From: an uncultured Bacteroidota bacterium
Lineage (GTDB): Bacteria; Bacteroidota; Bacteroidia; Bacteroidales; P3
Length of the DNA stretch: 64,000 nucleotides
Reading direction: 5' to 3'
Assembly (NCBI GenBank): GCA_902784865.1
Contig: CACZWL010000002.1
Location: 1 to 64,000 of the forward strand
Under the pieces are notes generated by a model. That model searched no databases and was not told the origin of the DNA. It was given only the letters and a program-made list of their open reading frames with translations. Of this stretch, positions 1 to 64,000 are shown in pieces. The first letter of the stretch is position 1. Every line of letters starts with the position of its first letter. Position numbers and translations under genes: made by a program.

Positions 1-35
1 TTTCATATGCAACACAAAAGTAGTCACTTTACCTG

Positions 36-65
36 AGAGTACCAAATTTTTGGTGCTCTTTTTTT
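36..65 (+). terminator. Rho-independent terminator of an upstream gene
   Basis: An 11-bp stem (AGAGTACCAAA at 36-46 pairing with TTTGGTGCTCT at 49-59, one G-T wobble) runs into a T-tract ending near 65. It probably ends a plus-strand gene lying left of the window. No coding sequence is visible in the first 168 bases. Confidence 0.75.
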
Positions 66-106
66 CTACTCAGTGTTGCACTTGTAACTGGAATTTAGGA
101 AGTTGG

Positions 107-140
107 TTTCGCGACGAATGAAAAAAAAGTTGTATCTTTG
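107..140 (+). promoter_or_regulatory. Bacteroidota promoter of mfd
   Basis: A clear -7 box TATCTTTG lies at 133-140, with a weak -33 box TTTC at 107-110 (22-nt spacing). It overlaps an upstream in-frame TTG codon, which argues that translation starts downstream at 169. Confidence 0.6.
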
Positions 141-168
141 CAGTTTCATTTACTGCGAAAAAATCAAG

Positions 169-3100
169 ATGACACTGACAGAATACTACCAAGAGAACGC
201 CGCCGTCGTCGTGCGGTTGGCCGCGCTGCTGGAGGGTCGCGGAGGGCGCCTCCATGTTGACGGCATGGCCGGGTCGCTGCCTGCTGTGGTGGCTGCGGCG
301 CTGGCCGCGGGCAACCCGACGGCTTCGCACCTGCTGATTGCCACTTCGAAAGAGGAGGCCTACTACCTGCAGAACGACCTGCAGGCCCTCCTGGGCACGG
401 AGGACGCCGAGGGTGGCGGGCCTAGGGTGCTCTTGTTCCCGACGTCGTACAGGAAGGCCTACCACTACGGCGACGAGCAGACGGAGAACGCCAACGTGCT
501 GATGCGGAGCGAGGTGGTGAAGACCTTGGGCGGCGGCGAGTCGGCTGTGGTGGTGACCTGGGCCGAGGCGCTGGCCGAGAAGGTGGTGTCGAGTCGGCGG
601 CTGTCGGCGGCGACGCTGCGGTTGGTGCGCGGTGCGCAGTGCGACCTCTGGGAGATTGCCGACAGGCTGCAAGAGCTTGGTTTCGAGAGAGAAGACTTCG
701 TGGTGGAGCCTGGGCAATATGCCATACGTGGCGGCATACTGGACGTGTGGTCGTATGCCTCGGACCTGCCGTACAGGGCGGAGTTCTTCGACGACACGAT
801 AGATTCCATACGGACCTACGACGCGGCTACACAGCTGTCGGTCAAGCAAGTGGATCGCGCCGATGTGGTGCCGGACTTCGGCAAGGATGACGGCGGAAAG
901 GCAAAGGCTGCCAGCGGCGAACCCGGTATGGTGTGCCTGACGGAGTATTTTGCCGAGAGCGATGCCGTGTGGACGCAGAGCCTGATGCACACCTGCGAAG
1001 TGCTGGAGCACCAGCTGGAAGAGACCCGCAAGGCACGCGAGGCACGGCTGGCCGACACGGCGCACCCCATCGCCGGGACGCTGCCAGAGGCCGAAGCCAT
1101 CTGTTGCACGGTGGAGGAATTCCTCCGCAAGCTGCTGGGTTGCAATGTGGTGGAGTATGGCAACAGCCACTACTTCAGCCAGGCCGAACGCGTGGAAGTG
1201 CACAGCGAGCCGCAGCCCGCCTTCAACAAGCAGCTGGACCTCCTGACAGAGAACCTGCAACGCTATGCCGAACAGGGCTACCGCCTGCAGGTCACCGTGT
1301 CGGGTGCGGCACAGGAAAAGCGCCTGCACAAGCTGCTCGACGGCCACCCGTGGCAGGTCGAACTGCTCGACTTCCAGCTGTCGCACGGCTTCATCGACCA
1401 CGATACAAAGGTGCTCCTGTACACTGACCACCAGATATTTGAGCGATACCACAAGTACAGCGTGAAAAGCCTGTCGGCAACGCACGAGGCGATGACGCTG
1501 AAAGAACTGTTCGAGCTGAAGCCAGGCGACTTTGTGACGCACATAGACTACGGCGTCGGACGCTTCAGCGGCCTGGAAAAAGTGACCAACAACGGAAAGA
1601 GCCAGGAACTCATCCGCCTGATATACAAGAATAACGACGTGCTGTACATCAGCATCCACGGCCTGCACAAAATCAGCCGCTATGTAGGCCGAGAAGGCGA
1701 GGCGCCGCAGCTCAACAAGCTGGGCAGCAACACATGGCAGGTGCTCAAGCAGAAGACCAAGCGGCAGGTCAAGGACATAGCGCGCGACCTGATAGCGCTC
1801 TATGCGAAGCGCAAGGCTAGCCGGGGCTACGCCTTCGAGGCCGACGGCGACCTGCAGCAACAGCTCGAAGCCTCGTTCCAGTACGAGGACACGCCCGACC
1901 AGACCAAGGCCACCATTGCCGTCAAGCACGACATGGAAGAGTCGGCACCCATGGACCGCCTCGTCTGTGGCGACGTCGGCTTCGGCAAGACCGAGGTGGC
2001 CATCCGCGCAGCCTTCAAGGCCTGCTGCGACTCGAAGCAGGTGGCTGTCCTCGTCCCCAGCACCATCCTCGCCTACCAGCACTACAACACCTTCAGCGAG
2101 CGCCTCAAAGGTATGCCCGTGCGCGTCGACTACCTCAACCGCTTCCGCACCGCCAAAGAGAAAACCCAGATATATAAAGACGTCGAGTCCGGCAAGATCG
2201 ACATACTCATCGGCACCCACGCCATCACCAACAAGCAGCTGAAATTCAAAGACCTCGGGCTCCTTATCATCGACGAGGAACAGAAGTTCGGCGTCAGCGT
2301 CAAAGAGAAACTCAAGCAGATGAAGGCCAACGTCGACTGTCTGACCCTCACCGCCACCCCCATTCCGCGCACCCTCCAGTTCTCCCTTATGGGCGCACGC
2401 GACCTCAGCGTCATACAGACTCCGCCCCCCAACCGCCAACCCATTGATACCGAGCTCTCTGACTTCAGCGAAGAGCTGATCCGCGACGCCATCATGTACG
2501 AACTCAGCCGCGGCGGGCAGACCTTCTTCATCAGCAACCGCGTCGAGAACCTGCCCGAGATGGCGGGCCTCGTCCAGCGCCTCGTCCCCGACGCCCGCGT
2601 CGCTATGGCCCACGGTCGCATGGAAGGCAAAGAGGCCGAAGAAACCCTCATGCGCTTCCTCGAAGGCGAAATCGACGTCCTCGTGGCGACCTCCATCGTC
2701 GAGAATGGCCTCGATATTCCCAACGCCAACACCATCATTATCAACAACGCACACCAGTTCGGCCTCAGCGACCTCCACCAGATGCGCGGACGCGTAGGCC
2801 GCTCAAACCGCAAAGCTTTCTGCTACCTCCTCATACCCTCTTACCTCACCCTCACCACCGAAGCGCAGCGGCGCCTCAAGGCCATCGAGGAATTCTCCAC
2901 CATCGGCAGCGGCTTCAACATCGCCATGCGCGACCTCGATATCCGCGGCGCCGGCAACATACTCGGCGCCGAACAGAGCGGCTTCATCTCCGAGGTCGGC
3001 TACGACATGTACCACAAAATCCTCAACGAAGCCATCGAGGAACTCAAGGAAAGCGATTTCGCCGACCTCTTCGCCGCCGAGGCCGAAGAAAAGAAAGAAT

Positions 3101-3564
3101 ACGTGCGCGAGTGCACCATCGAGACCGACCTCGAAGTGCTCATACCCGACGAATACGTCACCTCCGTCAGCGAGCGCCTGGTCCTCTACAAGGAGCTGAA
3201 CGAACTGGCCACCGAGGAAGAGCTCGAGGCCTACCGCCGTCGCCTTCAGGACCGCTTCGGCCCCGTGCCCGAACCCACCGACGAACTCATACGCACCATC
3301 ACCTTGCGCCGCAAAGCCAAGGAATTCGGCATCGAGAAGATAGTCATGAAGCAGCAGCGCATGGTGCTCCACCTCGTCGGCAACCCCCAAAGCCCCTTCT
3401 ACCAGAGTGCGGGCTTCACGAAGGTTATCCAGTTCGCACAAGCCCACACCGGCACCGCCCGCCTCAAAGAAACGCCAGAGCGCCTGACGCTTTCGATCGA
3501 AGGGGTCCGGTCGATAACCCAGGCGCTCGCAGTCCTTGCCGAACTGGCAGGCTCGGAAGGGTAG
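169..3564 (+). CDS. mfd: Transcription-repair coupling factor Mfd
   Basis: This DNA translocase removes RNA polymerase stalled at lesions and recruits UvrA/UvrB for nucleotide excision repair. The 1131-residue product has the usual order: an N-terminal UvrB-like region, a CarD-like RNA polymerase interaction domain near residues 450-520 (LKPGDFVTHIDYGVGRF), a superfamily 2 helicase core with Walker A GDVGFGKT near 601 and a DEEQ box near 702, and a C-terminal TRCF domain. The ATG at 169 was chosen because an upstream in-frame TTG at 103 lies ahead of the -7 promoter box at 133-140. Length fits the family (E. coli about 1148). It faces the next gene convergently, 3 bp apart. Confidence 0.97.
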   Translation: MTLTEYYQENAAVVVRLAALLEGRGGRLHVDGMAGSLPAVVAAALAAGNPTASHLLIATSKEEAYYLQNDLQALLGTEDAEGGGPRVLLFPTSYRKAYHYGDEQTENANVLMRSEVVKTLGGGESAVVVTWAEALAEKVVSSRRLSAATLRLVRGAQCDLWEIADRLQELGFEREDFVVEPGQYAIRGGILDVWSYASDLPYRAEFFDDTIDSIRTYDAATQLSVKQVDRADVVPDFGKDDGGKAKAASGEPGMVCLTEYFAESDAVWTQSLMHTCEVLEHQLEETRKAREARLADTAHPIAGTLPEAEAICCTVEEFLRKLLGCNVVEYGNSHYFSQAERVEVHSEPQPAFNKQLDLLTENLQRYAEQGYRLQVTVSGAAQEKRLHKLLDGHPWQVELLDFQLSHGFIDHDTKVLLYTDHQIFERYHKYSVKSLSATHEAMTLKELFELKPGDFVTHIDYGVGRFSGLEKVTNNGKSQELIRLIYKNNDVLYISIHGLHKISRYVGREGEAPQLNKLGSNTWQVLKQKTKRQVKDIARDLIALYAKRKASRGYAFEADGDLQQQLEASFQYEDTPDQTKATIAVKHDMEESAPMDRLVCGDVGFGKTEVAIRAAFKACCDSKQVAVLVPSTILAYQHYNTFSERLKGMPVRVDYLNRFRTAKEKTQIYKDVESGKIDILIGTHAITNKQLKFKDLGLLIIDEEQKFGVSVKEKLKQMKANVDCLTLTATPIPRTLQFSLMGARDLSVIQTPPPNRQPIDTELSDFSEELIRDAIMYELSRGGQTFFISNRVENLPEMAGLVQRLVPDARVAMAHGRMEGKEAEETLMRFLEGEIDVLVATSIVENGLDIPNANTIIINNAHQFGLSDLHQMRGRVGRSNRKAFCYLLIPSYLTLTTEAQRRLKAIEEFSTIGSGFNIAMRDLDIRGAGNILGAEQSGFISEVGYDMYHKILNEAIEELKESDFADLFAAEAEEKKEYVRECTIETDLEVLIPDEYVTSVSERLVLYKELNELATEEELEAYRRRLQDRFGPVPEPTDELIRTITLRRKAKEFGIEKIVMKQQRMVLHLVGNPQSPFYQSAGFTKVIQFAQAHTGTARLKETPERLTLSIEGVRSITQALAVLAELAGSEG

Positions 3565-3567
3565 GGG

Positions 3568-4968
3568 TCAGAGCTGCGCCATGACACCCTGCGCCAGCTC
3601 GTTGGCGCGGGCCTCGTCGGCAGCCTCGCTGTAGATGCGGATGATAGGCTCCGTGTTCGACTTGCGCAGGTGCACCCAGCCGTCGGCGAAGTCGATCTTC
3701 ACACCGTCGATCGTCGACACCTCGCAGCCCGCTTGGCCGCCGTAGAGCGAGGCGACTTTCTGCAGCAGCGCGTCGACATCCATCTCCGGTGTCAGGTCGC
3801 GGCGGTTCTTCGTGATGACATACTCGGGGTAGGTGCGGCGGAGCTGGCTGACAGTGAGGCCCGGCGCGTTCTGGCGACGCTTCGCCAGCAGCGTCAGGAA
3901 GAGGGCCACACCCACCAGGGCGTCGCGCCCGTAGTGCAGCTCGGGGTAGATCACGCCCCCGTTGCCTTCGCCGCCAATCACGGCATGCGTTTCCTTCATC
4001 AGCGTCGTGACATTCACCTCGCCCACCGCAGAGGCTGCATAGCTGCAGCCCGCATACTTGCGCGTCACATCGCGCAACGCACGGCTCGACGAGAGGTTCG
4101 ACACCGTATTCCCGGGCGTGTGCTGCAGCACATAGTCGGCGACAGCCACCAGCGTATACTCCTCGCCGAACATCTGTCCGTCCTCGCACACCAGCGCCAG
4201 GCGGTCCACATCGGGGTCCACCACGATGCCCAGGTCGCAGCCGTTGTCGCGCACACAGTCGCTGATCTGTGTCAGGTTCTGCGGTATCGGCTCCGGATTG
4301 TGGGCGAAATGGCCCGTCGGCTCGCAGTTCAGCTCCACCACCTGCTCCACGCCCAGACGGCGCAGCAGGCGCGGAATGGCCAGGCCGCCCGTGCTGTTGA
4401 CCGCGTCGACAGCCACTTTGAAGTTGGCCTTCTTGATGGCTTCTGCGTCAACCAGTTTCAGTCCGAGCACGCGCTCGATGTGGCGGTCAATCTCGTCGTC
4501 GAGGACCTCCACCTGGCCCAGCTCGTCAACCTCGGCAAACTCCACCTCGTCGCTCTCGGCCAGGCGCAGCACCTCCTTGCCCTCGGCATCGTTGATGAAC
4601 TCGCCCTTCGCATTCAGCAGCTTCAGAGCGTTCCAGTGCTTCGGGTTGTGGCTTGCCGTGATGATGATGCCACCGTCGCAGCCGTGGTCGATCACCGTCA
4701 TCTCCGTCGTCGGAGTGGTCGAGAGGCCGCTCTCCAGCACGTCGACGCCCATGCCCTGCAGCGTCGCCACCACAAGGCGGTCAACCATCGCGCCGCTCAG
4801 GCGCGCATCGCGCCCGACAGCCAGGCGCAGCCGCCGACCGGGGCGCTCGCGCTTCAGGAAAGTGGCAAAAGCCGAAGTGAACTTCACAACGTCAAGGGGG
4901 CTCAGCCCCTCGCCTGCGCGGCCCCCTATGGTGCCGCGTATGCCAGAAATGGACTTGATAAGACTCAT
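3568..4968 (-). CDS. glmM: Phosphoglucosamine mutase / phosphomannomutase family
   Basis: This cytoplasmic enzyme is predicted to interconvert glucosamine-6-phosphate and glucosamine-1-phosphate on the way to UDP-GlcNAc and peptidoglycan. The 466-residue product carries the alpha-D-phosphohexomutase signature: active-site serine 106 in TASHNP, a metal loop DPDVDRL, a sugar-binding GGEGNGG segment, and a phosphate-binding C-terminal motif (KSNTEPIIRIYSEA). The GlmM assignment over phosphomannomutase follows the usual annotation of this Bacteroidales family and is not decided by sequence alone. It is a single gene, convergent with mfd and divergent from rpsP. Confidence 0.9.
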   Translation of the reverse strand: MSLIKSISGIRGTIGGRAGEGLSPLDVVKFTSAFATFLKRERPGRRLRLAVGRDARLSGAMVDRLVVATLQGMGVDVLESGLSTTPTTEMTVIDHGCDGGIIITASHNPKHWNALKLLNAKGEFINDAEGKEVLRLAESDEVEFAEVDELGQVEVLDDEIDRHIERVLGLKLVDAEAIKKANFKVAVDAVNSTGGLAIPRLLRRLGVEQVVELNCEPTGHFAHNPEPIPQNLTQISDCVRDNGCDLGIVVDPDVDRLALVCEDGQMFGEEYTLVAVADYVLQHTPGNTVSNLSSSRALRDVTRKYAGCSYAASAVGEVNVTTLMKETHAVIGGEGNGGVIYPELHYGRDALVGVALFLTLLAKRRQNAPGLTVSQLRRTYPEYVITKNRRDLTPEMDVDALLQKVASLYGGQAGCEVSTIDGVKIDFADGWVHLRKSNTEPIIRIYSEAADEARANELAQGVMAQL

Positions 4969-5193
4969 GTGCTCAATATTATTTGATTAATATATACCCC
5001 CCCCTAACGCCAAAGGAAAGACTTTATTGCATGGAGAGAAGAAAATAATTGCCGGCCGCCAGCCGTCTGGTAGGTGTCTGGCAGGTGAATGCCTTGCCTC
5101 CGGTGCGATTTGGCGTGTTTTGAACAGGTTGCGCTGCAAATGTCAGAAAATCAGCAGTATGTAAAATAATTACTGGTTCTGCCTAAAATAAAT
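4969..5193. other. Divergent intergenic region, glmM/rpsP
   Basis: No open frame of interest. It contains CTGGTAGGTG-type motifs near 5070 that are reverse complements of the CACCTACCAG motifs in the intergenic repeats near 7.2 and 15.6 kb, so it may be a degenerate relative of them. I could not recognise a promoter for the minus-strand gene. Confidence 0.4.
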
Positions 5194-5224
5194 TTTGCCA
5201 GTTCGGGAAAAGGTTGTATCTTTG
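5194..5224 (+). promoter_or_regulatory. Strong consensus promoter of rpsP
   Basis: The -33 box TTTG (5194-5197), a 19-nt spacer and the -7 box TATCTTTG (5217-5224) match the Bacteroidota housekeeping consensus exactly. The upstream AAAATAAATTTTGCCA sequence is identical to that at two other promoters in the window (tRNA-Gln and the acyl-CoA synthetase). Confidence 0.85.
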
Positions 5225-5277
5225 CAGTCTGATTTGAAGAAACAAAAATTTATTAACAATTTAAAAAACAGACAATT

Positions 5278-5841
5278 ATGCCAGCAAGAATTAGACTTCA
5301 GCGCCATGGTAAAAAGAATCAGCCTTTCTACCACATCGTTGTTGCGGATGGTCGTGCACCTCGAGACGGAAAATTTATCGAGAAGCTGGGCACCTACAAC
5401 CCCCTGACCAACCCCGCCACCATCGACCTTAACTTCGACCGCGCCGTCGAATGGGTCAAGTGCGGAGCTCAACCCACTGAGACCGTGCGTCATATCCTCA
5501 GCTACAAAGGTGTGCTGCTGCGCCGCCACCTGCAGATCGGTGTCGAAAAAGGCGCCATCACCCAGGAGACCGCCGACGTGCGCTTCAACGAGTGGCTGCA
5601 GGCCAAAGAGGCTAAAATCAACAACGTGAAGAGCGAGCATGAGAATGCCGCCCGCAACGAGAAGAAAGCCCGCCTCGAGGCCGAGAAGAAAGCCAACGAG
5701 GCCAAGGCCAACGCCATCGCCGCCAAGCGCCAGGCCGCCCTCGAGGCCGAGGCTGCCGCCAAGGCCGAAGCCGCCGCCAGCGAGGACGCCGCCGCCGAGG
5801 CTGAAGCCCCCGCCGAGACCGAAGCTCCCGCCGAGGCCTAA
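5278..5841 (+). CDS. rpsP: 30S ribosomal protein S16, C-terminally extended
   Basis: S16 is an assembly protein of the 30S ribosomal subunit. The first 80 or so residues are canonical (start [13 protein letters not shown], then [27 protein letters not shown]). The protein is 187 residues, more than twice the E. coli length. After about residue 100 it becomes a Lys/Glu/Ala-rich helical, then Ala/Glu/Pro-rich acidic tail. Such tails are common in Bacteroidota S16. It heads a small rpsP-rimM unit, the usual association of S16 with its maturation factor. Confidence 0.97.
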
Positions 5842-5874
5842 TAGCTCCGGGACTGAAGAAGATTGAAAATGGAG

Positions 5875-5912
5875 AAGTGGAAAGTGGACCCTCGGGGCCC
5901 GACTTTCCACTT
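5875..5912 (+). terminator. Hairpin between rpsP and rimM
   Basis: AAGTGGAAAGT (5875-5885) pairs perfectly with ACTTTCCACTT (5902-5912) around a GC-rich loop. Only a short T-rich stretch follows. It is probably an attenuator that lowers rimM expression relative to rpsP. Confidence 0.5.
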
Positions 5913-5941
5913 TCGTTTATGCACCACAAGGATTACACGAC

Positions 5942-6475
5942 ATGGAAATAAAAGACTGCTACAACCTGGGACGCATCACCAAGGCCTGGGGCTACAAAGG
6001 CCAGGTGGTGATTTTTCTGGACGTGGACACGCCCGAGGACTATGCCGGACTCGACTCGGCTTTCGTCGAGGTGAAGGGCAAACTGATACCCTACTTCTTC
6101 CGCATCGACAGCCTGAACGGTAACAAAGCGGTGATAACCTTCGAAGACCTCGCCGCCGAGCAGGCGCTGGCGCTTGTCGGACACGAACTCTACCTCCCGC
6201 TCACCTTGCTGCCTAAGCTCGAAGGCAACAAGTTCTACTTCCATGAAGTGGTGGGTTTCAGGGTGATAGACGAGCAGTGGGGCGACATCGGCACGCTGCA
6301 GACGGTCATCGACTACCCCGCGCAGGCCCTCTTCCAAGTGATGAAAAACGGCGTCGAGATACTCATCCCGGTCATCGACGAAGTCATAAAGAAGGTCGAC
6401 CGCGAGCAAAAAACACTCTTCATAGCGGCACCTAACGGGCTGATTGATTTGTATCTTGGCGATATCAACAAATAG
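5942..6475 (+). CDS. rimM: 16S rRNA processing protein RimM
   Basis: RimM assists maturation of the 30S head by binding S19 and is needed for efficient 16S rRNA processing. The 177-residue product has an N-terminal RimM beta-barrel (LGRITKAWGYKGQVVI near residues 9-25) and a C-terminal PRC-barrel (VVGFRVIDEQWGDIG and IPVIDEVIKKVD). Length and domain order are normal. It lies 100 bp after rpsP behind a hairpin, and is probably read from the rpsP promoter. Confidence 0.95.
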   Translation: MEIKDCYNLGRITKAWGYKGQVVIFLDVDTPEDYAGLDSAFVEVKGKLIPYFFRIDSLNGNKAVITFEDLAAEQALALVGHELYLPLTLLPKLEGNKFYFHEVVGFRVIDEQWGDIGTLQTVIDYPAQALFQVMKNGVEILIPVIDEVIKKVDREQKTLFIAAPNGLIDLYLGDINK

Positions 6476-6487
6476 TGTTGAAATGTT

Positions 6488-6521
6488 TTTGCCGTCAATA
6501 GCGGAAAAATGCCTACTTTTG
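6488..6521 (+). promoter_or_regulatory. Promoter of the DksA/TraR-family gene
   Basis: The -33 TTTG (6488-6491) and -7 TACTTTTG (6514-6521) are separated by 22 nt, just past the rimM stop. The -7 box sits so close to the ATG at 6534 that the next in-frame ATG at 6549 is a credible start. Confidence 0.6.
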
Positions 6522-6548
6522 TCGCCGAAAACAATGACACAGACCACA

Positions 6549-6950
6549 ATGAAAACACAGAGCGATACCCAGGAAAAGACCCGCTACTCAGAGGCCGAGC
6601 TGCAAGAGTTCAAAGAATTGATATTGAACAAAATAGCCAAGGCAGAGAAAGATCTTGACATGCTGCAGCAGGCCGTAGCCGGAAGCGAGAACGACGTCAG
6701 CGACACCTCGCCCACCTTCAAGTCACTCGAAGAGGGGAGCAACACCCTGCTGAAGGAAGAGAATCAGAAACTTGCCGTGCGCCAGCAGAAGTTCATCCGC
6801 GACCTGAAAGCCGCCCTTGTGCGCATCGAGAACGGCACCTACGGCATCTGCCAGGCCACGGGCAAGCTCATCCCCAAAGAGCGCCTGATGATTGTGCCCC
6901 ACGCCACGATGACCGTCGAAGCCAAAGAGGCCAGCAAGCGCCGCCGTTGA
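6549..6950 (+). CDS. DksA/TraR-family regulator, zinc-finger-less
   Basis: DksA/TraR proteins bind the RNA polymerase secondary channel and modulate transcription, often together with ppGpp. The product (133 residues from 6549, 138 from 6534) has the N-terminal coiled coil (YSEAELQEFKELILNKIAKA) and the C-terminal GTYGICQATGKLIPKERL segment typical of the family. Only one of the four zinc-ligand cysteines remains, as is common in Bacteroidota members. Start choice between 6534 and 6549 is uncertain. It has its own promoter and a terminator after it. Confidence 0.88.
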   Translation: MKTQSDTQEKTRYSEAELQEFKELILNKIAKAEKDLDMLQQAVAGSENDVSDTSPTFKSLEEGSNTLLKEENQKLAVRQQKFIRDLKAALVRIENGTYGICQATGKLIPKERLMIVPHATMTVEAKEASKRRR

Positions 6951-6998
6951 GTCCACAGGAAAGAATTTCACATAACCCATAAACTTTGACAATGCGAA

Positions 6999-7036
6999 GG
7001 ATTCTCCTTTATCAAAAGGGGAGTCCCTTTTTTTCT
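6999..7036 (+). terminator. Terminator after the DksA/TraR-family gene
   Basis: GGATTCTCCTTT pairs with AAAGGGGAGTCC across a TATCA loop, and a T-rich run (CTTTTTTTCTTT) follows. This is a classic intrinsic terminator. Confidence 0.85.
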
Positions 7037-7097
7037 TTCACCCCCTGCAGGAGCCTCCTTTGCAGCAGGGGCGGATGATTAAGAGCCGCAAAAAAGT

Positions 7098-7370
7098 TGC
7101 ACGATGCCGATTTGTTAATAGATGTTAAACGGGGGGACGTTTAACATCTATTAACAAGTCGTTTTTCAGACACTTTTCATATACCTACCATATACCTACC
7201 ATTCACCTACCAGATGGCCTAAAAGACTGAAAAATAGTGTTTTATGTAAAATGTACTGAACTGCAGATGCTTATGGGGGTAAAAAGTCGCGTTTTCCTCC
7301 TTCTGGACCCCTCCGCGTAACTCTTGAAAACAGGTCGCCAACTTTCCTAATAAATGTTAAATTGACGGTT
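7098..7370. repeat. Long intergenic repeat element, copy 1
   Basis: The element begins with an inverted repeat: GATTTGTTAATAGATGTTAA plus AC at 7109-7130, against its complement at 7139-7160 with one mismatch. Direct repeats of ACCTACCA (about 7180-7212), the segment CACCTACCAGATGG, and a terminal block AACTTTCCTAATAAATGTTA near 7340-7361 follow. The same blocks in the same order occur at 15500-15775. It contains no gene. Confidence 0.8.
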
Positions 7371-7475
7371 TTTAAGTAAAATTGCTCCTGTTTTTGAAAA
7401 GTATCGTCGGTGCGCCAGAGGTGCTCTGTTGGGAGTGTGTTTCTGGTGTGTTTTTTCTGTGGGGTAAGATTTTTT

Positions 7476-7506
7476 TTTGCCGTATAATTTTTATTTCGTA
7501 CTTTTG
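7476..7506 (+). promoter_or_regulatory. Promoter of the cobalamin-riboswitch unit
   Basis: The -33 TTTG (7476-7479), 19-nt spacer and -7 TACTTTTG (7499-7506) sit directly ahead of the riboswitch aptamer, so the transcript would begin with it. Confidence 0.8.
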
Positions 7507-7510
7507 CAGC

Positions 7511-7680
7511 CGATTTCGGTCGCCCGAAGGGGCGTGAAAAGGGAAGCCGGTGAGAGTCCGGCGCAGTCCCGCTGCTGTAAGCTCGAGAGTTGAGACCCAA
7601 TGTGTTAAGCCACTGTGTGCCGCCACAGGCGCATGGGAAGGCATGGGTCGGAAGAGCAAGCCAGAAGACCTGCCAAAATC
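7511..7680 (+). ncRNA. Cobalamin (B12) riboswitch
   Basis: The aptamer shows the hallmarks of the family: an opening TTTCGGTCGCCCGAAGGGGC hairpin, the conserved AAAAGGGAAGCCGGTGAGAG and the AGTCCCGCTGCTGTAA block. It ends in a B12 box, GCCAGAAGACCTGCC, at 7660-7674. It lies about 150 nt upstream of the ATG of the giant secreted protein. Adenosylcobalamin or another cobalamin would be expected to repress expression. A GC hairpin near 7730-7750 could belong to the expression platform. Confidence 0.9.
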
Positions 7681-7830
7681 ATTAAAAACGGAATGCTTTT
7701 CGAGGAAAAGGCACCCGCTCGACGAAAAAGTCTGCGCCGCAAGGCGGGACAATTGTCGTTTGTGTGTTTTTCCCCGTTTGGCAAGTGGAAGAAAAAACTA
7801 ACTTAAAAACAACTAAAAACACATTAAACG

Positions 7831-10800
7831 ATGAGAAAGATTCTCAAAACAATCTGGATGCTGGTGCTGCTTGTGCCAGCGATGATGCAAGCCCAGACCA
7901 CCGTCGTGGTGGCCGAGGGCACGGCAAGCCCCAACGTACCCCCGTTCTACCTCAACAACGCCAAGTATGCCCAGTGGTCGCAGAGCATCTACCCCGCCGC
8001 AGAGCTTACCGAGCTTGTCGGGCAGAAGCTTGCTGCTTTCACCTACCACACCAGTATCTCCACCTTCACCCCCGACCCCGGCGAGTGGACTATCATGCTG
8101 GGAATCACCACTAAAAACAACCTTGCCTACGGCAAGGACAACACGGCGTGCACCACGGTGTTCGAGGGCCGTCCGACCTTCGACATCTCCACGGGCAACA
8201 TGACCTTCACCTTCGACACCCCGTTTGAGTACAACGGCGGCAACCTGCTGGTATGGTTCGACCATCCGGCAGGCACCACGACGGCCGCGAACGCCTGCAC
8301 GTGGCAGGCCAAGGTGGCCACCGACGCCAGCCGCCGCGCGTACAATAGCGGGTATACCAGCCAGTACAACACCGAGGGCAGCCTCGCAGCCTACCTGCCC
8401 ACCATCTGGGTGACCACTGCCCCGTCCGCCCAGGAACCCGAGGCTGTGCCTGTCAGCCTGAACAACTACATCTTCTCGCCCACGCAGGAGGACTATGTGC
8501 CGCTAAGCCAGCGTGGTGGGACCGAATGGAGCGCCGACGAGCAGACGGCGGGCATCGTGGCCATCGACATGCCGTTCGATTTCCCTTTCGGCACCCAGAC
8601 CATCGCCCAAGGCACACAGCTCTACGTCTCGGCCTCGAAAGGCCTGGCCCTGACACAGAGCGGCTACATTTTCGCCCCGATGTCGCTCATCGCCGATGGC
8701 GCAGCCTACACGGGCTTCGGCGACAACACGATTCTTACCTATATGACCTCCGATTCGGTCGTCGTCGAATGGAACGCCCTGCAGCACGGCACCGGCACAT
8801 CCGCCAACACCTACACCTTCCAGCTTGTGCTGGAGGCCAACGGCAACATCACCTTCCACTACAACAACTGCGTGGTCAACAGCTACAAGGAAATCGTGCA
8901 AGGCATCTATTGCAGCACTGCGGAGAACACCTGCCTCAACGGCTACAGCTATGCCGACCCTTCGCGCAACCATGCCGGCCTCAGCACCCGTTCCATCTCC
9001 ACAAGCAGCAAACCCCGCGACGGACAGGTCTACCGCTTCACGCGCCCTGACTGCCATGTCATTGCCGTCAGCAGCAGCGAGCCCTGGGTCGAGGAATTCA
9101 ACGACACATGGGTCGACAACCGCCTGCCCGGAGCCTGCTGGGAGAGCGTGCAGTCGCACAACGGCAGCAGCACCAACAACCACTGGAACAGAAGCTACAG
9201 CGACCATGCCGGTAGCGGCTACAGCGCCTACATGTCCGGCACCTACAGCTGGAACGGATCGTGGAACGCCATCGACCTCATCACCCCCGTGTTCGATATC
9301 CCCGAGGCCGGAGCCTACACCGTGGGCTTCTGGATGAAGCGCGGTACCGGCTCGACTGTCAATGCCCGGACGGGCGTGCGCCTCTTCGCAAGCACCTCCA
9401 CCGACACCGCCGACGGGCAGATGTTGCTCTTTGCCCCCTACTTCACCACCGTGAACCCCACCGTGGCTGAGGCTGGCTGGTACTATTTCGAAGCCACCAT
9501 CCCCATGTCCGGCCACCTCTATTTTATCTTCCGTGGCCTCGACTACAGCAACACGCGCCTCGACATCGACGGCATCCGCGTGGCTGCCGTCCCCAGCTGC
9601 GACAACCCTGACGACCTGGCATGGGATGCCGCCAACCAGCTGGTCACCTGGACGGCAGGCAACGCCACCCAGTGGCAGGTGCGCGACGGCGATACCTACA
9701 GCATCGTCAGTACTCCCTCCTACACCAACTCCGCCTGGCTTTCGGCCACCACATATAATATATATGTGCGCTCCATCTGCGGCGCCGGCGACACCCTCGA
9801 GTGGCGCGGCCCCTTGAGCTTCACCACGCCCTGCGACCCCCTCGTCCTCGGCACCGACGACAGCCTGGTCTTCAACTTCGACAACCTCACCACTTCCGGC
9901 ACCATCCCCGCCTGCTGGACGGTGAACCACATCAGTGGCCCCGGCAGCCAGCTCTGGGGTTCCTACAGCGTCACAGGCGCCCATAGCGGCAACCGCGTGA
10001 TGCGTCTGCCCGACATGAATGCCACCACCATCACCAACCTCGTCACATCGCAAATCAACATCCCCGCCGCCGGCAGTCATGAGGTGCGCCTCTGGATCAT
10101 GCGCGGCAACGGCACCAAGCAGCACGAGGGTGTCAAAGTGTGGGCCAACACCACGCCCGACACCATCGGCGGCACCCCCCTCTTCCACGCCCGCCGCTGC
10201 ATCACGGCCGAGCCTGTGGTGAGCAGCGATGGCTGGTACGAGTACCGCGGCACCATACCCATGGCCGGTAACCTCTACATCGTCCTGCAGGGCATCAGCG
10301 AATATGGCCAGGAAATCAGGATTGACGACCTCGTCATTGCTCCCGCCACTGCCACCCCTGCCGAGGCCGACGACCCCGCCGATGCCATACAGTACTGGGT
10401 GGGCACCGGCGAGAACTCTGCCACATTCACCCTCCACTTCAACAATGCCGCCACCCCCACCTCCTTCGTCTGGGGCTACCGTTGGGACGACCCCTACGAC
10501 GACTATACCGTCGGCATGATGATGGAAGAGATTGCGCAGGCCGACTCGCGCGTGACGTTCGACGGCCTCGAGTATGGCTTCCTGACCTACTATACCTACA
10601 ACGACGGCACCTATAACCTCACCGCCCCCACGGGCAGCAACTATGCGGGATTCATCGTGAACGACGAGGTGGCCAACTATGGTGCCAACGCCCAGCCCCT
10701 GGCCGACGGCGACGCCATTGCCTGGCTGGATGCCGACTACGGCTTCTTCTCGGGCGATATCAACCTGGGGCAGACCGACACCGTCTATGTCACCAACCCT

Positions 10801-13800
10801 GGCGGCGGCGACCAGCCCGGTACAGACACCCCGGATGACCCCGACGACCCCGACGATCCCGTCGACCCTGTGGTCGATACCCTCTGCTCCACTGTCTATA
10901 CGCTTCCCTACACCATCGACTTCTCCGGCTACACCCTCTCGCCAGGCAGCAGGGGCTACGAGGCGGCGGCTCCGCTGCCCGACTGCTGGTCCGTGCTCGG
11001 CAACGGCCGCTTCACGGCGGGCTACGACACCACGGCCTCCGCAAGCATATACTTCTCGGGCATCGGCACCTCCAACAGCACCAACAACTACGGATGCGTC
11101 ACGCCGGGCGACCCCTACTTCACCTTCGTGGCCTACGGTGGCTACGATGGCACCTATGCCACCTATGTCGATAACGTGGCCAAGTACGGCACCCGCAAAT
11201 ACGCCATCCTGCCCACCTTCGACCATCCGCTTTCCGAGGTGGTCCTCACCTTCGACCACCGCACCTCGGCCCGCACCGGCGCCGAACTCCGTGTGGGCTA
11301 TATCGTCGACGACACGGCTTCCTTTGTCGCCATCGACACCTTCGTCACCGACTTCCGCATCCTGCACCACGACACCATCGACTACTCGGCCCACTCTGCC
11401 GCCATCCCTGCCAATGCCCGCATGGCCATGCTCTGGCTCTCGACCGAGGTCATCCACATGGGCGACGCACCGGGCAACTACTTCTGCGGCATCGACAACC
11501 TGAAGGTCGAGCTGGCTTCCACGTCAGACACCCCCGACCCCGTTGCCGACGCTACTATCGCCGCCAGCGACATCCTCTACTGGGTGGGCTCGGGAAGCGA
11601 TTCCGCCATCTTCGTCATCTCCGACGGTGTGAACACCCGCGCCTGGGGTTACCTCTTCGACGAGGACGACGCTCCCACTGCCCTCACCATGGCTTCGGCC
11701 ATCGATGCCGCCGACCCCCGACTGGCCTATTCTATGGATTGGACCACCTATGAGATGGGCTTCGTCTATCGCGAGTACCCTGTCTCGTTCTCCATCGCCG
11801 ACACCCGCTTCAAAGTCGACGGCGTGCTGGCCGACGCTGGGGATGAGCTCTCCGATGTCGATGTCGAAAATGGCATGGTCGTCATGGTATGCAGCAGCAC
11901 CGCCGCCGTCTGGTCGGCACCCATCGTCCCCGCTACCGTGAAGCACATGCCGCGTAACAGCACCATTGCTGCCAGCGACATCCTCTACTGGGTGGGTGCC
12001 GGCGCCAACGAGGCCGTCGTGGCGGTCAACTGGGGCGTCCCCGACACTGCCCTGGCCTGGGGCGTCCGCTTCGACGGCACCCTCACCATCGGCGGAGCCA
12101 TCGATGCCATAGCCAATGCCGACCCGCGCGTCTCTACCGACGCAGCACGTTCCACCATCAACTTCAGCGACGGCACCGTCAGCCTCAGCTTCCAGCCCGC
12201 TCCGGTCAGCTATATGCAGTTCATCATCGGCAACAACAGCAACGTCAACGTCAACAGCCCCCTCGCCAATGGCGACCAGCTGAAGATTGGCGAATCGGCC
12301 TACGGCGAGGGCTACGACTCCACCGAGTACGGCGGCATGTGGTTCCCCATGGGCGTGGTGTGGAGCACCGAGATTCACCCCGTCAGCGATCCCAATGACA
12401 CTCCCGATACGCCCTCCCTTGTCGACGCCACTGTCAACTTCGCCGACATTACCTGCTGGGCAGGCTCTGGCCCCGACAGCACAGCCCTCATCGTCAGCTT
12501 CGCCAACCCCGACACTGCCTTTGCGTGGGGTGTGCTTATCAATGCACAGACTACAGGCGAGGCTATGCTCAATGCAGTCTTGGCCGTCGATACCAACCTG
12601 TCTATCACCGGCCATCCCGACTGGGGTGACGGTCAGATACGTTACCGCCTCTCCGATGGAACCGTCATTAGCCGCACAGGCAGCGAATGGATATTCAACA
12701 TCGATGGTGTTGACTCGTGGGGCGACGACCTTGTCTGGGCCGGTAGCGTCTTCAAATTCGGCGACCGTGCCTCGGGTATCCTGACCGGAGAGAGCGCTTT
12801 CCAGCGTGTCTGGACGGCCGTACCCACTATCGTCGATTTCTGTCTCGATGAGCCGGCGCCTGCTGTGGAAGACGCCACCATCGCCGCCAGCGACATCCTC
12901 TACTGGGTGGGTTCGGGCAGCAACCAGGTGGTCATGGCCGTCAATTGGGCCGATACAGCACTCGCCTGGGGCTTCCGCTTCAACGACGCGGTGACTACTG
13001 CCACCGTCATGATGGACAGCATCGCCGCAGCCGACCCCCGCTTCAGCTACATCATGGGCATGTGGGGCGTGGGCGACATACGCTACATCGACACCGCCGC
13101 CGGCATGACCGACACCCTCGGTATCGCCCCGGGCAACTACTGGTGGAGCCTCCTCAACGGCCAAGGCGCCATGGGTATGGGCACTCCGCTGCACGACGGC
13201 GACTTCTTCAAGTGGGGTGACCTCAGTTCGGCCACTGTCACCGACAGCGTCATGGGCGAGTATGGTATGGAATACTCCTACGTCTGGACGCGCACCATCG
13301 TTCCTGTCAGCGTGCCCGACACCGTCGGCAACAGCCCCGCGCCGGGTCCCGGCCCCAACCCCGGCCATGGCCCCTTCTGCGGCGCCGTGGGCACCGAGGG
13401 CTGCAATGCCATAGCAGCCGACAGCAGCGCCATCGTGGCGTGGGCTACGGGTGTAGTGATTGAGCGCGGCCCGCAGATGCTCGGCGGCAATCCCGACTCC
13501 CTGGCTACCCATGGCTCGGATACCAGCGCCCTCGGCCCGGCAACCCTTAACACGTTGGCTGCCATCAGCCTCGGCGACGGCGGCACCGCCACCCTCACCT
13601 TCGACCGCCCCATCGCCAACGGCGACGGCCCCGACTTCGCCGTCTTCGAGAATTCCTTCGGCGACAACTTCCTCGAGCTGGCCTTCGTCGAGGTGAGCTC
13701 CGACGGCCAGCACTTCGTCCGCTTCCCCGCCACCTCGCTCACCCAGACCGAGACCCAGACCTCGGGCATCGGCTCTACCGACCCCACCTTCATCAACAAC

Positions 13801-14286
13801 CTCGCCGGCAAGTTCCGCATCGGCTACGGCACCCCCTTCGACCTTGAGGAGCTGCGCGACAGCGTCGGCATCAATATCGACAGCATCACCCACGTGCGCA
13901 TCGTCGACGTCGTCGGCTCTATCGACCCGCGCTATGCCACCTACGACGCCTTCGGTCACATCGTCAACGACCCATGGCCCACCAACTTCGGCAGCGGCGG
14001 CTTCGACCTCACCGGTGTCGGTGTCATCCACCAGGCCGACCTTCCCACCACCGGCATCCGCGACGCCGAGCTGCTCGTCGAAGCCCTCTGGCCCAACCCC
14101 ACGGCCGACCGCGTCACCGTCAGCCTCGCACGCCCCGCCGTGGCACAGCTCTTCGACCTCTCGGGCCGCAGCGTGGCCACGTATGACCTCGGCCAGGGCC
14201 GCAACGTGCTCGACCTTGGCGACCTGCCCGCGGGCGTCTACATGCTCCGCGCCGAAGGCTCGGTTAGCAAAATCGTCAAGCGCTAG
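7831..14286 (+). CDS. Giant T9SS-exported surface protein under B12 control
   Basis: The 2151-residue product has an N-terminal signal peptide (cleavage after MMQA, residue 21) and a C-terminal type IX sorting domain (about 2080-2151, with WPNPTADRVTV and YDLGQGRNVLDL), so it should be carried across the outer membrane and anchored or released. Between these are choice-of-anchor/MAM-like beta domains (about 420-590 and 680-840), a fibronectin-III-like stretch near 590-670, and five related modules opening ILYWVGxG (about 853, 1246, 1384, 1539, 1687). Before the sorting domain is a jelly-roll-like domain (1847-2060) with DGPDFAVFENSF. The riboswitch upstream suggests a role in capturing cobalamin or a corrinoid, which is inference. 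The DNA-level strand bias and repeats make long antisense frames here that are not genes. No btuB or transporter gene is adjacent. Confidence 0.9.
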   Translation: MRKILKTIWMLVLLVPAMMQAQTTVVVAEGTASPNVPPFYLNNAKYAQWSQSIYPAAELTELVGQKLAAFTYHTSISTFTPDPGEWTIMLGITTKNNLAYGKDNTACTTVFEGRPTFDISTGNMTFTFDTPFEYNGGNLLVWFDHPAGTTTAANACTWQAKVATDASRRAYNSGYTSQYNTEGSLAAYLPTIWVTTAPSAQEPEAVPVSLNNYIFSPTQEDYVPLSQRGGTEWSADEQTAGIVAIDMPFDFPFGTQTIAQGTQLYVSASKGLALTQSGYIFAPMSLIADGAAYTGFGDNTILTYMTSDSVVVEWNALQHGTGTSANTYTFQLVLEANGNITFHYNNCVVNSYKEIVQGIYCSTAENTCLNGYSYADPSRNHAGLSTRSISTSSKPRDGQVYRFTRPDCHVIAVSSSEPWVEEFNDTWVDNRLPGACWESVQSHNGSSTNNHWNRSYSDHAGSGYSAYMSGTYSWNGSWNAIDLITPVFDIPEAGAYTVGFWMKRGTGSTVNARTGVRLFASTSTDTADGQMLLFAPYFTTVNPTVAEAGWYYFEATIPMSGHLYFIFRGLDYSNTRLDIDGIRVAAVPSCDNPDDLAWDAANQLVTWTAGNATQWQVRDGDTYSIVSTPSYTNSAWLSATTYNIYVRSICGAGDTLEWRGPLSFTTPCDPLVLGTDDSLVFNFDNLTTSGTIPACWTVNHISGPGSQLWGSYSVTGAHSGNRVMRLPDMNATTITNLVTSQINIPAAGSHEVRLWIMRGNGTKQHEGVKVWANTTPDTIGGTPLFHARRCITAEPVVSSDGWYEYRGTIPMAGNLYIVLQGISEYGQEIRIDDLVIAPATATPAEADDPADAIQYWVGTGENSATFTLHFNNAATPTSFVWGYRWDDPYDDYTVGMMMEEIAQADSRVTFDGLEYGFLTYYTYNDGTYNLTAPTGSNYAGFIVNDEVANYGANAQPLADGDAIAWLDADYGFFSGDINLGQTDTVYVTNPGGGDQPGTDTPDDPDDPDDPVDPVVDTLCSTVYTLPYTIDFSGYTLSPGSRGYEAAAPLPDCWSVLGNGRFTAGYDTTASASIYFSGIGTSNSTNNYGCVTPGDPYFTFVAYGGYDGTYATYVDNVAKYGTRKYAILPTFDHPLSEVVLTFDHRTSARTGAELRVGYIVDDTASFVAIDTFVTDFRILHHDTIDYSAHSAAIPANARMAMLWLSTEVIHMGDAPGNYFCGIDNLKVELASTSDTPDPVADATIAASDILYWVGSGSDSAIFVISDGVNTRAWGYLFDEDDAPTALTMASAIDAADPRLAYSMDWTTYEMGFVYREYPVSFSIADTRFKVDGVLADAGDELSDVDVENGMVVMVCSSTAAVWSAPIVPATVKHMPRNSTIAASDILYWVGAGANEAVVAVNWGVPDTALAWGVRFDGTLTIGGAIDAIANADPRVSTDAARSTINFSDGTVSLSFQPAPVSYMQFIIGNNSNVNVNSPLANGDQLKIGESAYGEGYDSTEYGGMWFPMGVVWSTEIHPVSDPNDTPDTPSLVDATVNFADITCWAGSGPDSTALIVSFANPDTAFAWGVLINAQTTGEAMLNAVLAVDTNLSITGHPDWGDGQIRYRLSDGTVISRTGSEWIFNIDGVDSWGDDLVWAGSVFKFGDRASGILTGESAFQRVWTAVPTIVDFCLDEPAPAVEDATIAASDILYWVGSGSNQVVMAVNWADTALAWGFRFNDAVTTATVMMDSIAAADPRFSYIMGMWGVGDIRYIDTAAGMTDTLGIAPGNYWWSLLNGQGAMGMGTPLHDGDFFKWGDLSSATVTDSVMGEYGMEYSYVWTRTIVPVSVPDTVGNSPAPGPGPNPGHGPFCGAVGTEGCNAIAADSSAIVAWATGVVIERGPQMLGGNPDSLATHGSDTSALGPATLNTLAAISLGDGGTATLTFDRPIANGDGPDFAVFENSFGDNFLELAFVEVSSDGQHFVRFPATSLTQTETQTSGIGSTDPTFINNLAGKFRIGYGTPFDLEELRDSVGINIDSITHVRIVDVVGSIDPRYATYDAFGHIVNDPWPTNFGSGGFDLTGVGVIHQADLPTTGIRDAELLVEALWPNPTADRVTVSLARPAVAQLFDLSGRSVATYDLGQGRNVLDLGDLPAGVYMLRAEGSVSKIVKR

Positions 14287-14319
14287 ACCGCCTGCGTCGC
14301 CCGGCAACCACATTGTGCA

Positions 14320-14355
14320 AAGTGCTGCAGACAATATCTGCAGCACTTGCTTTTT
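14320..14355 (+). terminator. Terminator after the giant surface protein gene
   Basis: AAGTGCTGCAG (14320-14330) pairs with CTGCAGCACTT (14338-14348) and is followed by GCTTTTTAA. It makes the riboswitch-controlled unit monocistronic. Confidence 0.8.
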
Positions 14356-14476
14356 AACCTTTTTTAACATAAATTCATTGCGGTATACGAAATAAATGCT
14401 TGCAACTGCCGTTATAATAGCGTCTTGAACTGACACAGCAAGCATTGCGAATACAAACATCTAAAAAATAAGGAAT

Positions 14477-15349
14477 ATGAAGAAAACCTTTATGACACTG
14501 AGCCTTGTGGCTGCCATCATGGCTTTCGTGTCCTGCAACCAGAAAGAACTTGAACAGTCGAAGGTGACCATCGACTCCCTCTATGGCATCATCTCCAACA
14601 AGGATGCCGAAATCGACGGCCTCTTCACCATGCTCAACGAGATCGAGGACAACCTCTCCATGATCAACTCCAAGTATTCCAGCGTCCAGGAGTTGCGCCG
14701 CAACAGCACCGAAGGCTCCTACGACCGCAAGAAGGAGATCACCGAGCAGATGAGCGCCATCGAGTCTATCATGGCCGCCAACAAGGAGAAGATTGCCCAG
14801 CTCAACAGCCGCGTCGGCAACCTCGGCAAGAAGAACACCGACCTCCAGGCCTACATCACGCGCCTCGAGGAGCGCAGCGCCGAGCAGGAGAAGCAGATCT
14901 CCGAGCTCCTCTCCGAACTCGAGAACAACAAGGTGGTCATCAAGGGCCTCAACAAGGACGTCTCCGACCTCACCGCCTCCAACCAGGAGAAAGACCAGTA
15001 CATCGCCCAGCAGCTCGCCGCAGCCAACCGCGCCTGGTTCATCGTCGGCTCCTATTCCGACCTCAAGGATGCGGGCATCGTCACCAAGACCGGCGGCTTC
15101 ATCGGCATCGGCCGTAAACAGGGCACCGTGGCCGACATGAACACCGAGGGCTTCACCGAAATCGACCGCACCAAGGTCACCACCATCACCATCAACCGCA
15201 AGAAACCCCAACTCATCACCCAGCACCCAGACAACAGCTACGAGCTTGTGGCCGACGAGGAAGACAGCGGCATCACCGCCTACCTCCGTATCCTCAACCC
15301 CGCCCAGTTCTGGAAATATACCGACTACCTGGTCGTCTCCACCAAATAA
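14477..15349 (+). CDS. Coiled-coil lipoprotein of unknown function
   Basis: The 290-residue product starts with a lipoprotein signal ending AFVSC, lipidated cysteine at residue 20. Residues 25-180 form a long heptad-rich coiled coil broken around LNSRVGNLGKKNTDLQ. The C-terminal 100 residues are a compact beta-rich region (AWFIVGSYSDLKDAG, TITINRKKPQLITQHPDNSY). The layout resembles Bacteroidales lipoproteins annotated only as hypothetical. It is probably periplasmic and tethered to a membrane. I recognised no promoter; it lies 190 bp after the previous terminator. Confidence 0.85.
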   Translation: MKKTFMTLSLVAAIMAFVSCNQKELEQSKVTIDSLYGIISNKDAEIDGLFTMLNEIEDNLSMINSKYSSVQELRRNSTEGSYDRKKEITEQMSAIESIMAANKEKIAQLNSRVGNLGKKNTDLQAYITRLEERSAEQEKQISELLSELENNKVVIKGLNKDVSDLTASNQEKDQYIAQQLAAANRAWFIVGSYSDLKDAGIVTKTGGFIGIGRKQGTVADMNTEGFTEIDRTKVTTITINRKKPQLITQHPDNSYELVADEEDSGITAYLRILNPAQFWKYTDYLVVSTK

Positions 15350-15375
15350 GGTCTGCCGACCCTAAAGTCTACAAC

Positions 15376-15408
15376 AGCGAGGGCGGCCCCGACGGGGCCG
15401 CCCTCGCT
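15376..15408 (+). terminator. Perfect GC-rich hairpin after the lipoprotein gene
   Basis: A 15-bp perfect stem (AGCGAGGGCGGCCCC at 15376-15390 and its complement at 15394-15408) closes a 3-nt loop. There is no strong T-run, so it may be a transcript 3' end stabiliser or a weak terminator. Confidence 0.65.
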
Positions 15409-15499
15409 GATTCTGGTAATTGGCTGTAAGTCATGCTTGAGCAAGCTTTCGCATAGTTCGTTTAATTCGCTGTTGAAAAGAAAAAATCGCCGCTGAAAA

Positions 15500-15775
15500 A
15501 GTCGTCGTTGCCGATTTGTTAATAGATGTTAAACGCACCCTTGTTTAACATCTATTAACAAATCGTTTTTCAGTCACCTACCAGAGTCGAACCATATACC
15601 TACCATTCACCTACCAGATGGCTTAAGTGGTTGAAAATAAGCGCCTTGGTTGTATTGTATTGTGATTCAGCAGCTTGCGGGGCTCGTAACCCCGTTCGGA
15701 CCCCTCTGGAGCGTGTTGGCGAAACTCTCGAAAACAGCCCGCCAACTTTCCTAATAAATGTTAAAATGGGCCTTT
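15500..15775. repeat. Long intergenic repeat element, copy 2
   Basis: The 22-nt arm at 15513-15534 pairs perfectly with 15543-15564 around an 8-nt loop and is followed by GTTTTT. The ACCTACCA repeats, CACCTACCAGATGG, a GGACCCCTC block, and AACTTTCCTAATAAATGTTA follow in the same order as in copy 1 at 7098-7370. No gene is present. Just upstream, around 15460, is a TTTAATTCGCTG motif related to the GCGAATTAA repeats near 33.06 kb. Confidence 0.8.
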
Positions 15776-15927
15776 TCGCCCCAAAACAGCCCTCTGTTTG
15801 TCGCCTTTCGCGGAGCCCTCGGCGGCCTACATGGGGTCGGTATCTGTGCCAATGTGTTTCAACGCTTTGTAATTCAAGTGTTTGTCTGTGTTTTGAGAAA
15901 AAAAACGGGCTGAAGTTCGTTTTTTTT

Positions 15928-15958
15928 ATTGTCGGTACAGAAAAAAAATGTAACTTTG
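15928..15958 (+). promoter_or_regulatory. Promoter of the 1236-residue T9SS cargo gene
   Basis: ATTG (15928-15931), a 19-nt spacer and TAACTTTG (15951-15958) match the Bacteroidota consensus, leaving an untranslated leader of about 135 nt with no recognisable riboswitch. Confidence 0.7.
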
Positions 15959-16097
15959 CCTTTGTCAATCTTCGGACGCTTGTTGCTTCAGTGTGCTGAT
16001 ACTGAGTATGCAAGGCCGGATTTTGATGCGTGGGTGCATGCCTGTTAAAGCAGAAAAATTGCTGAAATTAATATAATATTAACACAAACAAACAAAC

Positions 16098-19000
16098 ATG
16101 AAAAAGACTATGATTCTTTTGTTGGGAGCGCTGATGGCTTCGGTGCTGCCCGGCAGCGGCCTCAAGGCTCAGAACACGCCCGTCTCGGTGGTGGTGTCGA
16201 CCCTTGACCGTGCGGCGCTTACGAGCGCGAAAATCTACGCTGTCAGCGATGCCGACCAGTACTACCATGTCGATGCGGCGCATCTGGATGCCTCGTGGTC
16301 AGACCCCTCGACTTCCATCGAGACCATTGACGCTGCCAATGTGCTCGATCTCGCCATGGAGGCCACCGCCAACGGCACCCGCGTCTATCAGAACGTCCCG
16401 GCCTCTTTCGCCACCGCGTTCATCGTCCTCCGCGACGCCAACGATGTCTACTATGTCTACGGCACGGCTTCGCCCGCCGAGCGTAAGGCCGGTGTCTTCA
16501 AGGCTTCCAGCATCTTCGATGCCGTGGCTGCCGACTCGAATGTCAACTACGGCCACATCGTCCATGCCACCGCCGCCAACCGCGCCGTCATCCGCGATGC
16601 CTACGGCAATGTCTACACCTCGCTCGTCAGCGCCGACGCCAACAGCGCTTCCGGCGCCGAGCTCACCTTCATCGACACCGTCGTTATCGACGCCCCCGTC
16701 TCGATTGCCAACAGCCACACCATCCGCCAGCGCTTCGACAACCTCGGCACCGAGTTCCCCGTCGTGAGCAATGTCACCGGTTCGGTCCCCGCCATCACCA
16801 TTGCCGGCGGTGCCACCGCTGTGTGGTATGGCCGCAACGAAGGTGAGGATGCCATCCTCGCCGCCGCTGCCGCCCCCCTCTTCGGCCTCAATGGCGGTAA
16901 CCTCACCGTCAACAAGCTCAACGCTGCCGCCACCGGCACCGAGCCCCTCATCGTTGTCACCGGCAACGACACCCTCCGCATCACCTCCGCCACCGTCGCC
17001 GGCTCGGCCACCAGCCCCGCCATCACCCTCAACGACGGTGTCGCCATTGTCGACGACGTCACCTTCGCGGCCGGCTCCTATGCCGTCAACCTCGTCCGTG
17101 GCTACAACGGCACCCTCCAGGTCCTCGCCTCCACCGTCCTCGGCAACATGGGCGCCACCGGCGGCATCAACGCCGACGCCTACCGCACTGCCGGCGACTA
17201 CCGCATCTACAAACGCACCCTCACCGCCGTCGTCGACGGCGCCGCCAACGGCGAGACCGTCTACGTCGCCCGCAACTTCTCCTCCTCCACCACCCCCGAC
17301 AACAACGCCCTGATCACCAAGCCCGTCGTCCTCGACCTCGGTGGCTACACCGTCAGCGGCAACTTCTACGCCAGCAACACCGAGGACACCCTCGTCCTCC
17401 GTAACGGCAAGATCGGCACCATCACCGACAACGCCGACGCCACCGGCGCCATCCGCATCGACGACCTCGACTCGGTCGGCGTCCTCAATGCCAACAGCCA
17501 CCCCGTCGAAATCCTCAACGCCCGCATCCGCAACATCTTCCCCGCCACCGGTGCCAACGTCACTATCTACGGCGGCAAGTACAACCAGGATGTCATCGGC
17601 TACCTCGCCCCCCGCCGCGTCCTCGTCGAGAACGCCGACGCCGACGCCGCCAACTTCGCCAACCTCGTCGTCGAAGGCTACAAGGTGACCTACTCCAACC
17701 ACAACGCCCGCAACATCGACACCACCATCGTCTACAACACTCCCGACAACCGCATCGTCCCCGCCCCCTCGCGTCCTACCTATGTGGGTGCCGACACCGT
17801 CTTCGCCCACTACTGGACCGACCCCGCCTACACCAACCCCTGGCTCTTCGACCAGAGCGTCCTCACCAGCGACACCACCCTCTATGCCAAGTGGGACATC
17901 TTCGACGCCGCCACCATGAACCGCCTCACCGTCAACATCTACGTGCAGAACGTCGCCCGCGACGGCTTCGAGCTGGTTGACTCCCTCACCTGCGCCGTCA
18001 AGAAGGTCGGCGAGGATCCCCTCTTCCCTGGCGACACCGTCATCGACATCCCCACTCGCAGAGGTTTCCACACCACCGCCTTTGCCCAAATCCGCCGCGA
18101 TGCCGGTGTCGATTCAATCATGTATTACCGCGACACCACCATCTTCCACTGGAATCTCAACGGCGGCACCTTCGTCGAGGCCGGCCACTCGGTCGACACT
18201 GTCCTCGCCTACGGCGACACCCTCCGCACCGCCCTCGAGATCAAGAAGACTGGCCACAACCCTGGCCGGTGGAGAAGTACGATGACCATTCCTGGTACTG
18301 GACTCAACGCATGGCAATATGTTTCTTTCCCCATTGCAGTGCCATTGGCCAGCAACGGACACACCTTCGACACTATCAAGTTCGATGCCTCCTACACCCC
18401 CAAAGATTCCACTCACTACCCCGTCATCTGGAGCGACAACAACGACACCATCGAGTTCGACTACAACGGCGAGAGCCGCGCTAACGACATCACCGCCACC
18501 TTCTACGACGACGACAACGTCCAGCAGAACCTCACCCTCACCTTCTCTTCCGCCAACGGTAGCGGTGTCACTCCTCGCACCGTCGGCGTCTACAACATCG
18601 TCGCTTCCTATCCCGAGGATGGCAACTACCGCCTCGGCTTCAAGACCAAGGTGCTCCGCATCTCTCCCTACAGCGTCATTGCCGACAGCGTTGACGAGTT
18701 CCGCCTTGTCAAGAAATACGACGGCACCCGCAGCGTCGAGGCCACTGTCACCCGCGCCTACCTCCAGAGCCCCGCTCCCTTCGGCAACGACGAGGTCTAC
18801 GCCCGTGTCGACACCCTCCTCTACAGCGACGCCACCGCCGGCTTCAACAAGAGCATCATCGCCTATGTGAGCGTCCTCTACGGTGCCGACGCCATGAACT
18901 ACACCCTTGCCAACGACTTCTTCGTGGCCAGCCGCGAGGGCGTCATCGTCCCCGTGCCTGTCGTCGACGATGAAGAGACCGCCAACGACTCCATCGCCCA

Positions 19001-19808
19001 GCTCTATGTCGGTGTCAACGGCTTCTGCGCTGGCGACGGTGCCAATGTCAAATACCACATCCTCTCCGGTGGCGACCCCGACCAGTACTCGCTCGTCTTC
19101 AACCCCGCCGCCATCGCCCAGGGCTTTGAGAACGTCGAATGGGCCAGCCTGGATACTCCCGGCGAGATCAATATCGTCGTCCCCGACAACGCCATGCGTG
19201 GCGTCTACTCCGCCGAGCTCGTCCTCCGCAACAGCAACTACGTCGCCTACGAGTCCACTCCCGGCGAGTTCAACAGCCGTCCCATCACCATCGTCTTCGG
19301 TGTCAAGCTCTCCAAGCAGTATGCCCGTCCTCTCTTCGAGGATGTCATCGCTATCGTGGACACTGACACCAACCTGAATATCGACCTGAACACCATCCAG
19401 TGGTACCGCAACGGTGAGGCCATCCCCGGCGCCACCTATCCCTACTACCAGGAGGTCGGCGGCTTCAACGACGGTGACGACTACTTCGTCAGCTTCCGCC
19501 TTAAAGGCGAGGATGAGACCCTCTACACCTGCCCGCAGGACAGCCTCGGCGCTGACAACTACGTGAAGGAAGATGATGCCGAGGCCACGGTCTCTGTCTA
19601 TCCCAACCCCACCACTGACAACGTCAACGTCAAGGTCGAGAACCCCACCCAGTTCACCCATGCCGTCCGCGTGATGAACGTCATGGGCGTCACCGTCTAT
19701 GAGGGTATGTTCAACGGCGACAACACCACTATCGACTTCTCGCGCTTCGGCAACGGCAGCTACACTGTCAGCGTCGACGGCATCGTGGTGCGTGTGATTA
19801 AAAAATAG
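16098..19808 (+). CDS. T9SS-exported surface protein, 1236 residues
   Basis: The product has a signal peptide (MKKTMILLLGALMASV, cleavage near KAQ at residue 25) and a C-terminal type IX sorting domain (about 1160-1236: VYPNPTTDNVNV, VMNVMGVTVYEG, FGNGSYTVSV). The N-terminal half looks like a right-handed beta-helix with many short Val/Thr/Gly strands. A Listeria-Bacteroides-type repeat lies near 560-603 (TDPAYTNPWLFDQ, LTSDTTLYAKWD), and MBG-like beta domains follow near 770-860. Its function is unknown, and a surface adhesin or structural role is the natural guess. It lies 27 nt upstream of an OmpA-family gene and is probably co-transcribed with it. Confidence 0.9.
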   Translation: MKKTMILLLGALMASVLPGSGLKAQNTPVSVVVSTLDRAALTSAKIYAVSDADQYYHVDAAHLDASWSDPSTSIETIDAANVLDLAMEATANGTRVYQNVPASFATAFIVLRDANDVYYVYGTASPAERKAGVFKASSIFDAVAADSNVNYGHIVHATAANRAVIRDAYGNVYTSLVSADANSASGAELTFIDTVVIDAPVSIANSHTIRQRFDNLGTEFPVVSNVTGSVPAITIAGGATAVWYGRNEGEDAILAAAAAPLFGLNGGNLTVNKLNAAATGTEPLIVVTGNDTLRITSATVAGSATSPAITLNDGVAIVDDVTFAAGSYAVNLVRGYNGTLQVLASTVLGNMGATGGINADAYRTAGDYRIYKRTLTAVVDGAANGETVYVARNFSSSTTPDNNALITKPVVLDLGGYTVSGNFYASNTEDTLVLRNGKIGTITDNADATGAIRIDDLDSVGVLNANSHPVEILNARIRNIFPATGANVTIYGGKYNQDVIGYLAPRRVLVENADADAANFANLVVEGYKVTYSNHNARNIDTTIVYNTPDNRIVPAPSRPTYVGADTVFAHYWTDPAYTNPWLFDQSVLTSDTTLYAKWDIFDAATMNRLTVNIYVQNVARDGFELVDSLTCAVKKVGEDPLFPGDTVIDIPTRRGFHTTAFAQIRRDAGVDSIMYYRDTTIFHWNLNGGTFVEAGHSVDTVLAYGDTLRTALEIKKTGHNPGRWRSTMTIPGTGLNAWQYVSFPIAVPLASNGHTFDTIKFDASYTPKDSTHYPVIWSDNNDTIEFDYNGESRANDITATFYDDDNVQQNLTLTFSSANGSGVTPRTVGVYNIVASYPEDGNYRLGFKTKVLRISPYSVIADSVDEFRLVKKYDGTRSVEATVTRAYLQSPAPFGNDEVYARVDTLLYSDATAGFNKSIIAYVSVLYGADAMNYTLANDFFVASREGVIVPVPVVDDEETANDSIAQLYVGVNGFCAGDGANVKYHILSGGDPDQYSLVFNPAAIAQGFENVEWASLDTPGEINIVVPDNAMRGVYSAELVLRNSNYVAYESTPGEFNSRPITIVFGVKLSKQYARPLFEDVIAIVDTDTNLNIDLNTIQWYRNGEAIPGATYPYYQEVGGFNDGDDYFVSFRLKGEDETLYTCPQDSLGADNYVKEDDAEATVSVYPNPTTDNVNVKVENPTQFTHAVRVMNVMGVTVYEGMFNGDNTTIDFSRFGNGSYTVSVDGIVVRVIKK

Positions 19809-19835
19809 GTATTAATATAAAAAGACATTAGAAAT

Positions 19836-21938
19836 ATGAAACGTATATTCACAGTGTTAGGTCTTCTGGTCCTTGGCCTCACCGCCAGCGCCCAGCTGAA
19901 CCAGCATAGCAACTATATCGGTCTTAATGTCGGCGGCGGTATGAACACCATGACCTACAGCCCTACCGACGGTAAGTGGAACCCCAAGCTCGGTTTCCTG
20001 GGTGAGCTGAAGTATGCCCACTTCTTTGGCGAGCATTTCGGCCTCGGCTTCGGCGTGCAGTACGACATGTCGCGCGCCGGCGCCACCTTCGACTTCTTCG
20101 TCGAAGAGGCTATCGGCCTGAAGCACCCCAAGAATGGCCTGTCCTACGACGCCCGCACCTCTTTCACCGACTGGAAGGATGCCCAGACCATGCAGTTCCT
20201 CAGCGTGCCTATCCAGCTCTACTGGCGTGCCCCCATGGGCGAGCGCTGGTCGTTCCTCCTCGGCCTCGGCGCCAGCCTCGACTTCAACATGAGCGGCAAG
20301 TACAAGGCCGACGAGGGTTCTTACAACGTCGAGGGTAAATTTCTTGGCTATGGCTCCTGGTGGATTAACGACGAAATTAATCCCGAGCTGAAAAAATATG
20401 GCTTCACCCGCGACGAGGCTTCCAACCTCGAAGAGGGCGACATCGAGAACATCAAGAAGATGGGTGTCAGCATCATCGCCGACCTCGGCTTCAACTATGC
20501 CCTGAGCAACCACTGGGGCCTCTACCTCGGCCTCTACGGTGGCTACGGCATCACCAACCTCCTCGACCGCGAGGAAGGCTACAGCACCAAGATGTACTCC
20601 ACCGCCAGCATCGACAACACCACCAACGAGCCCAAGATTGCCGAGTACAACGGCGTGGTCAACTCCGACCAGATCGACGCCCTGCACCTCCTCAATGTGG
20701 GTGTCAAGGTCGGCATCAACTTCGGTTGGAGCTGCAACCACACTCCCAAGGTCAAAGAGGAGCCCGTGCTCATCCCCGTCGAGGAGCCCGTCAGCGAGGA
20801 AGACCGCTGCAACAACTCTGACCTGAAGCTTGCCCTTGCCAACATCGATGCCGACCTGGCTGATGCCGAGAAGGCTGCCAACGAGAGTGGCGATGCCAAG
20901 GCCAAGGCCGCTGTCGCCGCCGCCAAGAAGCAGGCCGCCGATGCCAAGGCCGCCAATCAGGCTGGCCAGTACTGCAAGGCTTACGACCTCTTCAAGGATG
21001 CCTATGGCACCCTCGCCGGCTCCTATGCCGCCGACGCCAAGGCCTGCGCCAACGCCAAGAGTGGCGACAAGGAGGCTGCCCAGGCCGCCGACGATGCCGC
21101 CGTCTTTGCCGCTTCGGCCCGCAACAACGGCCTCGACGCCGCCATTGCCGCCAGCCGCAACGCCAAGATCAACGCCGAGATAGCCTGCGCCCCCGTCGAG
21201 AAGAAGAACCCCTACGACAACCCCGTCTACGCCGAGACCCTCTCGCGTCAGGCCATGGCCATGGGCCGCATCTCGGAGAGCCAGCCCGCCCAGAACGACG
21301 CCACCGACGCTTCGGAGAAGGGCAAGGCCGGCAAGTTCGCCGATTCCTATGCCGCCAGCGCCAAGTCGTTTGCCGAGTCGGCTGACGCCTTCGCCGCCAA
21401 GTGCAACAAGCCCGCCGCCAAGGCCCTCGCCAAGGAGGCCAACGAGCACGCTGCCAAGGCCGCTGCGGCTGCCAAGAACGCCGATCCCGAGACCGCCTAC
21501 AACGAGGCTATCGCCGCCCGCGACGCCGCCAACCGCATCAACTCCGTCTGCGCCAAGGCCGAGCCCATGAAGCAGGTCGAGGTCCAGGAGAAGCTCGACG
21601 CCATCAATGCCACCGTGAACTTCGAGTTCGCCAACGACAGCGATGCCCAGTTCGACGACAAGACCAACGACGCCCTCAACACCATCGTGAAGAACCTCCA
21701 GGCCGACAAGAACCTGAAGGTCCTCATCACCGGTCACACCGACAATATCGGTAAAGAGTCCGTCAACATACGCTATGGTAAACAGCGTGCCGAAACCCTG
21801 AAGAAGCTGCTCGTGAAGCGTGGCGCCCCCGCCGCCCAGATCAGCACAGCCTCGAAGGGTCCGAAGGAGCCCGTCGCCAGCAACGACACCGAGGAAGGCC
21901 GTTACCAGAACCGCCGCGCCGTCATCACGATTCTCTAA
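19836..21938 (+). CDS. OmpA-family protein with Ala-rich helical insert
   Basis: The 700-residue product has a signal peptide (MKRIFTVLGLLVLGLTASAQ), then an outer-membrane beta-barrel of about 290 residues. Residues about 330-590 are extremely Ala/Lys/Asp-rich and predicted helical, with several degenerate AKAA-type repeats. A C-terminal OmpA peptidoglycan-binding domain follows (VLITGHTDNIGKESVNIRYG, RAETLKKLLVKRG, NRRAVI). It should anchor the outer membrane to the cell wall, with the helical segment spanning the periplasm. Being 27 nt behind a T9SS cargo gene, it may be a dedicated partner. A terminator follows. Confidence 0.92.
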   Translation: MKRIFTVLGLLVLGLTASAQLNQHSNYIGLNVGGGMNTMTYSPTDGKWNPKLGFLGELKYAHFFGEHFGLGFGVQYDMSRAGATFDFFVEEAIGLKHPKNGLSYDARTSFTDWKDAQTMQFLSVPIQLYWRAPMGERWSFLLGLGASLDFNMSGKYKADEGSYNVEGKFLGYGSWWINDEINPELKKYGFTRDEASNLEEGDIENIKKMGVSIIADLGFNYALSNHWGLYLGLYGGYGITNLLDREEGYSTKMYSTASIDNTTNEPKIAEYNGVVNSDQIDALHLLNVGVKVGINFGWSCNHTPKVKEEPVLIPVEEPVSEEDRCNNSDLKLALANIDADLADAEKAANESGDAKAKAAVAAAKKQAADAKAANQAGQYCKAYDLFKDAYGTLAGSYAADAKACANAKSGDKEAAQAADDAAVFAASARNNGLDAAIAASRNAKINAEIACAPVEKKNPYDNPVYAETLSRQAMAMGRISESQPAQNDATDASEKGKAGKFADSYAASAKSFAESADAFAAKCNKPAAKALAKEANEHAAKAAAAAKNADPETAYNEAIAARDAANRINSVCAKAEPMKQVEVQEKLDAINATVNFEFANDSDAQFDDKTNDALNTIVKNLQADKNLKVLITGHTDNIGKESVNIRYGKQRAETLKKLLVKRGAPAAQISTASKGPKEPVASNDTEEGRYQNRRAVITIL

Positions 21939-21961
21939 TCGCCGACGCCCGGCAGCAGCCC

Positions 21962-21994
21962 AAAGGGCATCCCGCTTGCGGGATGCCCTTTCTT
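21962..21994 (+). terminator. Terminator after the OmpA-family gene
   Basis: A 14-bp perfect stem (AAAGGGCATCCCGC with its complement) with a tiny loop is followed by CTT. It sits 20 nt after the stop codon. Confidence 0.85.
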
Positions 21995-22282
21995 GTTGTG
22001 TATCAGCGGGTTAGGTGGTGCGCAAATTTTTGGTTCAAAAACAGGAAATGGGGGTAATTTCGGTGGTTTGTAAGTGGTTGATTTGTAGGATTGTAAGGGT
22101 ATCCTCTTCTTCCCTTCTTCGTCTATGGTAGGGGGGTGGTAGGGTAGGGGGTGCGGAATGGGTATGGAACGGGAGGGTGGGCGATGCGCTAGAGGGGCAC
22201 CAAAAGGGTGCCAGAGGGGTGCAAAAGGGGGGAAAGCGGGGAGCAAGAGGGGTTGTCCGGGTGGGGGAGAGGGGGGTGTTGC
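21995..22282. other. Gene-free convergent intergenic region
   Basis: This G-rich stretch lies between convergent genes. It contains GGTAGGGGGGTGGTAGGG-like runs near 22130 and repeated GGGTGCCAGAGGGGTGC segments near 22200. I see no gene or regulatory site. Confidence 0.5.
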
Positions 22283-24364
22283 CTAGCGGGCGGTCTCGAG
22301 GAGGGTCTGCATCTCCTTGATCTCGTCGCGGTATTTTGCGGCGGCCATGAAGTCCAGCTCCTTGGCCGCGGTCTGCATCTTGCGCTGACGGTCGCGTATC
22401 TCCTTGCGGAGCTGTTCCTTGGTCATCTTGAGCAGCTTGGGGTCGGGGCCTGCCGGTTCGGCGGGTGCCTCGGCCTGTTCGGTGCGTTTGCGCTTGCCGA
22501 AGGGTGCGCCAGGCTCGGCGGCCATGGGCAGTTCGCGGTCCGACTCCTCGGCGGCGCGCTCGATGACCGAGGTGGTGCCGAGGATGGCTTCGGTCGACTT
22601 GACGATCTGCCGGGGCACGATGCCGTGCTCCATGTTGTAGCGTATCTGCTTCTCGCGGTGGCGGTTGGTGAGGTCGATGGCGCGCTGCATGGAGCCTGTG
22701 ATGGTGTCGCCGTAGAGTATGGCCTTGCTGTGGACGTTGCGCGCGGCGCGTCCTATGGTCTGGATGAGGGCGCGGTCGCTGCGCAGGAAGCCCTCCTTGT
22801 CGGCATCGAGGATGGCGACGAGAGACACTTCGGGCAGGTCGAGGCCTTCGCGCAGCAGGTTGACGCCTACGAGGACGTCGAAGACGCCCATGCGCAGGTC
22901 GCGCATTATCTCGACGCGCTCGAGGGTGTCGACGTCGGAGTGGATGTATTTGCTCCTGATACCCAGGTTGATGAGGTACGAGGTGAGCTCTTCTGCCATG
23001 CGCTTGGTGAGGGTGGTGACGAGTACGCGCTCGCCCTTGTCGACGGTGTTCTCAATCTCGTCGAGGAGGTCGTCGACCTGGCTGACGGCGGGCCGTACCT
23101 CGACGACGGGGTCGAGCAGGCCGGTGGGGCGTATGACCTGTTCCACTACCACGCCTTCTGCCTCGCTGAGCTCGTAGTCGGCCGGGGTGGCGGAGATGTA
23201 GATGGTCTGCCCGGTGAGGTTGTAGAACTCGTCGTAGGTGAGGGGTCGGTTGTCGAGAGCCGAGGGGAGTCTGAAGCCGTACTCGACGAGCGAGGTCTTG
23301 CGCGAGCGGTCGCCGCCGTACATGGCGCCGATTTGGGGTATGGTGACGTGGCTTTCGTCGACGACAAGCAGGAAGTCGTCGGGGAAATAGTCGATGAGGC
23401 AGAAGGGGCGGCTGCCGGGTGCGCGGCCGTCGAAGTAGCGGCTGTAGTTCTCGATGCCAGAGCAGTAGCCGAGCTCCTGAATCATCTCGATGTCGTAGTT
23501 GACGCGTTCTTCCAAGCGCTTGGCTTCCAGGTTCTTGTCGATGGAGTAGAGGTAGTCGCGGCGCTCGAACATGTCGCGCTGTATCTGCAGCAGGGCGGGG
23601 GCCATGGTCTCCTTGGAGGTGAGGAAGTTGGAGGCCGGGTAGATGACGACCTCGCTGAAGCGTTCCAGGCGCTGTCCGGAGATGGGGTCGAAGCTTTCCA
23701 GCGTCTCGATCTCGTCGTCCCAGAAAGAGACGCGGAAGCAGAAGTCGGCGAACGAGGGGAAAATGTCGACGGTGTCGCCTTTGACGCGGAAGCGGCCGTT
23801 GGTGAATTCAATCTCGTTGCGGACGTACTGGCCCTCCAGTAGCCTGAGGAGCAGGTCGTCGCGGCGCAGGTGGTCGCCGACGTGCAGGGCCACGGTGCCG
23901 CGCTTGAACTCGTCGGGGTTGCCGATGCCGTAGATGCAGCTGACGGAGGAGACCACTATCACGTCGCGGCGGCCGCTGAGTAGGGCGCTGGAGGCGCGCA
24001 GGCGCAGCTTCTCCAGCTCGTCGTTGATGGCCAGGTCTTTCTCGATATAGGTGTTGGTGGCGGCAATGTAGGCTTCGGGCTGGTAGTAGTCGTAGTAGGA
24101 GACAAAGTATTCGACCGCGTTGTTGGGGAAGAACTGGCGGAACTCGCCGTAGAGCTGTGCGGCGAGGGTCTTGTTGTGGCTGAGGACGAGGGTTGGGCGT
24201 CCGAGCTCTTTGATGACGTTGGCCACGGTAAAGGTCTTGCCGCTGCCGGTGACGCCCTGCAGCACCTGCGCGCGTTGGCCACGCCGCACACCGTCAACCA
24301 GTTGTCGTATGGCCTCCGGCTGGTCGCCCATGGGGGCAAAGTCCGATTTCAGTTCAAAGTTCAT
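22283..24364 (-). CDS. uvrB: Excinuclease ABC subunit B
   Basis: UvrB is the damage-verifying helicase of nucleotide excision repair, loaded by UvrA and the partner of UvrC. The 693-residue product shows Walker A GVTGSGKT at 37-44, the DNA-clamping beta-hairpin YYDYYQPEAY near 90-100, helicase motifs through the second RecA domain (QTIGRAARN), and a C-terminal UVR motif (AAKYRDEIKEMQTLL). Full length. It lies 9 nt after the LtaS-like gene on the same strand, so the two are probably co-transcribed. Confidence 0.98.
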   Translation of the reverse strand: MNFELKSDFAPMGDQPEAIRQLVDGVRRGQRAQVLQGVTGSGKTFTVANVIKELGRPTLVLSHNKTLAAQLYGEFRQFFPNNAVEYFVSYYDYYQPEAYIAATNTYIEKDLAINDELEKLRLRASSALLSGRRDVIVVSSVSCIYGIGNPDEFKRGTVALHVGDHLRRDDLLLRLLEGQYVRNEIEFTNGRFRVKGDTVDIFPSFADFCFRVSFWDDEIETLESFDPISGQRLERFSEVVIYPASNFLTSKETMAPALLQIQRDMFERRDYLYSIDKNLEAKRLEERVNYDIEMIQELGYCSGIENYSRYFDGRAPGSRPFCLIDYFPDDFLLVVDESHVTIPQIGAMYGGDRSRKTSLVEYGFRLPSALDNRPLTYDEFYNLTGQTIYISATPADYELSEAEGVVVEQVIRPTGLLDPVVEVRPAVSQVDDLLDEIENTVDKGERVLVTTLTKRMAEELTSYLINLGIRSKYIHSDVDTLERVEIMRDLRMGVFDVLVGVNLLREGLDLPEVSLVAILDADKEGFLRSDRALIQTIGRAARNVHSKAILYGDTITGSMQRAIDLTNRHREKQIRYNMEHGIVPRQIVKSTEAILGTTSVIERAAEESDRELPMAAEPGAPFGKRKRTEQAEAPAEPAGPDPKLLKMTKEQLRKEIRDRQRKMQTAAKELDFMAAAKYRDEIKEMQTLLETAR

Positions 24365-24373
24365 GGCTTCTGT

Positions 24374-26311
24374 CTATCTGTTGTCGCACGCGGTGCTTCC
24401 GTCGAGGAACATTTGCTGGCTGCTCTGTGTCATTCCGAAGGTGTGGCGGCGCATGGCCTCGGTACGCCGGGGTTCCTGCCCTATCAGGTCGTCGGTGCTC
24501 TTCTCTTTGTATCGGTAGAGGCTCTCCTGCTGCGTCTTGACGCGATAGAGGTAGAACAGCTCGCCGTCGACCACGCCAATCTTGTCGTCGGCACTGAAGT
24601 AGGCGTATTTGCGGCGGTGGGTGGTGAGGTCGGTGCCAAGCATCGTGCTGCCCGGGTCGAGGCCAAGCATGGCCAGGATGGTGGGTGCTATGTCTATTTG
24701 CATGGCCAGCCGGTCCACGCGTCCGGGTGCCACCATCCGCGGGGCGAAGAACAGCAGGGGCACATGGTTGTAGTTCAGGGCCATCTCGTATTCCGGTTCG
24801 ATGAATGCCCCGTGGTCGGCCACAAATACGAACAGCGTGTTCTCGAACCACGCTTTCTTCTCGGCCATCCTCACGAAACGCCCTATCGCCCAGTCGGCAT
24901 ATTCCACGATGCGTTTCAACTTGTCGTCATCGTGCTTGGCTTTGAAGTCGATGCCGTCGGGGACGATATAGGGGCCGTGGTCGCTGCACGTCATCACGGT
25001 GGCCATGAACGGGCCGTTGGCGGCAATGCTGTCGAGGTGTTCCAGCACGTGGTCGAACATCACATGGTCGGGCACGCCCCAGGTGCCTACCACCTCGCTC
25101 GACGGGTAGCTGTGCTCGCCCACCACGCGGTCGAAGCCGTTCTCGTAGAGGAATCCACGCATGTTGTCGTAGTCCTCGTCGTGGGTCATGAAGTAGGTGG
25201 TTGAGTATCCGGCGCTCTTCAGCAACTGTGGCAGGCCGCACATGCGCGGGATGGGGGTGTTCTTAATCATCTGGCGCGCCAGCAGTGCCGGGTGGCCGTA
25301 GAGTGTGGAGTAGATGCCGTTGTGGGTGTGGATGCCTGCCGACCATGCCTCGGTGAAGGTCAGCGACCGCACCATCAGGCTGTCCAGACAGGGAGCCAGG
25401 CTGGGCTGCGAGGTGGACAGGCAGGTCTTGGCGGCACTCATCGATTCCATGAGCACCACCACCACGTTGGTGCCTTCCGGCAGGCGTAGCGCTGTGGCGG
25501 CCAGCGTGCTGTCAGCGGGTTCCTGCCGCCATTCGGCAAGCACGGCCTCGGCCGTCGCCTCGTCGGTGAGTTCCACGGGTCGGTTGGCACTCTTGCCGGC
25601 ATCCTCGATGCTCTTGATGAAGGTGAACACGGGATTGAGCCCTATCTGGTTCAGGAAAGGGTTGTTGCAGAAATAGGCGGTGCCCACGCGGATGGGGCTT
25701 TTCTTCGACACCCTGCCGCGCATGCCTATGAAGCCGATGCCTAGCAGCAGCATTCCGATGACGATGGCCCATGCCATGGGCATGCGCTGGTCGAGGTTGC
25801 GAAGGAGCACGCGGCGGAAGATGAAACGCCCCAGCAGCCACCAGCCGACGGACACCACTAGGAAGACCACCAGATAGACCACATACATGGGTTCACTGAG
25901 AATCATGCTGGCGGCCATGCCGAACGAGTTGGTCAGCTCCAAGGCAGAGGCGTCGAGGCGCTGGAAGAAGTAGCAGAAATAAGGTATATCAGCCGCGCAG
26001 GCAAAGAAGCACACCGTGTAGAGCACCATCATCAGGTAGTGCCCGATGGCATAGTACCACCGTTTGCGTATGTGCGCCAGCTCGCCGATGATGACCAGCA
26101 GCAGCGGCAGGGCGATGATGTAGGTGCTCACCGTGGTGTCGAAGCGGAATCCCGTCCACAGCGCCTTCCAGTACAATCCGCCGAAGTCGTCAGGTCCCTC
26201 GGTATGGTTGCAGTAGACCACCGTCTCGGCAATTCGAAACAGGGTAAAGAAGGTTATTCCAGCCAAGTAGATACATATCAGATAGTTGAAGCGGGCGTTG
26301 TTTTTTTTCAT
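24374..26311 (-). CDS. LtaS-like sulfatase-superfamily phosphotransferase
   Basis: The product (645 residues from the ATG at 26311) begins with about five membrane helices (first: YLICIYLAGITFFTLF), then a periplasmic alkaline-phosphatase/sulfatase domain from about residue 270 (NVVVVLMESMSA, the probable nucleophile Thr in HTHNGIYSTLYG, DEDYDNMRGFL, VADHGAF). The layout is that of lipoteichoic acid synthase and phosphoethanolamine or phosphoglycerol transferases. In a Gram-negative it probably modifies a glycolipid or envelope polysaccharide. The start at 26311 was preferred over a longer in-frame extension because the -7 promoter box TATCTTTG lies at 26324-26317. Confidence 0.88.
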   Translation of the reverse strand: MKKNNARFNYLICIYLAGITFFTLFRIAETVVYCNHTEGPDDFGGLYWKALWTGFRFDTTVSTYIIALPLLLVIIGELAHIRKRWYYAIGHYLMMVLYTVCFFACAADIPYFCYFFQRLDASALELTNSFGMAASMILSEPMYVVYLVVFLVVSVGWWLLGRFIFRRVLLRNLDQRMPMAWAIVIGMLLLGIGFIGMRGRVSKKSPIRVGTAYFCNNPFLNQIGLNPVFTFIKSIEDAGKSANRPVELTDEATAEAVLAEWRQEPADSTLAATALRLPEGTNVVVVLMESMSAAKTCLSTSQPSLAPCLDSLMVRSLTFTEAWSAGIHTHNGIYSTLYGHPALLARQMIKNTPIPRMCGLPQLLKSAGYSTTYFMTHDEDYDNMRGFLYENGFDRVVGEHSYPSSEVVGTWGVPDHVMFDHVLEHLDSIAANGPFMATVMTCSDHGPYIVPDGIDFKAKHDDDKLKRIVEYADWAIGRFVRMAEKKAWFENTLFVFVADHGAFIEPEYEMALNYNHVPLLFFAPRMVAPGRVDRLAMQIDIAPTILAMLGLDPGSTMLGTDLTTHRRKYAYFSADDKIGVVDGELFYLYRVKTQQESLYRYKEKSTDDLIGQEPRRTEAMRRHTFGMTQSSQQMFLDGSTACDNR

Positions 26312-26316
26312 GATTG

Positions 26317-26350
26317 CAAAGATACACTTTTTTTTATTTTTGTATCTTTG
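26317..26350. promoter_or_regulatory. Divergent promoter pair
   Basis: Two -7 boxes TATCTTTG face away from each other: minus strand at 26317-26324 for the LtaS-like gene and plus strand at 26343-26350 for the FAD oxidoreductase. Only about 18 nt separate them, so the two promoters overlap and may compete. Neither has a clear -33 box. Confidence 0.6.
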
Positions 26351-26382
26351 CATGTTAAAAGTATTTGTAATATAAGCAGAAG

Positions 26383-27918
26383 ATGCAGGAAATGAGGATA
26401 GTACAGGTAGACCTGACGCCCGAGGAATACCATTCTGACGACGCGCTGCGGCGAAAGGCCGGTGCGCATGAGGGGGAACAGGCGAGGGTGGTGCGCCGCA
26501 CGCTGGACTGCCGCCGCCGCAACATAGTGTACCACTGCACGGTAGAGGTCGTGAAAGGGGCAGAAGGATTATCTAGTATTTCTAGTATTTCTAGATTATC
26601 TAGAGTCTCTAGTTCTGCCAGGGCGGTGGTGATTGTTGGGGCGGGGCCTGCGGGGCTTTTTGCGGCGCTGCGGTGCCTGCAGCAGGGGCTGCGACCCGTC
26701 ATAGTGGATCGCGGCAAGCCCGTGGAGGAGCGCAAGTACGACATCGCCAGGCTCACACGCGAGAAGGTGGTAGACCCCGACAGCAACTGGTGCTTCGGCG
26801 AGGGCGGTGCCGGCACCTACAGCGACGGCAAGCTCTACACCCGCTCCACCAAGCGCGGCGACGTGGGCGAGGTGCTGCGGCTCTTCGTGGACCACGGCGC
26901 CGACCCCGACATCATGCTCGATGCCCACGCCCACATTGGCACCGACCGCCTGAGCGGCATCATTGCCAATATGCGGCGCACCATCGTGGAGCACGGGGGC
27001 GAGTACCACTTCGGCGTGCGGGTCGAGGACCTGCTGGTCAAGGAGGGGCGCGTGCGGGGTGTGGTGGCGGCCGACGGCACGAAGTACGAGGGCGACGCCG
27101 TCATCCTGGCCACGGGCCATTCGGCACGCGACATCTACGAGCTCTTCCACCGGCGCGGCTGGCTGCTCGAGGCCAAGCCCTTTGCCCTCGGCGTGAGGGT
27201 GGAGCATCCGCAGGCGCTCATCAACGAGATACAGTACCACGGCAAGGGCTACTCGCCTTTGCTGCCGGCTGCGGCCTACAGCCTGACGACGCAGGCGTGC
27301 GGCCACGGCGTGTTCAGTTTCTGCATGTGCCCCGGCGGCGTCATAGTGCCGGCGGCCACGGCCGGAGGGCAGCAGGTGGTTAACGGCATGAGCAACTCGC
27401 GCCGCAACTCGCCCTATGCCAACAGCGGCATCGCGGTGACGGTGGGTCTGGGCGACGTGGGCGGTGCCGACGCGCTGGCGCTGCTGCGGTTCCAGCAGGC
27501 GGTGGAGGGGCGTGTGTTCGAGGCCGCAGGCGGCTGCATCGACGCGCCGGCGCAGCGGCTGGTCGACTTCCTCCGGCGGCGTCCCTCGTCGCGGCTGAAC
27601 AAGAGCGGCTACATGGGCGCCACCGTCGGCGCGCCGCTGCACGAGGTGCTGCCGCCCTTCGTGGTGGAGAGCCTGATACAGGGGTTCAAGGATTTCGACC
27701 GCAAGATGCGGGGCTTCGTCACCGACGAGGCCATGCTGCTGGCCGTGGAGAGCCGCACGTCGAGTCCTGTGCGCATACCGCGCGACAGGGAGACGCTGCA
27801 GCATCCGCAGCTGGCGGGCCTCTACCCCTGCGGCGAGGGGGCGGGCTATGCCGGCGGCATCGTGTCGTCGGCCCTGGACGGCATACGGTGTGCCGATGCC
27901 GTCAGCCTTCGAAGGTGA
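26383..27918 (+). CDS. FAD-dependent oxidoreductase (COG2509 type)
   Basis: The 511-residue product resembles the Bacteroidales FAD-dependent dehydrogenase family, whose substrate is unknown. An N-terminal domain (1-60) precedes a dinucleotide-binding glycine motif (VVIVGAGPAGLFAA, about 83-96). NWCFGEGGAGTYSDGKLYT follows near 130, and the FAD-binding end PCGEGAGYAGGIVSSALDG is at the C-terminus. Between the first two domains a serine-rich linker (SSISSISRLSRVSSS) is encoded by five TCTAG units spaced exactly 9 bp apart. It overlaps the 3' end of porT by 17 bp, convergently. Confidence 0.88.
   Translation: MQEMRIVQVDLTPEEYHSDDALRRKAGAHEGEQARVVRRTLDCRRRNIVYHCTVEVVKGAEGLSSISSISRLSRVSSSARAVVIVGAGPAGLFAALRCLQQGLRPVIVDRGKPVEERKYDIARLTREKVVDPDSNWCFGEGGAGTYSDGKLYTRSTKRGDVGEVLRLFVDHGADPDIMLDAHAHIGTDRLSGIIANMRRTIVEHGGEYHFGVRVEDLLVKEGRVRGVVAADGTKYEGDAVILATGHSARDIYELFHRRGWLLEAKPFALGVRVEHPQALINEIQYHGKGYSPLLPAAAYSLTTQACGHGVFSFCMCPGGVIVPAATAGGQQVVNGMSNSRRNSPYANSGIAVTVGLGDVGGADALALLRFQQAVEGRVFEAAGGCIDAPAQRLVDFLRRRPSSRLNKSGYMGATVGAPLHEVLPPFVVESLIQGFKDFDRKMRGFVTDEAMLLAVESRTSSPVRIPRDRETLQHPQLAGLYPCGEGAGYAGGIVSSALDGIRCADAVSLRR
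26567..26616. repeat. In-frame CTAG microsatellite inside the FAD gene
   Basis: Five TCTAG units at 9-bp period (TATTTCTAG and variants) encode a Ser/Ile/Arg linker. The period keeps the reading frame. A related 10-bp CTAG array lies in non-coding DNA at 29758-29842. Confidence 0.75.
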
Positions 27919-28651
27919 AGCTGAGGAGGAAGGTGCGCGAGTGGAGGTTGTCGAACGAACGGATGTAGACGTCGGGGTCCTGCACCTTGAGGTCGACCAG
28001 GCCGAAGGTCATCTTCAGCTCGATGGCGAATTTCACGTAAGTCAGGAATACGTCGAAGCCCATGCCTAGCGAGTAGCGCATGTCGCTGGGCTGCAGGCGT
28101 ATGATGCTCTCGTCGGTCTTGTTGCGGTTCTTGCGCAGCGAGGCGAAGTCGAAGCCGTAGCTGATGCCGGCGGTGAGGTATGGGCGGAAGTTGTGGTAGC
28201 GCATGGCGCGGAACTTGAGTTCGAGGGGTATGTCGCCGTAGACGGACTCGACGTTGCGGCTGCGCTCGGCGAGGCGGTGGGTGACGAGGTAGCCGTCCTC
28301 CCAGGCGTAGGAGACCTCGCGGGTGATGAGGGTGACGCCGGGCAGCAGGCGCAGGTTGAACCAGTCGCCCATGCGGAGGTCGCCGATGACGGCGATGTGG
28401 AAGCCCGGGGCGTAGTAGGAGGTGACGCCTTGCAGGGTCTGGCGCAGCTCGGGGTCGGCGCTGAAGTCGAGGTCGAACTTCGACTGTGTGTAGCCCACCT
28501 GTATGCCGTAGTGCAGCAGGCGGCTGTCGAACTTGCCGAGGTTGCCGGTCTGGGACTGTGCTGAATTGAAGATTGAAAATTGAAAAGTGAAAATCAGGCT
28601 AGCGCCGAGCGCGAACCTACCGATGTGGAATACTGACCTCAATGGTTTCAT
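27902..28651 (-). CDS. porT: PorT-family outer membrane protein (T9SS)
   Basis: PorT is an outer-membrane beta-barrel needed for the type IX secretion system. The 249-residue product matches family length (about 244 in Porphyromonas gingivalis), with a signal peptide (cleavage near SAQSQ) and alternating strands (LLHYGIQVGYTQSKFDLDF, YHNFRPYLTAGISYGFDF, SLGMGFDVFLTYVKFAIEL). The hydrophobic end of the signal peptide (FTFQFSIFNS) is encoded by a quasi-periodic TTTTCAATTTTCAATCTTCA tract. It fits the T9SS cargo genes at 7.8 and 16.1 kb. It starts 3 nt after the asparaginase stop codon and is probably co-transcribed with it. Confidence 0.85.
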   Translation of the reverse strand: MKPLRSVFHIGRFALGASLIFTFQFSIFNSAQSQTGNLGKFDSRLLHYGIQVGYTQSKFDLDFSADPELRQTLQGVTSYYAPGFHIAVIGDLRMGDWFNLRLLPGVTLITREVSYAWEDGYLVTHRLAERSRNVESVYGDIPLELKFRAMRYHNFRPYLTAGISYGFDFASLRKNRNKTDESIIRLQPSDMRYSLGMGFDVFLTYVKFAIELKMTFGLVDLKVQDPDVYIRSFDNLHSRTFLLSFTFEG

Positions 28652-28654
28652 TCT

Positions 28655-29671
28655 TCAATTTTCTGTTATTTCGCCGCGGAGCGACTGGCCGAGGCGCTGT
28701 CTGACGTGGTCTTTGTCGCCGGGGTAGTTGCCGAGGAGGTACATGAGTTTGGTGATGGCGGCCTCGATGGTGATGTCGCCGCCGCCGATGACGCCGATGC
28801 GGTCCATGTCGCAGCTGGCGGCATACTGGCGCATCTTGACGGCGCCGGCCTTGCACTGTGTGACGTTGAGGACGACGACGCCGCGGCGTATGGCCTCGTC
28901 GAGGGCCGCGATGAACCAGGGGTCGGTGGGCGCGTTGCCCGATCCGTAGGTCTCGATGACGACGCCCTGGAGGTCGGGGGTGCCGAGGAGCGCGCGCACC
29001 ACGGGTTCGGTGATGCCGGGGAAGAGCTTGAGGATGGCCACGCGGCGGTCGAAGCCGCGGCGCACGACGAGCGGCCCGGAGGGCATGGGCATGAAGAGGC
29101 GCTCCTTGAAGGTGATGTTGATGCCGGCCTTGGCCAGCGAGGGGTAGTTGTAGGTCTCGAAGGCGTCGAAGTTCTCGGCGCTGATCTTGGTGCTGCGGTT
29201 GCCGCGGTAGAGGTGGCTCTCGAAGAAGATGCACACCTCGGGGATGACGGCGAGGCGCGTGGAGGCTATCTCGAGGGCGCAGATGATGTTCTCGCGGCCG
29301 TCGGAGCGCAGGGTGCCCAGGGGCAGCTGGCTGCCGGTGAGGACGATGGGCTTGGCCAGGTTCTTGAACATGAAACTCAGCGCCGAGGCGGTGTAGGCCA
29401 TGGTGTCGGTGCCGTGGAGGACGACGAAGCCGTCGTAGCGGTCGTAGTGCCGCTCGATGATGTCGGCTATGTCGACCCACAGCGAGGGCGTCATGTTGGA
29501 GGAGTCGATGATGTTGTCCAGCGTCACCGAGTCGATGTCGTAGGCGCAGGCCTTGAGCTGCGGGACGGCGTCGATGATGCGGTCCAGCGCGAAGGGGTGC
29601 AGCGAGCCGTTCTCGTCCTGCACCATGCCGATGGTGCCGCCGGTATAGACTATCAGTACCTTGTTGTTCAT
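28655..29671 (-). CDS. ansA: Type I L-asparaginase
   Basis: This enzyme hydrolyses asparagine to aspartate and ammonia. The 338-residue product has both family threonine motifs, the N-terminal YTGGTIGM (residues 9-16) and the central VLHGTDTMAYTASALSFM. It also has VLTGSQLPLGTLRSDGREN and a late ETYGSGNAPT loop. No signal peptide is visible, consistent with the cytoplasmic type I enzyme. It leads a two-gene unit with porT. The upstream region carries a CTAG tandem array and no recognisable -7 box. Confidence 0.95.
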   Translation of the reverse strand: MNNKVLIVYTGGTIGMVQDENGSLHPFALDRIIDAVPQLKACAYDIDSVTLDNIIDSSNMTPSLWVDIADIIERHYDRYDGFVVLHGTDTMAYTASALSFMFKNLAKPIVLTGSQLPLGTLRSDGRENIICALEIASTRLAVIPEVCIFFESHLYRGNRSTKISAENFDAFETYNYPSLAKAGINITFKERLFMPMPSGPLVVRRGFDRRVAILKLFPGITEPVVRALLGTPDLQGVVIETYGSGNAPTDPWFIAALDEAIRRGVVVLNVTQCKAGAVKMRQYAASCDMDRIGVIGGGDITIEAAITKLMYLLGNYPGDKDHVRQRLGQSLRGEITEN

Positions 29672-29757
29672 GCCTCCAATAACGGCAAAGGCGGCAGTTT
29701 ATTGTGCGGCAGGGCAGGATTATTTTGCAACCCCAGGCCCACGCCAAAAAACACACC

Positions 29758-29842
29758 TAGGATTTTCTAGGAGGTCCTAGGAAGCCCTAGGAAGCCCTAG
29801 GAAGTCCTAGGAAGTCCTAGGAAGTCCTAGGGGGTCCCTAGG
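29758..29842. repeat. CTAG tandem array, 10-bp period
   Basis: Seven to eight imperfect copies of GAAGTCCTAG run head to tail, each containing the palindrome CTAG, usually as CCTAGG. The array lies between the asparaginase gene and tRNA-Gln, with no gene in it. The rest of 29672-29900 holds a short direct repeat of CTTCGTTTGTT near 29860 and nothing else I recognise. Confidence 0.85.
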
Positions 29843-29900
29843 TATCTGGTAGGGCTGTTCTTCGTTTGTTCTTCGTTTGTTCTTTGTCCTGGGGAAAGCA

Positions 29901-29925
29901 GAAACCCTTCAGAGCGAAGGGTTTC
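29901..29925 (-). terminator. Terminator of tRNA-Gln
   Basis: A perfect 10-bp stem (GAAACCCTTC with GAAGGGTTTC) around a 5-nt loop lies 9 nt past the tRNA 3' end on the minus strand. A moderate T-rich tail follows. Confidence 0.65.
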
Positions 29926-29933
29926 GGTGGGGG

Positions 29934-30004
29934 TTGTCCCACGAGGACTCGAACCTCGACAGGCAGAACCAAAATCTGTAGTGCTACCATTACACCATGG
30001 GACA
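29934..30004 (-). tRNA. tRNA-Gln (anticodon TTG)
   Basis: The 71-nt minus-strand sequence folds as a cloverleaf: acceptor TGTCCCA/TGGGACA, D-arm GTG-TAATGGTAG-CAC, anticodon loop TTTTGGT with anticodon TTG at 29970-29972, and T-arm CGAGG-TTCGAGT-CCTCG, discriminator A. The closing pair of the anticodon stem is an A-C mismatch. CCA is not encoded. Confidence 0.95.
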
Positions 30005-30038
30005 ATCACGTTTGCCGCAAATCGGCAAAAAGCGGGTG

Positions 30039-30069
30039 CAAAGATACGACTTTTTTGCGACGTGGCAAA
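30039..30069 (-). promoter_or_regulatory. Strong consensus promoter of tRNA-Gln
   Basis: On the minus strand TTTG (30069-30066), 19 nt and TATCTTTG (30046-30039) match the consensus exactly. The upstream AAAATAAATTTTGCCA box is the same as at the rpsP and acyl-CoA synthetase promoters. Confidence 0.85.
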
Positions 30070-30180
30070 ATTTATTTTCTACCGCCTTGAATGCCAGTTG
30101 CTTCTGTCGATGCGGGCCGCCTGCGCGGTCTGTCGCGGCACCGTCGGCTGCGGCCAAATCGGCCCCTAGCCGCACGGCGG

Positions 30181-30981
30181 CTACTGGCTCTTGCCGATGC
30201 GGTAGATGGTGCGGTAGGCCAGGTTCAGCACCGAGACGCCGATGGTGACGTACTGCGGCCACTCCCCGTTGCGCGTGCCCCTGCGCTTCTTCTTGTCGCT
30301 GGGCTCGACGTAGACGATGTCGTTCTGCTGCAGGTAGTAGTAGGGCGAGTTGAAGAGCTCCTTGCGGGTGAGGTCCACGGTGTCGACCAACTCGTCGTCG
30401 CCCACGTAGCGTACTACGACGACGCGGTCGCGCAGGCCGTCGATGGTCACGTCGCCGCACTGCGCTATGGCTTCGAGGATGGTGAGGCGGTTGCCGTCGC
30501 AGTGCACCAGCTGCGGACGGTGCACCTCGCCGATGACGGCCACGTGGAAGTTCAGCAGCTTGACGGTGGCCACGGGGTCGCTGACGTAGCGCCCCAGGCG
30601 GAGGCGGGTCTCGATGGCGCGCTCCACCTCGCTGATGGTTAGCCCCTCGACGGGTATGGTGCCCAGGACGGGGTAGGTGATGGTGCCGCTGTCGGACACG
30701 AGGTAGCCCTGCGGAGGCTGGCTCGGCAGGCCCGGGATGATGCTGTTGGTCTCCTCGTTGAAGCGCACCACCGACTCGGGGGTGTTGCTTTGGACGTAGA
30801 TGTAGAGCAGGTCGCCGGGGGCGACGAGAGAGCCGAAGCGGGTGGAGATTTCGGTGGGCGTGTCGCGCGGGGCGTCGCTGATGTAGACGTAGGGCGCCTG
30901 GTGGCGGCACGAGGCGAAGAGCATCAGCAGCGGCAGCGCGCCGAGGCCGAGGCGGCGTAGGGTGTGGCGTCGGGGGGTCAT
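30181..30981 (-). CDS. Polysaccharide export (Wza-like) lipoprotein
   Basis: The product (266 residues from the ATG at 30981) has a lipoprotein signal (LLMLFASC, Cys 25), a polysaccharide biosynthesis/export domain (VAPGDLLYIYVQSNTPESV, GYLVSDSGTITYPVLGTIPV), and SLBB-type segments (VAVIGEVHRPQLVHCDGN, NDIVYVEPSDKKKR). Wza-type proteins form the outer-membrane channel for capsule or exopolysaccharide. No Wzc-like kinase or glycosyltransferase gene is adjacent. Its ATG overlaps the stop of the upstream acyl-CoA synthetase (ATGA), so the pair is translationally coupled. That overlap chose the start over an upstream in-frame ATG at 31026. Confidence 0.88.
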   Translation of the reverse strand: MTPRRHTLRRLGLGALPLLMLFASCRHQAPYVYISDAPRDTPTEISTRFGSLVAPGDLLYIYVQSNTPESVVRFNEETNSIIPGLPSQPPQGYLVSDSGTITYPVLGTIPVEGLTISEVERAIETRLRLGRYVSDPVATVKLLNFHVAVIGEVHRPQLVHCDGNRLTILEAIAQCGDVTIDGLRDRVVVVRYVGDDELVDTVDLTRKELFNSPYYYLQQNDIVYVEPSDKKKRRGTRNGEWPQYVTIGVSVLNLAYRTIYRIGKSQ

Positions 30982-32873
30982 TCTTTCTCTGAGGGTTGGT
31001 TCGGGGCGGTCTTGTCTTTCTTCCACGGCATGGTGATGGAGGGCAGCTCCACCGACTTGAAGGCCGAGAAGAAGGCGTTGCCCGCCGGTTTCTCTTTGCC
31101 GAAGATGTCGGCTATCAGGTCTTTATACTTCTCCGTCAAGGGGCCGCGGCGCAGCTTCAGCGTCGGCGAGAGGAGCCCGTTGGTGGGCGTCCACTCGTCG
31201 GTCACCAGGCGGAAGAGCTTGATCTGCTCGTGCGGGGCGAGGGTCTTGTTGTACACGTCGAGCACCTTCTTGTACTTCTCGTGCACCTGCGGCATGGCGA
31301 TGAGCTCGGCGTTGTCGCGGTAGTGCAGCTTGTACTTCAACGCCCAGTAGTGCAGCGTGTTGAAGTTGGGGCTGATGATGGCGGCGGCGCTCTTCTCGTT
31401 CTCGCCGATAATCATCACCTGCTCGATGTATTCCGAGCCGCGCAGCATGTTCTCGATCAGCTGCGGAGCCACATATTTTCCGGCCGAGAGTTTGAAGATG
31501 TCCTTCTTGCGGTCGGTGATTTTCAGGTACTTGCCGCCTGCCAGCTCGCCGATGTCGCCGGTGTGGAACCAGCCGTCCTGGTCGATGACCTGGCGCGTGT
31601 ATTCGGGGTCCTTGTAGTAGCCGAGCATGACGTGCGGTCCGCGGGTGAGGATCTCGCCGTCGTCGTCGAACTTCACCTCGACGCCGCTCAGTATGGGTCC
31701 CACGGTGCCTATCTTCACCTGGTGGTGCGCCGGGTCGTTGACGGCGATGACGGGCGAGGTCTCGCTCAGGCCGTAGCCTTCGTAGATATTGATGCCGGCG
31801 GCGGCGAAGATGCGCACCATCTCCGGCTGTATCGACGAGCCGCCGGTGATGACGGTCAGACGCTTGCCGCCGAATTTCTCGCGCCACTTGCTGTAGACCA
31901 GCTTGTCCAGCACCTTCTGGTTCAGCTGGTAGAGCGGCGACACCTTGCGCAGGCCCGTGTAGTCGTAGCGGCGGCCGTGGCTGAAGGCCAGGTCGTAGAT
32001 CTTCTTGCGCAGGCCGCTGAAGTCCTTGCCCGCGGCATAGAGCTTGTCGTAGACCATCTCCAGCACACGCGGCACGGCGCAGAACCCGTCGGCCTGCAGC
32101 TCCTGCATGTTCTGCTGTATGGTGCCCATGCTCTCGGCATAGTAGATGCTGATGCCGAGGTACTGGTAGTGGTAGTTCATCGAGCGCTCGTAGATGTGGT
32201 TGAGCGGCAGGAAAGAGAGGAAACGGTGGCGGCTGTCGCAGGGCTGCACCTGCGCGTGGGCCAGGAAGTTGGAGCAGAGGTTGCGGTGGCTCAGCATGAC
32301 GCCCTTGGGCAGGCCCGTGGTGCCGCTGGTGTAGATCATGGTGGCCCAGTCGCCAGGCTCGATGACGCGCTTGCGGCGCTCTATCTCGCCCATCCACTTG
32401 TCGCGGTTGGCGATGCCGAGCTTCAGGATCTCCAGCGTGCGGTGCTCGTCGTCGATCTGCGCCAGGGTGTAGACCTGCGGCTTGGGGTCCAGCTGCTCCA
32501 GGGCAGGACGCAGGCGGCTCAGCAGCACCTTAGAACTGACAAAGACGGCCGCGGCCTCGCTGTGGCGCAGTATGTGGACATAGTTCTCGGTCGACAGGGT
32601 GGGGTAGACCGGCACATGGATAATGCCGCTCATCGACAGCGCCATGTCGATAAAATTCCACTCCGGACAGTTGCTGCTCATGGTCACCACCCGGTCGCCC
32701 ATGCGAAGCCCTATCTCGCAGAGGCCATAGGCCAGGTAGTGGGCGAATTTATAGTAGTCGTGCGATGAGTATTTCACCCATTCGCCACCCGACTTGCCGG
32801 CCAGGATATCATCCTTCGGATAGTTCTCCACCAAGTGGTCCAACAGGTCGAATATACGTGTAATTTCTGCCAT
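30978..32873 (-). CDS. Long-chain acyl-CoA synthetase (AMP-binding)
   Basis: This ATP-dependent enzyme activates long-chain fatty acids to acyl-CoA. The 631-residue product has the AMP-binding P-loop IYTSGTTGLPKGVMLSH (about 178-194), the GYGLSETSP motif, and the hinge and C-terminal block WFHTGDIGEL...ITDRKKDIFKLSAGKYV. It is of the eukaryotic-like FAA1/FadD15 type common in Bacteroidota. It has a strong promoter at 32907-32937 and is translationally coupled to the Wza-like lipoprotein gene downstream. Confidence 0.93.
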   Translation of the reverse strand: MAEITRIFDLLDHLVENYPKDDILAGKSGGEWVKYSSHDYYKFAHYLAYGLCEIGLRMGDRVVTMSSNCPEWNFIDMALSMSGIIHVPVYPTLSTENYVHILRHSEAAAVFVSSKVLLSRLRPALEQLDPKPQVYTLAQIDDEHRTLEILKLGIANRDKWMGEIERRKRVIEPGDWATMIYTSGTTGLPKGVMLSHRNLCSNFLAHAQVQPCDSRHRFLSFLPLNHIYERSMNYHYQYLGISIYYAESMGTIQQNMQELQADGFCAVPRVLEMVYDKLYAAGKDFSGLRKKIYDLAFSHGRRYDYTGLRKVSPLYQLNQKVLDKLVYSKWREKFGGKRLTVITGGSSIQPEMVRIFAAAGINIYEGYGLSETSPVIAVNDPAHHQVKIGTVGPILSGVEVKFDDDGEILTRGPHVMLGYYKDPEYTRQVIDQDGWFHTGDIGELAGGKYLKITDRKKDIFKLSAGKYVAPQLIENMLRGSEYIEQVMIIGENEKSAAAIISPNFNTLHYWALKYKLHYRDNAELIAMPQVHEKYKKVLDVYNKTLAPHEQIKLFRLVTDEWTPTNGLLSPTLKLRRGPLTEKYKDLIADIFGKEKPAGNAFFSAFKSVELPSITMPWKKDKTAPNQPSEKE

Positions 32874-32906
32874 TTCGTGTGCTTTGATATGTCGTTATTG
32901 GAAATG

Positions 32907-32937
32907 CAAAGATACGCATTTTCCGCGACATGGCAAA
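32907..32937 (-). promoter_or_regulatory. Strong consensus promoter of the acyl-CoA synthetase
   Basis: On the minus strand TTTG (32937-32934), a 19-nt spacer and TATCTTTG (32914-32907) are present, preceded by the AAAATAAATTTTGCCA box shared with the rpsP and tRNA-Gln promoters. Confidence 0.85.
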
Positions 32938-33216
32938 ATTTATTTTTCCACACGCCCCTTCTCCCACGCCGAAAGCCACTGCTTTTAACGGCGAATCGTT
33001 TAATTCTAACGGCGGATCTTTTATCTTTTCACCGGCGAATCTATTGTTTCTTCGACGGCGAATTAAGCGAATTAAGCGAAGCTCCGCAGGCCCTAATTAC
33101 CTGCAAATTACCCGGATTCGCCCCACACCACCTTCGCATAATTCGCAAAATTCGCCGTTAAAAAAAAACTCCGCCGTTAAAAAAGCCTTTCCCGTCAAGT
33201 CTGGCGGCGGGCGACT
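32938..33216. repeat. Gene-free region with GCGAATTAA repeats
   Basis: No gene seen. It contains tandem GCGAATTAA units (about 33057-33080) and scattered GGCGAAT/ATTCGCC motifs in both orientations (32989, 33043, 33115, 33147), with poly-A runs. Related motifs recur near 15460 and 36140. Confidence 0.55.
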
Positions 33217-33939
33217 TCAGAGGACGCCGCTGTCGCGGAGGAAGGCTTCGAGGCGGGCGCTGACCTCCTCGTTCATCTGGCGGGGATAGCGCTTGGTGGT
33301 GAAGATCTCGCAGTAGTTGCGTGTGCCGTTCTGGCGCACCATGTCGCGGTTGAAAGGGTCGTCGTCGCGCACGCGGTGTATGCGGCGTATGTCGTCGTCG
33401 CTGTAGTCGTGGTAGCGCTCGAGGTGGAGCACCCCGTCGGGGCCTATGCGTTCGCTGAGGCGCCCCTCTTCGGCGGGGTAGCCCAGGGCGAGGGTGATGA
33501 CGGGCACGACGCCCTTGGGACAGCCCAGCAGCGCGGCGATCTGGGGCGTGTTGTAGAGCACGGTGCCGAGGTGGCAGAAGCCCAGGCCGCGCTCCTCGGC
33601 GGCGAGGCTGAGGTTCTGCGCGAAGAGGCTGGCGTCGACCAGGGCCGAGGCGAACCACAGCAGGTTGCCGTAGGGCTCGTCGCACTGGTTGACCTGGCAG
33701 TAGCGGTGGTAGCGGTGCACGTCGGTGCAGACGGTGAGCAGCACCGGCGCCGTGGCGCACTGGTTGTAGTGGAGCTTGAGGAGCTCGGTGCGCAGGGCGG
33801 GTTCGCGGGTGGCGATGACGCTGTAGAGCTGCATATTGCCCGTGTTGGAGGCGCGGAGGCCGTGGCGGACCAGCTCGTCGAGGAGGGCGTCGCTGACAGC
33901 CTGGTCGGTGAATTGGCGGATGGATCGGTGGCGGAGCAT
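33217..33939 (-). CDS. Nitroreductase family protein
   Basis: The 240-residue product is an FMN-dependent NAD(P)H oxidoreductase of the nitroreductase fold. It opens with the FMN phosphate-binding RHRSIRQF, has an internal ASNTGNMQLYSVI and ASLFAQNLSLAAEERGLGFC, and ends the core with PVITLALGYPAEEGRLSERI. It resembles the NfrA/NfsA-like branch. Its physiological substrate cannot be told from the sequence. It stands alone on the minus strand. Confidence 0.88.
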   Translation of the reverse strand: MLRHRSIRQFTDQAVSDALLDELVRHGLRASNTGNMQLYSVIATREPALRTELLKLHYNQCATAPVLLTVCTDVHRYHRYCQVNQCDEPYGNLLWFASALVDASLFAQNLSLAAEERGLGFCHLGTVLYNTPQIAALLGCPKGVVPVITLALGYPAEEGRLSERIGPDGVLHLERYHDYSDDDIRRIHRVRDDDPFNRDMVRQNGTRNYCEIFTTKRYPRQMNEEVSARLEAFLRDSGVL

Positions 33940-34012
33940 TTTTTAATGAAGGATTAAGAATGAAAAAGGGGCTATGTGTCTGTGGGCGTTGTAGTTGCGG
34001 GTTTTGTCAACA

Positions 34013-34039
34013 AGGGCCCGCGCCAACGGCGCGGGCCCT
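34013..34039 (-). terminator. Hairpin ending the fimbrillin unit
   Basis: A 12-bp perfect GC stem (AGGGCCCGCGCC with GGCGCGGGCCCT) with a 3-nt loop lies 30 nt after the small gene on the minus strand. The T-run is weak. Confidence 0.6.
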
Positions 34040-34068
34040 GCTTGTGTTGGTTGTCCTGCCGGAGGGAA

Positions 34069-34239
34069 TTAATTCCAGAAACCACCGTCAGAATTGTCCG
34101 ACTCAGCATTTTCCTTGGAGTATACCGAGTGGGCGGTATTGCTTTCTATCTTGGTAGAGCCGGCGAAGCCTCTTTCCATGACGAAGGACACGACGGTCAG
34201 CGCAGGGGCGCTGTAGTTTTTCTTCTCTTGGGTTTTCAT
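34069..34239 (-). CDS. Small protein paired with the fimbrillin-like gene
   Basis: The 56-residue product (start MKTQEKKNYSAPALTVVSF; an upstream ATG at 34266 would add 9 residues) has no signal peptide. It belongs by appearance to a class of tiny Bacteroidales proteins with a YxAPxxxVVxFxxExGFAGS core and an Asp/Asn/Ser-rich tail (ESDNSDGGFWN), frequently found beside fimbrillin-type genes. Function unknown. It follows the fimbrillin-like gene by 45 nt and precedes a hairpin, so it is likely the last gene of that unit. Confidence 0.65.
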   Translation of the reverse strand: MKTQEKKNYSAPALTVVSFVMERGFAGSTKIESNTAHSVYSKENAESDNSDGGFWN

Positions 34240-34284
34240 ATCTTGTTTGTTTTTTTTTGATTGCACAATATTGAATCTATAAAA

Positions 34285-36036
34285 TTAGTTGCTGACCTTG
34301 CGGATCAGACGGACGGGAGCGGATATAATATTAGGCATAGTAGCATCCAGACTTTGAAGATCCTTTGCAAGACCGTCAATGTTGAAATGTGCGTGGTCTT
34401 TTGCAGCATAGAGGTAACAGTCTTCACAAGGATAATTTGACCCGTCATAAGTAATGTTGTACACTTCAGAAGGAATGAAAATGGCACCATACCCATTAAT
34501 GAATTCATACGTGCGATACGTTGGTTCAAGTTTCGTTAATACGTTGGATAAGGTTTGTTGATCCTGTGGGATGTTAGCATTAGTGAAGTAGTCACTATTG
34601 GTATTCTTAATGTTAAGAAAAAAGGCACTGGCATCAGGTACAACGATATAGCCAGCAATATTCAAATCCGAAAGGAAATTGTCGTCAACTTTATACCGGT
34701 TATCCCTGTTGTTGTTGCCAAGCAGGGCCTCCCATTGGGCGGAGGTAGGGGTCGTCCATCCTTCACCTTGACGATAGTAATATCCCCAATCAGTAGTGCC
34801 AGATAGGTGGGCTGCTGTAATAGAACGTGGGTCGTCGTTAGCGTCGATAGCAAGCCAATTAGTAGAGATTTCTCCCGCGTATTCTCCCGCGTAGCCATAC
34901 AGGAAGCAGCTCATCCAGCGTTTGCCGTCGTTATAGAAATTAACGCCATGGTGTTTGCCATCACCTTCATCAAACCAAGAATCATCCTCCACAGTGGCAA
35001 CGTTGTAGGGAAGGAGGTCCCAAGTACCGTCGGTTATATTGTACGCTAAATTGCCGGAGGCAATTTCGTAGTGGCCATCGACGAGGAAGAAGGCATGGCT
35101 GTTCGTTGAGACGTCCATGGCCACAGGGGCATAGGCAATCTGGCCGCGGCCGATGGCTCGGGTATTGTTGGCTTGGGTCTTCTCGAAGTTGCAAGCGTTC
35201 CCTTCTGAGTCAGTGGCTCTGACCTTAATGGTGAATTTGGCGCTGCTAGATTGACCTCCAGCCTCTCGGATAGAGAAGATGGGGAAGAAGAAATATTTGG
35301 GTTCGCTGTTAGAAATGACGCAGGAGTTGTCGGGGAAGGTCATGGTTATTTTGTTGGAATAGCCATCAAAAGTACCATTCTTGGGGTCGTTTGTTACGGC
35401 AAGGCCGTCGCCAGTGCCGTTGTAATTCACGGTCCATGTTCCGGCAATAGGGTAGTTTCCCGAACCGAGGGATACCTCAATCGAACCCATCTTTATATCG
35501 TTGGTGGTGCCGTTCGACACCCTGACGGCGAGCACGGAGGCCAGGTGCTTGAACGATAGGCCGTTTTCTAGGGCGTCTTCCTTGCTGGTGTAGGCCATCA
35601 TAGGCACCTCGATGCCGCCTTCGCGATATTCAATCTCGTGGGGTATGGTCACGGTTATAGAACCAGAACCAGAACCGGCGTTCGAGAAGGTGTTGTCCTC
35701 GCAGATGCTGGCAGGATAGACGGCGATGATATTGTCGGGAGCGCCATTGAGGGCGTCAGCGGCAAAGGAGCTGTGGTCGACAGTAACGTTGTTTGCGATT
35801 CCGTTGATTTTGATCTGGTCGCCATCATACCATTTGAATTTGTGAAGGTTTTCGGTGTCATCGGCCACGAGCTTGGCACCGCTGGCGCTGGAGGTTTTTT
35901 CAGCATAGAGACGGATGCGGCCGGTCATGTCGAAGTCGTCCTCGACGGCGGCAAGGTCTTCTTTCTGGCAGGCTCCGAACAGCGTTCCGGCAGCCACGGC
36001 CAGTATGAAAAATCTGGTTAAGTGTTTCTTTTCCAT
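34285..36036 (-). CDS. Fimbrillin-family lipoprotein
   Basis: The product (583 residues from the ATG at 36036) begins with a lipoprotein signal (FILAVAAGTLFGAC). The N-terminal 300 residues resemble fimbrillin/FimA-type domains (MTGRIRLYAE, FKWYDGDQIKINGI, LSFKHLASVLAVRVSNGT). The C-terminal part is a Fib-succ/DUF1566-like module (GTTDWGYYYRQGEGWTTPTS and a closing SAPVRLIRKVSN) common in Bacteroidales surface lipoproteins. A role in surface appendages or attachment is inferred from family. The start follows the lipobox and the -7 box at 36073-36080. Confidence 0.82.
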   Translation of the reverse strand: MEKKHLTRFFILAVAAGTLFGACQKEDLAAVEDDFDMTGRIRLYAEKTSSASGAKLVADDTENLHKFKWYDGDQIKINGIANNVTVDHSSFAADALNGAPDNIIAVYPASICEDNTFSNAGSGSGSITVTIPHEIEYREGGIEVPMMAYTSKEDALENGLSFKHLASVLAVRVSNGTTNDIKMGSIEVSLGSGNYPIAGTWTVNYNGTGDGLAVTNDPKNGTFDGYSNKITMTFPDNSCVISNSEPKYFFFPIFSIREAGGQSSSAKFTIKVRATDSEGNACNFEKTQANNTRAIGRGQIAYAPVAMDVSTNSHAFFLVDGHYEIASGNLAYNITDGTWDLLPYNVATVEDDSWFDEGDGKHHGVNFYNDGKRWMSCFLYGYAGEYAGEISTNWLAIDANDDPRSITAAHLSGTTDWGYYYRQGEGWTTPTSAQWEALLGNNNRDNRYKVDDNFLSDLNIAGYIVVPDASAFFLNIKNTNSDYFTNANIPQDQQTLSNVLTKLEPTYRTYEFINGYGAIFIPSEVYNITYDGSNYPCEDCYLYAAKDHAHFNIDGLAKDLQSLDATMPNIISAPVRLIRKVSN

Positions 36037-36072
36037 TTTGTTATGTTTGTATTTAGGTTTTCTTCGAATTTG

Positions 36073-36080
36073 CAAATATA
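36073..36080 (-). promoter_or_regulatory. -7 box of the fimbrillin unit
   Basis: TATATTTG on the minus strand, about 37 nt before the ATG at 36036. No convincing -33 box is present at the expected spacing. Confidence 0.5.
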
Positions 36081-36187
36081 CATATTTTATTTGAAATGGA
36101 AGAAAAAATATTTGTTTTACACTTTTTTTCGGCGTTTTTTTTACGGCGAATTACTCGACGGCTGGCGCGGGGCGGATTCCCTCAAAA

Positions 36188-36769
36188 ATGATGGCATCCA
36201 GCCGTTTCCAGCGCTACTTCATGCGCTGTCCGGAGGCGAAGCGTGCGGCTGTGGAGCGCCGGGTGGGCAAGCTGGTCGAGGCGGAGCGCGACCTCTGCCA
36301 CCCCATCAGCTACCCTCACCTCTGCAACCTCTTCTGCGCCCTGGCCATCTACGAGTACGACACCGCCCACGGCGTCAGCCCCGAGGCCTCGCAGCGCGAG
36401 ATAGTGGCGACGATGGAGCAGTTCCTCGCCCCGCGCCGACGCCTGTTCCAACGCCTCTCGCAGGTGCCGGGCGTCTTCCCGCTGCTGCGCAAATTCATCC
36501 CCAAGATGATGATGAAAGGCAACGGCTACGGCTGGGACAGCGTGGAGCTGGACCTCGGGCCGCGCTTCTGCGCCTTCGACACGCGGCAGTGCATCTTCGC
36601 CACCCTCTTCGCCCGCCACGGTGCGCCCGAGCTGGGGCCCTGCTTCTGCCGCATCGACGACTACCTCTACGCCTCGCTGCCCGGCATCCGCTTCACCCGC
36701 ACCGGCACCCTCTGCCGCGGCGACAGCTGCTGCGACTTCCGCTTTGAAAACATAAATATAAAGATATGA
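36188..36769 (+). CDS. ATC-hydrolase-like protein
   Basis: The 193-residue product resembles the L-2-amino-thiazoline-4-carboxylate hydrolase-like family (PF14196), seen best in the C-terminal block GPCFCRIDDYLYASLPGIRF and TRTGTLCRGDSCCDFRF. The family name comes from one characterised enzyme, and most members have no known substrate. Its stop overlaps the start of the next frame (ATGA). That frame is a truncated methyltransferase, so this was probably part of a small operon now damaged downstream. Confidence 0.8.
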   Translation: MMASSRFQRYFMRCPEAKRAAVERRVGKLVEAERDLCHPISYPHLCNLFCALAIYEYDTAHGVSPEASQREIVATMEQFLAPRRRLFQRLSQVPGVFPLLRKFIPKMMMKGNGYGWDSVELDLGPRFCAFDTRQCIFATLFARHGAPELGPCFCRIDDYLYASLPGIRFTRTGTLCRGDSCCDFRFENINIKI

Positions 36770-37130
36770 ACGACAACAAGCTGCAGGGCGTGGCCGACAC
36801 GCTCTACATACCGCTCACGGCGCGCATCTACGTCTCCAAGCGGTTCCCCGACTTCTTCTGCGACCGCAAGTCGCTGGAGCTCGAAAGCGCGCTGCCCGAC
36901 GACAGCATCGAGCGCCGCACCAACGAGTACGGCCACATGGCATCTTCACCTTGGCCATGCTGGGCATCGTCGTCGCCACGGCCTCGCTGTGGCTTCTGTT
37001 GGTGCTGGTGCCCTACTGCTGGCCCATGCACGGCACCATCCTCGGCGAGGAGCAGTACTGCCTCCGCACCTACGGCGAGACCTACCGCGAATACCTGAAA
37101 AAGGTGCCGCGCTACTTTCTGTTCTTCTGA
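36766..37130 (+). pseudogene. Deletion remnant joining two methyltransferase genes
   Basis: Residues 1-55 from the ATG at 36766 match the start of a class I SAM-dependent methyltransferase family (TLYIPLTARIYVSKRFPDFF, then RRTNEYG). The frame then collapses. From 36939 a different frame encodes a hydrophobic helix and a typical C-terminus of an isoprenylcysteine-carboxyl-methyltransferase-like membrane protein (LGEEQYCLRTYGETYREYLK, then VPRYFLFF), ending at 37130. The most direct explanation is one deletion that removed the 3' part of the first gene and the 5' part of the second, with the junction near 36930-36940. The readable chimera of 110 residues is unlikely to be functional. Confidence 0.7.
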
Positions 37131-37144
37131 ATGGCGATGTGGCG

Positions 37145-37558
37145 CTAGAGGGCCTTGGGCTGGAATTCGACGATGGCAAACTGCTCGTCGAAACAGATGT
37201 CTTTCAGGTCGATATGCTCAAACAGGGAGCCTGTCTGGGCATTTTTGCTTAGCCGCAGCAGGATGCGGTTGTCGGAGAGGAGCTCCAGCATGTCGCCGCC
37301 GGGCTGGTTCTTGGCCTGGCCCAAGGCGGTGCGCACCATGAAGTCGATGCCGGGGCCGCCGGCGTAGGAGAGGAAAAGGTTGCCGTTCTCGACGCTGTCG
37401 ACCGTAAGGTCGAGACCTACCGAGGCTGTCTTGAAGAGCACGTTGACATCGTAGGCGATGCGGACGGTGTGTGGGCCGCCATACATCACGGGCAGGCGAC
37501 GGCCCGCCTTCTTCTCTATCAAATCGCTGATTTCCTGGTATGTTAACCTAAACTGCAT
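37145..37558 (-). CDS. Hypothetical protein, 137 residues
   Basis: I do not recognise a family. It is a soluble, beta-rich protein with no signal peptide or membrane helix (start MQFRLTYQEISDLIEKKAGR; middle YDVNVLFKTASVGLDLTVD; end DEQFAIVEFQPKAL). It lies 96 bp downstream of fabG on the same strand with an imperfect hairpin between them. Confidence 0.75.
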   Translation of the reverse strand: MQFRLTYQEISDLIEKKAGRRLPVMYGGPHTVRIAYDVNVLFKTASVGLDLTVDSVENGNLFLSYAGGPGIDFMVRTALGQAKNQPGGDMLELLSDNRILLRLSKNAQTGSLFEHIDLKDICFDEQFAIVEFQPKAL

Positions 37559-37594
37559 AGTATCTCACTTGGTGGTTTCTTGGTTTTCAAATAA

Positions 37595-37629
37595 CCACCT
37601 GGGAGCCCCATAGCGGAACTCCCTGGTGG
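37595..37629 (-). terminator. Hairpin between fabG and the hypothetical gene
   Basis: CCACCTGGGAG and CTCCCTGGTGG pair with one mismatch around a 13-nt loop. It is probably a weak terminator after fabG. Confidence 0.4.
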
Positions 37630-37654
37630 CTAGTGTTTTCTGTGGCAGGCTGGT

Positions 37655-38404
37655 TTACAGCGACAGTCCGCCGTCGACGCAGAGGACCTGGCCAGTGATG
37701 TACTGGGCGAGGTCGGAGGCCAGATAGAGCGAAGTCTTGGCCACATCGAGTTCGGTGCCGCCGCGGCGCAGGGGGATGTCCTCCATCCAGCCCTTGCGCA
37801 CGTCCTCGGGCAGCTGCTGGGTCATCACCGTCTCGATGAAGCCGGGGGCGATGGCATTGCAGCGTATGTTGCGCGAACCCAGCTCTTTGGCGAGGCTCTT
37901 GGTGAAACCCAGGATGCCGGCCTTGGAGGCGGAGTAGTTGCACTGGCCTGCGTTGCCATTGACGCCCACCACCGACGAGGTGTTGATGATGGAGCCGGAG
38001 CGCTGCTTCATCATCATGGGCGTGAAGGCCTTGCAGAAGTTGAAGACGGAGCGCAGGTTGACCTCAATCACCAGGTCCCAGTCCTGCGGCGACATGCGGA
38101 GCAGCAGCTGGTCGCGGGTGATGCCGGCGTTATTGACGAGGACGTCGAGGCGTCCGAATTCCTTCTGCACCTGCTCGGCGACGGCGAGGGTCTGCTCGTA
38201 GTCGGCAGCGTTGCTGGCGATGAAGGTGCTCTTGGGCTGCAGGGCCTGCAGCTCTTTGAGGAGGGCGGCGCTGTCGTCATTCTCCTTGAGGTCGGTGAAG
38301 ATGACCGTGGCGCCTTCTTCGGCGAAGAGGCGCGCCGTGGCGCGGCCGATGCCGCGGGAGCCGCCGGTGACGAGGGCGATTTTGGAATCTAAAAGCATAG
38401 GCAT
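37655..38404 (-). CDS. fabG: 3-oxoacyl-ACP reductase FabG
   Basis: This short-chain dehydrogenase reduces 3-oxoacyl-ACP with NADPH in fatty acid elongation. The 249-residue product has the cofactor loop TGGSRGIGRATA (14-25), the NNAG motif, the catalytic Ser-Tyr-Lys set (NTSSVVG, then YSASKAG), and the family C-terminus ITGQVLCVDGGLSL. It is part of a same-strand fab cluster (fabH, fabF, fabZ-like) from which it is separated by a DUF559 gene and palindromic repeats. Confidence 0.93.
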   Translation of the reverse strand: MPMLLDSKIALVTGGSRGIGRATARLFAEEGATVIFTDLKENDDSAALLKELQALQPKSTFIASNAADYEQTLAVAEQVQKEFGRLDVLVNNAGITRDQLLLRMSPQDWDLVIEVNLRSVFNFCKAFTPMMMKQRSGSIINTSSVVGVNGNAGQCNYSASKAGILGFTKSLAKELGSRNIRCNAIAPGFIETVMTQQLPEDVRKGWMEDIPLRRGGTELDVAKTSLYLASDLAQYITGQVLCVDGGLSL

Positions 38405-38411
38405 AATGAAC

Positions 38412-38465
38412 CGGCCTCACCCCCCGACCCCCTCTCCTTTCAAGAGAGGGGGAGTGGGCGAGGCC
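38412..38465. repeat. Palindromic repeat R1
   Basis: A CCCCCTCTCC / GGAGAGGGGG-type palindrome around TTTCAA, flanked by GGCCTCACCCCCC and GGGCGAGGCC. It lies between fabG and the DUF559 gene and supplies the last 14 or so codons of the latter. Confidence 0.8.
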
Positions 38466-38833
38466 ATTTTTTGTTTGATTGTTTGTATTACGTTATTTGT
38501 GTCGTTGATGATTTCTTCGTTGGAGAAGCGGATTACGCGGAAGCCCATCCGGTCGAGGTCGATTGTGCGCACGGCATCGTCCTGCTGTTGCTGTGGGGTG
38601 CTGTGGTAGCCTCCGTCGACCTCGATGACGAGGCGTTTAGGGAGGCATACAAAGTCGGCGATATAGTCGCCGATGGCATGCTGCCGACGGAAGCGGGCCT
38701 CCCGAAACTCCTTGCGCAGGGTGTCCCAGAGCAGGCGCTCGCACAGGGTCATATTGCGACGGTTCTCTTTGGCAAATGCCTTGAGAATGTCGTACCTGTC
38801 AGGAGAGGCTGTTCTGGAACCGAATTCGTTCAC
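38417..38833 (-). CDS. DUF559 (Vsr-like) endonuclease-domain protein
   Basis: The 138-residue product has the DUF559/very-short-patch-repair-like fold: LCERLLWDTLRKEFREARFR, then the metal-binding YIADFVCLPKRLVIEVDGG with the acidic residues and ExD pair expected of PD-(D/E)xK nucleases, then RVIRFSNEEI. Its real target is unknown. The last residues (TPPLLKGEGVGG) are encoded by repeat R1, and R2 lies 12 bp upstream of its start codon, so the gene is framed by two palindromic repeats inside a fab cluster. That position suggests insertion rather than a fatty acid role. Confidence 0.85.
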   Translation of the reverse strand: MNEFGSRTASPDRYDILKAFAKENRRNMTLCERLLWDTLRKEFREARFRRQHAIGDYIADFVCLPKRLVIEVDGGYHSTPQQQQDDAVRTIDLDRMGFRVIRFSNEEIINDTNNVIQTIKQKMASPTPPLLKGEGVGG

Positions 38834-38844
38834 GTCTGCTTTCT

Positions 38845-38898
38845 TTCCCCCCCCCCGGCCCCCTCTCCTTTCAAGAGGGGGCCGGGGGGGTGAGGCCT
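38845..38898. repeat. Palindromic repeat R2
   Basis: Same element as R1 (CCCCCTCTCCTTTCAAGAGG core, ending GGTGAGGCC). It lies between the DUF559 gene and the fabZ-like gene and overlaps the last bases of the latter. Confidence 0.8.
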
Positions 38899-39325
38899 AT
38901 TGGTTATCAATCAGCGCGAAGGAGAGGATTCCTTTGACGCACACTTTGCCGTCGACTTTGCCTTCGGCTTCGCAGTGGAAGATGAGGCCGCGGCGGTCGG
39001 TGATGCGGCCGCGGAACTCGATGGTGTCGCCCGGGCGCACGGGCTGGCGGAAGCGTGCTTCGCGGATGCCGCTATAGAGTGGGGTGCGGCCTGCGGCCAA
39101 CTCGTCGCGCACCAAGATGCAGCACGACTGGCCCATCATCTCGCAGAGGATGACGCCCGGCACGATGGGGTTGCCGGGGAAGTGGCCCTGAAGGAAGTAC
39201 TCGTCGCCGCGGACGTGGTAGTGGGCGATGGCCCATTCGCCTTCCATCGTGACGTCGTCCACCAGCAACATAGGCTCGCGGTGGGGGAGGAAGGTCTTGA
39301 TTTGGTCTCTGTTAAGCATAATCAT
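38897..39325 (-). CDS. fabZ: 3-hydroxyacyl-ACP dehydratase, FabZ-like
   Basis: The enzyme dehydrates 3-hydroxyacyl-ACP in fatty acid elongation. The product (142 residues from the ATG at 39325, 140 from 39319) has the hot-dog fold with FLPHREPMLLVDDV and the catalytic-His block GHFPGNPIVPGVILCEMMGQ. A longer in-frame start at 39412 is rejected, since its extra residues (LSRGRGGRG) are a translation of repeats R3 and R4. It is followed by R2. Confidence 0.88.
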   Translation of the reverse strand: MIMLNRDQIKTFLPHREPMLLVDDVTMEGEWAIAHYHVRGDEYFLQGHFPGNPIVPGVILCEMMGQSCCILVRDELAAGRTPLYSGIREARFRQPVRPGDTIEFRGRITDRRGLIFHCEAEGKVDGKVCVKGILSFALIDNQ

Positions 39326-39326
39326 C

Positions 39327-39379
39327 GGCCTCACCCCCCGGCCCCCTCTCCCACGGGAGAGGGGCCGGAGGATGAGGGC
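39327..39379. repeat. Palindromic repeat R3
   Basis: GGCCTCACCCCCCGGCCCCC and GAGAGGGGCCGG arms around a CCACGG loop (the alternative loop type). It begins 2 nt upstream of the fabZ-like ATG. Confidence 0.8.
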
Positions 39380-39400
39380 TTTCTTTATTGGTGAGTAATT

Positions 39401-39457
39401 GGCCTCGCCCACCGACCTCCGCTCCTTTCAAGAGAAGGGGAGGTGAGGGATGAGGCT
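39401..39457. repeat. Palindromic repeat R4
   Basis: A diverged copy (GGCCTCGCCCACCGACCTCC, TTTCAAGAG loop, ending GGATGAGGC) between fabF and the fabZ-like gene. Confidence 0.7.
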
Positions 39458-39495
39458 TTTCTTATTTGTGTATTGTTGTTCATTTTTATGGTTTC

Positions 39496-39540
39496 AACAC
39501 CCCCCTCTCCCACGGGAGAGGGGGATGGGGGGAGAGGCTA
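39496..39540. repeat. Palindromic repeat R5
   Basis: CCCCCCTCTCCCACGGGAGA, then GGGGGATGGGGGGAGAGGC. It directly abuts the fabF stop codon. Confidence 0.75.
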
Positions 39541-40776
39541 CTATTTCCGCAGCGCCACCGTCGCGTTCTGGCCGCCGAAGCCGAAGGTGTTGCTGATGGC
39601 GATGTCGGCCTGCCACTGGCGGGCGGTGTGGGGCGTGTAGTCGAGGTCGCACTCGGGATCGGGCTGGTCGAGGTGGATGGTAGGCGGTATCATGCCGTTC
39701 TTCAGCGCCAGGGCCGTGATGATGAGCTCGACGGCGCCGGTGGCTCCCAGCATGTGGCCGTGCATCGACTTGGTGCTGCTGATGACGGCGCGGCGGGCTT
39801 CCTCCTCGCCGATGGCTTTCTTGATGGCCAGGGTCTCGCCCTTGTCATTGAGGGGGGTGCCGGTGCCGTGGGCGTTGATGTAGAGCTTCTCGCCGGCTTT
39901 GAAGGCGGCCTCTTCCAGCGCCAGGCGCATGGCCTCGGCGGCGCCGCGGCCTTCGGGGTGCGGTGCCGTGTAGTGGTGCGCATCGCAGGTGTTGCCGTAG
40001 CCACAAACCTCGGCGTAGATCATGGCGCCGCGTCTACGGGCCGACTCCTCGCTCTCGAGGATGAGGATGCCGGAGCCTTCGCCCAGCACGAAGCCGCCGC
40101 GGCGGCTGTCGAAGGGCAGCGAGGCGGCCTGCGGGTCGGGGGCGGTGGTGAGGGCTTTCATGTTGGCGAAGCCGCCGATGGCCATCTTGCACACCGAAGC
40201 TTCGGCGCCGCCCGTGATGACGGCGTCGGCGCGGCCCTCGCGGATCAGGCGGTAGGCCTCGCCCACCGAATGGGTGCCTGTGGCGCAGGCTGTGACCACG
40301 GGCAGGTTGGGGCCCTGCGCGTTGTGCGCTATGGCCACGTTGCCGCCCGCGATGTTGGCAATCATCTCGGGGATGAAGAGGGGCGAGATGCGGCGGATGC
40401 CGCTGTTCATGAGGTTGGCATGCTCGCGCTCGAAGGTCTGTATGCCGCCCACGCCACTGCCTATGGCGGTGCCCAGGCGCCGCGGGTCGATGTCCTCGCC
40501 CACGCGCAGTCCGCTGTCGGCCATGGCCTGCTGCGCCGCCGCCAGCGCGTAGAGCGCGAAGAGGTCGTTGTGGCGCACCATGGCCTTGTCGATGCCGTAG
40601 TCCTCCGGACGGAAGTCCTTCACCTCGGCGGCAATCTTCACGGGCAGCTCTTCGCGGTCGATGCGTGTTATGTAGTCGATGCCGCACTTACCGGCCATGA
40701 GATTGCTCCAAAGGGTCTCGATGTCATTGCCAAGAGGGGTGATGCACCCCATTCCGGTGATATATACTTTCTGCAT
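39541..40776 (-). CDS. fabF: Beta-ketoacyl-ACP synthase II
   Basis: FabF condenses malonyl-ACP with growing acyl-ACP. The 411-residue product has the catalytic cysteine in VVTACATGTHSVGEAY, the first histidine in INAHGTGTPLNDKGE, the second in SMHGHMLGATGAVE, and the glycine-rich SNTFGFGGQNATV end. Full length. It lies 29 nt after fabH on the minus strand. No acyl carrier protein gene is seen in the window. Confidence 0.95.
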   Translation of the reverse strand: MQKVYITGMGCITPLGNDIETLWSNLMAGKCGIDYITRIDREELPVKIAAEVKDFRPEDYGIDKAMVRHNDLFALYALAAAQQAMADSGLRVGEDIDPRRLGTAIGSGVGGIQTFEREHANLMNSGIRRISPLFIPEMIANIAGGNVAIAHNAQGPNLPVVTACATGTHSVGEAYRLIREGRADAVITGGAEASVCKMAIGGFANMKALTTAPDPQAASLPFDSRRGGFVLGEGSGILILESEESARRRGAMIYAEVCGYGNTCDAHHYTAPHPEGRGAAEAMRLALEEAAFKAGEKLYINAHGTGTPLNDKGETLAIKKAIGEEEARRAVISSTKSMHGHMLGATGAVELIITALALKNGMIPPTIHLDQPDPECDLDYTPHTARQWQADIAISNTFGFGGQNATVALRK

Positions 40777-40805
40777 AATATAAATGTATTCTATGTATAT
40801 ACAAA

Positions 40806-41768
40806 TTAGTACTTTAATATAAGGGTTCCCGTCACGAAACCGGCGCCGAAGGCGCTCATCAGCACCTTGTGGCCGCGACGGATCTTGCCTTCGCGGATAC
40901 CCTCGTCGAGCAGCAGCGGGATGCTGGCCGAGCTGGTGTTGCCGAAGCGTTGCACGTTGGTGGGGAACTTCTCCTCGGGCTGACCCAGGTTCTCGCGGAT
41001 GGCCTCGTTGATGCGCAGGTTGGCCTGGTGCAGGAGGAAGTGGTCGATGTCGCCAAGCTCGAGGCCCGCGTCGGCCACCACCTGCTGTATGTCGCGCGAA
41101 GCCGACGATACCGCCATCCTGAACACCTCGCGTCCTTTCATCTGCAGCGGCATGTGTACGTCGACGCCCTCGCCCGTCTCGAACGGTGTGGGTTCCATTG
41201 GGTTGCGGTAGACGATGACATCGGGCATCGGCACGGATGTCAGCCTGCAGCTAATCAGGCTGTCGCCTTTGGAGACTACCACGGCACCGGCGCCGTCGCC
41301 GAACAGCACCGAGCAGTTGCGGTCGGTCCAGTCGCAGAAGCGCGTGCATTCCTCGGCAGCCACCAGCAGGATATTGTGGGCGCGCCCCGTGCTGAGCAGC
41401 GCATCGCAGAGGTCGAGGGCATAGACGAAGCCCACGCAGGCCACGTTGACGTCCATCGTCGGACAGCCCGGCCCCTTGATGCCCAGGCCGCCCTGGATGA
41501 GGCTCGACAGGTGGGGGGTGACAAAATAGTTCGACACGTTCGAACAGATGATATAGTCAATGTCGTCGGGGCACAGCCCGGCGGCGTCGATGGCGCGGGC
41601 TGCAGCCTCCGTGGCCAGGTCCTCGAAACGCTCGTCGGTGATGATATGGCGTGTCTTTATTCCGGTTCGTGTGGTAATCCACTCGTCGCTCGTGTCCAGA
41701 AACTCCGACAGCATGTCGTTCGTGACGGATTTCTTGGGCAGCGCACTTCCGGTTCCGATAATCTTCAT
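40806..41768 (-). CDS. fabH: Beta-ketoacyl-ACP synthase III
   Basis: FabH starts fatty acid chains from acetyl-CoA or branched acyl-CoA and malonyl-ACP. The 320-residue product shows the catalytic cysteine in DVNVACVGFVYALD, histidine in FLLHQANLRINEAI, and asparagine in RFGNTSSASIPLLL. Full length. It is the promoter-proximal gene of the fab cluster. A -7 box lies 28 nt upstream of its start. Confidence 0.95.
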   Translation of the reverse strand: MKIIGTGSALPKKSVTNDMLSEFLDTSDEWITTRTGIKTRHIITDERFEDLATEAAARAIDAAGLCPDDIDYIICSNVSNYFVTPHLSSLIQGGLGIKGPGCPTMDVNVACVGFVYALDLCDALLSTGRAHNILLVAAEECTRFCDWTDRNCSVLFGDGAGAVVVSKGDSLISCRLTSVPMPDVIVYRNPMEPTPFETGEGVDVHMPLQMKGREVFRMAVSSASRDIQQVVADAGLELGDIDHFLLHQANLRINEAIRENLGQPEEKFPTNVQRFGNTSSASIPLLLDEGIREGKIRRGHKVLMSAFGAGFVTGTLILKY

Positions 41769-41795
41769 GTGTTAAAAAGTATTAATTTCGGGGTG

Positions 41796-41823
41796 CAAAA
41801 ATACAGAATATTTTCATTCCAAA
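41796..41823 (-). promoter_or_regulatory. Promoter of the fab cluster
   Basis: TATTTTTG on the minus strand (41803-41796) with a possible TTTG at 41823-41820. The 16-nt spacing is shorter than usual. Confidence 0.45.
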
Positions 41824-41905
41824 TGTTAAAACTAATAACTATTTTTTTATCTGTGTGATTTACAGTGTCTTCAGATTTTTTTCAACAATTTTTAGCATTA
41901 AGGGC

Positions 41906-42379
41906 TTACGCGTTGTGGTACTTCTCGTGCCGCAGGATGGTGAAGGCTCGATAGAGTTGCTCGACGAAGAAGAGGCGCACCATCTGGTGGTTGAAGGTCA
42001 TCTGCGAGAGCGATACCTTGTGCTGCGCCGCGGCGTAGACTGCCGGCGAGAAGCCGAAGGCTCCGCCTATGACAAAAGCCAGGCTGCGGATGCCGCTATT
42101 CATTTGTTTCTGAAGGTATTCTGAGAAGCCTACCGAGGTGTACTCTTTTCCGTGCTCGTCGAGCAGCACGGCGCAGTCAACACGTTCCAACTGCTTCAGT
42201 ATCAGTTGTCCCTCGCGCTCTTTCACCTCGTCGGGCGTTGCTTTGCCGAGGTTCTTCAGGGCTGGGATGACCACCAGCTCGAAGTCGCAGTAGTGCTTCA
42301 GGCGCCCCACATACTCGTCGATGCCGCTCTGGATATAGGGCACGTCGGTTTTTGAGACTACTATCAGCTTGATTGTCAT
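41906..42379 (-). CDS. rlmH: 23S rRNA pseudouridine1915 N3-methyltransferase RlmH
   Basis: RlmH methylates pseudouridine 1915 of 23S rRNA. The 157-residue product is a minimal SPOUT methyltransferase with the knot motif LAFVIGGAFGFSPAVYA and the C-terminal LSQMTFNHQMVRLFFVEQLYRA. Normal length. Its start overlaps the upstream stop (ATGA), so it is coupled to the acyltransferase gene. Confidence 0.95.
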   Translation of the reverse strand: MTIKLIVVSKTDVPYIQSGIDEYVGRLKHYCDFELVVIPALKNLGKATPDEVKEREGQLILKQLERVDCAVLLDEHGKEYTSVGFSEYLQKQMNSGIRSLAFVIGGAFGFSPAVYAAAQHKVSLSQMTFNHQMVRLFFVEQLYRAFTILRHEKYHNA

Positions 42380-43308
42380 AGGCCTAGCAGTCGTTCGCCA
42401 AAAGGCAGTGAGGAACGGTAGATGCAGTGGTAGGGGGTCTGGATGGTGCCGAAGGTGCTGTAGAAGAAGGCGAGCTTTTTGTCCATACCGCCCTCGAAAT
42501 CAAATGATTTTGTTCGGGAGGAAAGCTCTCGCAACATCTGCCACATGAGGTAGCTCATGGCCCCCTTGGGAGCCTCGGCGCCGATGGCCAGCAGCAACGA
42601 CCAGGCGCACTGCTCGTCGTAGGCCACAAACCAGGCTGCATGTAGCTGGTTATCAGTTCGTCCTCGCAGTCCCCACAGTAGCCCGTGCCCATGCTCGCAG
42701 GCGCTCGACACCACACGGTGCAGCAGGACCTCGCCGATTAGGTCGCGTTCGTTGCGGCGGCGGTAGTAGCCGATGTGGAACGGAACGAATTCGTCGAGCG
42801 TAAGGTTCTGGTCTACAGTGCATAGCTCCTCGACCGATGCATCGTAGCGGCGCCGCAGGCGCGAGGCTGCGCGGTAGAGTGAGTCGGGGTCGGAGAGCGA
42901 GGGGAAGCGGTAGGTGTAGCGTGTGGTCTGGCGGAAGCCGTGCCATTTAAACGGTTGCCAATCAGTCTCTTCGGGAGGGAAGCACACCATGGCCAGTAGG
43001 GCATTCCTGTCGCGCAGTGCAGCTGCCAGGGTGCCCAAGGTGGCTTGGCGGTCGGCAAAACTCATACCGGGGCGCAGCCAAGGACCTGTCCAGGGGGTGA
43101 GTTGCGGTTGCAGTATGTACTTCATCCCCAGTTTCTTGCCATGGAGGAAGGGTAGGGCCCCTTTGATGGTGTCGCCCTCCTGCGCGAGGATCACGTCCCA
43201 CTGTTTGCCTTGGCAGACAGTCTCCATCCACCAATATTGTTGAAACAGAGGGATATACAATCCCTCCGTCTCGCACAGTTTCCGGTATTGCTCCTTGTGG
43301 GAGTTCAT
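42376..43308 (-). CDS. FemAB/GNAT-like acyltransferase
   Basis: The 310-residue product looks like the BioF2-like/FemAB branch of the GNAT fold: an N-terminal FQQYWWMETVCQGKQWDVIL, a middle WHGFRQTTRYTYRF, and a C-terminal acetyl-donor lobe (WFVAYDEQCAWSLLLAIGAEAP, LMWQMLRELS, FDFEGGMDKKLAFFYSTFG). Such enzymes transfer amino-acyl or acyl groups in envelope or polysaccharide synthesis. The donor and acceptor are unknown. It starts 1 nt after the OmpA gene and overlaps rlmH by 4 nt. Confidence 0.8.
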   Translation of the reverse strand: MNSHKEQYRKLCETEGLYIPLFQQYWWMETVCQGKQWDVILAQEGDTIKGALPFLHGKKLGMKYILQPQLTPWTGPWLRPGMSFADRQATLGTLAAALRDRNALLAMVCFPPEETDWQPFKWHGFRQTTRYTYRFPSLSDPDSLYRAASRLRRRYDASVEELCTVDQNLTLDEFVPFHIGYYRRRNERDLIGEVLLHRVVSSACEHGHGLLWGLRGRTDNQLHAAWFVAYDEQCAWSLLLAIGAEAPKGAMSYLMWQMLRELSSRTKSFDFEGGMDKKLAFFYSTFGTIQTPYHCIYRSSLPFGERLLGL

Positions 43309-43309
43309 A

Positions 43310-44248
43310 TTACAACACCTTGATGCTCACGCGGTTGTTCTGTATGCGACCCTCGTAGGTCGAGTTATCGCCTATCGGGTCGGAGTCGCCTTTGGCCTCG
43401 ATTTCAATGCGGTTGGCCTCGACGCCGCGCAGCTGCAGCGCTTTCTTGACTTCCATGGCGCGCTGGCGCGATACGCCGATGCAGTATTCGGCGGTGCCCT
43501 GGCTGTCGGCATAGCCCGTGAGCTGCACGCTCTTGCGGTCGTTGCCCAGGAGGTATTCGGCCAGCTCGTCGAGCATCGTCATCCACGAGTCCTGTATTGT
43601 GGCGTCGTTGGGGAAGAACTTGATATCGGGGAAGGTGCGGCTGGCGGTGTCGACCTCGAAGAGGGGTTTCTTCTTCGTTCCGAAGTAGAGCAGCATGCCT
43701 ACGTGGATGATGTCGTCGCCGCGCTGCGAGTTGAAGTAGTTGGCGCCTTTGAAGTAGCGGTAGTCCACCTCGGCAATCTTGTAGGTGAACTTGTTGCGCA
43801 GCTGGTTCTTCACCTTCCATCCGTTGAAGGCGTCGAGTGCGGCCTGCGCCTCGCTGCGGGCTTTCTCGGTCAGGGCGTTGCGCTCGGCCTTGTCGGTGAT
43901 GTCGGGGTTGATGGCATAGATGGCGCACATGGTCATGGTGGCGCGCGTCACTTTCTGCACATAGTTGACCACGGGCTGCAGCTCGCCCCAGTCGGCATTG
44001 TTCTTGGCCGCCGCGCCGGGGATGTCCATGTAGTTGTAGGGGGTGTAGTATATCGTGGTGTTCTTGGTGCTGAAGGTGGTGAACTTGTCGAAGGTGCCGT
44101 AGTCGGCTTCGCGCACTTTCTGCCTGCCCTCTACCAGGGGCGACTGCTCTTTCTTGTTCTTGCGGTTGGAATTCTGTCGGGTTTGGCCCCATGCGTCGCC
44201 GCCTGCCAGCAGCAGGACAATGGCTATGAGGCTGATAATCTTCTTCAT
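43310..44248 (-). CDS. OmpA-family peptidoglycan-binding protein
   Basis: The 312-residue product has a signal peptide (IVLLLAGGDAWG) and a C-terminal OmpA domain (LTGYADSQGTAEYCIGVSRQ, RAMEVKKALQLRGVEANR, GRIQNNRVSI). The middle 170 residues (TTIYYTPYNYMDIP, FTYKIAEVDYRYFKG) are not a recognisable barrel. It is probably periplasmic or outer-membrane-associated and binds the cell wall. First gene of a coupled run with the acyltransferase and rlmH. Confidence 0.88.
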   Translation of the reverse strand: MKKIISLIAIVLLLAGGDAWGQTRQNSNRKNKKEQSPLVEGRQKVREADYGTFDKFTTFSTKNTTIYYTPYNYMDIPGAAAKNNADWGELQPVVNYVQKVTRATMTMCAIYAINPDITDKAERNALTEKARSEAQAALDAFNGWKVKNQLRNKFTYKIAEVDYRYFKGANYFNSQRGDDIIHVGMLLYFGTKKKPLFEVDTASRTFPDIKFFPNDATIQDSWMTMLDELAEYLLGNDRKSVQLTGYADSQGTAEYCIGVSRQRAMEVKKALQLRGVEANRIEIEAKGDSDPIGDNSTYEGRIQNNRVSIKVL

Positions 44249-44331
44249 ATTCTTGCGGTGTTGTGTTTGATTCTATGTTATTTAGTCCGTTGAGAACGTA
44301 GATTCTTGCATTTTATTTTGTCATTTGCCCT

Positions 44332-45036
44332 TCAGGCGCGCTCGGGGTCGACCAGCGTGCCGTTCTCGCAGACGACGACCCTGGCGGGGAATTTGTCTAT
44401 CATCATGAAATCGTGGGTCGAGATGAGCATTGGGGTCCGGGTCTGGCGGTTGATGTCGATGAGGAGCTGCATGATTTCTGTCGACGTCATGGGGTCCAGG
44501 TTGCCGGTGGGCTCATCGGCCAGCAGCAGGGCGGGGTTGTTGATCAGCGCGCGGGCTATGCCCACCCGTTGTTGTTCACCTTCAGACAGTTGCATTGGCA
44601 TCGACTGCGCCTTGTCGGCTATGCCGACGGCCTGCAGCGTCTTGCCGATCTGGTTCTCTATCTCGTTGCGCTTCTTCCAGCCCGTGGCTTTGAGCACAAA
44701 CTCGAGGTTGGAGTAGACATTGCGGTCGGGCAGCAGGCGGAAATTCTGGAAGACGATTCCTATCTTCCTGCGTAGCAGGGGGATATGGCGGCGCTTGATG
44801 TTCACCACGTCCATGTCGCACACCGTGGCCACGCCGCTGTCGATGGGGTGGTCGGCATAGAGGCAGCGCAGCAGCGAGGTCTTGCCGGCTCCGCTTTTGC
44901 CTATCAGGTAGGCGAATTCGCCCTCCTTCAGGTCCAGGTTGACCCCCGTCAGCAGCGTCCCGCTGTCGTGGCTCACCGCGACGTTCTCGAGGTGTATAAT
45001 CGTCTTGTCTTCAGTGTTGTTGCTGTTGTTCTCCAT
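44332..45036 (-). CDS. FtsE-like ABC transporter ATPase
   Basis: The product (234 residues from the ATG at 45036) is a single nucleotide-binding domain with Walker A IGKSGAGKTSLLR, signature LSEGEQQRVGIARAL, Walker B LLLADEPTGNLD, and a switch histidine in STHDF. FtsE works with FtsX to control peptidoglycan hydrolases at division. No FtsX gene is adjacent, so the FtsE label rests on sequence resemblance only. The longer in-frame start at 45156 is rejected because a -7 box lies at 45064-45071. Confidence 0.85.
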   Translation of the reverse strand: MENNSNNTEDKTIIHLENVAVSHDSGTLLTGVNLDLKEGEFAYLIGKSGAGKTSLLRCLYADHPIDSGVATVCDMDVVNIKRRHIPLLRRKIGIVFQNFRLLPDRNVYSNLEFVLKATGWKKRNEIENQIGKTLQAVGIADKAQSMPMQLSEGEQQRVGIARALINNPALLLADEPTGNLDPMTSTEIMQLLIDINRQTRTPMLISTHDFMMIDKFPARVVVCENGTLVDPERA

Positions 45037-45063
45037 GTGCTTGCCTGTGTGTGTTATGCGATG

Positions 45064-45071
45064 CAAAGATA
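45064..45071 (-). promoter_or_regulatory. -7 box of the FtsE-like gene
   Basis: TATCTTTG on the minus strand, 28 nt before the ATG. The -33 box is unclear. Bases 45072-45307 upstream hold no gene. A CAGATACCTACCATAGACG motif there resembles the ACCTACCA repeats of the intergenic elements. Confidence 0.5.
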
Positions 45072-45307
45072 CTTGTGTTAACGCAACAAACGGGAATATA
45101 TTATATAGGGGGCAAAATAAAATAGGTGGTGGTGTCGCCCGGCAGATACCTACCATAGACGAAGCAAGGAAGAAGAGGGTGGTATTAAGGCGCTGGAAAA
45201 CAGCCTGTTGTAAAAGTGCAAAAATGGCCCTTTTCAGGATTTTTTTTCAAAAAAATTCATGGTGGTTTGCGGAGGGTATATCTGTGTGGTAATCATGCAG
45301 ATAGGCG

Positions 45308-46768
45308 CTATTTCCGCCAGAAGCGGGGGAGGAAGAGGATGATGACGGTCATGCACTCCAGCCGGCCGAGGATCATGAGCAGGGTGCACACCCACATGGC
45401 GGGGTGCGAGAAGGCTGCGTAGCTGCCGAAGCCGCCCGAGGCGCCCAGGCCGGGGCCGTAGCCCGTCAGGCAGCCCACCGACGCACCTATGGCCTCCGTC
45501 GGGCTTACTCCGCAGAGCATCAGCACCATGACGCCCAGCATCAGCGTGGCGCCGAAGACCATGAAGATGACCATCACGTTGTTGGTGATGTGTCCGCTCA
45601 CCGGTCGTCCGTTCAGCTTGACGGGGTCTACCGCGTTGGGGTGCAGGCGGTTGCGCAGTATGCCGCGGGCGTTGCGCCAGAGGATGAGCACGCGCATCAC
45701 CTTCAGTCCGCCCGAGGTGGAGCCTGCCATGCCGCCGCAGATGCCCAGCATCAGCAGCAGGAACACCGCAGGGGTCCACCACTGCGTGTAGTCGCCTATG
45801 ACAGAGCCCGTTGTGGTCAGCGCGCTGACGGTCTGCACCGTGCCCAGGCGCAGGGCGTCGTTCCAGCCGTAGCCCGTGTGGTAGTGCAGCGCCAGCACCA
45901 CGAATGCCGACGCCAGCAGGCAGATAATCAGGTAGAAGCGCAGCTGGTCCATCTTGTTCCTGACTAGCCTCCAGCGGAAGGTGAAGAGCATGAAGAGGAG
46001 GGTGAAGTTGACGCCGCTCAAGAGCATGGCGGCCGCCAGCAGGTACTGCTGCGTGTGGGAGAGCGAGGCGATGCTGTCGCTGTTGACCGAGAAGCCGCCT
46101 GAGGAGATGTTGGTGAAGGTGAGGTTGACGGCATCCCATATCTGCATGCCGCTGACTGCCAGCAGGATGATGAAGACGGCGGTCAGCGTCAGGTATACCG
46201 CCAGCGTGCGGCGCACGGTGACGGTGGTGCGGACGGAGGTCTTGCCCGTGTTGTCGGCGCCGGAGGCCTCGGCGGTGTAGAGCGAGTATTTGTTGATGCC
46301 CATCCGTGGCGACAGCGCCAGCACCAGCAGCACCACGCCGAAGCCGCCGAACCACTGCGTCATGGAGCGCCAGAGCAGCACCGATGCCGGTAGGGCGCCC
46401 ACGTCGGCAAATGCCGTTGCGCCGCATGAGGTTACGCCCGACATGGCCTCGAACCACGCCACCGTCACGCTCCGCGTGCTCCCCGTGGTCAGGAAGGGTA
46501 GGGTGGCGAAGAGCGACAGCACCAGCCACAGCACCGTCACCAGCAGGTAGGACATGCGGCGGTCGTGGATTTCCTTGTCGTTGCGGAACGTGTGCCACAG
46601 GGCGCCGCCCACCGCCAGGGTGGCGGCGGCGCAGGCTGCGATGCGCCAGAGGGTGCCGTCGGCGAAGTGTATGGCCGGCACCATGCAGAGCGCCATCAGG
46701 CTGCCCTCGGCCATCAGGATGACGCCCAGGAAGCGCAGCAGGGCTTTCCAGTCGGCAGCGTTTTTCAT
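45308..46768 (-). CDS. TrkH-family K+ channel subunit, paralogue 1
   Basis: This is the membrane pore of a Trk/Ktr potassium uptake system. The 486-residue product has about ten membrane helices and four selectivity loops that each keep the glycine (SGVTSCGATAF, NISSGGFSV, SALTTTGSV, LTGYGPGLG). The first loop has Ser-Cys in place of the usual Thr-Thr/Thr-Val. The start at 46768 overlaps the upstream trkH stop (ATGA) and was preferred over a long in-frame extension that only reads through that gene out of frame. Confidence 0.9.
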   Translation of the reverse strand: MKNAADWKALLRFLGVILMAEGSLMALCMVPAIHFADGTLWRIAACAAATLAVGGALWHTFRNDKEIHDRRMSYLLVTVLWLVLSLFATLPFLTTGSTRSVTVAWFEAMSGVTSCGATAFADVGALPASVLLWRSMTQWFGGFGVVLLVLALSPRMGINKYSLYTAEASGADNTGKTSVRTTVTVRRTLAVYLTLTAVFIILLAVSGMQIWDAVNLTFTNISSGGFSVNSDSIASLSHTQQYLLAAAMLLSGVNFTLLFMLFTFRWRLVRNKMDQLRFYLIICLLASAFVVLALHYHTGYGWNDALRLGTVQTVSALTTTGSVIGDYTQWWTPAVFLLLMLGICGGMAGSTSGGLKVMRVLILWRNARGILRNRLHPNAVDPVKLNGRPVSGHITNNVMVIFMVFGATLMLGVMVLMLCGVSPTEAIGASVGCLTGYGPGLGASGGFGSYAAFSHPAMWVCTLLMILGRLECMTVIILFLPRFWRK

Positions 46769-48228
46769 CGGCGGAGCCTCCAATATGAGGGTGAGACGAT
46801 GGCCAGGAGGGCGAATATTTCGAGTCGGCCGGCGAGCATGAGGGACATGAGCACCCACTTGGCGGCGGCGGGCAGGAGGGCGTAGTCGAGGCTGGCGCCC
46901 AGCGAGTTGATGAGGGGCGAGGGGCCGAGGTTCGATATGTTGGCCGCGGCGAGGCAGAAGGCGTCGGCGATGCCGCTGCCGCTCAGCGTCAGCAGGAAGG
47001 CACCGCCTATGATGAAGCATATATATAGGAATACGAAGCCGAAGATTTTGTTTACATACACGCCCGGCACCACCTGGCGGTCGATCTTCACGGTGAAGAC
47101 CACGTTGGGGTGCAGCATGCGGATGAGGTAGTTGCGGAGGTAGAGCAGCAGGGTCATCAGCCGTCGCAGCTTCAGGCCGCCGCCGGTGGAGCCGGCCATG
47201 GCGCCGCTCAGTATCAGCACGAATGTCACCACCGACACCCCGAAGGGCCACGCCGGTGGCGGCGTGGTGTAGAAGCCGCAGGTGCTGATGGTCGAGGCGA
47301 TGTGGAACAGCGAATAGCTTGCCGACGCCCCCCACGCGTTGCCTTTCAGCCCGAAGGCCACGGCGCAGCTGCCCGCAGCCAGCAGGAATACGGCGGCGTA
47401 GACCCAGAACTCGTGCGTGGCCTTCAGCTGGCGCCACTTGAGGGTGAACAGGTTGTAGAGCAGCGCCACGTTGACGCCGCTGAGGAACATGAAGACAGTG
47501 AGGATGGCGAGGGTGGGCTGGCTGTAGCCGCTCATGCCGAGGGGTGTGGTCATGAAGCCTCCGGTGCTCACGGTACTCAGGGCCAGGCATATAGAGTCCA
47601 GTATGCCGTTGCCGGCAGCTATCAGCAGCGCTATGAGCAGCACGGTCAGCAGTGTGTAGATCTGCCACATGCGGCTCACCGAGGTCGAGATGTGCGGGTG
47701 CAGCTTGCGTTGCTGCGTGCCGCTGAACTCGGCCGAGTAGAGCGTCAGCGCGCCGCGGTTGAGGCGCTTGAGCAGTGCCACTACGAAGAGTATAAGCCCC
47801 AGGCCGCCAATCCATTGCGTCATGGCGCGCCAGAGCAGTATGCCCTGCGGCACGGCCGTGGGGTCGGGGATGACCGAGGCCCCCGTCGTGGTGAAGCCCG
47901 AGAACGACTCGAAGGCGGCGTCGGTGAAGGAGTGCAGGGTGCCGGTGAAGAGGTAGGGCAGCGCCCCGCAGAGGGGCACCGCCATCCACACCATCGAGGT
48001 GATCCAGAAGCTCTCGCGCTCGTGCAGCTCGTAGTCGGCGCCGCGCCCTAGCACGCTGTGCAGCAGCCCTCCCACGGCAGCCATCGCCGCCGCCGCCAGG
48101 AGCAGCCCGACGTGCGCGCCGTCGCCGTAGTAGAGCGACACGCCCACCGGCACCGCCATGGCCGCAGCCATGATGAGCGTCAGCAGGCCCGTCAGCCTCG
48201 CCACCAGTCTATAGTTGAAACGTTGCAT
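46765..48228 (-). CDS. trkH: TrkH-family K+ channel subunit, paralogue 2
   Basis: The 487-residue membrane protein is the second TrkH of the tandem pair. Its filter loops are SGFTTTGASV, STVSTGGFMTT, TISTCGFYTT and ANISNLGPSP, closer to standard TrkH. It also has the conserved SGAMAGSTGGGLKLRR loop. It lies between trkA and paralogue 1. The start is directly after the trkA stop, so the three genes form one coupled unit. Confidence 0.93.
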   Translation of the reverse strand: MQRFNYRLVARLTGLLTLIMAAAMAVPVGVSLYYGDGAHVGLLLAAAAMAAVGGLLHSVLGRGADYELHERESFWITSMVWMAVPLCGALPYLFTGTLHSFTDAAFESFSGFTTTGASVIPDPTAVPQGILLWRAMTQWIGGLGLILFVVALLKRLNRGALTLYSAEFSGTQQRKLHPHISTSVSRMWQIYTLLTVLLIALLIAAGNGILDSICLALSTVSTGGFMTTPLGMSGYSQPTLAILTVFMFLSGVNVALLYNLFTLKWRQLKATHEFWVYAAVFLLAAGSCAVAFGLKGNAWGASASYSLFHIASTISTCGFYTTPPPAWPFGVSVVTFVLILSGAMAGSTGGGLKLRRLMTLLLYLRNYLIRMLHPNVVFTVKIDRQVVPGVYVNKIFGFVFLYICFIIGGAFLLTLSGSGIADAFCLAAANISNLGPSPLINSLGASLDYALLPAAAKWVLMSLMLAGRLEIFALLAIVSPSYWRLRR

Positions 48229-49569
48229 TTATCCAAACAGTCGTGCCATGGCGGCCATTGCCTTCGGCAGGGTGAAGACCACCACCTTGTCGCCGTGTTG
48301 CAGCTCCAGCTCTCGGCTGGGCAGTATCGTCTCGCGGCCGCGTATGATGCCGCCGATGGTGGCCCCGTAGGGTATCTCCAGCTCGCCGATGGGGCGCCGT
48401 GTGGCGGGGGCGTGCTTGCCCACCACCAGCTCGATCACCTCGGCATTGGTGCCGCTGAGCCACTTGCTGCTGACGGCGTCGCCCTTGACGATGAAGCGTG
48501 CTATGTAGCTGGCCGTGATGAGTTTCTTGTTGATGATGGTGTCGATGCCGATGTCCTGCGAGATGTCGATGAAGCCGGTGTTCTCCACCAGCGCTATCGT
48601 GCGCTTGACGCCCAGGCGCTTGGCGTGGAGGCAGGTCAGCACGTTGGTCTCGCTCGAGTCGGTGACGCCGATGAAGGCGTCGACGTTTTGAAGGCCTTCC
48701 TCCTTGAGGAGCTCGATGTCGGTGGCGTCGCCGTGGATGATGAGGGGGCTGTCGAGCTGCGCGCTGAGCTCCTCGGCGCGGCGACGGTTCTCCTCGATGA
48801 GGGTGATGCGCATGCGGTCCTGCAGCGTCATGGCGGCGTAGCGCCCGATGCGGCCGCCGCCGGCAATCATGATGTTGCGTATGCTGACGGCCTGTTTGCC
48901 GACCACGCGGTTGATGTTCTCCAACTGGTTGGCGCGGCCGATGATGTAGGCCAGGTCGCCGCCGCGGAAGACGGTGTCGCTGTGCGGTATGATGGTCTCG
49001 CCGCCGCGCAGCAGGGCCACCACGCGGGCCTGCAGGTCGGGGTAGTCGGCCGTGGCCTCGGGCACGCTGCGCCCCACCACCGGCGAGTTCTCCTCGAGCC
49101 TCACCACATACATCGTCAGCAGCCCGCCGCTGAAGTCGAAGAACTCTGTGGCGGCGCTGTTGTTCAGCAGGTTGGTGATCTCCTTGGCGGCGATGCGCTC
49201 GGGGCACACCATCTCGTCGACGCCCAGGTCGCGGAACATCTCGCGGTGCTTCGGCGACAGCAGCTCGGCGTTGGTGATGCGCGCCACCGTCCGCTTGGCT
49301 TTCAGCTTCTTGGCCAGGATGCAGGTGACGAGGTTGATGCTCTCGTCGTGGAGCACGGAGAGGAAGAGGTCGCAGTCGGCTACGTTGGCGTCTTCGAGCA
49401 CCTGCGGCGAGGTGCTGTCGCCGGCTATGGTCAGCAGGTCGGTCTCGCTCTCGAGGCGCTTCAGCAGCTCCGAGTGTGGGTCGACGACGGTGATGTTGTG
49501 GTCCAGTTCGGTGAGCGACTTGGCCAGGTGGACCCCCACCTCGCCGTCGCCGGCTATGATGATGTTCAT
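48229..49569 (-). CDS. trkA: Trk potassium uptake regulatory protein TrkA
   Basis: TrkA is the cytoplasmic NAD(H)/ATP-sensing gating ring bound to TrkH. The 446-residue product has two tandem RCK modules: NIIIAGDGEVGVHLAKSL (2-19) with a TrkA-C domain, then NIMIAGGGRIGRYAAMTL (about 221-238) with a second TrkA-C domain ending VVVFTLPKAM. The ATG at 49569 was taken rather than an in-frame ATG at 49608, since a -7 box TACTTTTG lies at 49598-49605 on the minus strand. Confidence 0.94.
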   Translation of the reverse strand: MNIIIAGDGEVGVHLAKSLTELDHNITVVDPHSELLKRLESETDLLTIAGDSTSPQVLEDANVADCDLFLSVLHDESINLVTCILAKKLKAKRTVARITNAELLSPKHREMFRDLGVDEMVCPERIAAKEITNLLNNSAATEFFDFSGGLLTMYVVRLEENSPVVGRSVPEATADYPDLQARVVALLRGGETIIPHSDTVFRGGDLAYIIGRANQLENINRVVGKQAVSIRNIMIAGGGRIGRYAAMTLQDRMRITLIEENRRRAEELSAQLDSPLIIHGDATDIELLKEEGLQNVDAFIGVTDSSETNVLTCLHAKRLGVKRTIALVENTGFIDISQDIGIDTIINKKLITASYIARFIVKGDAVSSKWLSGTNAEVIELVVGKHAPATRRPIGELEIPYGATIGGIIRGRETILPSRELELQHGDKVVVFTLPKAMAAMARLFG

Positions 49570-49597
49570 ATCGGTCTGTTGTCTTTTTTTCGCGCTG

Positions 49598-49605
49598 CAA
49601 AAGTA
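49598..49605 (-). promoter_or_regulatory. -7 box of the trkA-trkH-trkH unit
   Basis: TACTTTTG on the minus strand, 29 nt before the trkA ATG. No good -33 box. Confidence 0.5.
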
Positions 49606-49701
49606 CAAATTATTTTCCTATTGGCGGAAAAAATGTTCCCCACGAGACAGGAAATCTTCGTCGTGCTAGTGGGGCATCCTTTAGAACTCCCGTACTGGCG
49701 G

Positions 49702-51540
49702 CTACTTGTAGAACCGGTTCAGGCGGTGCAGGTATTCGCTTACAAGCTGGGGCGAGGGTTTGTAGTCTGGCTGCAGGTTGAGGTCGGGGTCGTATACTTT
49801 GACGTAGCCGTTGCCCTGTTTTTCGATGATGTGTCCGTCTTCGGTGACGAAGGCGTAGTTGAGGTCGTTGCCGGCGATGTGCCATCCGCGTGAGGCGCTG
49901 TCTGTCAGGAAGGTGCCCATGGAATAGTCGTCGGGCGGATTGTCGACACCCAGGGCCAGATGCATGAGCGTGGGCGCCACATCGTAGTGGGTGGTGCGGT
50001 GGGTGTAGGTGCGTGGCGAGGTGCCGGGCCGCGATATTATCAGGGGTACCTGTATCTGGTAGCGGCTGTAGTTGCCGGAGTGCCCCCAGTAGTTCTTGTG
50101 GTTCTCGTTGAATTCCTGCCCGTGGTCGCCCGTGACCAGCACTATGGTGTTGTCCAGCAGGCCTTTGGCGCGAAGGCTGTCGAGTACTATGCCGATGAGC
50201 GAGTCGACCTGATAGACGCAGTTACGGTAGAGGTTGAAGTAGGGTTCGGGGTCGGTGTTGTTGTTGAGGCGCGCGTAGTCGGCGTATTGCCATGCAGGGG
50301 CAAAGGGGGTGTTGCGTTCGGGAGGCAGGGCGATGGCGTGAGCCAGGTCGTAGAAGAGGAATGCGAAAAAGTGTCGCTCGCCGTGGGTGTCGAGGTCGGC
50401 AAGGAAGTTCCGTGTGATGTTGCAGTCGCGTTCGTAGGGGGTGTCGCCATCGGTGGTAGTGTTGATGAAATCCATGCCCTTGAAGAACATGCGGTCGAAG
50501 GGAGGGCTGCGGAAGTTGGCGGAAGGGTAGACCTGCATGTCGTAGCCCGCGTTCTGCATGCTGCTGACGAGCAGGGGCTTGAGGTTGGTATATTCAAAGC
50601 TCTTCCAGTAGTAGGACGACAGGCCGGTGAAGAGGCCGAAGATGCCGCCGCGTGTGCCGTTGCTGCTGCTGAGGTGGTTGGCGAAAAACTCCCCATCCTC
50701 TTTCAGCCGCCACAGGTTGGGCGTGCATTCTGCGGTCAGTGTGCGGAAGTTCCACGAGTCGATGGCTATCAGTACAATGTTGGGGTACCCAGCCGCCAGG
50801 CTGTCGGTGTGCAAAGGGTGCAGGGGATAGGCAATCCGGCCTTCGCTTTCCTCTATCTTCATCGTGGCAAGTTCATCGCGGTCTATTATGCCCCATTTGT
50901 CGAGCTGTGAATTCATGCTCAATGGGAAATAGTAGGGGAGGAATGTGTCGCTCTCGAGGATGGAGGGGTGGAGTGTCGCGGCGCCGTAGACGTGCATCCC
51001 TTGCGACAGCAGCAGTAGGGCTACCCATGTGGTGCCGACCTCCAGGCAGAAACGGCGGCGGTGCCTTATCTTCGGGGCCAGCCACCGCGTCGCGCGCCAT
51101 AGAATCACCACGGCAAGCACCGCCCCCGCCACTATCAGCGCTGCGGTGACATACATCCAGAAGGAGAGGACGAAGATGTCGCCTGCCCCTTCAGAAAAGA
51201 GCATGTCCAGGACGAAACCGTTGATGTGGAAACGGTAGATCTGGAAGACGAAACGGTTCACTACCGCCACTAGGATGATGGCGGTGTAGAGGGCGGCAAG
51301 GATGGGGATTGAGTATTTGTTGCGTACGCCGCAGAGCGCCAGGGGCAGCCATACAACCACAAACGGTATCAGGGCAATCAGCCCCCCATGCGTCATCGAT
51401 GAGACGAAGAGGTAGGCCCATCCGGCGAAGTCCATGAACGAGGTGTCGCCGGCTCCGAAGATATATGAAAACAGCAGGAACCCCAGCAAGCCTGCGGTCA
51501 GCGTTGCGAAGAGGGTTCCTGTGAGTATGCGGTTCTTCAT
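49702..51540 (-). CDS. YejM-like sulfatase-superfamily membrane protein
   Basis: The 612-residue product has five N-terminal membrane helices and a periplasmic alkaline-phosphatase-fold domain from about residue 250 (NIVLIAIDSWNFRTLTAECT, SSSNGTRGGIFGLFTG, LVTGDHGQEFNENHKNYWGH). This is the layout of DUF3413/YejM (PbgA) proteins, which in enterobacteria sense and control lipopolysaccharide, and of related phosphotransferases. Metal-site residues and a candidate Thr nucleophile are present, so it may be enzymatic. It starts 4 nt after the acyl-CoA dehydrogenase stop, so both are likely co-transcribed. Confidence 0.88.
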   Translation of the reverse strand: MKNRILTGTLFATLTAGLLGFLLFSYIFGAGDTSFMDFAGWAYLFVSSMTHGGLIALIPFVVVWLPLALCGVRNKYSIPILAALYTAIILVAVVNRFVFQIYRFHINGFVLDMLFSEGAGDIFVLSFWMYVTAALIVAGAVLAVVILWRATRWLAPKIRHRRRFCLEVGTTWVALLLLSQGMHVYGAATLHPSILESDTFLPYYFPLSMNSQLDKWGIIDRDELATMKIEESEGRIAYPLHPLHTDSLAAGYPNIVLIAIDSWNFRTLTAECTPNLWRLKEDGEFFANHLSSSNGTRGGIFGLFTGLSSYYWKSFEYTNLKPLLVSSMQNAGYDMQVYPSANFRSPPFDRMFFKGMDFINTTTDGDTPYERDCNITRNFLADLDTHGERHFFAFLFYDLAHAIALPPERNTPFAPAWQYADYARLNNNTDPEPYFNLYRNCVYQVDSLIGIVLDSLRAKGLLDNTIVLVTGDHGQEFNENHKNYWGHSGNYSRYQIQVPLIISRPGTSPRTYTHRTTHYDVAPTLMHLALGVDNPPDDYSMGTFLTDSASRGWHIAGNDLNYAFVTEDGHIIEKQGNGYVKVYDPDLNLQPDYKPSPQLVSEYLHRLNRFYK

Positions 51541-51544
51541 TGTC

Positions 51545-53257
51545 TTACTCTGCGCGGAAGGCGGCGAGGTCGGCCTCGGTGAAGTGCATCACGTAGTAGG
51601 CCTTGGCGCAGACGTTCTCTTCGGCCATGCGGACGTAGACGTTGGCGCTGTCGGTGAAGAGTTCGGGGGCGCGGCTGGCGTCGTCGATGATGAGCAGCGA
51701 CATGATGATCTCGCAGGTCATGTCGTAGAGGCGGCGCGCAAGGAAGTCGTGCAGCTCCTGGTTGCCGGCGTCGTTGACGTACTTCACGGCCTGCTCGTAG
51801 AGGTCCACCAGCTTGGCCACGCGCTCCTTGAGGGGCTGCATGGCGGCGGAGACATCCTTGGCCAGCATGTCGCGCATCACCTGCAGGTAGGTGCCGTTGG
51901 TGACGTAGCGGATGGCCGCCACGACCTGCAGCTGCGTCGTGCCTTCGTATATGCTGAAGATACGTGCGTCGCGGTAGAGGCGCTGGCACTTGTATTCCAT
52001 GATGAAGCCGCTGCCGCCGTGGATGCTGATGGCATCGTAGGCGTTCTGGTTGGCGTACTCGCTGTTCATGCCCTTGGCGATGGGGGTGAAGGCGTCGGCC
52101 AGGCGGTTGTACGTCTTCATCTCGGCGCGCTCCTCGGGCGTCAGCTTGCGGTCGCGGGCGATGTCCTCGAGGCATTTGTAGAGGTCCACGTAGCGGGCGG
52201 TCTGGTAGAGCAGCGAGCGGCCCGCGTCGAGCTTGGCTTTCATGCGGCTGAGCATGTCGTAGACGGCGGGGAACTCGATGATCTTCTGTCCGAACTGGGC
52301 GCGTTCGCGGGCGTAGGCCAGGCCCTCGTTGTAGGCTTCCTGGCTGAGGCCGACGCTCTGGGCGGCGATGCCTAGGCGGGCGCCGTTCATCAGGGCCATG
52401 ACGTATTTGATGAGGCCCATCTTGCGGTCGCCGCAGAGTTCGGCCTTGGCGTTCTTGTAGGTCAGCTCGCAGGTGGGCGAGCCGTGGATGCCGAGCTTGT
52501 GCTCGATGTGGCGCACGTCGACGCCGCCGTTGCGCTTGTCGTAGATGAACATCGACAGGCCGCGGCCGTCCTTGGTGCCCTCCTCGCTGCGGGCCAGCAC
52601 GAGGTGGATGTCCGAGTCGCCGTTGGTGATGAAGCGTTTCACGCCGTTCAGGCGCCAGCACTGCTCCTTCTCGTCGTAGGTGGCCTTCAGCATGACGCGC
52701 TGCAGGTCGCTGCCGGCGTCGGGCTCGGTGAGGTCCATGCTCATCGTCTCGCCGGCGCAGATGCGGGGGATGTACTTCTGGCGCTGCTCCTCGGAACCGA
52801 ACTCGTAAAGGGTGTCGATGCAGCTCTGCAGGCTCCAGATGTTCTGGAAACCGGCGTCGGCGGCAGCCACCAGTTCGCTGGCCATGCTGAACACCACGTT
52901 GGGCAGGTTCAGTCCGCCGTAGCGGCGCGGCATGCTGACGCCGTAGAGGCCGGCCAGACGCGTCTGCTCGATGTTCTCCACGGTCTTCGAGGCATAGATC
53001 ATGCGGCCGTTCTCGAGGTGCGGACCCTCGAGGTCGACGCTCTCGGAGTTCACGGCCAGGGTGTTGGCCGCCACGTCGCCCGTAATCTCAAGCACGCGGC
53101 GGTAGTTCTCCATCGCGTCCTCGAAGTCCACGGGGGCATAGTCGATGCCCTTCTGGGCGTCCTCGTAATTCTTTTCTCTCAAATCGACGAGATGCTTCAT
53201 CTCGGGATGTCCCAGATGGAACGCAATCTCGGGGTGGTCGGTATAGTAATTTGCCAT
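51545..53257 (-). CDS. Acyl-CoA dehydrogenase
   Basis: This flavoenzyme oxidises acyl-CoA to enoyl-CoA. The 570-residue product has the family blocks FGSEEQRQKYIPRICAGE, MDLTEPDAGSDLQRV (FAD/substrate binding), ISIHGGSGFIMEYKCQRLYR and ARIFSIYEGTTQLQ with the catalytic glutamate, plus an extra C-terminal domain. That is the size and layout of Bacteroidota acyl-CoA dehydrogenases with a C-terminal extension. The ATG at 53257 gives the natural start (MANYYTDHPEIAFHLGH). A readable in-frame extension upstream is only a shadow of the DUF6266 gene. No electron-transfer flavoprotein gene is adjacent. Confidence 0.93.
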   Translation of the reverse strand: MANYYTDHPEIAFHLGHPEMKHLVDLREKNYEDAQKGIDYAPVDFEDAMENYRRVLEITGDVAANTLAVNSESVDLEGPHLENGRMIYASKTVENIEQTRLAGLYGVSMPRRYGGLNLPNVVFSMASELVAAADAGFQNIWSLQSCIDTLYEFGSEEQRQKYIPRICAGETMSMDLTEPDAGSDLQRVMLKATYDEKEQCWRLNGVKRFITNGDSDIHLVLARSEEGTKDGRGLSMFIYDKRNGGVDVRHIEHKLGIHGSPTCELTYKNAKAELCGDRKMGLIKYVMALMNGARLGIAAQSVGLSQEAYNEGLAYARERAQFGQKIIEFPAVYDMLSRMKAKLDAGRSLLYQTARYVDLYKCLEDIARDRKLTPEERAEMKTYNRLADAFTPIAKGMNSEYANQNAYDAISIHGGSGFIMEYKCQRLYRDARIFSIYEGTTQLQVVAAIRYVTNGTYLQVMRDMLAKDVSAAMQPLKERVAKLVDLYEQAVKYVNDAGNQELHDFLARRLYDMTCEIIMSLLIIDDASRAPELFTDSANVYVRMAEENVCAKAYYVMHFTEADLAAFRAE

Positions 53258-53340
53258 ATTCGTTGTTTGTTTTATAATGCTCCTTAACGCAGCTTTTGAG
53301 TTAATATTGTATCGGGCGCAATATTTTTTGTCCAGCGGCA

Positions 53341-54024
53341 TCAGGCGCCCGCCGGCAGCGGCACGTGGCGGCTGTCCGACGTCCGCCCCGCGCGGTTGCG
53401 GAAGAAAATGTAGAGGTGAAGCCCGCTGAGGCCCCTCTGCGGCGCGCCCTCGTCGCCCTCCACGGCCTCGAGCCACGCGGCCGGGACCTCCACCGCAACC
53501 ACGCCGCCCTCGCGCAGCGCAGGCTCCGACAACACCCCCTCGCCCTCGCCGGCATGGAACGCATACAGGTAGCACTCGTCGTCGAGGGCGGCGTTGGAAG
53601 CATACAACCCGTTGTCGAACCTCACCGTCACCCGGCCTGCCGACCCCTCGTCCACGCCCCGCTCCACGCCGACCGAGAGCACCTCGGCATCGCACAACGG
53701 GCCGCGGCTCAGCACGATACGCGGATAGTCGACCTCGCCCTCCGCCGTGAAACAGTCCTTGTTCAGCCTGCGGAAATCCATATACGTCCGCAGCTTGGCC
53801 CGCCTCGCATGGTAGCGCAGCCCCACAGTGTGCGCCTCCGTCATGCACGACGACAGACGCACGATGGCCAGAAAACGCCCCTTGTGCGCCTGCTGCGCCT
53901 CCGTGTTCGGGTAGCGCACCTTCTTCGGACAGCTGCGCACCACCTGCTTCTTGGTCACAGGGTCGATGCTATAAATCTTGTCTCCGATCCTCCCGCTTAG
54001 CAAATCGCCTATCTGAATAGCCAT
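53341..54024 (-). CDS. DUF6266 family protein
   Basis: The 227-residue product begins with the family signature GDLLSGRIGDKIYSIDP...VVRSCPKKVRYPNTEAQQAHKG and has no signal peptide or membrane helix. DUF6266 proteins are frequent in Bacteroidota, sometimes in multiple copies, and their function is unknown. The C-terminal half is beta-rich (CYLYAFHAGEGEGVLSEPAL, LHLYIFFRNRAG). Its promoter is about 300 bp upstream, leaving a long untranslated leader with no recognised regulatory element. Confidence 0.85.
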   Translation of the reverse strand: MAIQIGDLLSGRIGDKIYSIDPVTKKQVVRSCPKKVRYPNTEAQQAHKGRFLAIVRLSSCMTEAHTVGLRYHARRAKLRTYMDFRRLNKDCFTAEGEVDYPRIVLSRGPLCDAEVLSVGVERGVDEGSAGRVTVRFDNGLYASNAALDDECYLYAFHAGEGEGVLSEPALREGGVVAVEVPAAWLEAVEGDEGAPQRGLSGLHLYIFFRNRAGRTSDSRHVPLPAGA

Positions 54025-54325
54025 AACCTTTTGATTGATAAGTCAGCGCATACGAATACACCATTTCCGGCCCACACGGCCGCGTCCTCCTGCAGGCCCC
54101 GACCCGAACCAGTCTCGGACCCATCACGGACGATCCACGGCCCATGTATATAGAAAGTATAGCGTTGGTATAGAGATGGTATATCCATACTGCCTGTAAT
54201 TGTAATGAAAATCAGTGATTTATGTAAAATTCGCCAGGGAGCAACTTTATACACATGCCGTAACGTCCGAAATGCCAGTATCTTACAAAGCCATTCATGC
54301 CAAAACCCCCTAACGTTTCCGCCTG
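54025..54325. other. Long 5' leader of the DUF6266 gene
   Basis: No gene seen. It carries a loose GGTATA direct repeat (54151-54184), which resembles the TATACCTACCA repeats of other intergenic regions on the opposite strand. Confidence 0.4.
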
Positions 54326-54356
54326 CAAAGATACGCAAAATTTTCCAATCCGCAAA
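54326..54356 (-). promoter_or_regulatory. Consensus promoter reading towards DUF6266
   Basis: On the minus strand TTTG (54356-54353), 19 nt and TATCTTTG (54333-54326) form an exact consensus promoter. Confidence 0.75.
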
Positions 54357-54600
54357 ACCTTTTTTTTCGTTTTTTTTCGCCCCCAGAATCCCCCGTGCCC
54401 CCAACCCGTAATTCCCCCTCGCGCCGCGGCCCTACTCAACCCCGGCCAAGGCTATACTCGCCGATTTGAACGCCATACACCCGCTTACATCCCTTCACCC
54501 CATAACGCCAACCCACCACCCTGCATTTTTTATTTCCCTGATTCTCATTATATTTAAAAGAACCTTGTCAAAAAAAGGCATCGGTATTGAAAAAAATGTG

Positions 54601-54608
54601 TATCTTTG
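54601..54608 (+). promoter_or_regulatory. -7 box upstream of the RiPP-like operon, site 1
   Basis: TATCTTTG followed by CA, as in the strongest promoters of this window. The -33 region is weak. A transcript from here would meet the hairpin at 54817-54851 before reaching the precursor gene. Confidence 0.55.
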
Positions 54609-54737
54609 CACCCGAAATCGACGCGAGTTTTCGTCGAGATGCAATGAAAAGCATTTGTATTGGTCCGCTAACTAAAGTTCGCCAACTTCAAAACACAAGG
54701 ACTGTCATACTGGTGCCTTTTGCCTTTGCCATATTGT

Positions 54738-54745
54738 TATCTTTG
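54738..54745 (+). promoter_or_regulatory. -7 box upstream of the RiPP-like operon, site 2
   Basis: A second TATCTTTG about 230 bp before the precursor ATG, with TTTG at 54719-54722 at a short 15-nt spacing. Less convincing than a full consensus. Confidence 0.4.
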
Positions 54746-54816
54746 CATATATGGGGGCATAGGATAAGGTTCAAAGTTGGTTTTACTTGTGTAAGGCGTT
54801 TGGCGATGCCTGGTTA

Positions 54817-54851
54817 GCGTAGAACAAACAACGCGAGTTCTATGCTTTTTT
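54817..54851 (+). terminator. Terminator or attenuator ahead of the precursor gene
   Basis: GCGTAGAAC (54817-54825) pairs with GTTCTATGC (54837-54845, one G-T pair), followed by TTTTTT. It could end a leader transcript starting near 54610 and so control the operon. It could also be the end of an older upstream gene. Confidence 0.65.
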
Positions 54852-54974
54852 AATATATGTATAACACGCCAACCGCCGGGAACTCAGGGATGGCACACGG
54901 GTTGCTGGTATTCGAGGATGTAGTGTTTAACAAAATAGTAAAAGCGGAATCCGAAAAGCTTAAAAAGAGTAGGA

Positions 54975-55115
54975 ATGAAACTTATAAAATGTTGCATTAT
55001 GGAAGTCAAATTTCATGTTGTAAAAACAAGCGTTGAAGAAAATGGAATCTTCACCTATGCTGATTTCAGCAAGAACGGTCCTTGTGACATGTGTTGGGGC
55101 GATTTGAGCCTTTAA
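54975..55115 (+). CDS. Putative RiPP precursor peptide, 46 residues
   Basis: A short frame begins at ATG 54975 (MKLIKCCIMEVKFHVVKTSV, AGGA-like purines just before it) with a second ATG at 54999 that would give 38 residues. It ends GPCDMCWGDLSL, a tail rich in Cys, Asp and Trp, which are plausible targets for radical-SAM modification. The stop is 9 nt before a strong hairpin, and the SPASM radical-SAM maturase follows 68 nt later. That is the usual layout of a leader-plus-core peptide made in excess over its enzymes. I recognise no known precursor family, and no GG motif is present. An overlapping frame (54890-55036) is an alternative. Confidence 0.6.
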   Translation: MKLIKCCIMEVKFHVVKTSVEENGIFTYADFSKNGPCDMCWGDLSL

Positions 55116-55124
55116 CAAGCAGTA

Positions 55125-55157
55125 GGGATGCGCATCAAGTTGCGCATCCCTTATTTT
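55125..55157 (+). terminator. Attenuator hairpin between precursor and maturase
   Basis: GGGATGCGCA (55125-55134) pairs perfectly with TGCGCATCCC (55141-55150), followed by TTATTTT. It should terminate most transcripts after the peptide gene and let a fraction read into the enzyme genes. Confidence 0.8.
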
Positions 55158-55183
55158 GAATTCAATGGTATTAATTATCATAT

Positions 55184-56494
55184 ATGTACTGGTCTAAATA
55201 TAATATATTGACCCATTCTGAGAAGTTCGGTTATCTACTGTTTAACACTATATCTATGGCGTTCATTCAGATTGACGAAAAAGACATAGATGTATGGGAT
55301 GCCTTAAAGCAATCTCCCGAGAGCTATCAGGAATTTAAAAATTGGGAATACCTAGTAAAGGCACGAGTCCTGGTAGAGCAGCCGGAAGATGACCTGAACA
55401 TATATCTCGTCGATGTATTGAAAAACCGGTATAATAGTGCTGATGTTGCCTTATCGATACTGCCTACTCGTGGTTGCAACTTTGGGTGTATTTACTGCTA
55501 CGAGAAAGACCGTCCAATGAAGCACATGGATGAGCGTACGGAGAGGAGTATTATTGCTTTTCTACGGGCAAACAGCAATATGAAACGCCTCAGTGTTGTA
55601 TGGTACGGAGGTGAGCCACTCATCAATTTTCAAAGTATAGAACGTCTGTCGAAGGAATTTCTCCATATGGGGATATCATACTCTGCAAAAATGGTTACTA
55701 ACGGCTATCTACTTACACCTGAGGTCGCAGACAAGATAGAGTCGTTAGCTATTCGGAATATCCAGATAACCCTTGACGGACCAGAACCGATTCACAATCA
55801 ACGACGGATGCTATTAGGGGGACAACCAACCTATAGAACCATTATGGACAACCTGAAGTATTTGTTAGGTGTTAACAAAACTGTAACCATAGACATCCGA
55901 ACAAATGTTGATCGCCGCAATATGGAGGAATACGACACCTTCTACCAAAACTTTAAGGCAGAAATCGTTGACTCTCGTGTTAACTTGTATCCTGGCTTCG
56001 TTTCAGATTTGCTCTCCTCGGAATGTGTTTCGGCAGAACATAATATCAGTGCGGGAGGTTATAAAGCCCAGTTTGTGCTTGATGTCTACAACAAATACGG
56101 TATCGAAATCAAGTCTTTCCTACCCAAATATCGTCACCATAGTTGTGTTGCCAGTAAGTATTGGGCTTTTGTGATTGGACCAGAAGGGGAAATATATAAA
56201 TGTTGGAGAATGGTGGGCAACAAGCATCAAGAGATAGGCAATGTGAACAACTTAAAGATCGACATGGCCAAGTTCTCACGTTACATTACCGGGGCCGATT
56301 ATACACTTGATCCCAAATGTCTTGCCTGCGAGTTCATCACTCTTTGTGGCGGTGGCTGTCCGCTGGTCAGGATGCGCAATAAATATGAAGGGCTGACGAT
56401 GAACCACTGTTGCCCGGAGAAGAGCCACATGGAGCGACTCATGGAGATGCACTATGACATGTATTTGAAGCAAAAAACTGCAAAACACGGATGA
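55184..56494 (+). CDS. Radical SAM/SPASM peptide maturase 1
   Basis: The 436-residue product has a leading region of about 90 residues that could bind a leader peptide, then the radical-SAM core with C98-C102-C105 (RGCNFGCIYCYE) and WYGGEPLINF. A SPASM domain follows with C340 and a cluster C379, C382, C388, C392, C409, C410 (CLACEFITLCGGGCPLVRMR). SPASM enzymes of this layout (anSME-, PqqE-, sactisynthase-like) install thioether or carbon-carbon links in peptides. It follows the putative precursor and its hairpin, and overlaps the next gene by 4 nt. The DNA is AT-richer than the window average. Confidence 0.9.
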   Translation: MYWSKYNILTHSEKFGYLLFNTISMAFIQIDEKDIDVWDALKQSPESYQEFKNWEYLVKARVLVEQPEDDLNIYLVDVLKNRYNSADVALSILPTRGCNFGCIYCYEKDRPMKHMDERTERSIIAFLRANSNMKRLSVVWYGGEPLINFQSIERLSKEFLHMGISYSAKMVTNGYLLTPEVADKIESLAIRNIQITLDGPEPIHNQRRMLLGGQPTYRTIMDNLKYLLGVNKTVTIDIRTNVDRRNMEEYDTFYQNFKAEIVDSRVNLYPGFVSDLLSSECVSAEHNISAGGYKAQFVLDVYNKYGIEIKSFLPKYRHHSCVASKYWAFVIGPEGEIYKCWRMVGNKHQEIGNVNNLKIDMAKFSRYITGADYTLDPKCLACEFITLCGGGCPLVRMRNKYEGLTMNHCCPEKSHMERLMEMHYDMYLKQKTAKHG

Positions 56495-57792
56495 AGGTCT
56501 ATGTCGAGACATACGGTTGCAGAATGAATATCTGCGACAGCGAGGTGCTGGTAAGCATCCTCGTAGCATCTGGCTATGAGTACACTCCTCAATTGGCCGA
56601 GGCCAACGTGGTGGTGCTGAACTGCTGCTCGGTGCGCGAGGTGGGGCATGCTAAGACCTATCAGCGCATCGGCGAACTCGATAGTTGTCTTAGAGACGAT
56701 GTCGTCTTGTGTATCGCCGGATGTATGTCGACCCAGCTGCAAAACGACCTTTTCGATACCTACCCTCGCGTAAATATAATTATCGAGCCCACGGCCTATC
56801 GATTGTTACCCCAGGCTCTTGTCGGCATCGGAAGAGGCCATTTGTATGTCAGGAATGGGCGGCAGAGCGAGGTCTATGATGATGTATTGCCCACAAGGGT
56901 GTTAGAAGACAGCGTCACTGCTGCCGTTACCATTATGAAGGGGTGCGACCAGTATTGCAGCTACTGTATCGAGCCCTATACCCGAGGCGAGCGCACCAAC
57001 CGTAGTTATGAGGCCATCATGGACGAGGTCGCCGAGGTGAGGCATGCCGGCTATCGTGAGATTACCCTTTTCGGACATATCGTCGACCTCTGGGAAGGCG
57101 AAAAACGGGGTGCCCGCATTGGCTTTGCCCAACTGCTCGACGATGTCGCGAAAGCCTGCCCGGAGCAGCGTGTCAAGTATATCTCGTCGCATCCGCTGAC
57201 CTACACCGACGAGATTGTGCAAGCCGTCAAGGCCAACGACAACATTATGCGGGTGGTACACCTCCCTGTGCAATCTGGTTCCGACAAAGTGCTCCGCAAC
57301 ATGAACAGACGTTATACTGCCCAGCAGTTTCTACAGAGAGTCGCCGACATCAGAAACGAGATCCCCGATATGCAGATTATCACCGACATCATGGTGGGTT
57401 TCCCTGGCGAAGATGATGATAACTTCCAGCAGACGCTCAACTTGTTGCGGCTGTTGCAGTGTACCAATGCCAATGTGTTTGCATTTTCCATGCGCAAGGG
57501 AACTGCAGCCTACAAACATTTTGATGACAACGTTTCTGATGCAATAAAAAAAGAGAGAACAGAAATGGCCAGAAGCCTCGTCGGCCAGATTCGTTCTGTA
57601 GAGCAACAGAAATTAATCGGCACAACCCAGATTGTCATCTTGGAATCAGAGGGCAATGACTTCTGGTATGGTCGTGACTTGTATCATCGCACCATTGCGG
57701 TGCTCCCGACACAAGAAATGGACATAGGACAGGAATTGTCTGTCAAGGTCAGCGACCTGAAAGGCCAACAACTAATAGGCATAGCTCTATGA
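56491..57792 (+). CDS. MiaB-like radical SAM methylthiotransferase
   Basis: The 433-residue product has the methylthiotransferase N-terminal domain with C10 (ETYGCRMN), C45/C46 (LNCCSVRE) and C78 (IAGCMS) for the auxiliary cluster, and the radical-SAM motif C152-C156-C159 (KGCDQYCSYCIEPYTRGER). It has HLPVQSGSDKVLRNMNRRYT, MVGFPGEDDDNF and a weak C-terminal TRAM-like barrel. Classical MiaB methylthiolates tRNA A37. Here the gene is locked between peptide-maturase genes by 4-nt overlaps on both sides, so a peptide substrate is more likely. A housekeeping tRNA role cannot be excluded from sequence. Confidence 0.88.
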   Translation: MKVYVETYGCRMNICDSEVLVSILVASGYEYTPQLAEANVVVLNCCSVREVGHAKTYQRIGELDSCLRDDVVLCIAGCMSTQLQNDLFDTYPRVNIIIEPTAYRLLPQALVGIGRGHLYVRNGRQSEVYDDVLPTRVLEDSVTAAVTIMKGCDQYCSYCIEPYTRGERTNRSYEAIMDEVAEVRHAGYREITLFGHIVDLWEGEKRGARIGFAQLLDDVAKACPEQRVKYISSHPLTYTDEIVQAVKANDNIMRVVHLPVQSGSDKVLRNMNRRYTAQQFLQRVADIRNEIPDMQIITDIMVGFPGEDDDNFQQTLNLLRLLQCTNANVFAFSMRKGTAAYKHFDDNVSDAIKKERTEMARSLVGQIRSVEQQKLIGTTQIVILESEGNDFWYGRDLYHRTIAVLPTQEMDIGQELSVKVSDLKGQQLIGIAL

Positions 57793-59069
57793 GAATACAC
57801 ATTGAGAACATCGGTTGTTTCAAGAACCTAGTCGACTCTGAACGGCTATATCACGCACTCGAGACGGCAGGATTCCAAGTGACGTTCGGCCCGTTCGAAC
57901 ACGATGCCGACATCGCCATCATCAACACCTGTGGTTTCATTGGCGATGCAGAAGAAGACTCGGAATCGCTCGTGCTGCAATATGCCGACAGAAAGCGCGA
58001 AGGCTACATCGCTCAACTATGGGTCATGGGCTGCTATGGACAGAAATACGGCAAAGCACTGAGAAACAAGATTCCAGCCATCGATCGTATCTTTGGCAAC
58101 TTCGACTGGCAGAACATTCTCCATGTATTGGGTCATGAATACCCTGCAAGCATACAGCGCCACATCACCACCCCCTCTCACTATGCCTATCTGAAAATAT
58201 CCGAAGGATGCAACCGCCCCTGTGCCTACTGTATCAAGCCCATTCTGAACGGCCGTCTCTCCTCCATCCCCATCGACACCCTTTTGGAAGAAGTAAGGTG
58301 GATGGTGAGCCAAGGGGTTAGAGAGTTGCAAGTCGTTGCCCAGAACCTGACTGACTATGGATTGGACCTGTATGGCGAAAATCGCGTTGCCGAGCTGGTG
58401 GCAAGGATAGCTGACGTGCCTGGGGTCGACTGGGTTCGGCTGCACTATGCCTATCCTTTAGGCTTCCCGAAAGAGCTGCTGAAAGTCATTCGCGAACACG
58501 AGAATGTTTGCAACTATCTTGACATGGCTTTGCAGCATTGCAACACCGAAATCCTGAAACGCATGCGGCGCGGTGGCTCTAAAGAATATCTCACCGACCT
58601 GCTGGCCGAAATACGCGACAGCGTTCCTGGCATCTATCTGCGAACAACCGTGATGACGGGCTTTCCTGGCGAAACAGTCGAGATGTTCGACGAACTGTGC
58701 CAGTTTGTCGTGGAGCAACAGTTCGAGCGCATGGGTGTGTTTCGCTATTCGGCCCAGAAAGGCTCTTACAGCGACAAGCACTATGTTGACGACATAACCG
58801 ACGAAGAGAAAACGCGAAGGGCACTGCATCTGATGAAGATTCAGAAAGATCGCTATCTTTTGCTAAACCAGTCACTTCTCGGCACCACACAGCGAGTGAT
58901 GGTCGATGAGTATGTCGATGGGAAATATCACTGCCGTACCGAGCACAGCACCCCGATAGCCGACCCGAAAGTCATTGTAAATAGCAGCCACCCTCTGACC
59001 GTAGGCTCGTTCTGCCAGGTGGTTCTTACTGACACGCTTGGGAAAGACATCGCAGGAAAGGCCGTATAA
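57789..59069 (+). CDS. RimO-like radical SAM methylthiotransferase
   Basis: The 426-residue product has auxiliary-cluster cysteines C10 (ENIGCFKN), C48 (INTCGFIGDAEEDS) and C82 (VMGCYGQKY), radical-SAM cysteines C141-C145-C148 (SEGCNRPCAYCIKPILNGR), DMALQHCNTEILKRMRRG, MTGFPGE, and a C-terminal TRAM domain. The INTCGFI and ISEGCNRPC blocks are typical of RimO, which methylthiolates the beta-carbon of an aspartate in ribosomal protein S12. The putative precursor tail contains two Asp residues. It overlaps the previous gene by 4 nt and precedes the second SPASM enzyme by 19 nt. It could be the genomic RimO displaced into this operon, but the setting argues for a specialised copy. Confidence 0.88.
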   Translation: MRIHIENIGCFKNLVDSERLYHALETAGFQVTFGPFEHDADIAIINTCGFIGDAEEDSESLVLQYADRKREGYIAQLWVMGCYGQKYGKALRNKIPAIDRIFGNFDWQNILHVLGHEYPASIQRHITTPSHYAYLKISEGCNRPCAYCIKPILNGRLSSIPIDTLLEEVRWMVSQGVRELQVVAQNLTDYGLDLYGENRVAELVARIADVPGVDWVRLHYAYPLGFPKELLKVIREHENVCNYLDMALQHCNTEILKRMRRGGSKEYLTDLLAEIRDSVPGIYLRTTVMTGFPGETVEMFDELCQFVVEQQFERMGVFRYSAQKGSYSDKHYVDDITDEEKTRRALHLMKIQKDRYLLLNQSLLGTTQRVMVDEYVDGKYHCRTEHSTPIADPKVIVNSSHPLTVGSFCQVVLTDTLGKDIAGKAV

Positions 59070-59088
59070 CTTCACCTGACCAATACCT

Positions 59089-60366
59089 ATGAATATCTAT
59101 TCTGAACACAACATATCGATCATCGACGACCCGCGGTCCGACAAGAAAATCGTCTATTTGCCATTGACAGGCTATGCTCAGCTGATGGCTGCTACAGAAG
59201 TCAGCGAGCTAACCTCACAACTGCATGGCCGCTCCGAGAATGCATCAACAGCTGTGGATGCAGTCATGGTAAGACTGCACCGCCGAGACAAGAACGTCAA
59301 TCTCACCCAACACACCGTCGAAGGTTTGAGAAGCCTGATGCTGCTGCCCAACAACAAGTGTAATTTCAAGTGTTCTTATTGCTACTCTGCCAATGGCAGA
59401 ACCAACGAAGAAATATCGCCACGCCTGCTAGAGGCCGGGCTAAACTATTTCCTGAATTCCAATCGAGCCAAGGGCGAGCGGCTGTCGATATCTGTGCTTG
59501 GCGGAGGCGAGCCACTGCTTTCATGGAACATACTCAGGCCGTCGCTCGAAAAGGCCATGGCGCTTATCGAGAAGCGCAGCGCCCCATGCCCCATATCCTT
59601 AGTGACAAACGGTTCCGTGTGCCGCGACAGCATCATCCAGTTTTGTCTGGACCACCACATCAGTCTAAGCGTGTCGTTCGACATTCTTGAGGATGTGCAA
59701 AACGCCCAGCGGGGATGTTGGCAGGAAGTGTCTGCCAACATAAATCGCTTTGCCGAAGCCGGAATCGATGTGGCTCTGAACACCGTTATCAGCAGCGATA
59801 ACGTCAGAAGAATGACCGAGATGATAGCGCATCTGGTCATCTATCATCCGCTGGTCAGAAAGGTGTCGTTCAAAACACTGATTACAAAGGACTATTTCCA
59901 CACCATCGACGACCGCAAAGCCTATTATCAGGTATTTATTACCGAATTTTTCAAGGCAAAAGCCGCCGCCGACGAGTATGGGATATGGCTCACCTGTTCG
60001 TATATGAATACCTGTCTCTGCCTGTCCGACCGCTATTGTCCGGGCAAGTTTGTCATCACCTCCGAAGGCGACATCTCGACTTGTCACATCGTGGGATCGA
60101 AACGTGACGAGCTGTATAGCGACTTTGTCTTTGGTCGCATCGACGAGATGACGGGTGAAGTGCATGTCGACGAGACGAAACTGCGACAGATTCTCTCATA
60201 CGACGTGACCAAGAGTGGCAAATGCCAAGACTGCCCAGCCCGATGGCATTGCGCCGGTGGGTGCTATGCCGACCATTTCCACCTGAACGAGGCAGAACAC
60301 GAGGCTTATTGCGAATCCATGAGGTCGTTCCTGGCCTCTTACCTTATCTACAAGTACAAGTTATGA
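59089..60366 (+). CDS. Radical SAM/SPASM peptide maturase 2
   Basis: The 425-residue product has an N-terminal region of about 80 residues, radical-SAM cysteines C91-C95-C98 (NNKCNFKCSYCYSANGR), VLGGGEPLLSWN, and a SPASM cluster with C379, C382, C388, C392 and C408 (CQDCPARWHCAGGCYADHFH). It is only distantly similar to maturase 1, although the SPASM cysteines lie at nearly the same positions. Two different SPASM enzymes in one operon suggest two sequential modifications or two sites on the peptide. Its stop overlaps the next start (ATGA). Confidence 0.9.
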   Translation: MNIYSEHNISIIDDPRSDKKIVYLPLTGYAQLMAATEVSELTSQLHGRSENASTAVDAVMVRLHRRDKNVNLTQHTVEGLRSLMLLPNNKCNFKCSYCYSANGRTNEEISPRLLEAGLNYFLNSNRAKGERLSISVLGGGEPLLSWNILRPSLEKAMALIEKRSAPCPISLVTNGSVCRDSIIQFCLDHHISLSVSFDILEDVQNAQRGCWQEVSANINRFAEAGIDVALNTVISSDNVRRMTEMIAHLVIYHPLVRKVSFKTLITKDYFHTIDDRKAYYQVFITEFFKAKAAADEYGIWLTCSYMNTCLCLSDRYCPGKFVITSEGDISTCHIVGSKRDELYSDFVFGRIDEMTGEVHVDETKLRQILSYDVTKSGKCQDCPARWHCAGGCYADHFHLNEAEHEAYCESMRSFLASYLIYKYKL

Positions 60367-61601
60367 ATAACGTATTTATCAAAAGTAACGGCTGTGCAGT
60401 CTTGATGCACGAGACAGAACGCATAGCAAAATATTTCACTGCTAACGGCTGGCTTTTGGCTGAATCACCGGCCGAGGCTGATATTGTGGTCATGACCTGC
60501 TGCGGTGTTACCAACAACGAGGAGGATCAGGCCATCGGCATGATTGGCGAGTTGGAACAGCAGCGCCGCCCAGACAGCCGTTTCTTCGTTTCGGGCTGTA
60601 TGCCCGCATTTGCTGCCGACCGCGTGACAGTGGCATCGCCAGCGGCCGTCATCTTGAAATACAGCGAGCTCGACGCACTCGATGGTGTCATCGGTGCCGA
60701 GAGGCCTTTTCATACGGTTCATTACAACACAGGCCCACTGTTGAAGAAATGCGGAGAAGAGGCCATCCAGACCGACGACGACCTGCGGCTAATGCGCGAA
60801 ATAGACGAGACATATCTCTCTCACGAGTGTGAGCGCGCCTGGGAGTTCTCTACATTGCGCAAGTATATGTGGCAAGACGGACGCACCTATCAAATCAAGG
60901 TGTCTTATGGTTGTCCTGGACATTGCAGCTACTGCGCCACCAAGCTGGGCATTGGCGACTTCAGGAGCATCGACATGGGGCTTGTCATCGACCAGTTTCG
61001 TGAGGGGTGGAGGAAGGGATTCACCCGATTCCTGCTCATCGGTGACGAAATAGGCGCATATGGCCGCGACATCGGCACGTCGCTTATCGACCTGCTGCAA
61101 CAGATGTACGACCTGTCTGAAGGTCGTGCCTCAGTTGCTATACGCTATATCCATCCCGACATTTTCGTGAAACAGTATGAGCAACTGTCGTTCTTCTTTG
61201 CCAACGGCTTTGTCAGCTACTTCTGCTGTGCCATCCAGTCGGGAAGTCCCGAGGTACTGAAGCGCATGAACCGCAATGCCCAGTTAGAGCCTTTCATCCG
61301 TTGCATGGAAAATCTCAATGCCAAAGGTTACCCTGTCAACAAGCACACGCAGATTATCGTGGGCTTCCCCGGAGAAACTGCCGAGGACTTCCTGCTGACG
61401 ATGGATGCCCTGCGTCGCTGTCAGTTCGACCATATCAACATCAATCTGTACAGCCCCCGCAGGCACACTGTAGCCTGGAGCATGACCGACGATGTGTCGC
61501 TAGATGAGAAAGCCTTCAGGGGCGCACTCGTCCGCCACATCATGATGCTCCACAAAAAAGCCCTTATGTACGATGCCATCAAGAAAACAATAGAAGCATA
61601 A
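60363..61601 (+). CDS. Third methylthiotransferase-like radical SAM protein, no TRAM
   Basis: The product (412 residues from ATG 60363, chosen because it overlaps the upstream stop) has an N-terminal auxiliary-cluster set C11 (KSNGCAVLM), C46/C47 (MTCCGVTNNEEDQ) and C79 (VSGCMPAF), and radical-SAM cysteines C184-C188-C191 (SYGCPGHCSYCATKLGIG). It also has CAIQSGSPEVLKRMNRNAQ and IVGFPGETAEDF. It ends soon after the core and lacks the RNA/protein-binding TRAM domain. It also has an extra segment of about 50 residues (120-170) before the radical-SAM motif. It is divergent from both MiaB and RimO, and a peptide-specific role is inferred from the operon. Confidence 0.85.
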   Translation: MNNVFIKSNGCAVLMHETERIAKYFTANGWLLAESPAEADIVVMTCCGVTNNEEDQAIGMIGELEQQRRPDSRFFVSGCMPAFAADRVTVASPAAVILKYSELDALDGVIGAERPFHTVHYNTGPLLKKCGEEAIQTDDDLRLMREIDETYLSHECERAWEFSTLRKYMWQDGRTYQIKVSYGCPGHCSYCATKLGIGDFRSIDMGLVIDQFREGWRKGFTRFLLIGDEIGAYGRDIGTSLIDLLQQMYDLSEGRASVAIRYIHPDIFVKQYEQLSFFFANGFVSYFCCAIQSGSPEVLKRMNRNAQLEPFIRCMENLNAKGYPVNKHTQIIVGFPGETAEDFLLTMDALRRCQFDHININLYSPRRHTVAWSMTDDVSLDEKAFRGALVRHIMMLHKKALMYDAIKKTIEA

Positions 61602-62467
61602 TGGATTCCAACTTAGTAAATATTACAGATTTATCTGATTCATTGAGTCAGGTCATTCCTATCATTAGGTCGATAGAGGAGCATAGTGCCCCCGCACCTT
61701 TTACGTATATCAATATCATCATCTCACTTCTTGCGGCCTTTTTTGGCTTTGGATCATTCCTGTATGCCAAAAAGACTGCCGACAATGTCAGTAGATTGTC
61801 GAGAAAAACTCAGATTGACTTATGTAAGGATCTGTTACGAGATTGTCTTCAAATAGTTGTCTACCAACTTGTTGCTCTCAAAAGAATAGAGAAGGATGGC
61901 TGGGTCATTACAGAAGATGTGTTGAAGAATATCAATTACTGGCCATCAGAAATCTACTTCAAACAGGATGTGTACAATAGCCAAAGTAAGATATACAAGA
62001 TGATATACAACCTCAAGCGAAGAATGCAAGAGTATAACAACAAGATACTTGACTGTCAACGGGATATTTTCAAAGGAAAAAGAATTGATAAAGAGAGACT
62101 TAGGGAGCTTTATGAAAACAATTGGATGACTCTGTATAAGGCATATGCCATATACGAAAAGCTGGATAGGAAAGTAAAGTCTGGAGCAGCAACAGAACAA
62201 ATCAAAGATATATATAACGAATTGCACAAAGCATTCGAGAAGAACCTAGTCTCAAGGAAAGATACCATATCATTGGATGAGAATCGAAAAAGGACTTATA
62301 ATGAGATAATAGTCGAGCTATACAATAATCACAAACACAAACAAAAAGACGGCCCTTGGAGCGATATACGTGCTATAGAAATGAGTATAGTGGATGTACT
62401 CAGCCAAGATGCAGCTCTTTACGAGGAAACTATGCGTATCGAAGAAGGCCTGCAATCAGCAACATAG
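61601..62467 (+). CDS. Orphan membrane-anchored helical protein
   Basis: I do not recognise a family. The 288-residue product has an N-terminal stretch outside the membrane, one or one-and-a-half membrane helices at about 36-56 (INIIISLLAAFFGFGSFLYA), and a long lysine-rich helical or coiled-coil region (60-250; KRRMQEYNNKILDCQRDIFK, YEKLDRKVKSGAATEQIKDI). The start codon shares a base with the upstream stop, so it is coupled to the radical-SAM genes. The sequence is markedly AT-rich. A scaffold, sensor, immunity or export-coupling role is possible, but nothing decides between them. Confidence 0.75.
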   Translation: MDSNLVNITDLSDSLSQVIPIIRSIEEHSAPAPFTYINIIISLLAAFFGFGSFLYAKKTADNVSRLSRKTQIDLCKDLLRDCLQIVVYQLVALKRIEKDGWVITEDVLKNINYWPSEIYFKQDVYNSQSKIYKMIYNLKRRMQEYNNKILDCQRDIFKGKRIDKERLRELYENNWMTLYKAYAIYEKLDRKVKSGAATEQIKDIYNELHKAFEKNLVSRKDTISLDENRKRTYNEIIVELYNNHKHKQKDGPWSDIRAIEMSIVDVLSQDAALYEETMRIEEGLQSAT

Positions 62468-62475
62468 CCCCCACT

Positions 62476-63480
62476 GTGCGCAAGCGTATTTACATAGAAA
62501 CCAACATTGCTGAAGGCCTGCGCAACGAGGTGTTTCGGTATGACTATACCCCCTCACTAAACAAGAGTATGACAAGAGATGAGTACGGATTCTGGCATGC
62601 TACTGGTAGGGAGATTGTGTTGGACGACAGTATCACTAACCAGATATTCTACAGGAAAGGGTGGAAAGAGGTGGCGCAGAACAATGTGCAGGATGCCGGA
62701 GATTCCATATACATCAAAGAGGATGTCAACCAGTACGGGCTATCGGTCATCATTGCGTCGCCATCTATAGATCGTCCATTGCCAGCGGTTGTCGTTTGCT
62801 TGGGCGGACCGCAGACTCCTGTTCCCAACATCTATGAGGAAGACTCTGTCTACCAAATACTGATGGCCAATGGTTTCGCCCTCATCATTCCGTTGCGTCG
62901 AGGTGTCGTAGGCATCTCAAGGGAATGGCAAGCGGCATTAGACGGCCATTACGGCGACTATGACATCCAAGACACGACAGAAGCCGTAGCGTTTGCCGTG
63001 GACCATCACCCCGACATCATTTGCCCCAACCGCGTATGTCTCTATGGCAGCAGCTACGGCGGCTATGTGGCTCTGCTCATGGCTGGAAAAAGCAATGCCG
63101 ACAGGCGCTTCAAGGCTGTCGTTGCTCACTGTGGTGTCTACGACCTGGCCACCTATCCTTGGCATAGCCAAGGCATTCCCGAAGAAACCATGCTGACCTA
63201 TGGCCACACGACAAATCTAAAAGAATATGCAGCGAAGGTAATAGAAATCTCCCCCAAGACTTATGTCAACAAATGGTGTGTTCCGATGCTCCTGATTCAT
63301 CACCTGAACGATACAAGCTCTTGGTTTGGCCAGTCGATAGCAGCTTATAACGATGCTCTCCGTCACGGAAAACAGACCGACCTGATGATAGTTCCCGGTC
63401 CACATACTTACGATATAAAAAACCATAACATTTTATTCCATCAGATTATATCATTTTTCTCAGAGCAAATGGTGGTATAG
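62476..63480 (+). CDS. S9-type alpha/beta-hydrolase (prolyl oligopeptidase-like)
   Basis: The frame is open from an ATG at 62356, but the most natural start is GTG 62476, 9 nt after the previous stop, giving 334 residues. An S9/acyl-aminoacyl-peptidase-like hydrolase fold carries the nucleophile Ser193 in YGSSYGGYVALLMAG, Asp279 in IHHLNDTSSW and His310 in VPGPHTYD, a complete triad. PAVVVCLGGPQTPVPN and RRGVVGISREW form the upstream core. No signal peptide is seen. Being the last gene of the operon, it is a candidate for removing the leader peptide or degrading misfolded product. The usual beta-propeller of prolyl oligopeptidases is absent. Confidence 0.8.
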   Translation: MRKRIYIETNIAEGLRNEVFRYDYTPSLNKSMTRDEYGFWHATGREIVLDDSITNQIFYRKGWKEVAQNNVQDAGDSIYIKEDVNQYGLSVIIASPSIDRPLPAVVVCLGGPQTPVPNIYEEDSVYQILMANGFALIIPLRRGVVGISREWQAALDGHYGDYDIQDTTEAVAFAVDHHPDIICPNRVCLYGSSYGGYVALLMAGKSNADRRFKAVVAHCGVYDLATYPWHSQGIPEETMLTYGHTTNLKEYAAKVIEISPKTYVNKWCVPMLLIHHLNDTSSWFGQSIAAYNDALRHGKQTDLMIVPGPHTYDIKNHNILFHQIISFFSEQMVV

Positions 63481-63913
63481 ACAGGCATTGTGTTCCTGGA
63501 AGCCATGTTGAAATACACGGCAAGAAGGGGGAAGTAAACGGTGTCATAGGCAAGATTCCCATTCATCTCTTAAAAAGCAAAGATGGCGAGGGTGTTATAG
63601 AACTGTCAAATTTGTCCGAGGCAATGAGCAGCACACCTGCCGCATGAGACAGTAAGTGCGGGATTTCTGCAGGATGGACACGATGGTGGATGTGGCCAAG
63701 CAGGTACATATACACCGAATTGCTCTTATGGCAAAGCTTCGAGTACGCTCTGGTTACGTTCTGTGTGTGTGTGGGGGGGGGCGTCCATTTCTTAAAATAG
63801 TATAGGACTCATTTGCCGAATGAAATTAATTAAATGTTTTGATAATCGGAAACATAGTGCTAATTTAAGAGGCTAGATTCCAAACGGATAGTAGACCAAT
63901 AAGGCTGTAGGTA
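63481..63913 (+). other. Region downstream of the operon, possible gene remnant
   Basis: No complete gene. A start-less frame runs from about 63458 to 63646 (CVPGSHVEIHGKKGEVNGV, then IELSNLSEAMSSTPAA), out of frame with the hydrolase gene. A second short frame from 63674 to 63799 contains a run of GT repeats and nine G residues. Both could be decayed pieces of one gene. I cannot name a family. Confidence 0.35.
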
Positions 63914-63947
63914 CAAGCGGCCGAAGGCGTGAGCCTTCGGCCGCTTG
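63914..63947. terminator. Strong bidirectional hairpin
   Basis: A perfect 15-bp stem (CAAGCGGCCGAAGGC and its complement) with a 4-nt GTGA loop, then GTTTGTGG. It may end the operon or a minus-strand gene entering from the right. The last 50 bases hold no feature I can identify. Confidence 0.65.
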
Positions 63948-64000
63948 GTTTGTGGTTGGGCAGTAGGGTGATGACCCTCGCCGTTGCAGCAGTTTATTTG

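Follow-up and report, generated by a model that had tools for sequence, protein, structure and literature searches.

A Bacteroidales operon that may couple two SPASM enzymes and extra methylthiotransferases to one short peptide

What might an operon make when it sets a short peptide gene ahead of two SPASM-type radical SAM enzymes and three methylthiotransferases? The operon in question forms a compact block, 54941-63480, of a 64,000-nucleotide stretch of DNA from an uncultured Bacteroidota bacterium (the window), and had been flagged by an earlier reading made without database searches (the sequence-only reading). The answer favored here, at a probability of roughly 0.7, is a RiPP pathway in which the SPASM enzymes and extra methylthiotransferases would modify the peptide core and peptidases would trim its leader. 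In order, the features are:

54941..54975, plus strand: DUF805b RNA motif (RF02914, annotated as cis-regulatory) in the 5' leader of the peptide gene; scores 53.9 bits against a gathering score of 35.6
54999..55115, plus strand: precursor peptide gene, 38 aa, C-terminal core CDMCWGDLSL; conserved in 9/9 loci with silent core changes only
55124..55151, plus strand: terminator- or attenuator-like hairpin between the peptide gene and S1; z -6.16
55184..56494, plus strand: S1, radical SAM/SPASM peptide maturase-like; best NCBIfam match TIGR04463 (4e-64, 217 bits, below the cut-off of 525)
56491..57792, plus strand: M1, MiaB-like methylthiotransferase with a degenerate TRAM; TIGR00089 369.8 bits, TRAM 15.3 bits (below the cut-off of 21)
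57789..59069, plus strand: M2, RimO-like methylthiotransferase; RimO model 369.2 bits, cut-off 356.95
59089..60366, plus strand: S2, the other radical SAM/SPASM enzyme; closest to the PapB ranthipeptide maturase model, below cut-off
60363..61601, plus strand: M3, third methylthiotransferase-like enzyme; UPF0004 plus radical SAM, no TRAM match
61601..62467, plus strand: putative membrane/coiled-coil protein, as described in the sequence-only reading; no family above cut-off, a weak relative in L025/L026
62476..63480, plus strand: S9-type, prolyl-oligopeptidase-like hydrolase, probable GTG start set by comparison with relatives; PF00326 9.4e-29
63432..63614, plus strand: M42 aminopeptidase gene remnant; 61 codons align with the M42 of L020 at 62% identity (E 2e-21)

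S1/M1, M1/M2 and S2/M3 overlap by 4 nt and M3 overlaps the membrane protein gene by 1 nt, while 19 nt separate M2 from S2. These coordinates agree with the sequence-only reading, which had described seven genes with mostly 4-nt or 1-nt overlaps, and family searches return the enzymes it had named: SPASM-type matches for S1 and S2, MiaB/RimO-type for M1, RimO for M2, UPF0004 plus radical SAM for M3 and a prolyl-oligopeptidase-like family for S9. It had missed the RNA motif and the M42 remnant, which overlaps the 3' end of S9. The most likely start of S9 is GTG 62476, and the N-terminus read from there is VRKRIYIE.

The short frame lies 5' of S1 in all nine loci that share the operon, namely the window and eight further Bacteroidales loci (L020-L027, two of them nearly identical). 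Every copy ends in CDMCWGDLSL, and the ten core codons vary at 8 bases, all of them silent. Recurrence in 9/9 loci, the fixed C-terminus and the lack of any but silent changes in it place the frame beyond chance, and the pattern indicates that the core is under strong purifying selection at the protein level. As in RiPP pathways, a linked short precursor is conserved alongside its maturases. Precursor length is 38-39 aa, and the variable leader retains a conserved F-x-[VLI]-[VI] stretch. A 46-codon frame starting at 54975 had originally been proposed; its reading frame holds, but that start has no counterpart in the relatives, and the unconserved extension was dropped for ATG 54999, which does have counterparts and gives 38 aa.

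Two RNA features flank the peptide gene. DUF805b also lies 5' of the peptide in L020-L027, and it exceeds the gathering threshold of 35.6 in 9/9 loci (45.1-53.9 bits). No paper on DUF805b was found in the openly licensed part of the literature, and an orphan cis-RNA motif is now tied to a peptide operon. The hairpin, which the sequence-only reading had called terminator-like, is real: it recurs in 9/9 loci at z -2.2 to -6.2 (-2.18 to -5.76 in the eight other loci) although its stem sequences differ. With DUF805b at the head of the operon, the hairpin would probably let the peptide outnumber its enzymes.

The loci come from a search of genome contigs with an S1 alignment, which returned 14; L028-L033 were dropped for their 23-35% identity and lack of any methylthiotransferase match. 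A scan of the genome contigs with M3 alone gave no match. The proposed co-occurrence of five radical SAM proteins with a short upstream frame is largely borne out: peptide, S1 and M1 occur in 9/9 loci, M2 and S2 in all eight uncut loci and M3 in 6/8, and no related cluster lacks the conserved peptide, a lack that would have refuted the proposal. With M3 missing from L025/L026, some versions evidently manage without it. The operon is present in 3/190 genomes of the family, the source genome included, and it occurs in Mediterranea massiliensis and Bacteroides congonensis. No relative was found on viral contigs; plasmids gave 26 matching records, all below 60% identity (24.9-30.5% among the 20 matches listed). 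The block is AT-richer than its neighbors, as first noted by eye, with a GC of 0.483 against 0.603 in window positions 1-53800. Horizontal acquisition, an early suggestion, is supported by this lower GC, by the sporadic occurrence and by integrases that lie upstream in L022 and L023, at ~0.9 and 1.5 kb.

Peptidases differ by locus (S9 in 5/8, full-length M42 in 4/8, M18 in 1/8, and none of the three found in L025/L026); where present, they would trim the leader and free a small modified C-terminal peptide. The best-surviving rival sees the product as a RiPP secreted for an antimicrobial or signaling role, exported by an unlinked transporter, with the membrane protein or the hydrolases conferring immunity. 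Sporadic occurrence and nearby integrases in two loci are consistent with this, and a survey mined Bacteroidales RiPP clusters for bacteriocins (PMC10352776). Yet none of the nine precursors contains Gly-Gly, no exporter and no C39 peptidase transporter is seen among the operon genes examined, and the hydrolases, S9 from its GTG included, show no signal peptide evident by eye. The core is moreover invariant over all hosts, which would be unexpected for a toxin under diversifying selection. Secretion seems rather unlikely; it concerns the product's role and is compatible with the proposed chemistry.

CxxxCxxC is present in all five radical SAM proteins of the operon, as the sequence-only reading had it, and among the sequences aligned all five enzymes retain all catalytic cysteines. 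The SPASM-type cysteines, recognized by a spacing that we take to be the canonical one, are invariant in S1 (9/9 sequences) and S2 (8/8), as in RiPP maturases. Neither enzyme reaches the cut-off of 340 of the PapB-type maturase model NF047865 (S1 136 bits, S2 90.6 bits). In RiPP pathways an RRE domain often, but not always, binds the leader; the N-terminal region of S1 has no match in a Pfam scan, and this part would probably recognize the F-x-[VLI]-[VI] stretch of the leader. From the habits of the SPASM family, S1 and S2 would most likely cross-link side chains of the core, through Cys or otherwise.

M1-M3 resemble RimO, MiaB and MtaB in carrying UPF0004 with three cysteines plus CxxxCxxC; the three N-terminal cysteines are invariant in M1 (8 sequences), M2 (8) and M3 (6). 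The cut M1 of L022 was excluded from alignments and tree. Window M1 scores 348.1 bits against the MiaB model TIGR01574 (cut-off 355.3) and M3 170.3 against the MtaB model TIGR01579 (cut-off 357.05), both short of the mark. The RimO model TIGR01125 (cut-off 356.95) is passed by M2 of the window (369.2) and of L023, L024 and L025, and the MiaB model by M1 of L025 (377.3). Had the three been the cell's only MiaB, RimO and MtaB, the original proposal would have been refuted; that idea is ruled out by canonical copies elsewhere in the genome, each above its family cut-off (MiaB 455.8 against 355.3, RimO 481 against 356.95, MtaB 367.3 against 357.05), and the operon's three are therefore extra copies, set beside a peptide gene. 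The copy at C2:80232 (481 bits) appears likelier than M2 to be the cell's RimO for S12. In the tree the copies of each enzyme from the different loci cluster together (support M1 91/99, M2 91/83, M3 100/100), with M1 beside the genome's own MiaB (84/92) and M2 grouping with its own RimO (100/99). The TRAM domain reaches the Pfam cut-off in one of seven full-length M1 and in none of four M3 scanned, while the genome's own MiaB passes; this loss is as expected if tRNA were no longer the substrate. Net charge of the TRAM region was tried as a substrate test and is not discriminating, the own MiaB (0) lying inside the M1 range (-4 to +2).

M2 passes the RimO model and retains TRAM_2, and for that reason it may act on an S12-like or another protein. 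In the favored account it would methylthiolate an Asp as RimO does on S12 (core GDLS, S12 KDLP), and M1, with M3 where present, would place the group on one or several further residues of the core. According to the available portion of a 2017 review (PMC5352715), methylthiotransferases had been studied biochemically in two of five families, with tRNA and ribosomal protein S12 as substrates.

The same data bear on a second rival, in which the SPASM enzymes alone would modify the peptide and the methylthiotransferases would act on tRNA or ribosomal protein, for example shielding the producer's ribosome from its own product. The passing scores of M2 and of L025 M1 suit this account and count against the favored one. 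However, the genome already has canonical MiaB, RimO and MtaB, TRAM is absent from 4/4 M3 and below cut-off in 6/7 full-length M1, and peptide, S1, M1, M2 and S2 stand together in every uncut locus, so that this account appears improbable. Equally doubtful is another proposal about role, a product that binds metal or serves as a metallophore through CDMC and its methylthio groups. The invariant pairs of Cys and of Asp within ten residues would suit it, but the families matched by the operon genes scanned include neither metal transporters nor TonB receptors.

The RiPP pathway with both chemistries is preferred because the same gene set accompanies one peptide in nine loci, the core is under purifying selection, catalytic cysteines are kept, and M1-M3 are extra copies forming single groups; peptidase genes in most loci and the want of a Gly-Gly leader or of a transporter among the operon genes examined point the same way. 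The absence of M3 from L025/L026, the M1 of L027 (cut at 357 aa) and the inconstant peptidases count against it. On this reading the peptide would be the substrate of the methylthiotransferases and would carry both methylthiolation and cross-links. A bolder version, put forward tentatively and at somewhat less than even odds, is a new RiPP class. Its ten-residue core would receive cross-links from two SPASM enzymes and methylthio groups, at three positions at most, from tRNA/ribosome methylthiotransferases put to a new use. Intracellular cleavage would then leave one fixed small molecule, with a function like that of a cofactor, a metallophore or a signal, and mobile elements would spread it among Bacteroidales. 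No RiPP class with methylthiotransferases was found in the openly licensed part of the literature, and one might be described elsewhere. A peptide pathway with three methylthiotransferases would bring C-H methylthiolation into RiPP chemistry through recruitment of RimO- and MiaB-type enzymes. The ten-residue invariant core and the occurrence in named strains make the system directly testable.

Among known systems, ranthipeptides (CteA/CteB, freyrasin/PapB) resemble this one in their SPASM maturases and in a short precursor whose core holds both Cys and Asp. The S1 and S2 profiles find their best PDB match in 5wgg, which we take to be CteB (entry title 'Radical SAM domain protein'), and the best NCBIfam match of S2 is PapB. 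Ranthipeptide cores are spaced CX3D, whereas the spacing here is CWGD/CD; scores of S1 and S2 lie far below the family cut-offs, and two SPASM enzymes join up to three methylthiotransferases. Freyrasin has Cys-Asp C-beta thioethers (PMC8326336, in part). The Bacteroidales RiPPs with GG leaders and PCAT transporters, as far as the available text of PMC10352776 describes them, likewise have a SPASM-type enzyme adjoining a short precursor, and differ in the leader and exporter that are not seen here. L028/L029 carry an S1-like gene that is 34-35% identical and has the same MYWSKYN start, but by eye their leader is of the GG type and is accompanied by a C39-like transporter, and no methylthiotransferase match occurs there in ~21 kb. 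In PQQ biosynthesis, proteases and oxidases yield a small product. Like this operon, the PQQ and mycofactocin pathways pair a short precursor with a radical SAM enzyme that works on it (accessible part of PMC8326336), although their enzymes differ and a cofactor role is only a candidate here. The ChrA/ChrH/ChrI/ChrP cluster offers a small precursor whose C-terminal two-Cys motif (CPACGMG) is conserved, a thiomethyl group on its product and an M42 peptidase, but its chemistry is that of an MNIO enzyme, and the available sections of the source name no radical SAM enzyme (PMC11002830).

More distant S1-like enzymes (31-35% identity) occur in 23 of the f136 genomes, where 27 loci gave no methylthiotransferase match within up to ~1.5 kb per side. 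Weak peptide matches appear in two of these loci (E 0.009 in L039, E 0.005 in L064), and some of the f136 short frames look Nif11-like by eye.

Seven tightly spaced genes occupy 55184-63480, with the two SPASM radical SAM enzymes (S1, S2) and three methylthiotransferases (M1-M3) present as the sequence-only reading described.

Genes of the operon, in order
S1, SPASM enzyme: first of seven genes, gene block from 55184
M1, MiaB-like: second gene
M2, RimO-like: third gene
S2, SPASM enzyme: fourth gene
M3, third methylthiotransferase: fifth gene
Putative membrane/coiled-coil protein, labelled after its earlier description: sixth gene
S9, prolyl-oligopeptidase-like hydrolase: seventh gene, operon end at 63480
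M42 aminopeptidase fragment: 63432-63614, at the end of S9

Alignment of each enzyme (S1, n=9; M1, M2 and S2, n=8 each; M3, n=6) bears out the conservation of CxxxCxxC across the five radical SAM proteins. Every S1 and S2 sequence aligned carries a full cysteine set that, by its spacing, we take to be SPASM-type. Three N-terminal cysteines are also kept in M1 (10/46/78), M2 (10/48/82) and M3 (11/46-47/79). Because both motifs given in a review, three N-terminal cysteines and CxxxCxxC (PMC5352715), are intact, M1, M2 and M3 look competent by motif.

When species genomes were scanned with the S1 alignment, a scan that required exact short peptide matches, 14 loci emerged, with S1 identities of 68-90% in eight (L020-L027, of which L025 and L026 are almost identical in sequence) and 23-35% in the other six. 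The expected co-occurrence holds across the window and these eight relatives: peptide, S1 and M1 are found in 9/9 loci (the L022 contig ends within M1, and the L027 M1 is just 357 aa long), M2 and S2 in all eight loci uncut there, and M3 in 6/8. M3 was not found in L025 or L026, the latter contig stopping ~2.4 kb past S2. Accessory genes vary: S9 occurs in 5/8 loci, a full-length M42 aminopeptidase in 4/8 (the window has the fragment only) and a putative membrane protein in 4/8, two of them weak; the sole M18 aminopeptidase is that of L023.

The short peptide frame proposed upstream of S1 is conserved, directly upstream in the window and all eight relatives, and begins at ATG 54999, which has counterparts in the relatives; the start first placed at 54975 is ruled out, as relatives have no start there. 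Its 38-aa product is MEVKFHVVKTSVEENGIFTYADFSKNGPCDMCWGDLSL, and the C-terminus is CDMCWGDLSL throughout. Judged from these nine sequences, the peptide is under selection as a peptide, and chance is excluded, because all changes in the ten core codons (eight variable bases) are silent while the leaders diverge widely.

The alternative that M1-M3 are simply the cell's only MiaB, RimO and MtaB is ruled out. Outside the operon, the genome encodes three methylthiotransferases over their family cut-offs: MiaB (455.8 bits vs 355.3), RimO (481 vs 356.95) and MtaB (367.3 vs 357.05). In a 25-row tree, M1 (support 91/99), M2 (91/83) and M3 (100/100) each form one group across loci, M1 beside the genome's own MiaB (84/92) and M2 with its RimO (100/99); long branches leave M3 and MtaB without a firm position. 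TRAM reaches the Pfam cut-off in the own MiaB, in one of seven full-length M1 sequences (L023) and in none of four M3 sequences scanned; TRAM-region charge does not separate M1 from MiaB.

The proposed pathway builds on an observed operon, conserved peptide, intact motifs and extra methylthiotransferase copies. The peptide would be the enzymes' substrate, certain core residues would be modified, and the leader would be trimmed off. By profile scores S2 is closest to the PapB model, and S1 and S2 are both nearest 5wgg, presumably CteB, among solved structures. This proximity fits thioether formation from Cys, at scores too low to assign a reaction. The RimO target in S12 is the Asp numbered 89, according to a review (PMC5352715). 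The genome's own S12 reads GGRVKDLPGVRYH, with its Asp at position 89, and the peptide core reads WGDLSL; the D-L common to both is suggestive only.

A survey of Bacteroidales RiPPs emphasises GG leaders and PCAT transporters in the portion covered, from which the words RimO, MiaB and thiotransferase are absent (PMC10352776). A small trimmed product is favoured, with secretion still possible, because Gly-Gly is absent from 9/9 precursors, no transporter lies among the operon genes examined, and most loci carry peptidases that show by eye no evident signal peptide; the ChrA cluster likewise pairs an M42 peptidase with a two-Cys C-terminal core (PMC11002830). Unlike the operon loci, two Prevotella loci (L028, L029; 3877-11293) have two S1-like SPASM enzymes adjoining, by eye, a C39-like transporter and a GG-type precursor whose tail is rich in Cys.

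The operon is rare. It occurs in 3/190 family genomes, own included (a fourth S1 match at 28% was left out), and only in its own genome among 393 order genomes (M3 and exact peptide pattern searches), 395 phylum genomes (above 35% identity) and 355 class genomes; misses are possible in the M3 order, phylum and class scans because just 4-5 candidates were scored per genome. By tree labels, hosts belong to Muribaculaceae, Bacteroidaceae (Mediterranea, Bacteroides congonensis) and Prevotellaceae. This scatter over several families and the tyrosine integrases upstream of the operon in L022 (~0.9 kb) and L023 (~1.5 kb, with a relaxase) make horizontal spread likely, in line with the acquisition first suggested by AT-richness (GC 0.483 vs 0.603 in window 1-53800). 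No RiPP with methylthiotransferases was found in the partial literature searched. The operon is read as a RiPP pathway of a new class rather than a novel type of system.

A DUF805b RNA motif (RF02914) lies directly 5' of the peptide in 9/9 loci, always over the gathering score. It is not private to the pathway, because the genome's four matches (L034-L037; C2, C15, C10, C13; one over the score) include three below-score copies shortly upstream of apparently unrelated ORFs. The terminator-like hairpin noted after the peptide recurs 3' of the stop in 9/9 loci, with z values of -2.2 to -6.2. Its stem sequence differs between loci, the pattern that a partial terminator separating the precursor gene from the enzyme genes should show.

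A ~260-nt intergenic element (TATCTTTGC promoter-like start, terminator-like end) is found at window 54590-54850 and L014 1830-2160, with 198/258 aligned bases identical. Matches over 200 nt occur in 9/40 other genomes searched, some with two or more, and no Rfam family exceeds its gathering score there; the element is a candidate non-coding RNA or mobile repeat. Between this element and the operon, L020 has three small ORFs (8247-9752; 119-180 aa), the two scanned having no Pfam match. S1-like SPASM enzymes (31-35% identity) in the f136 genomes (L039-L065), some adjoining short frames that resemble Nif11-type leaders by eye, probably belong to another RiPP family. Adjoining the Bacteroides congonensis operon (L024 6205-9714), JAB-domain and ThiF-domain genes stand in a row with two more, resembling a ubiquitin-like conjugation operon.
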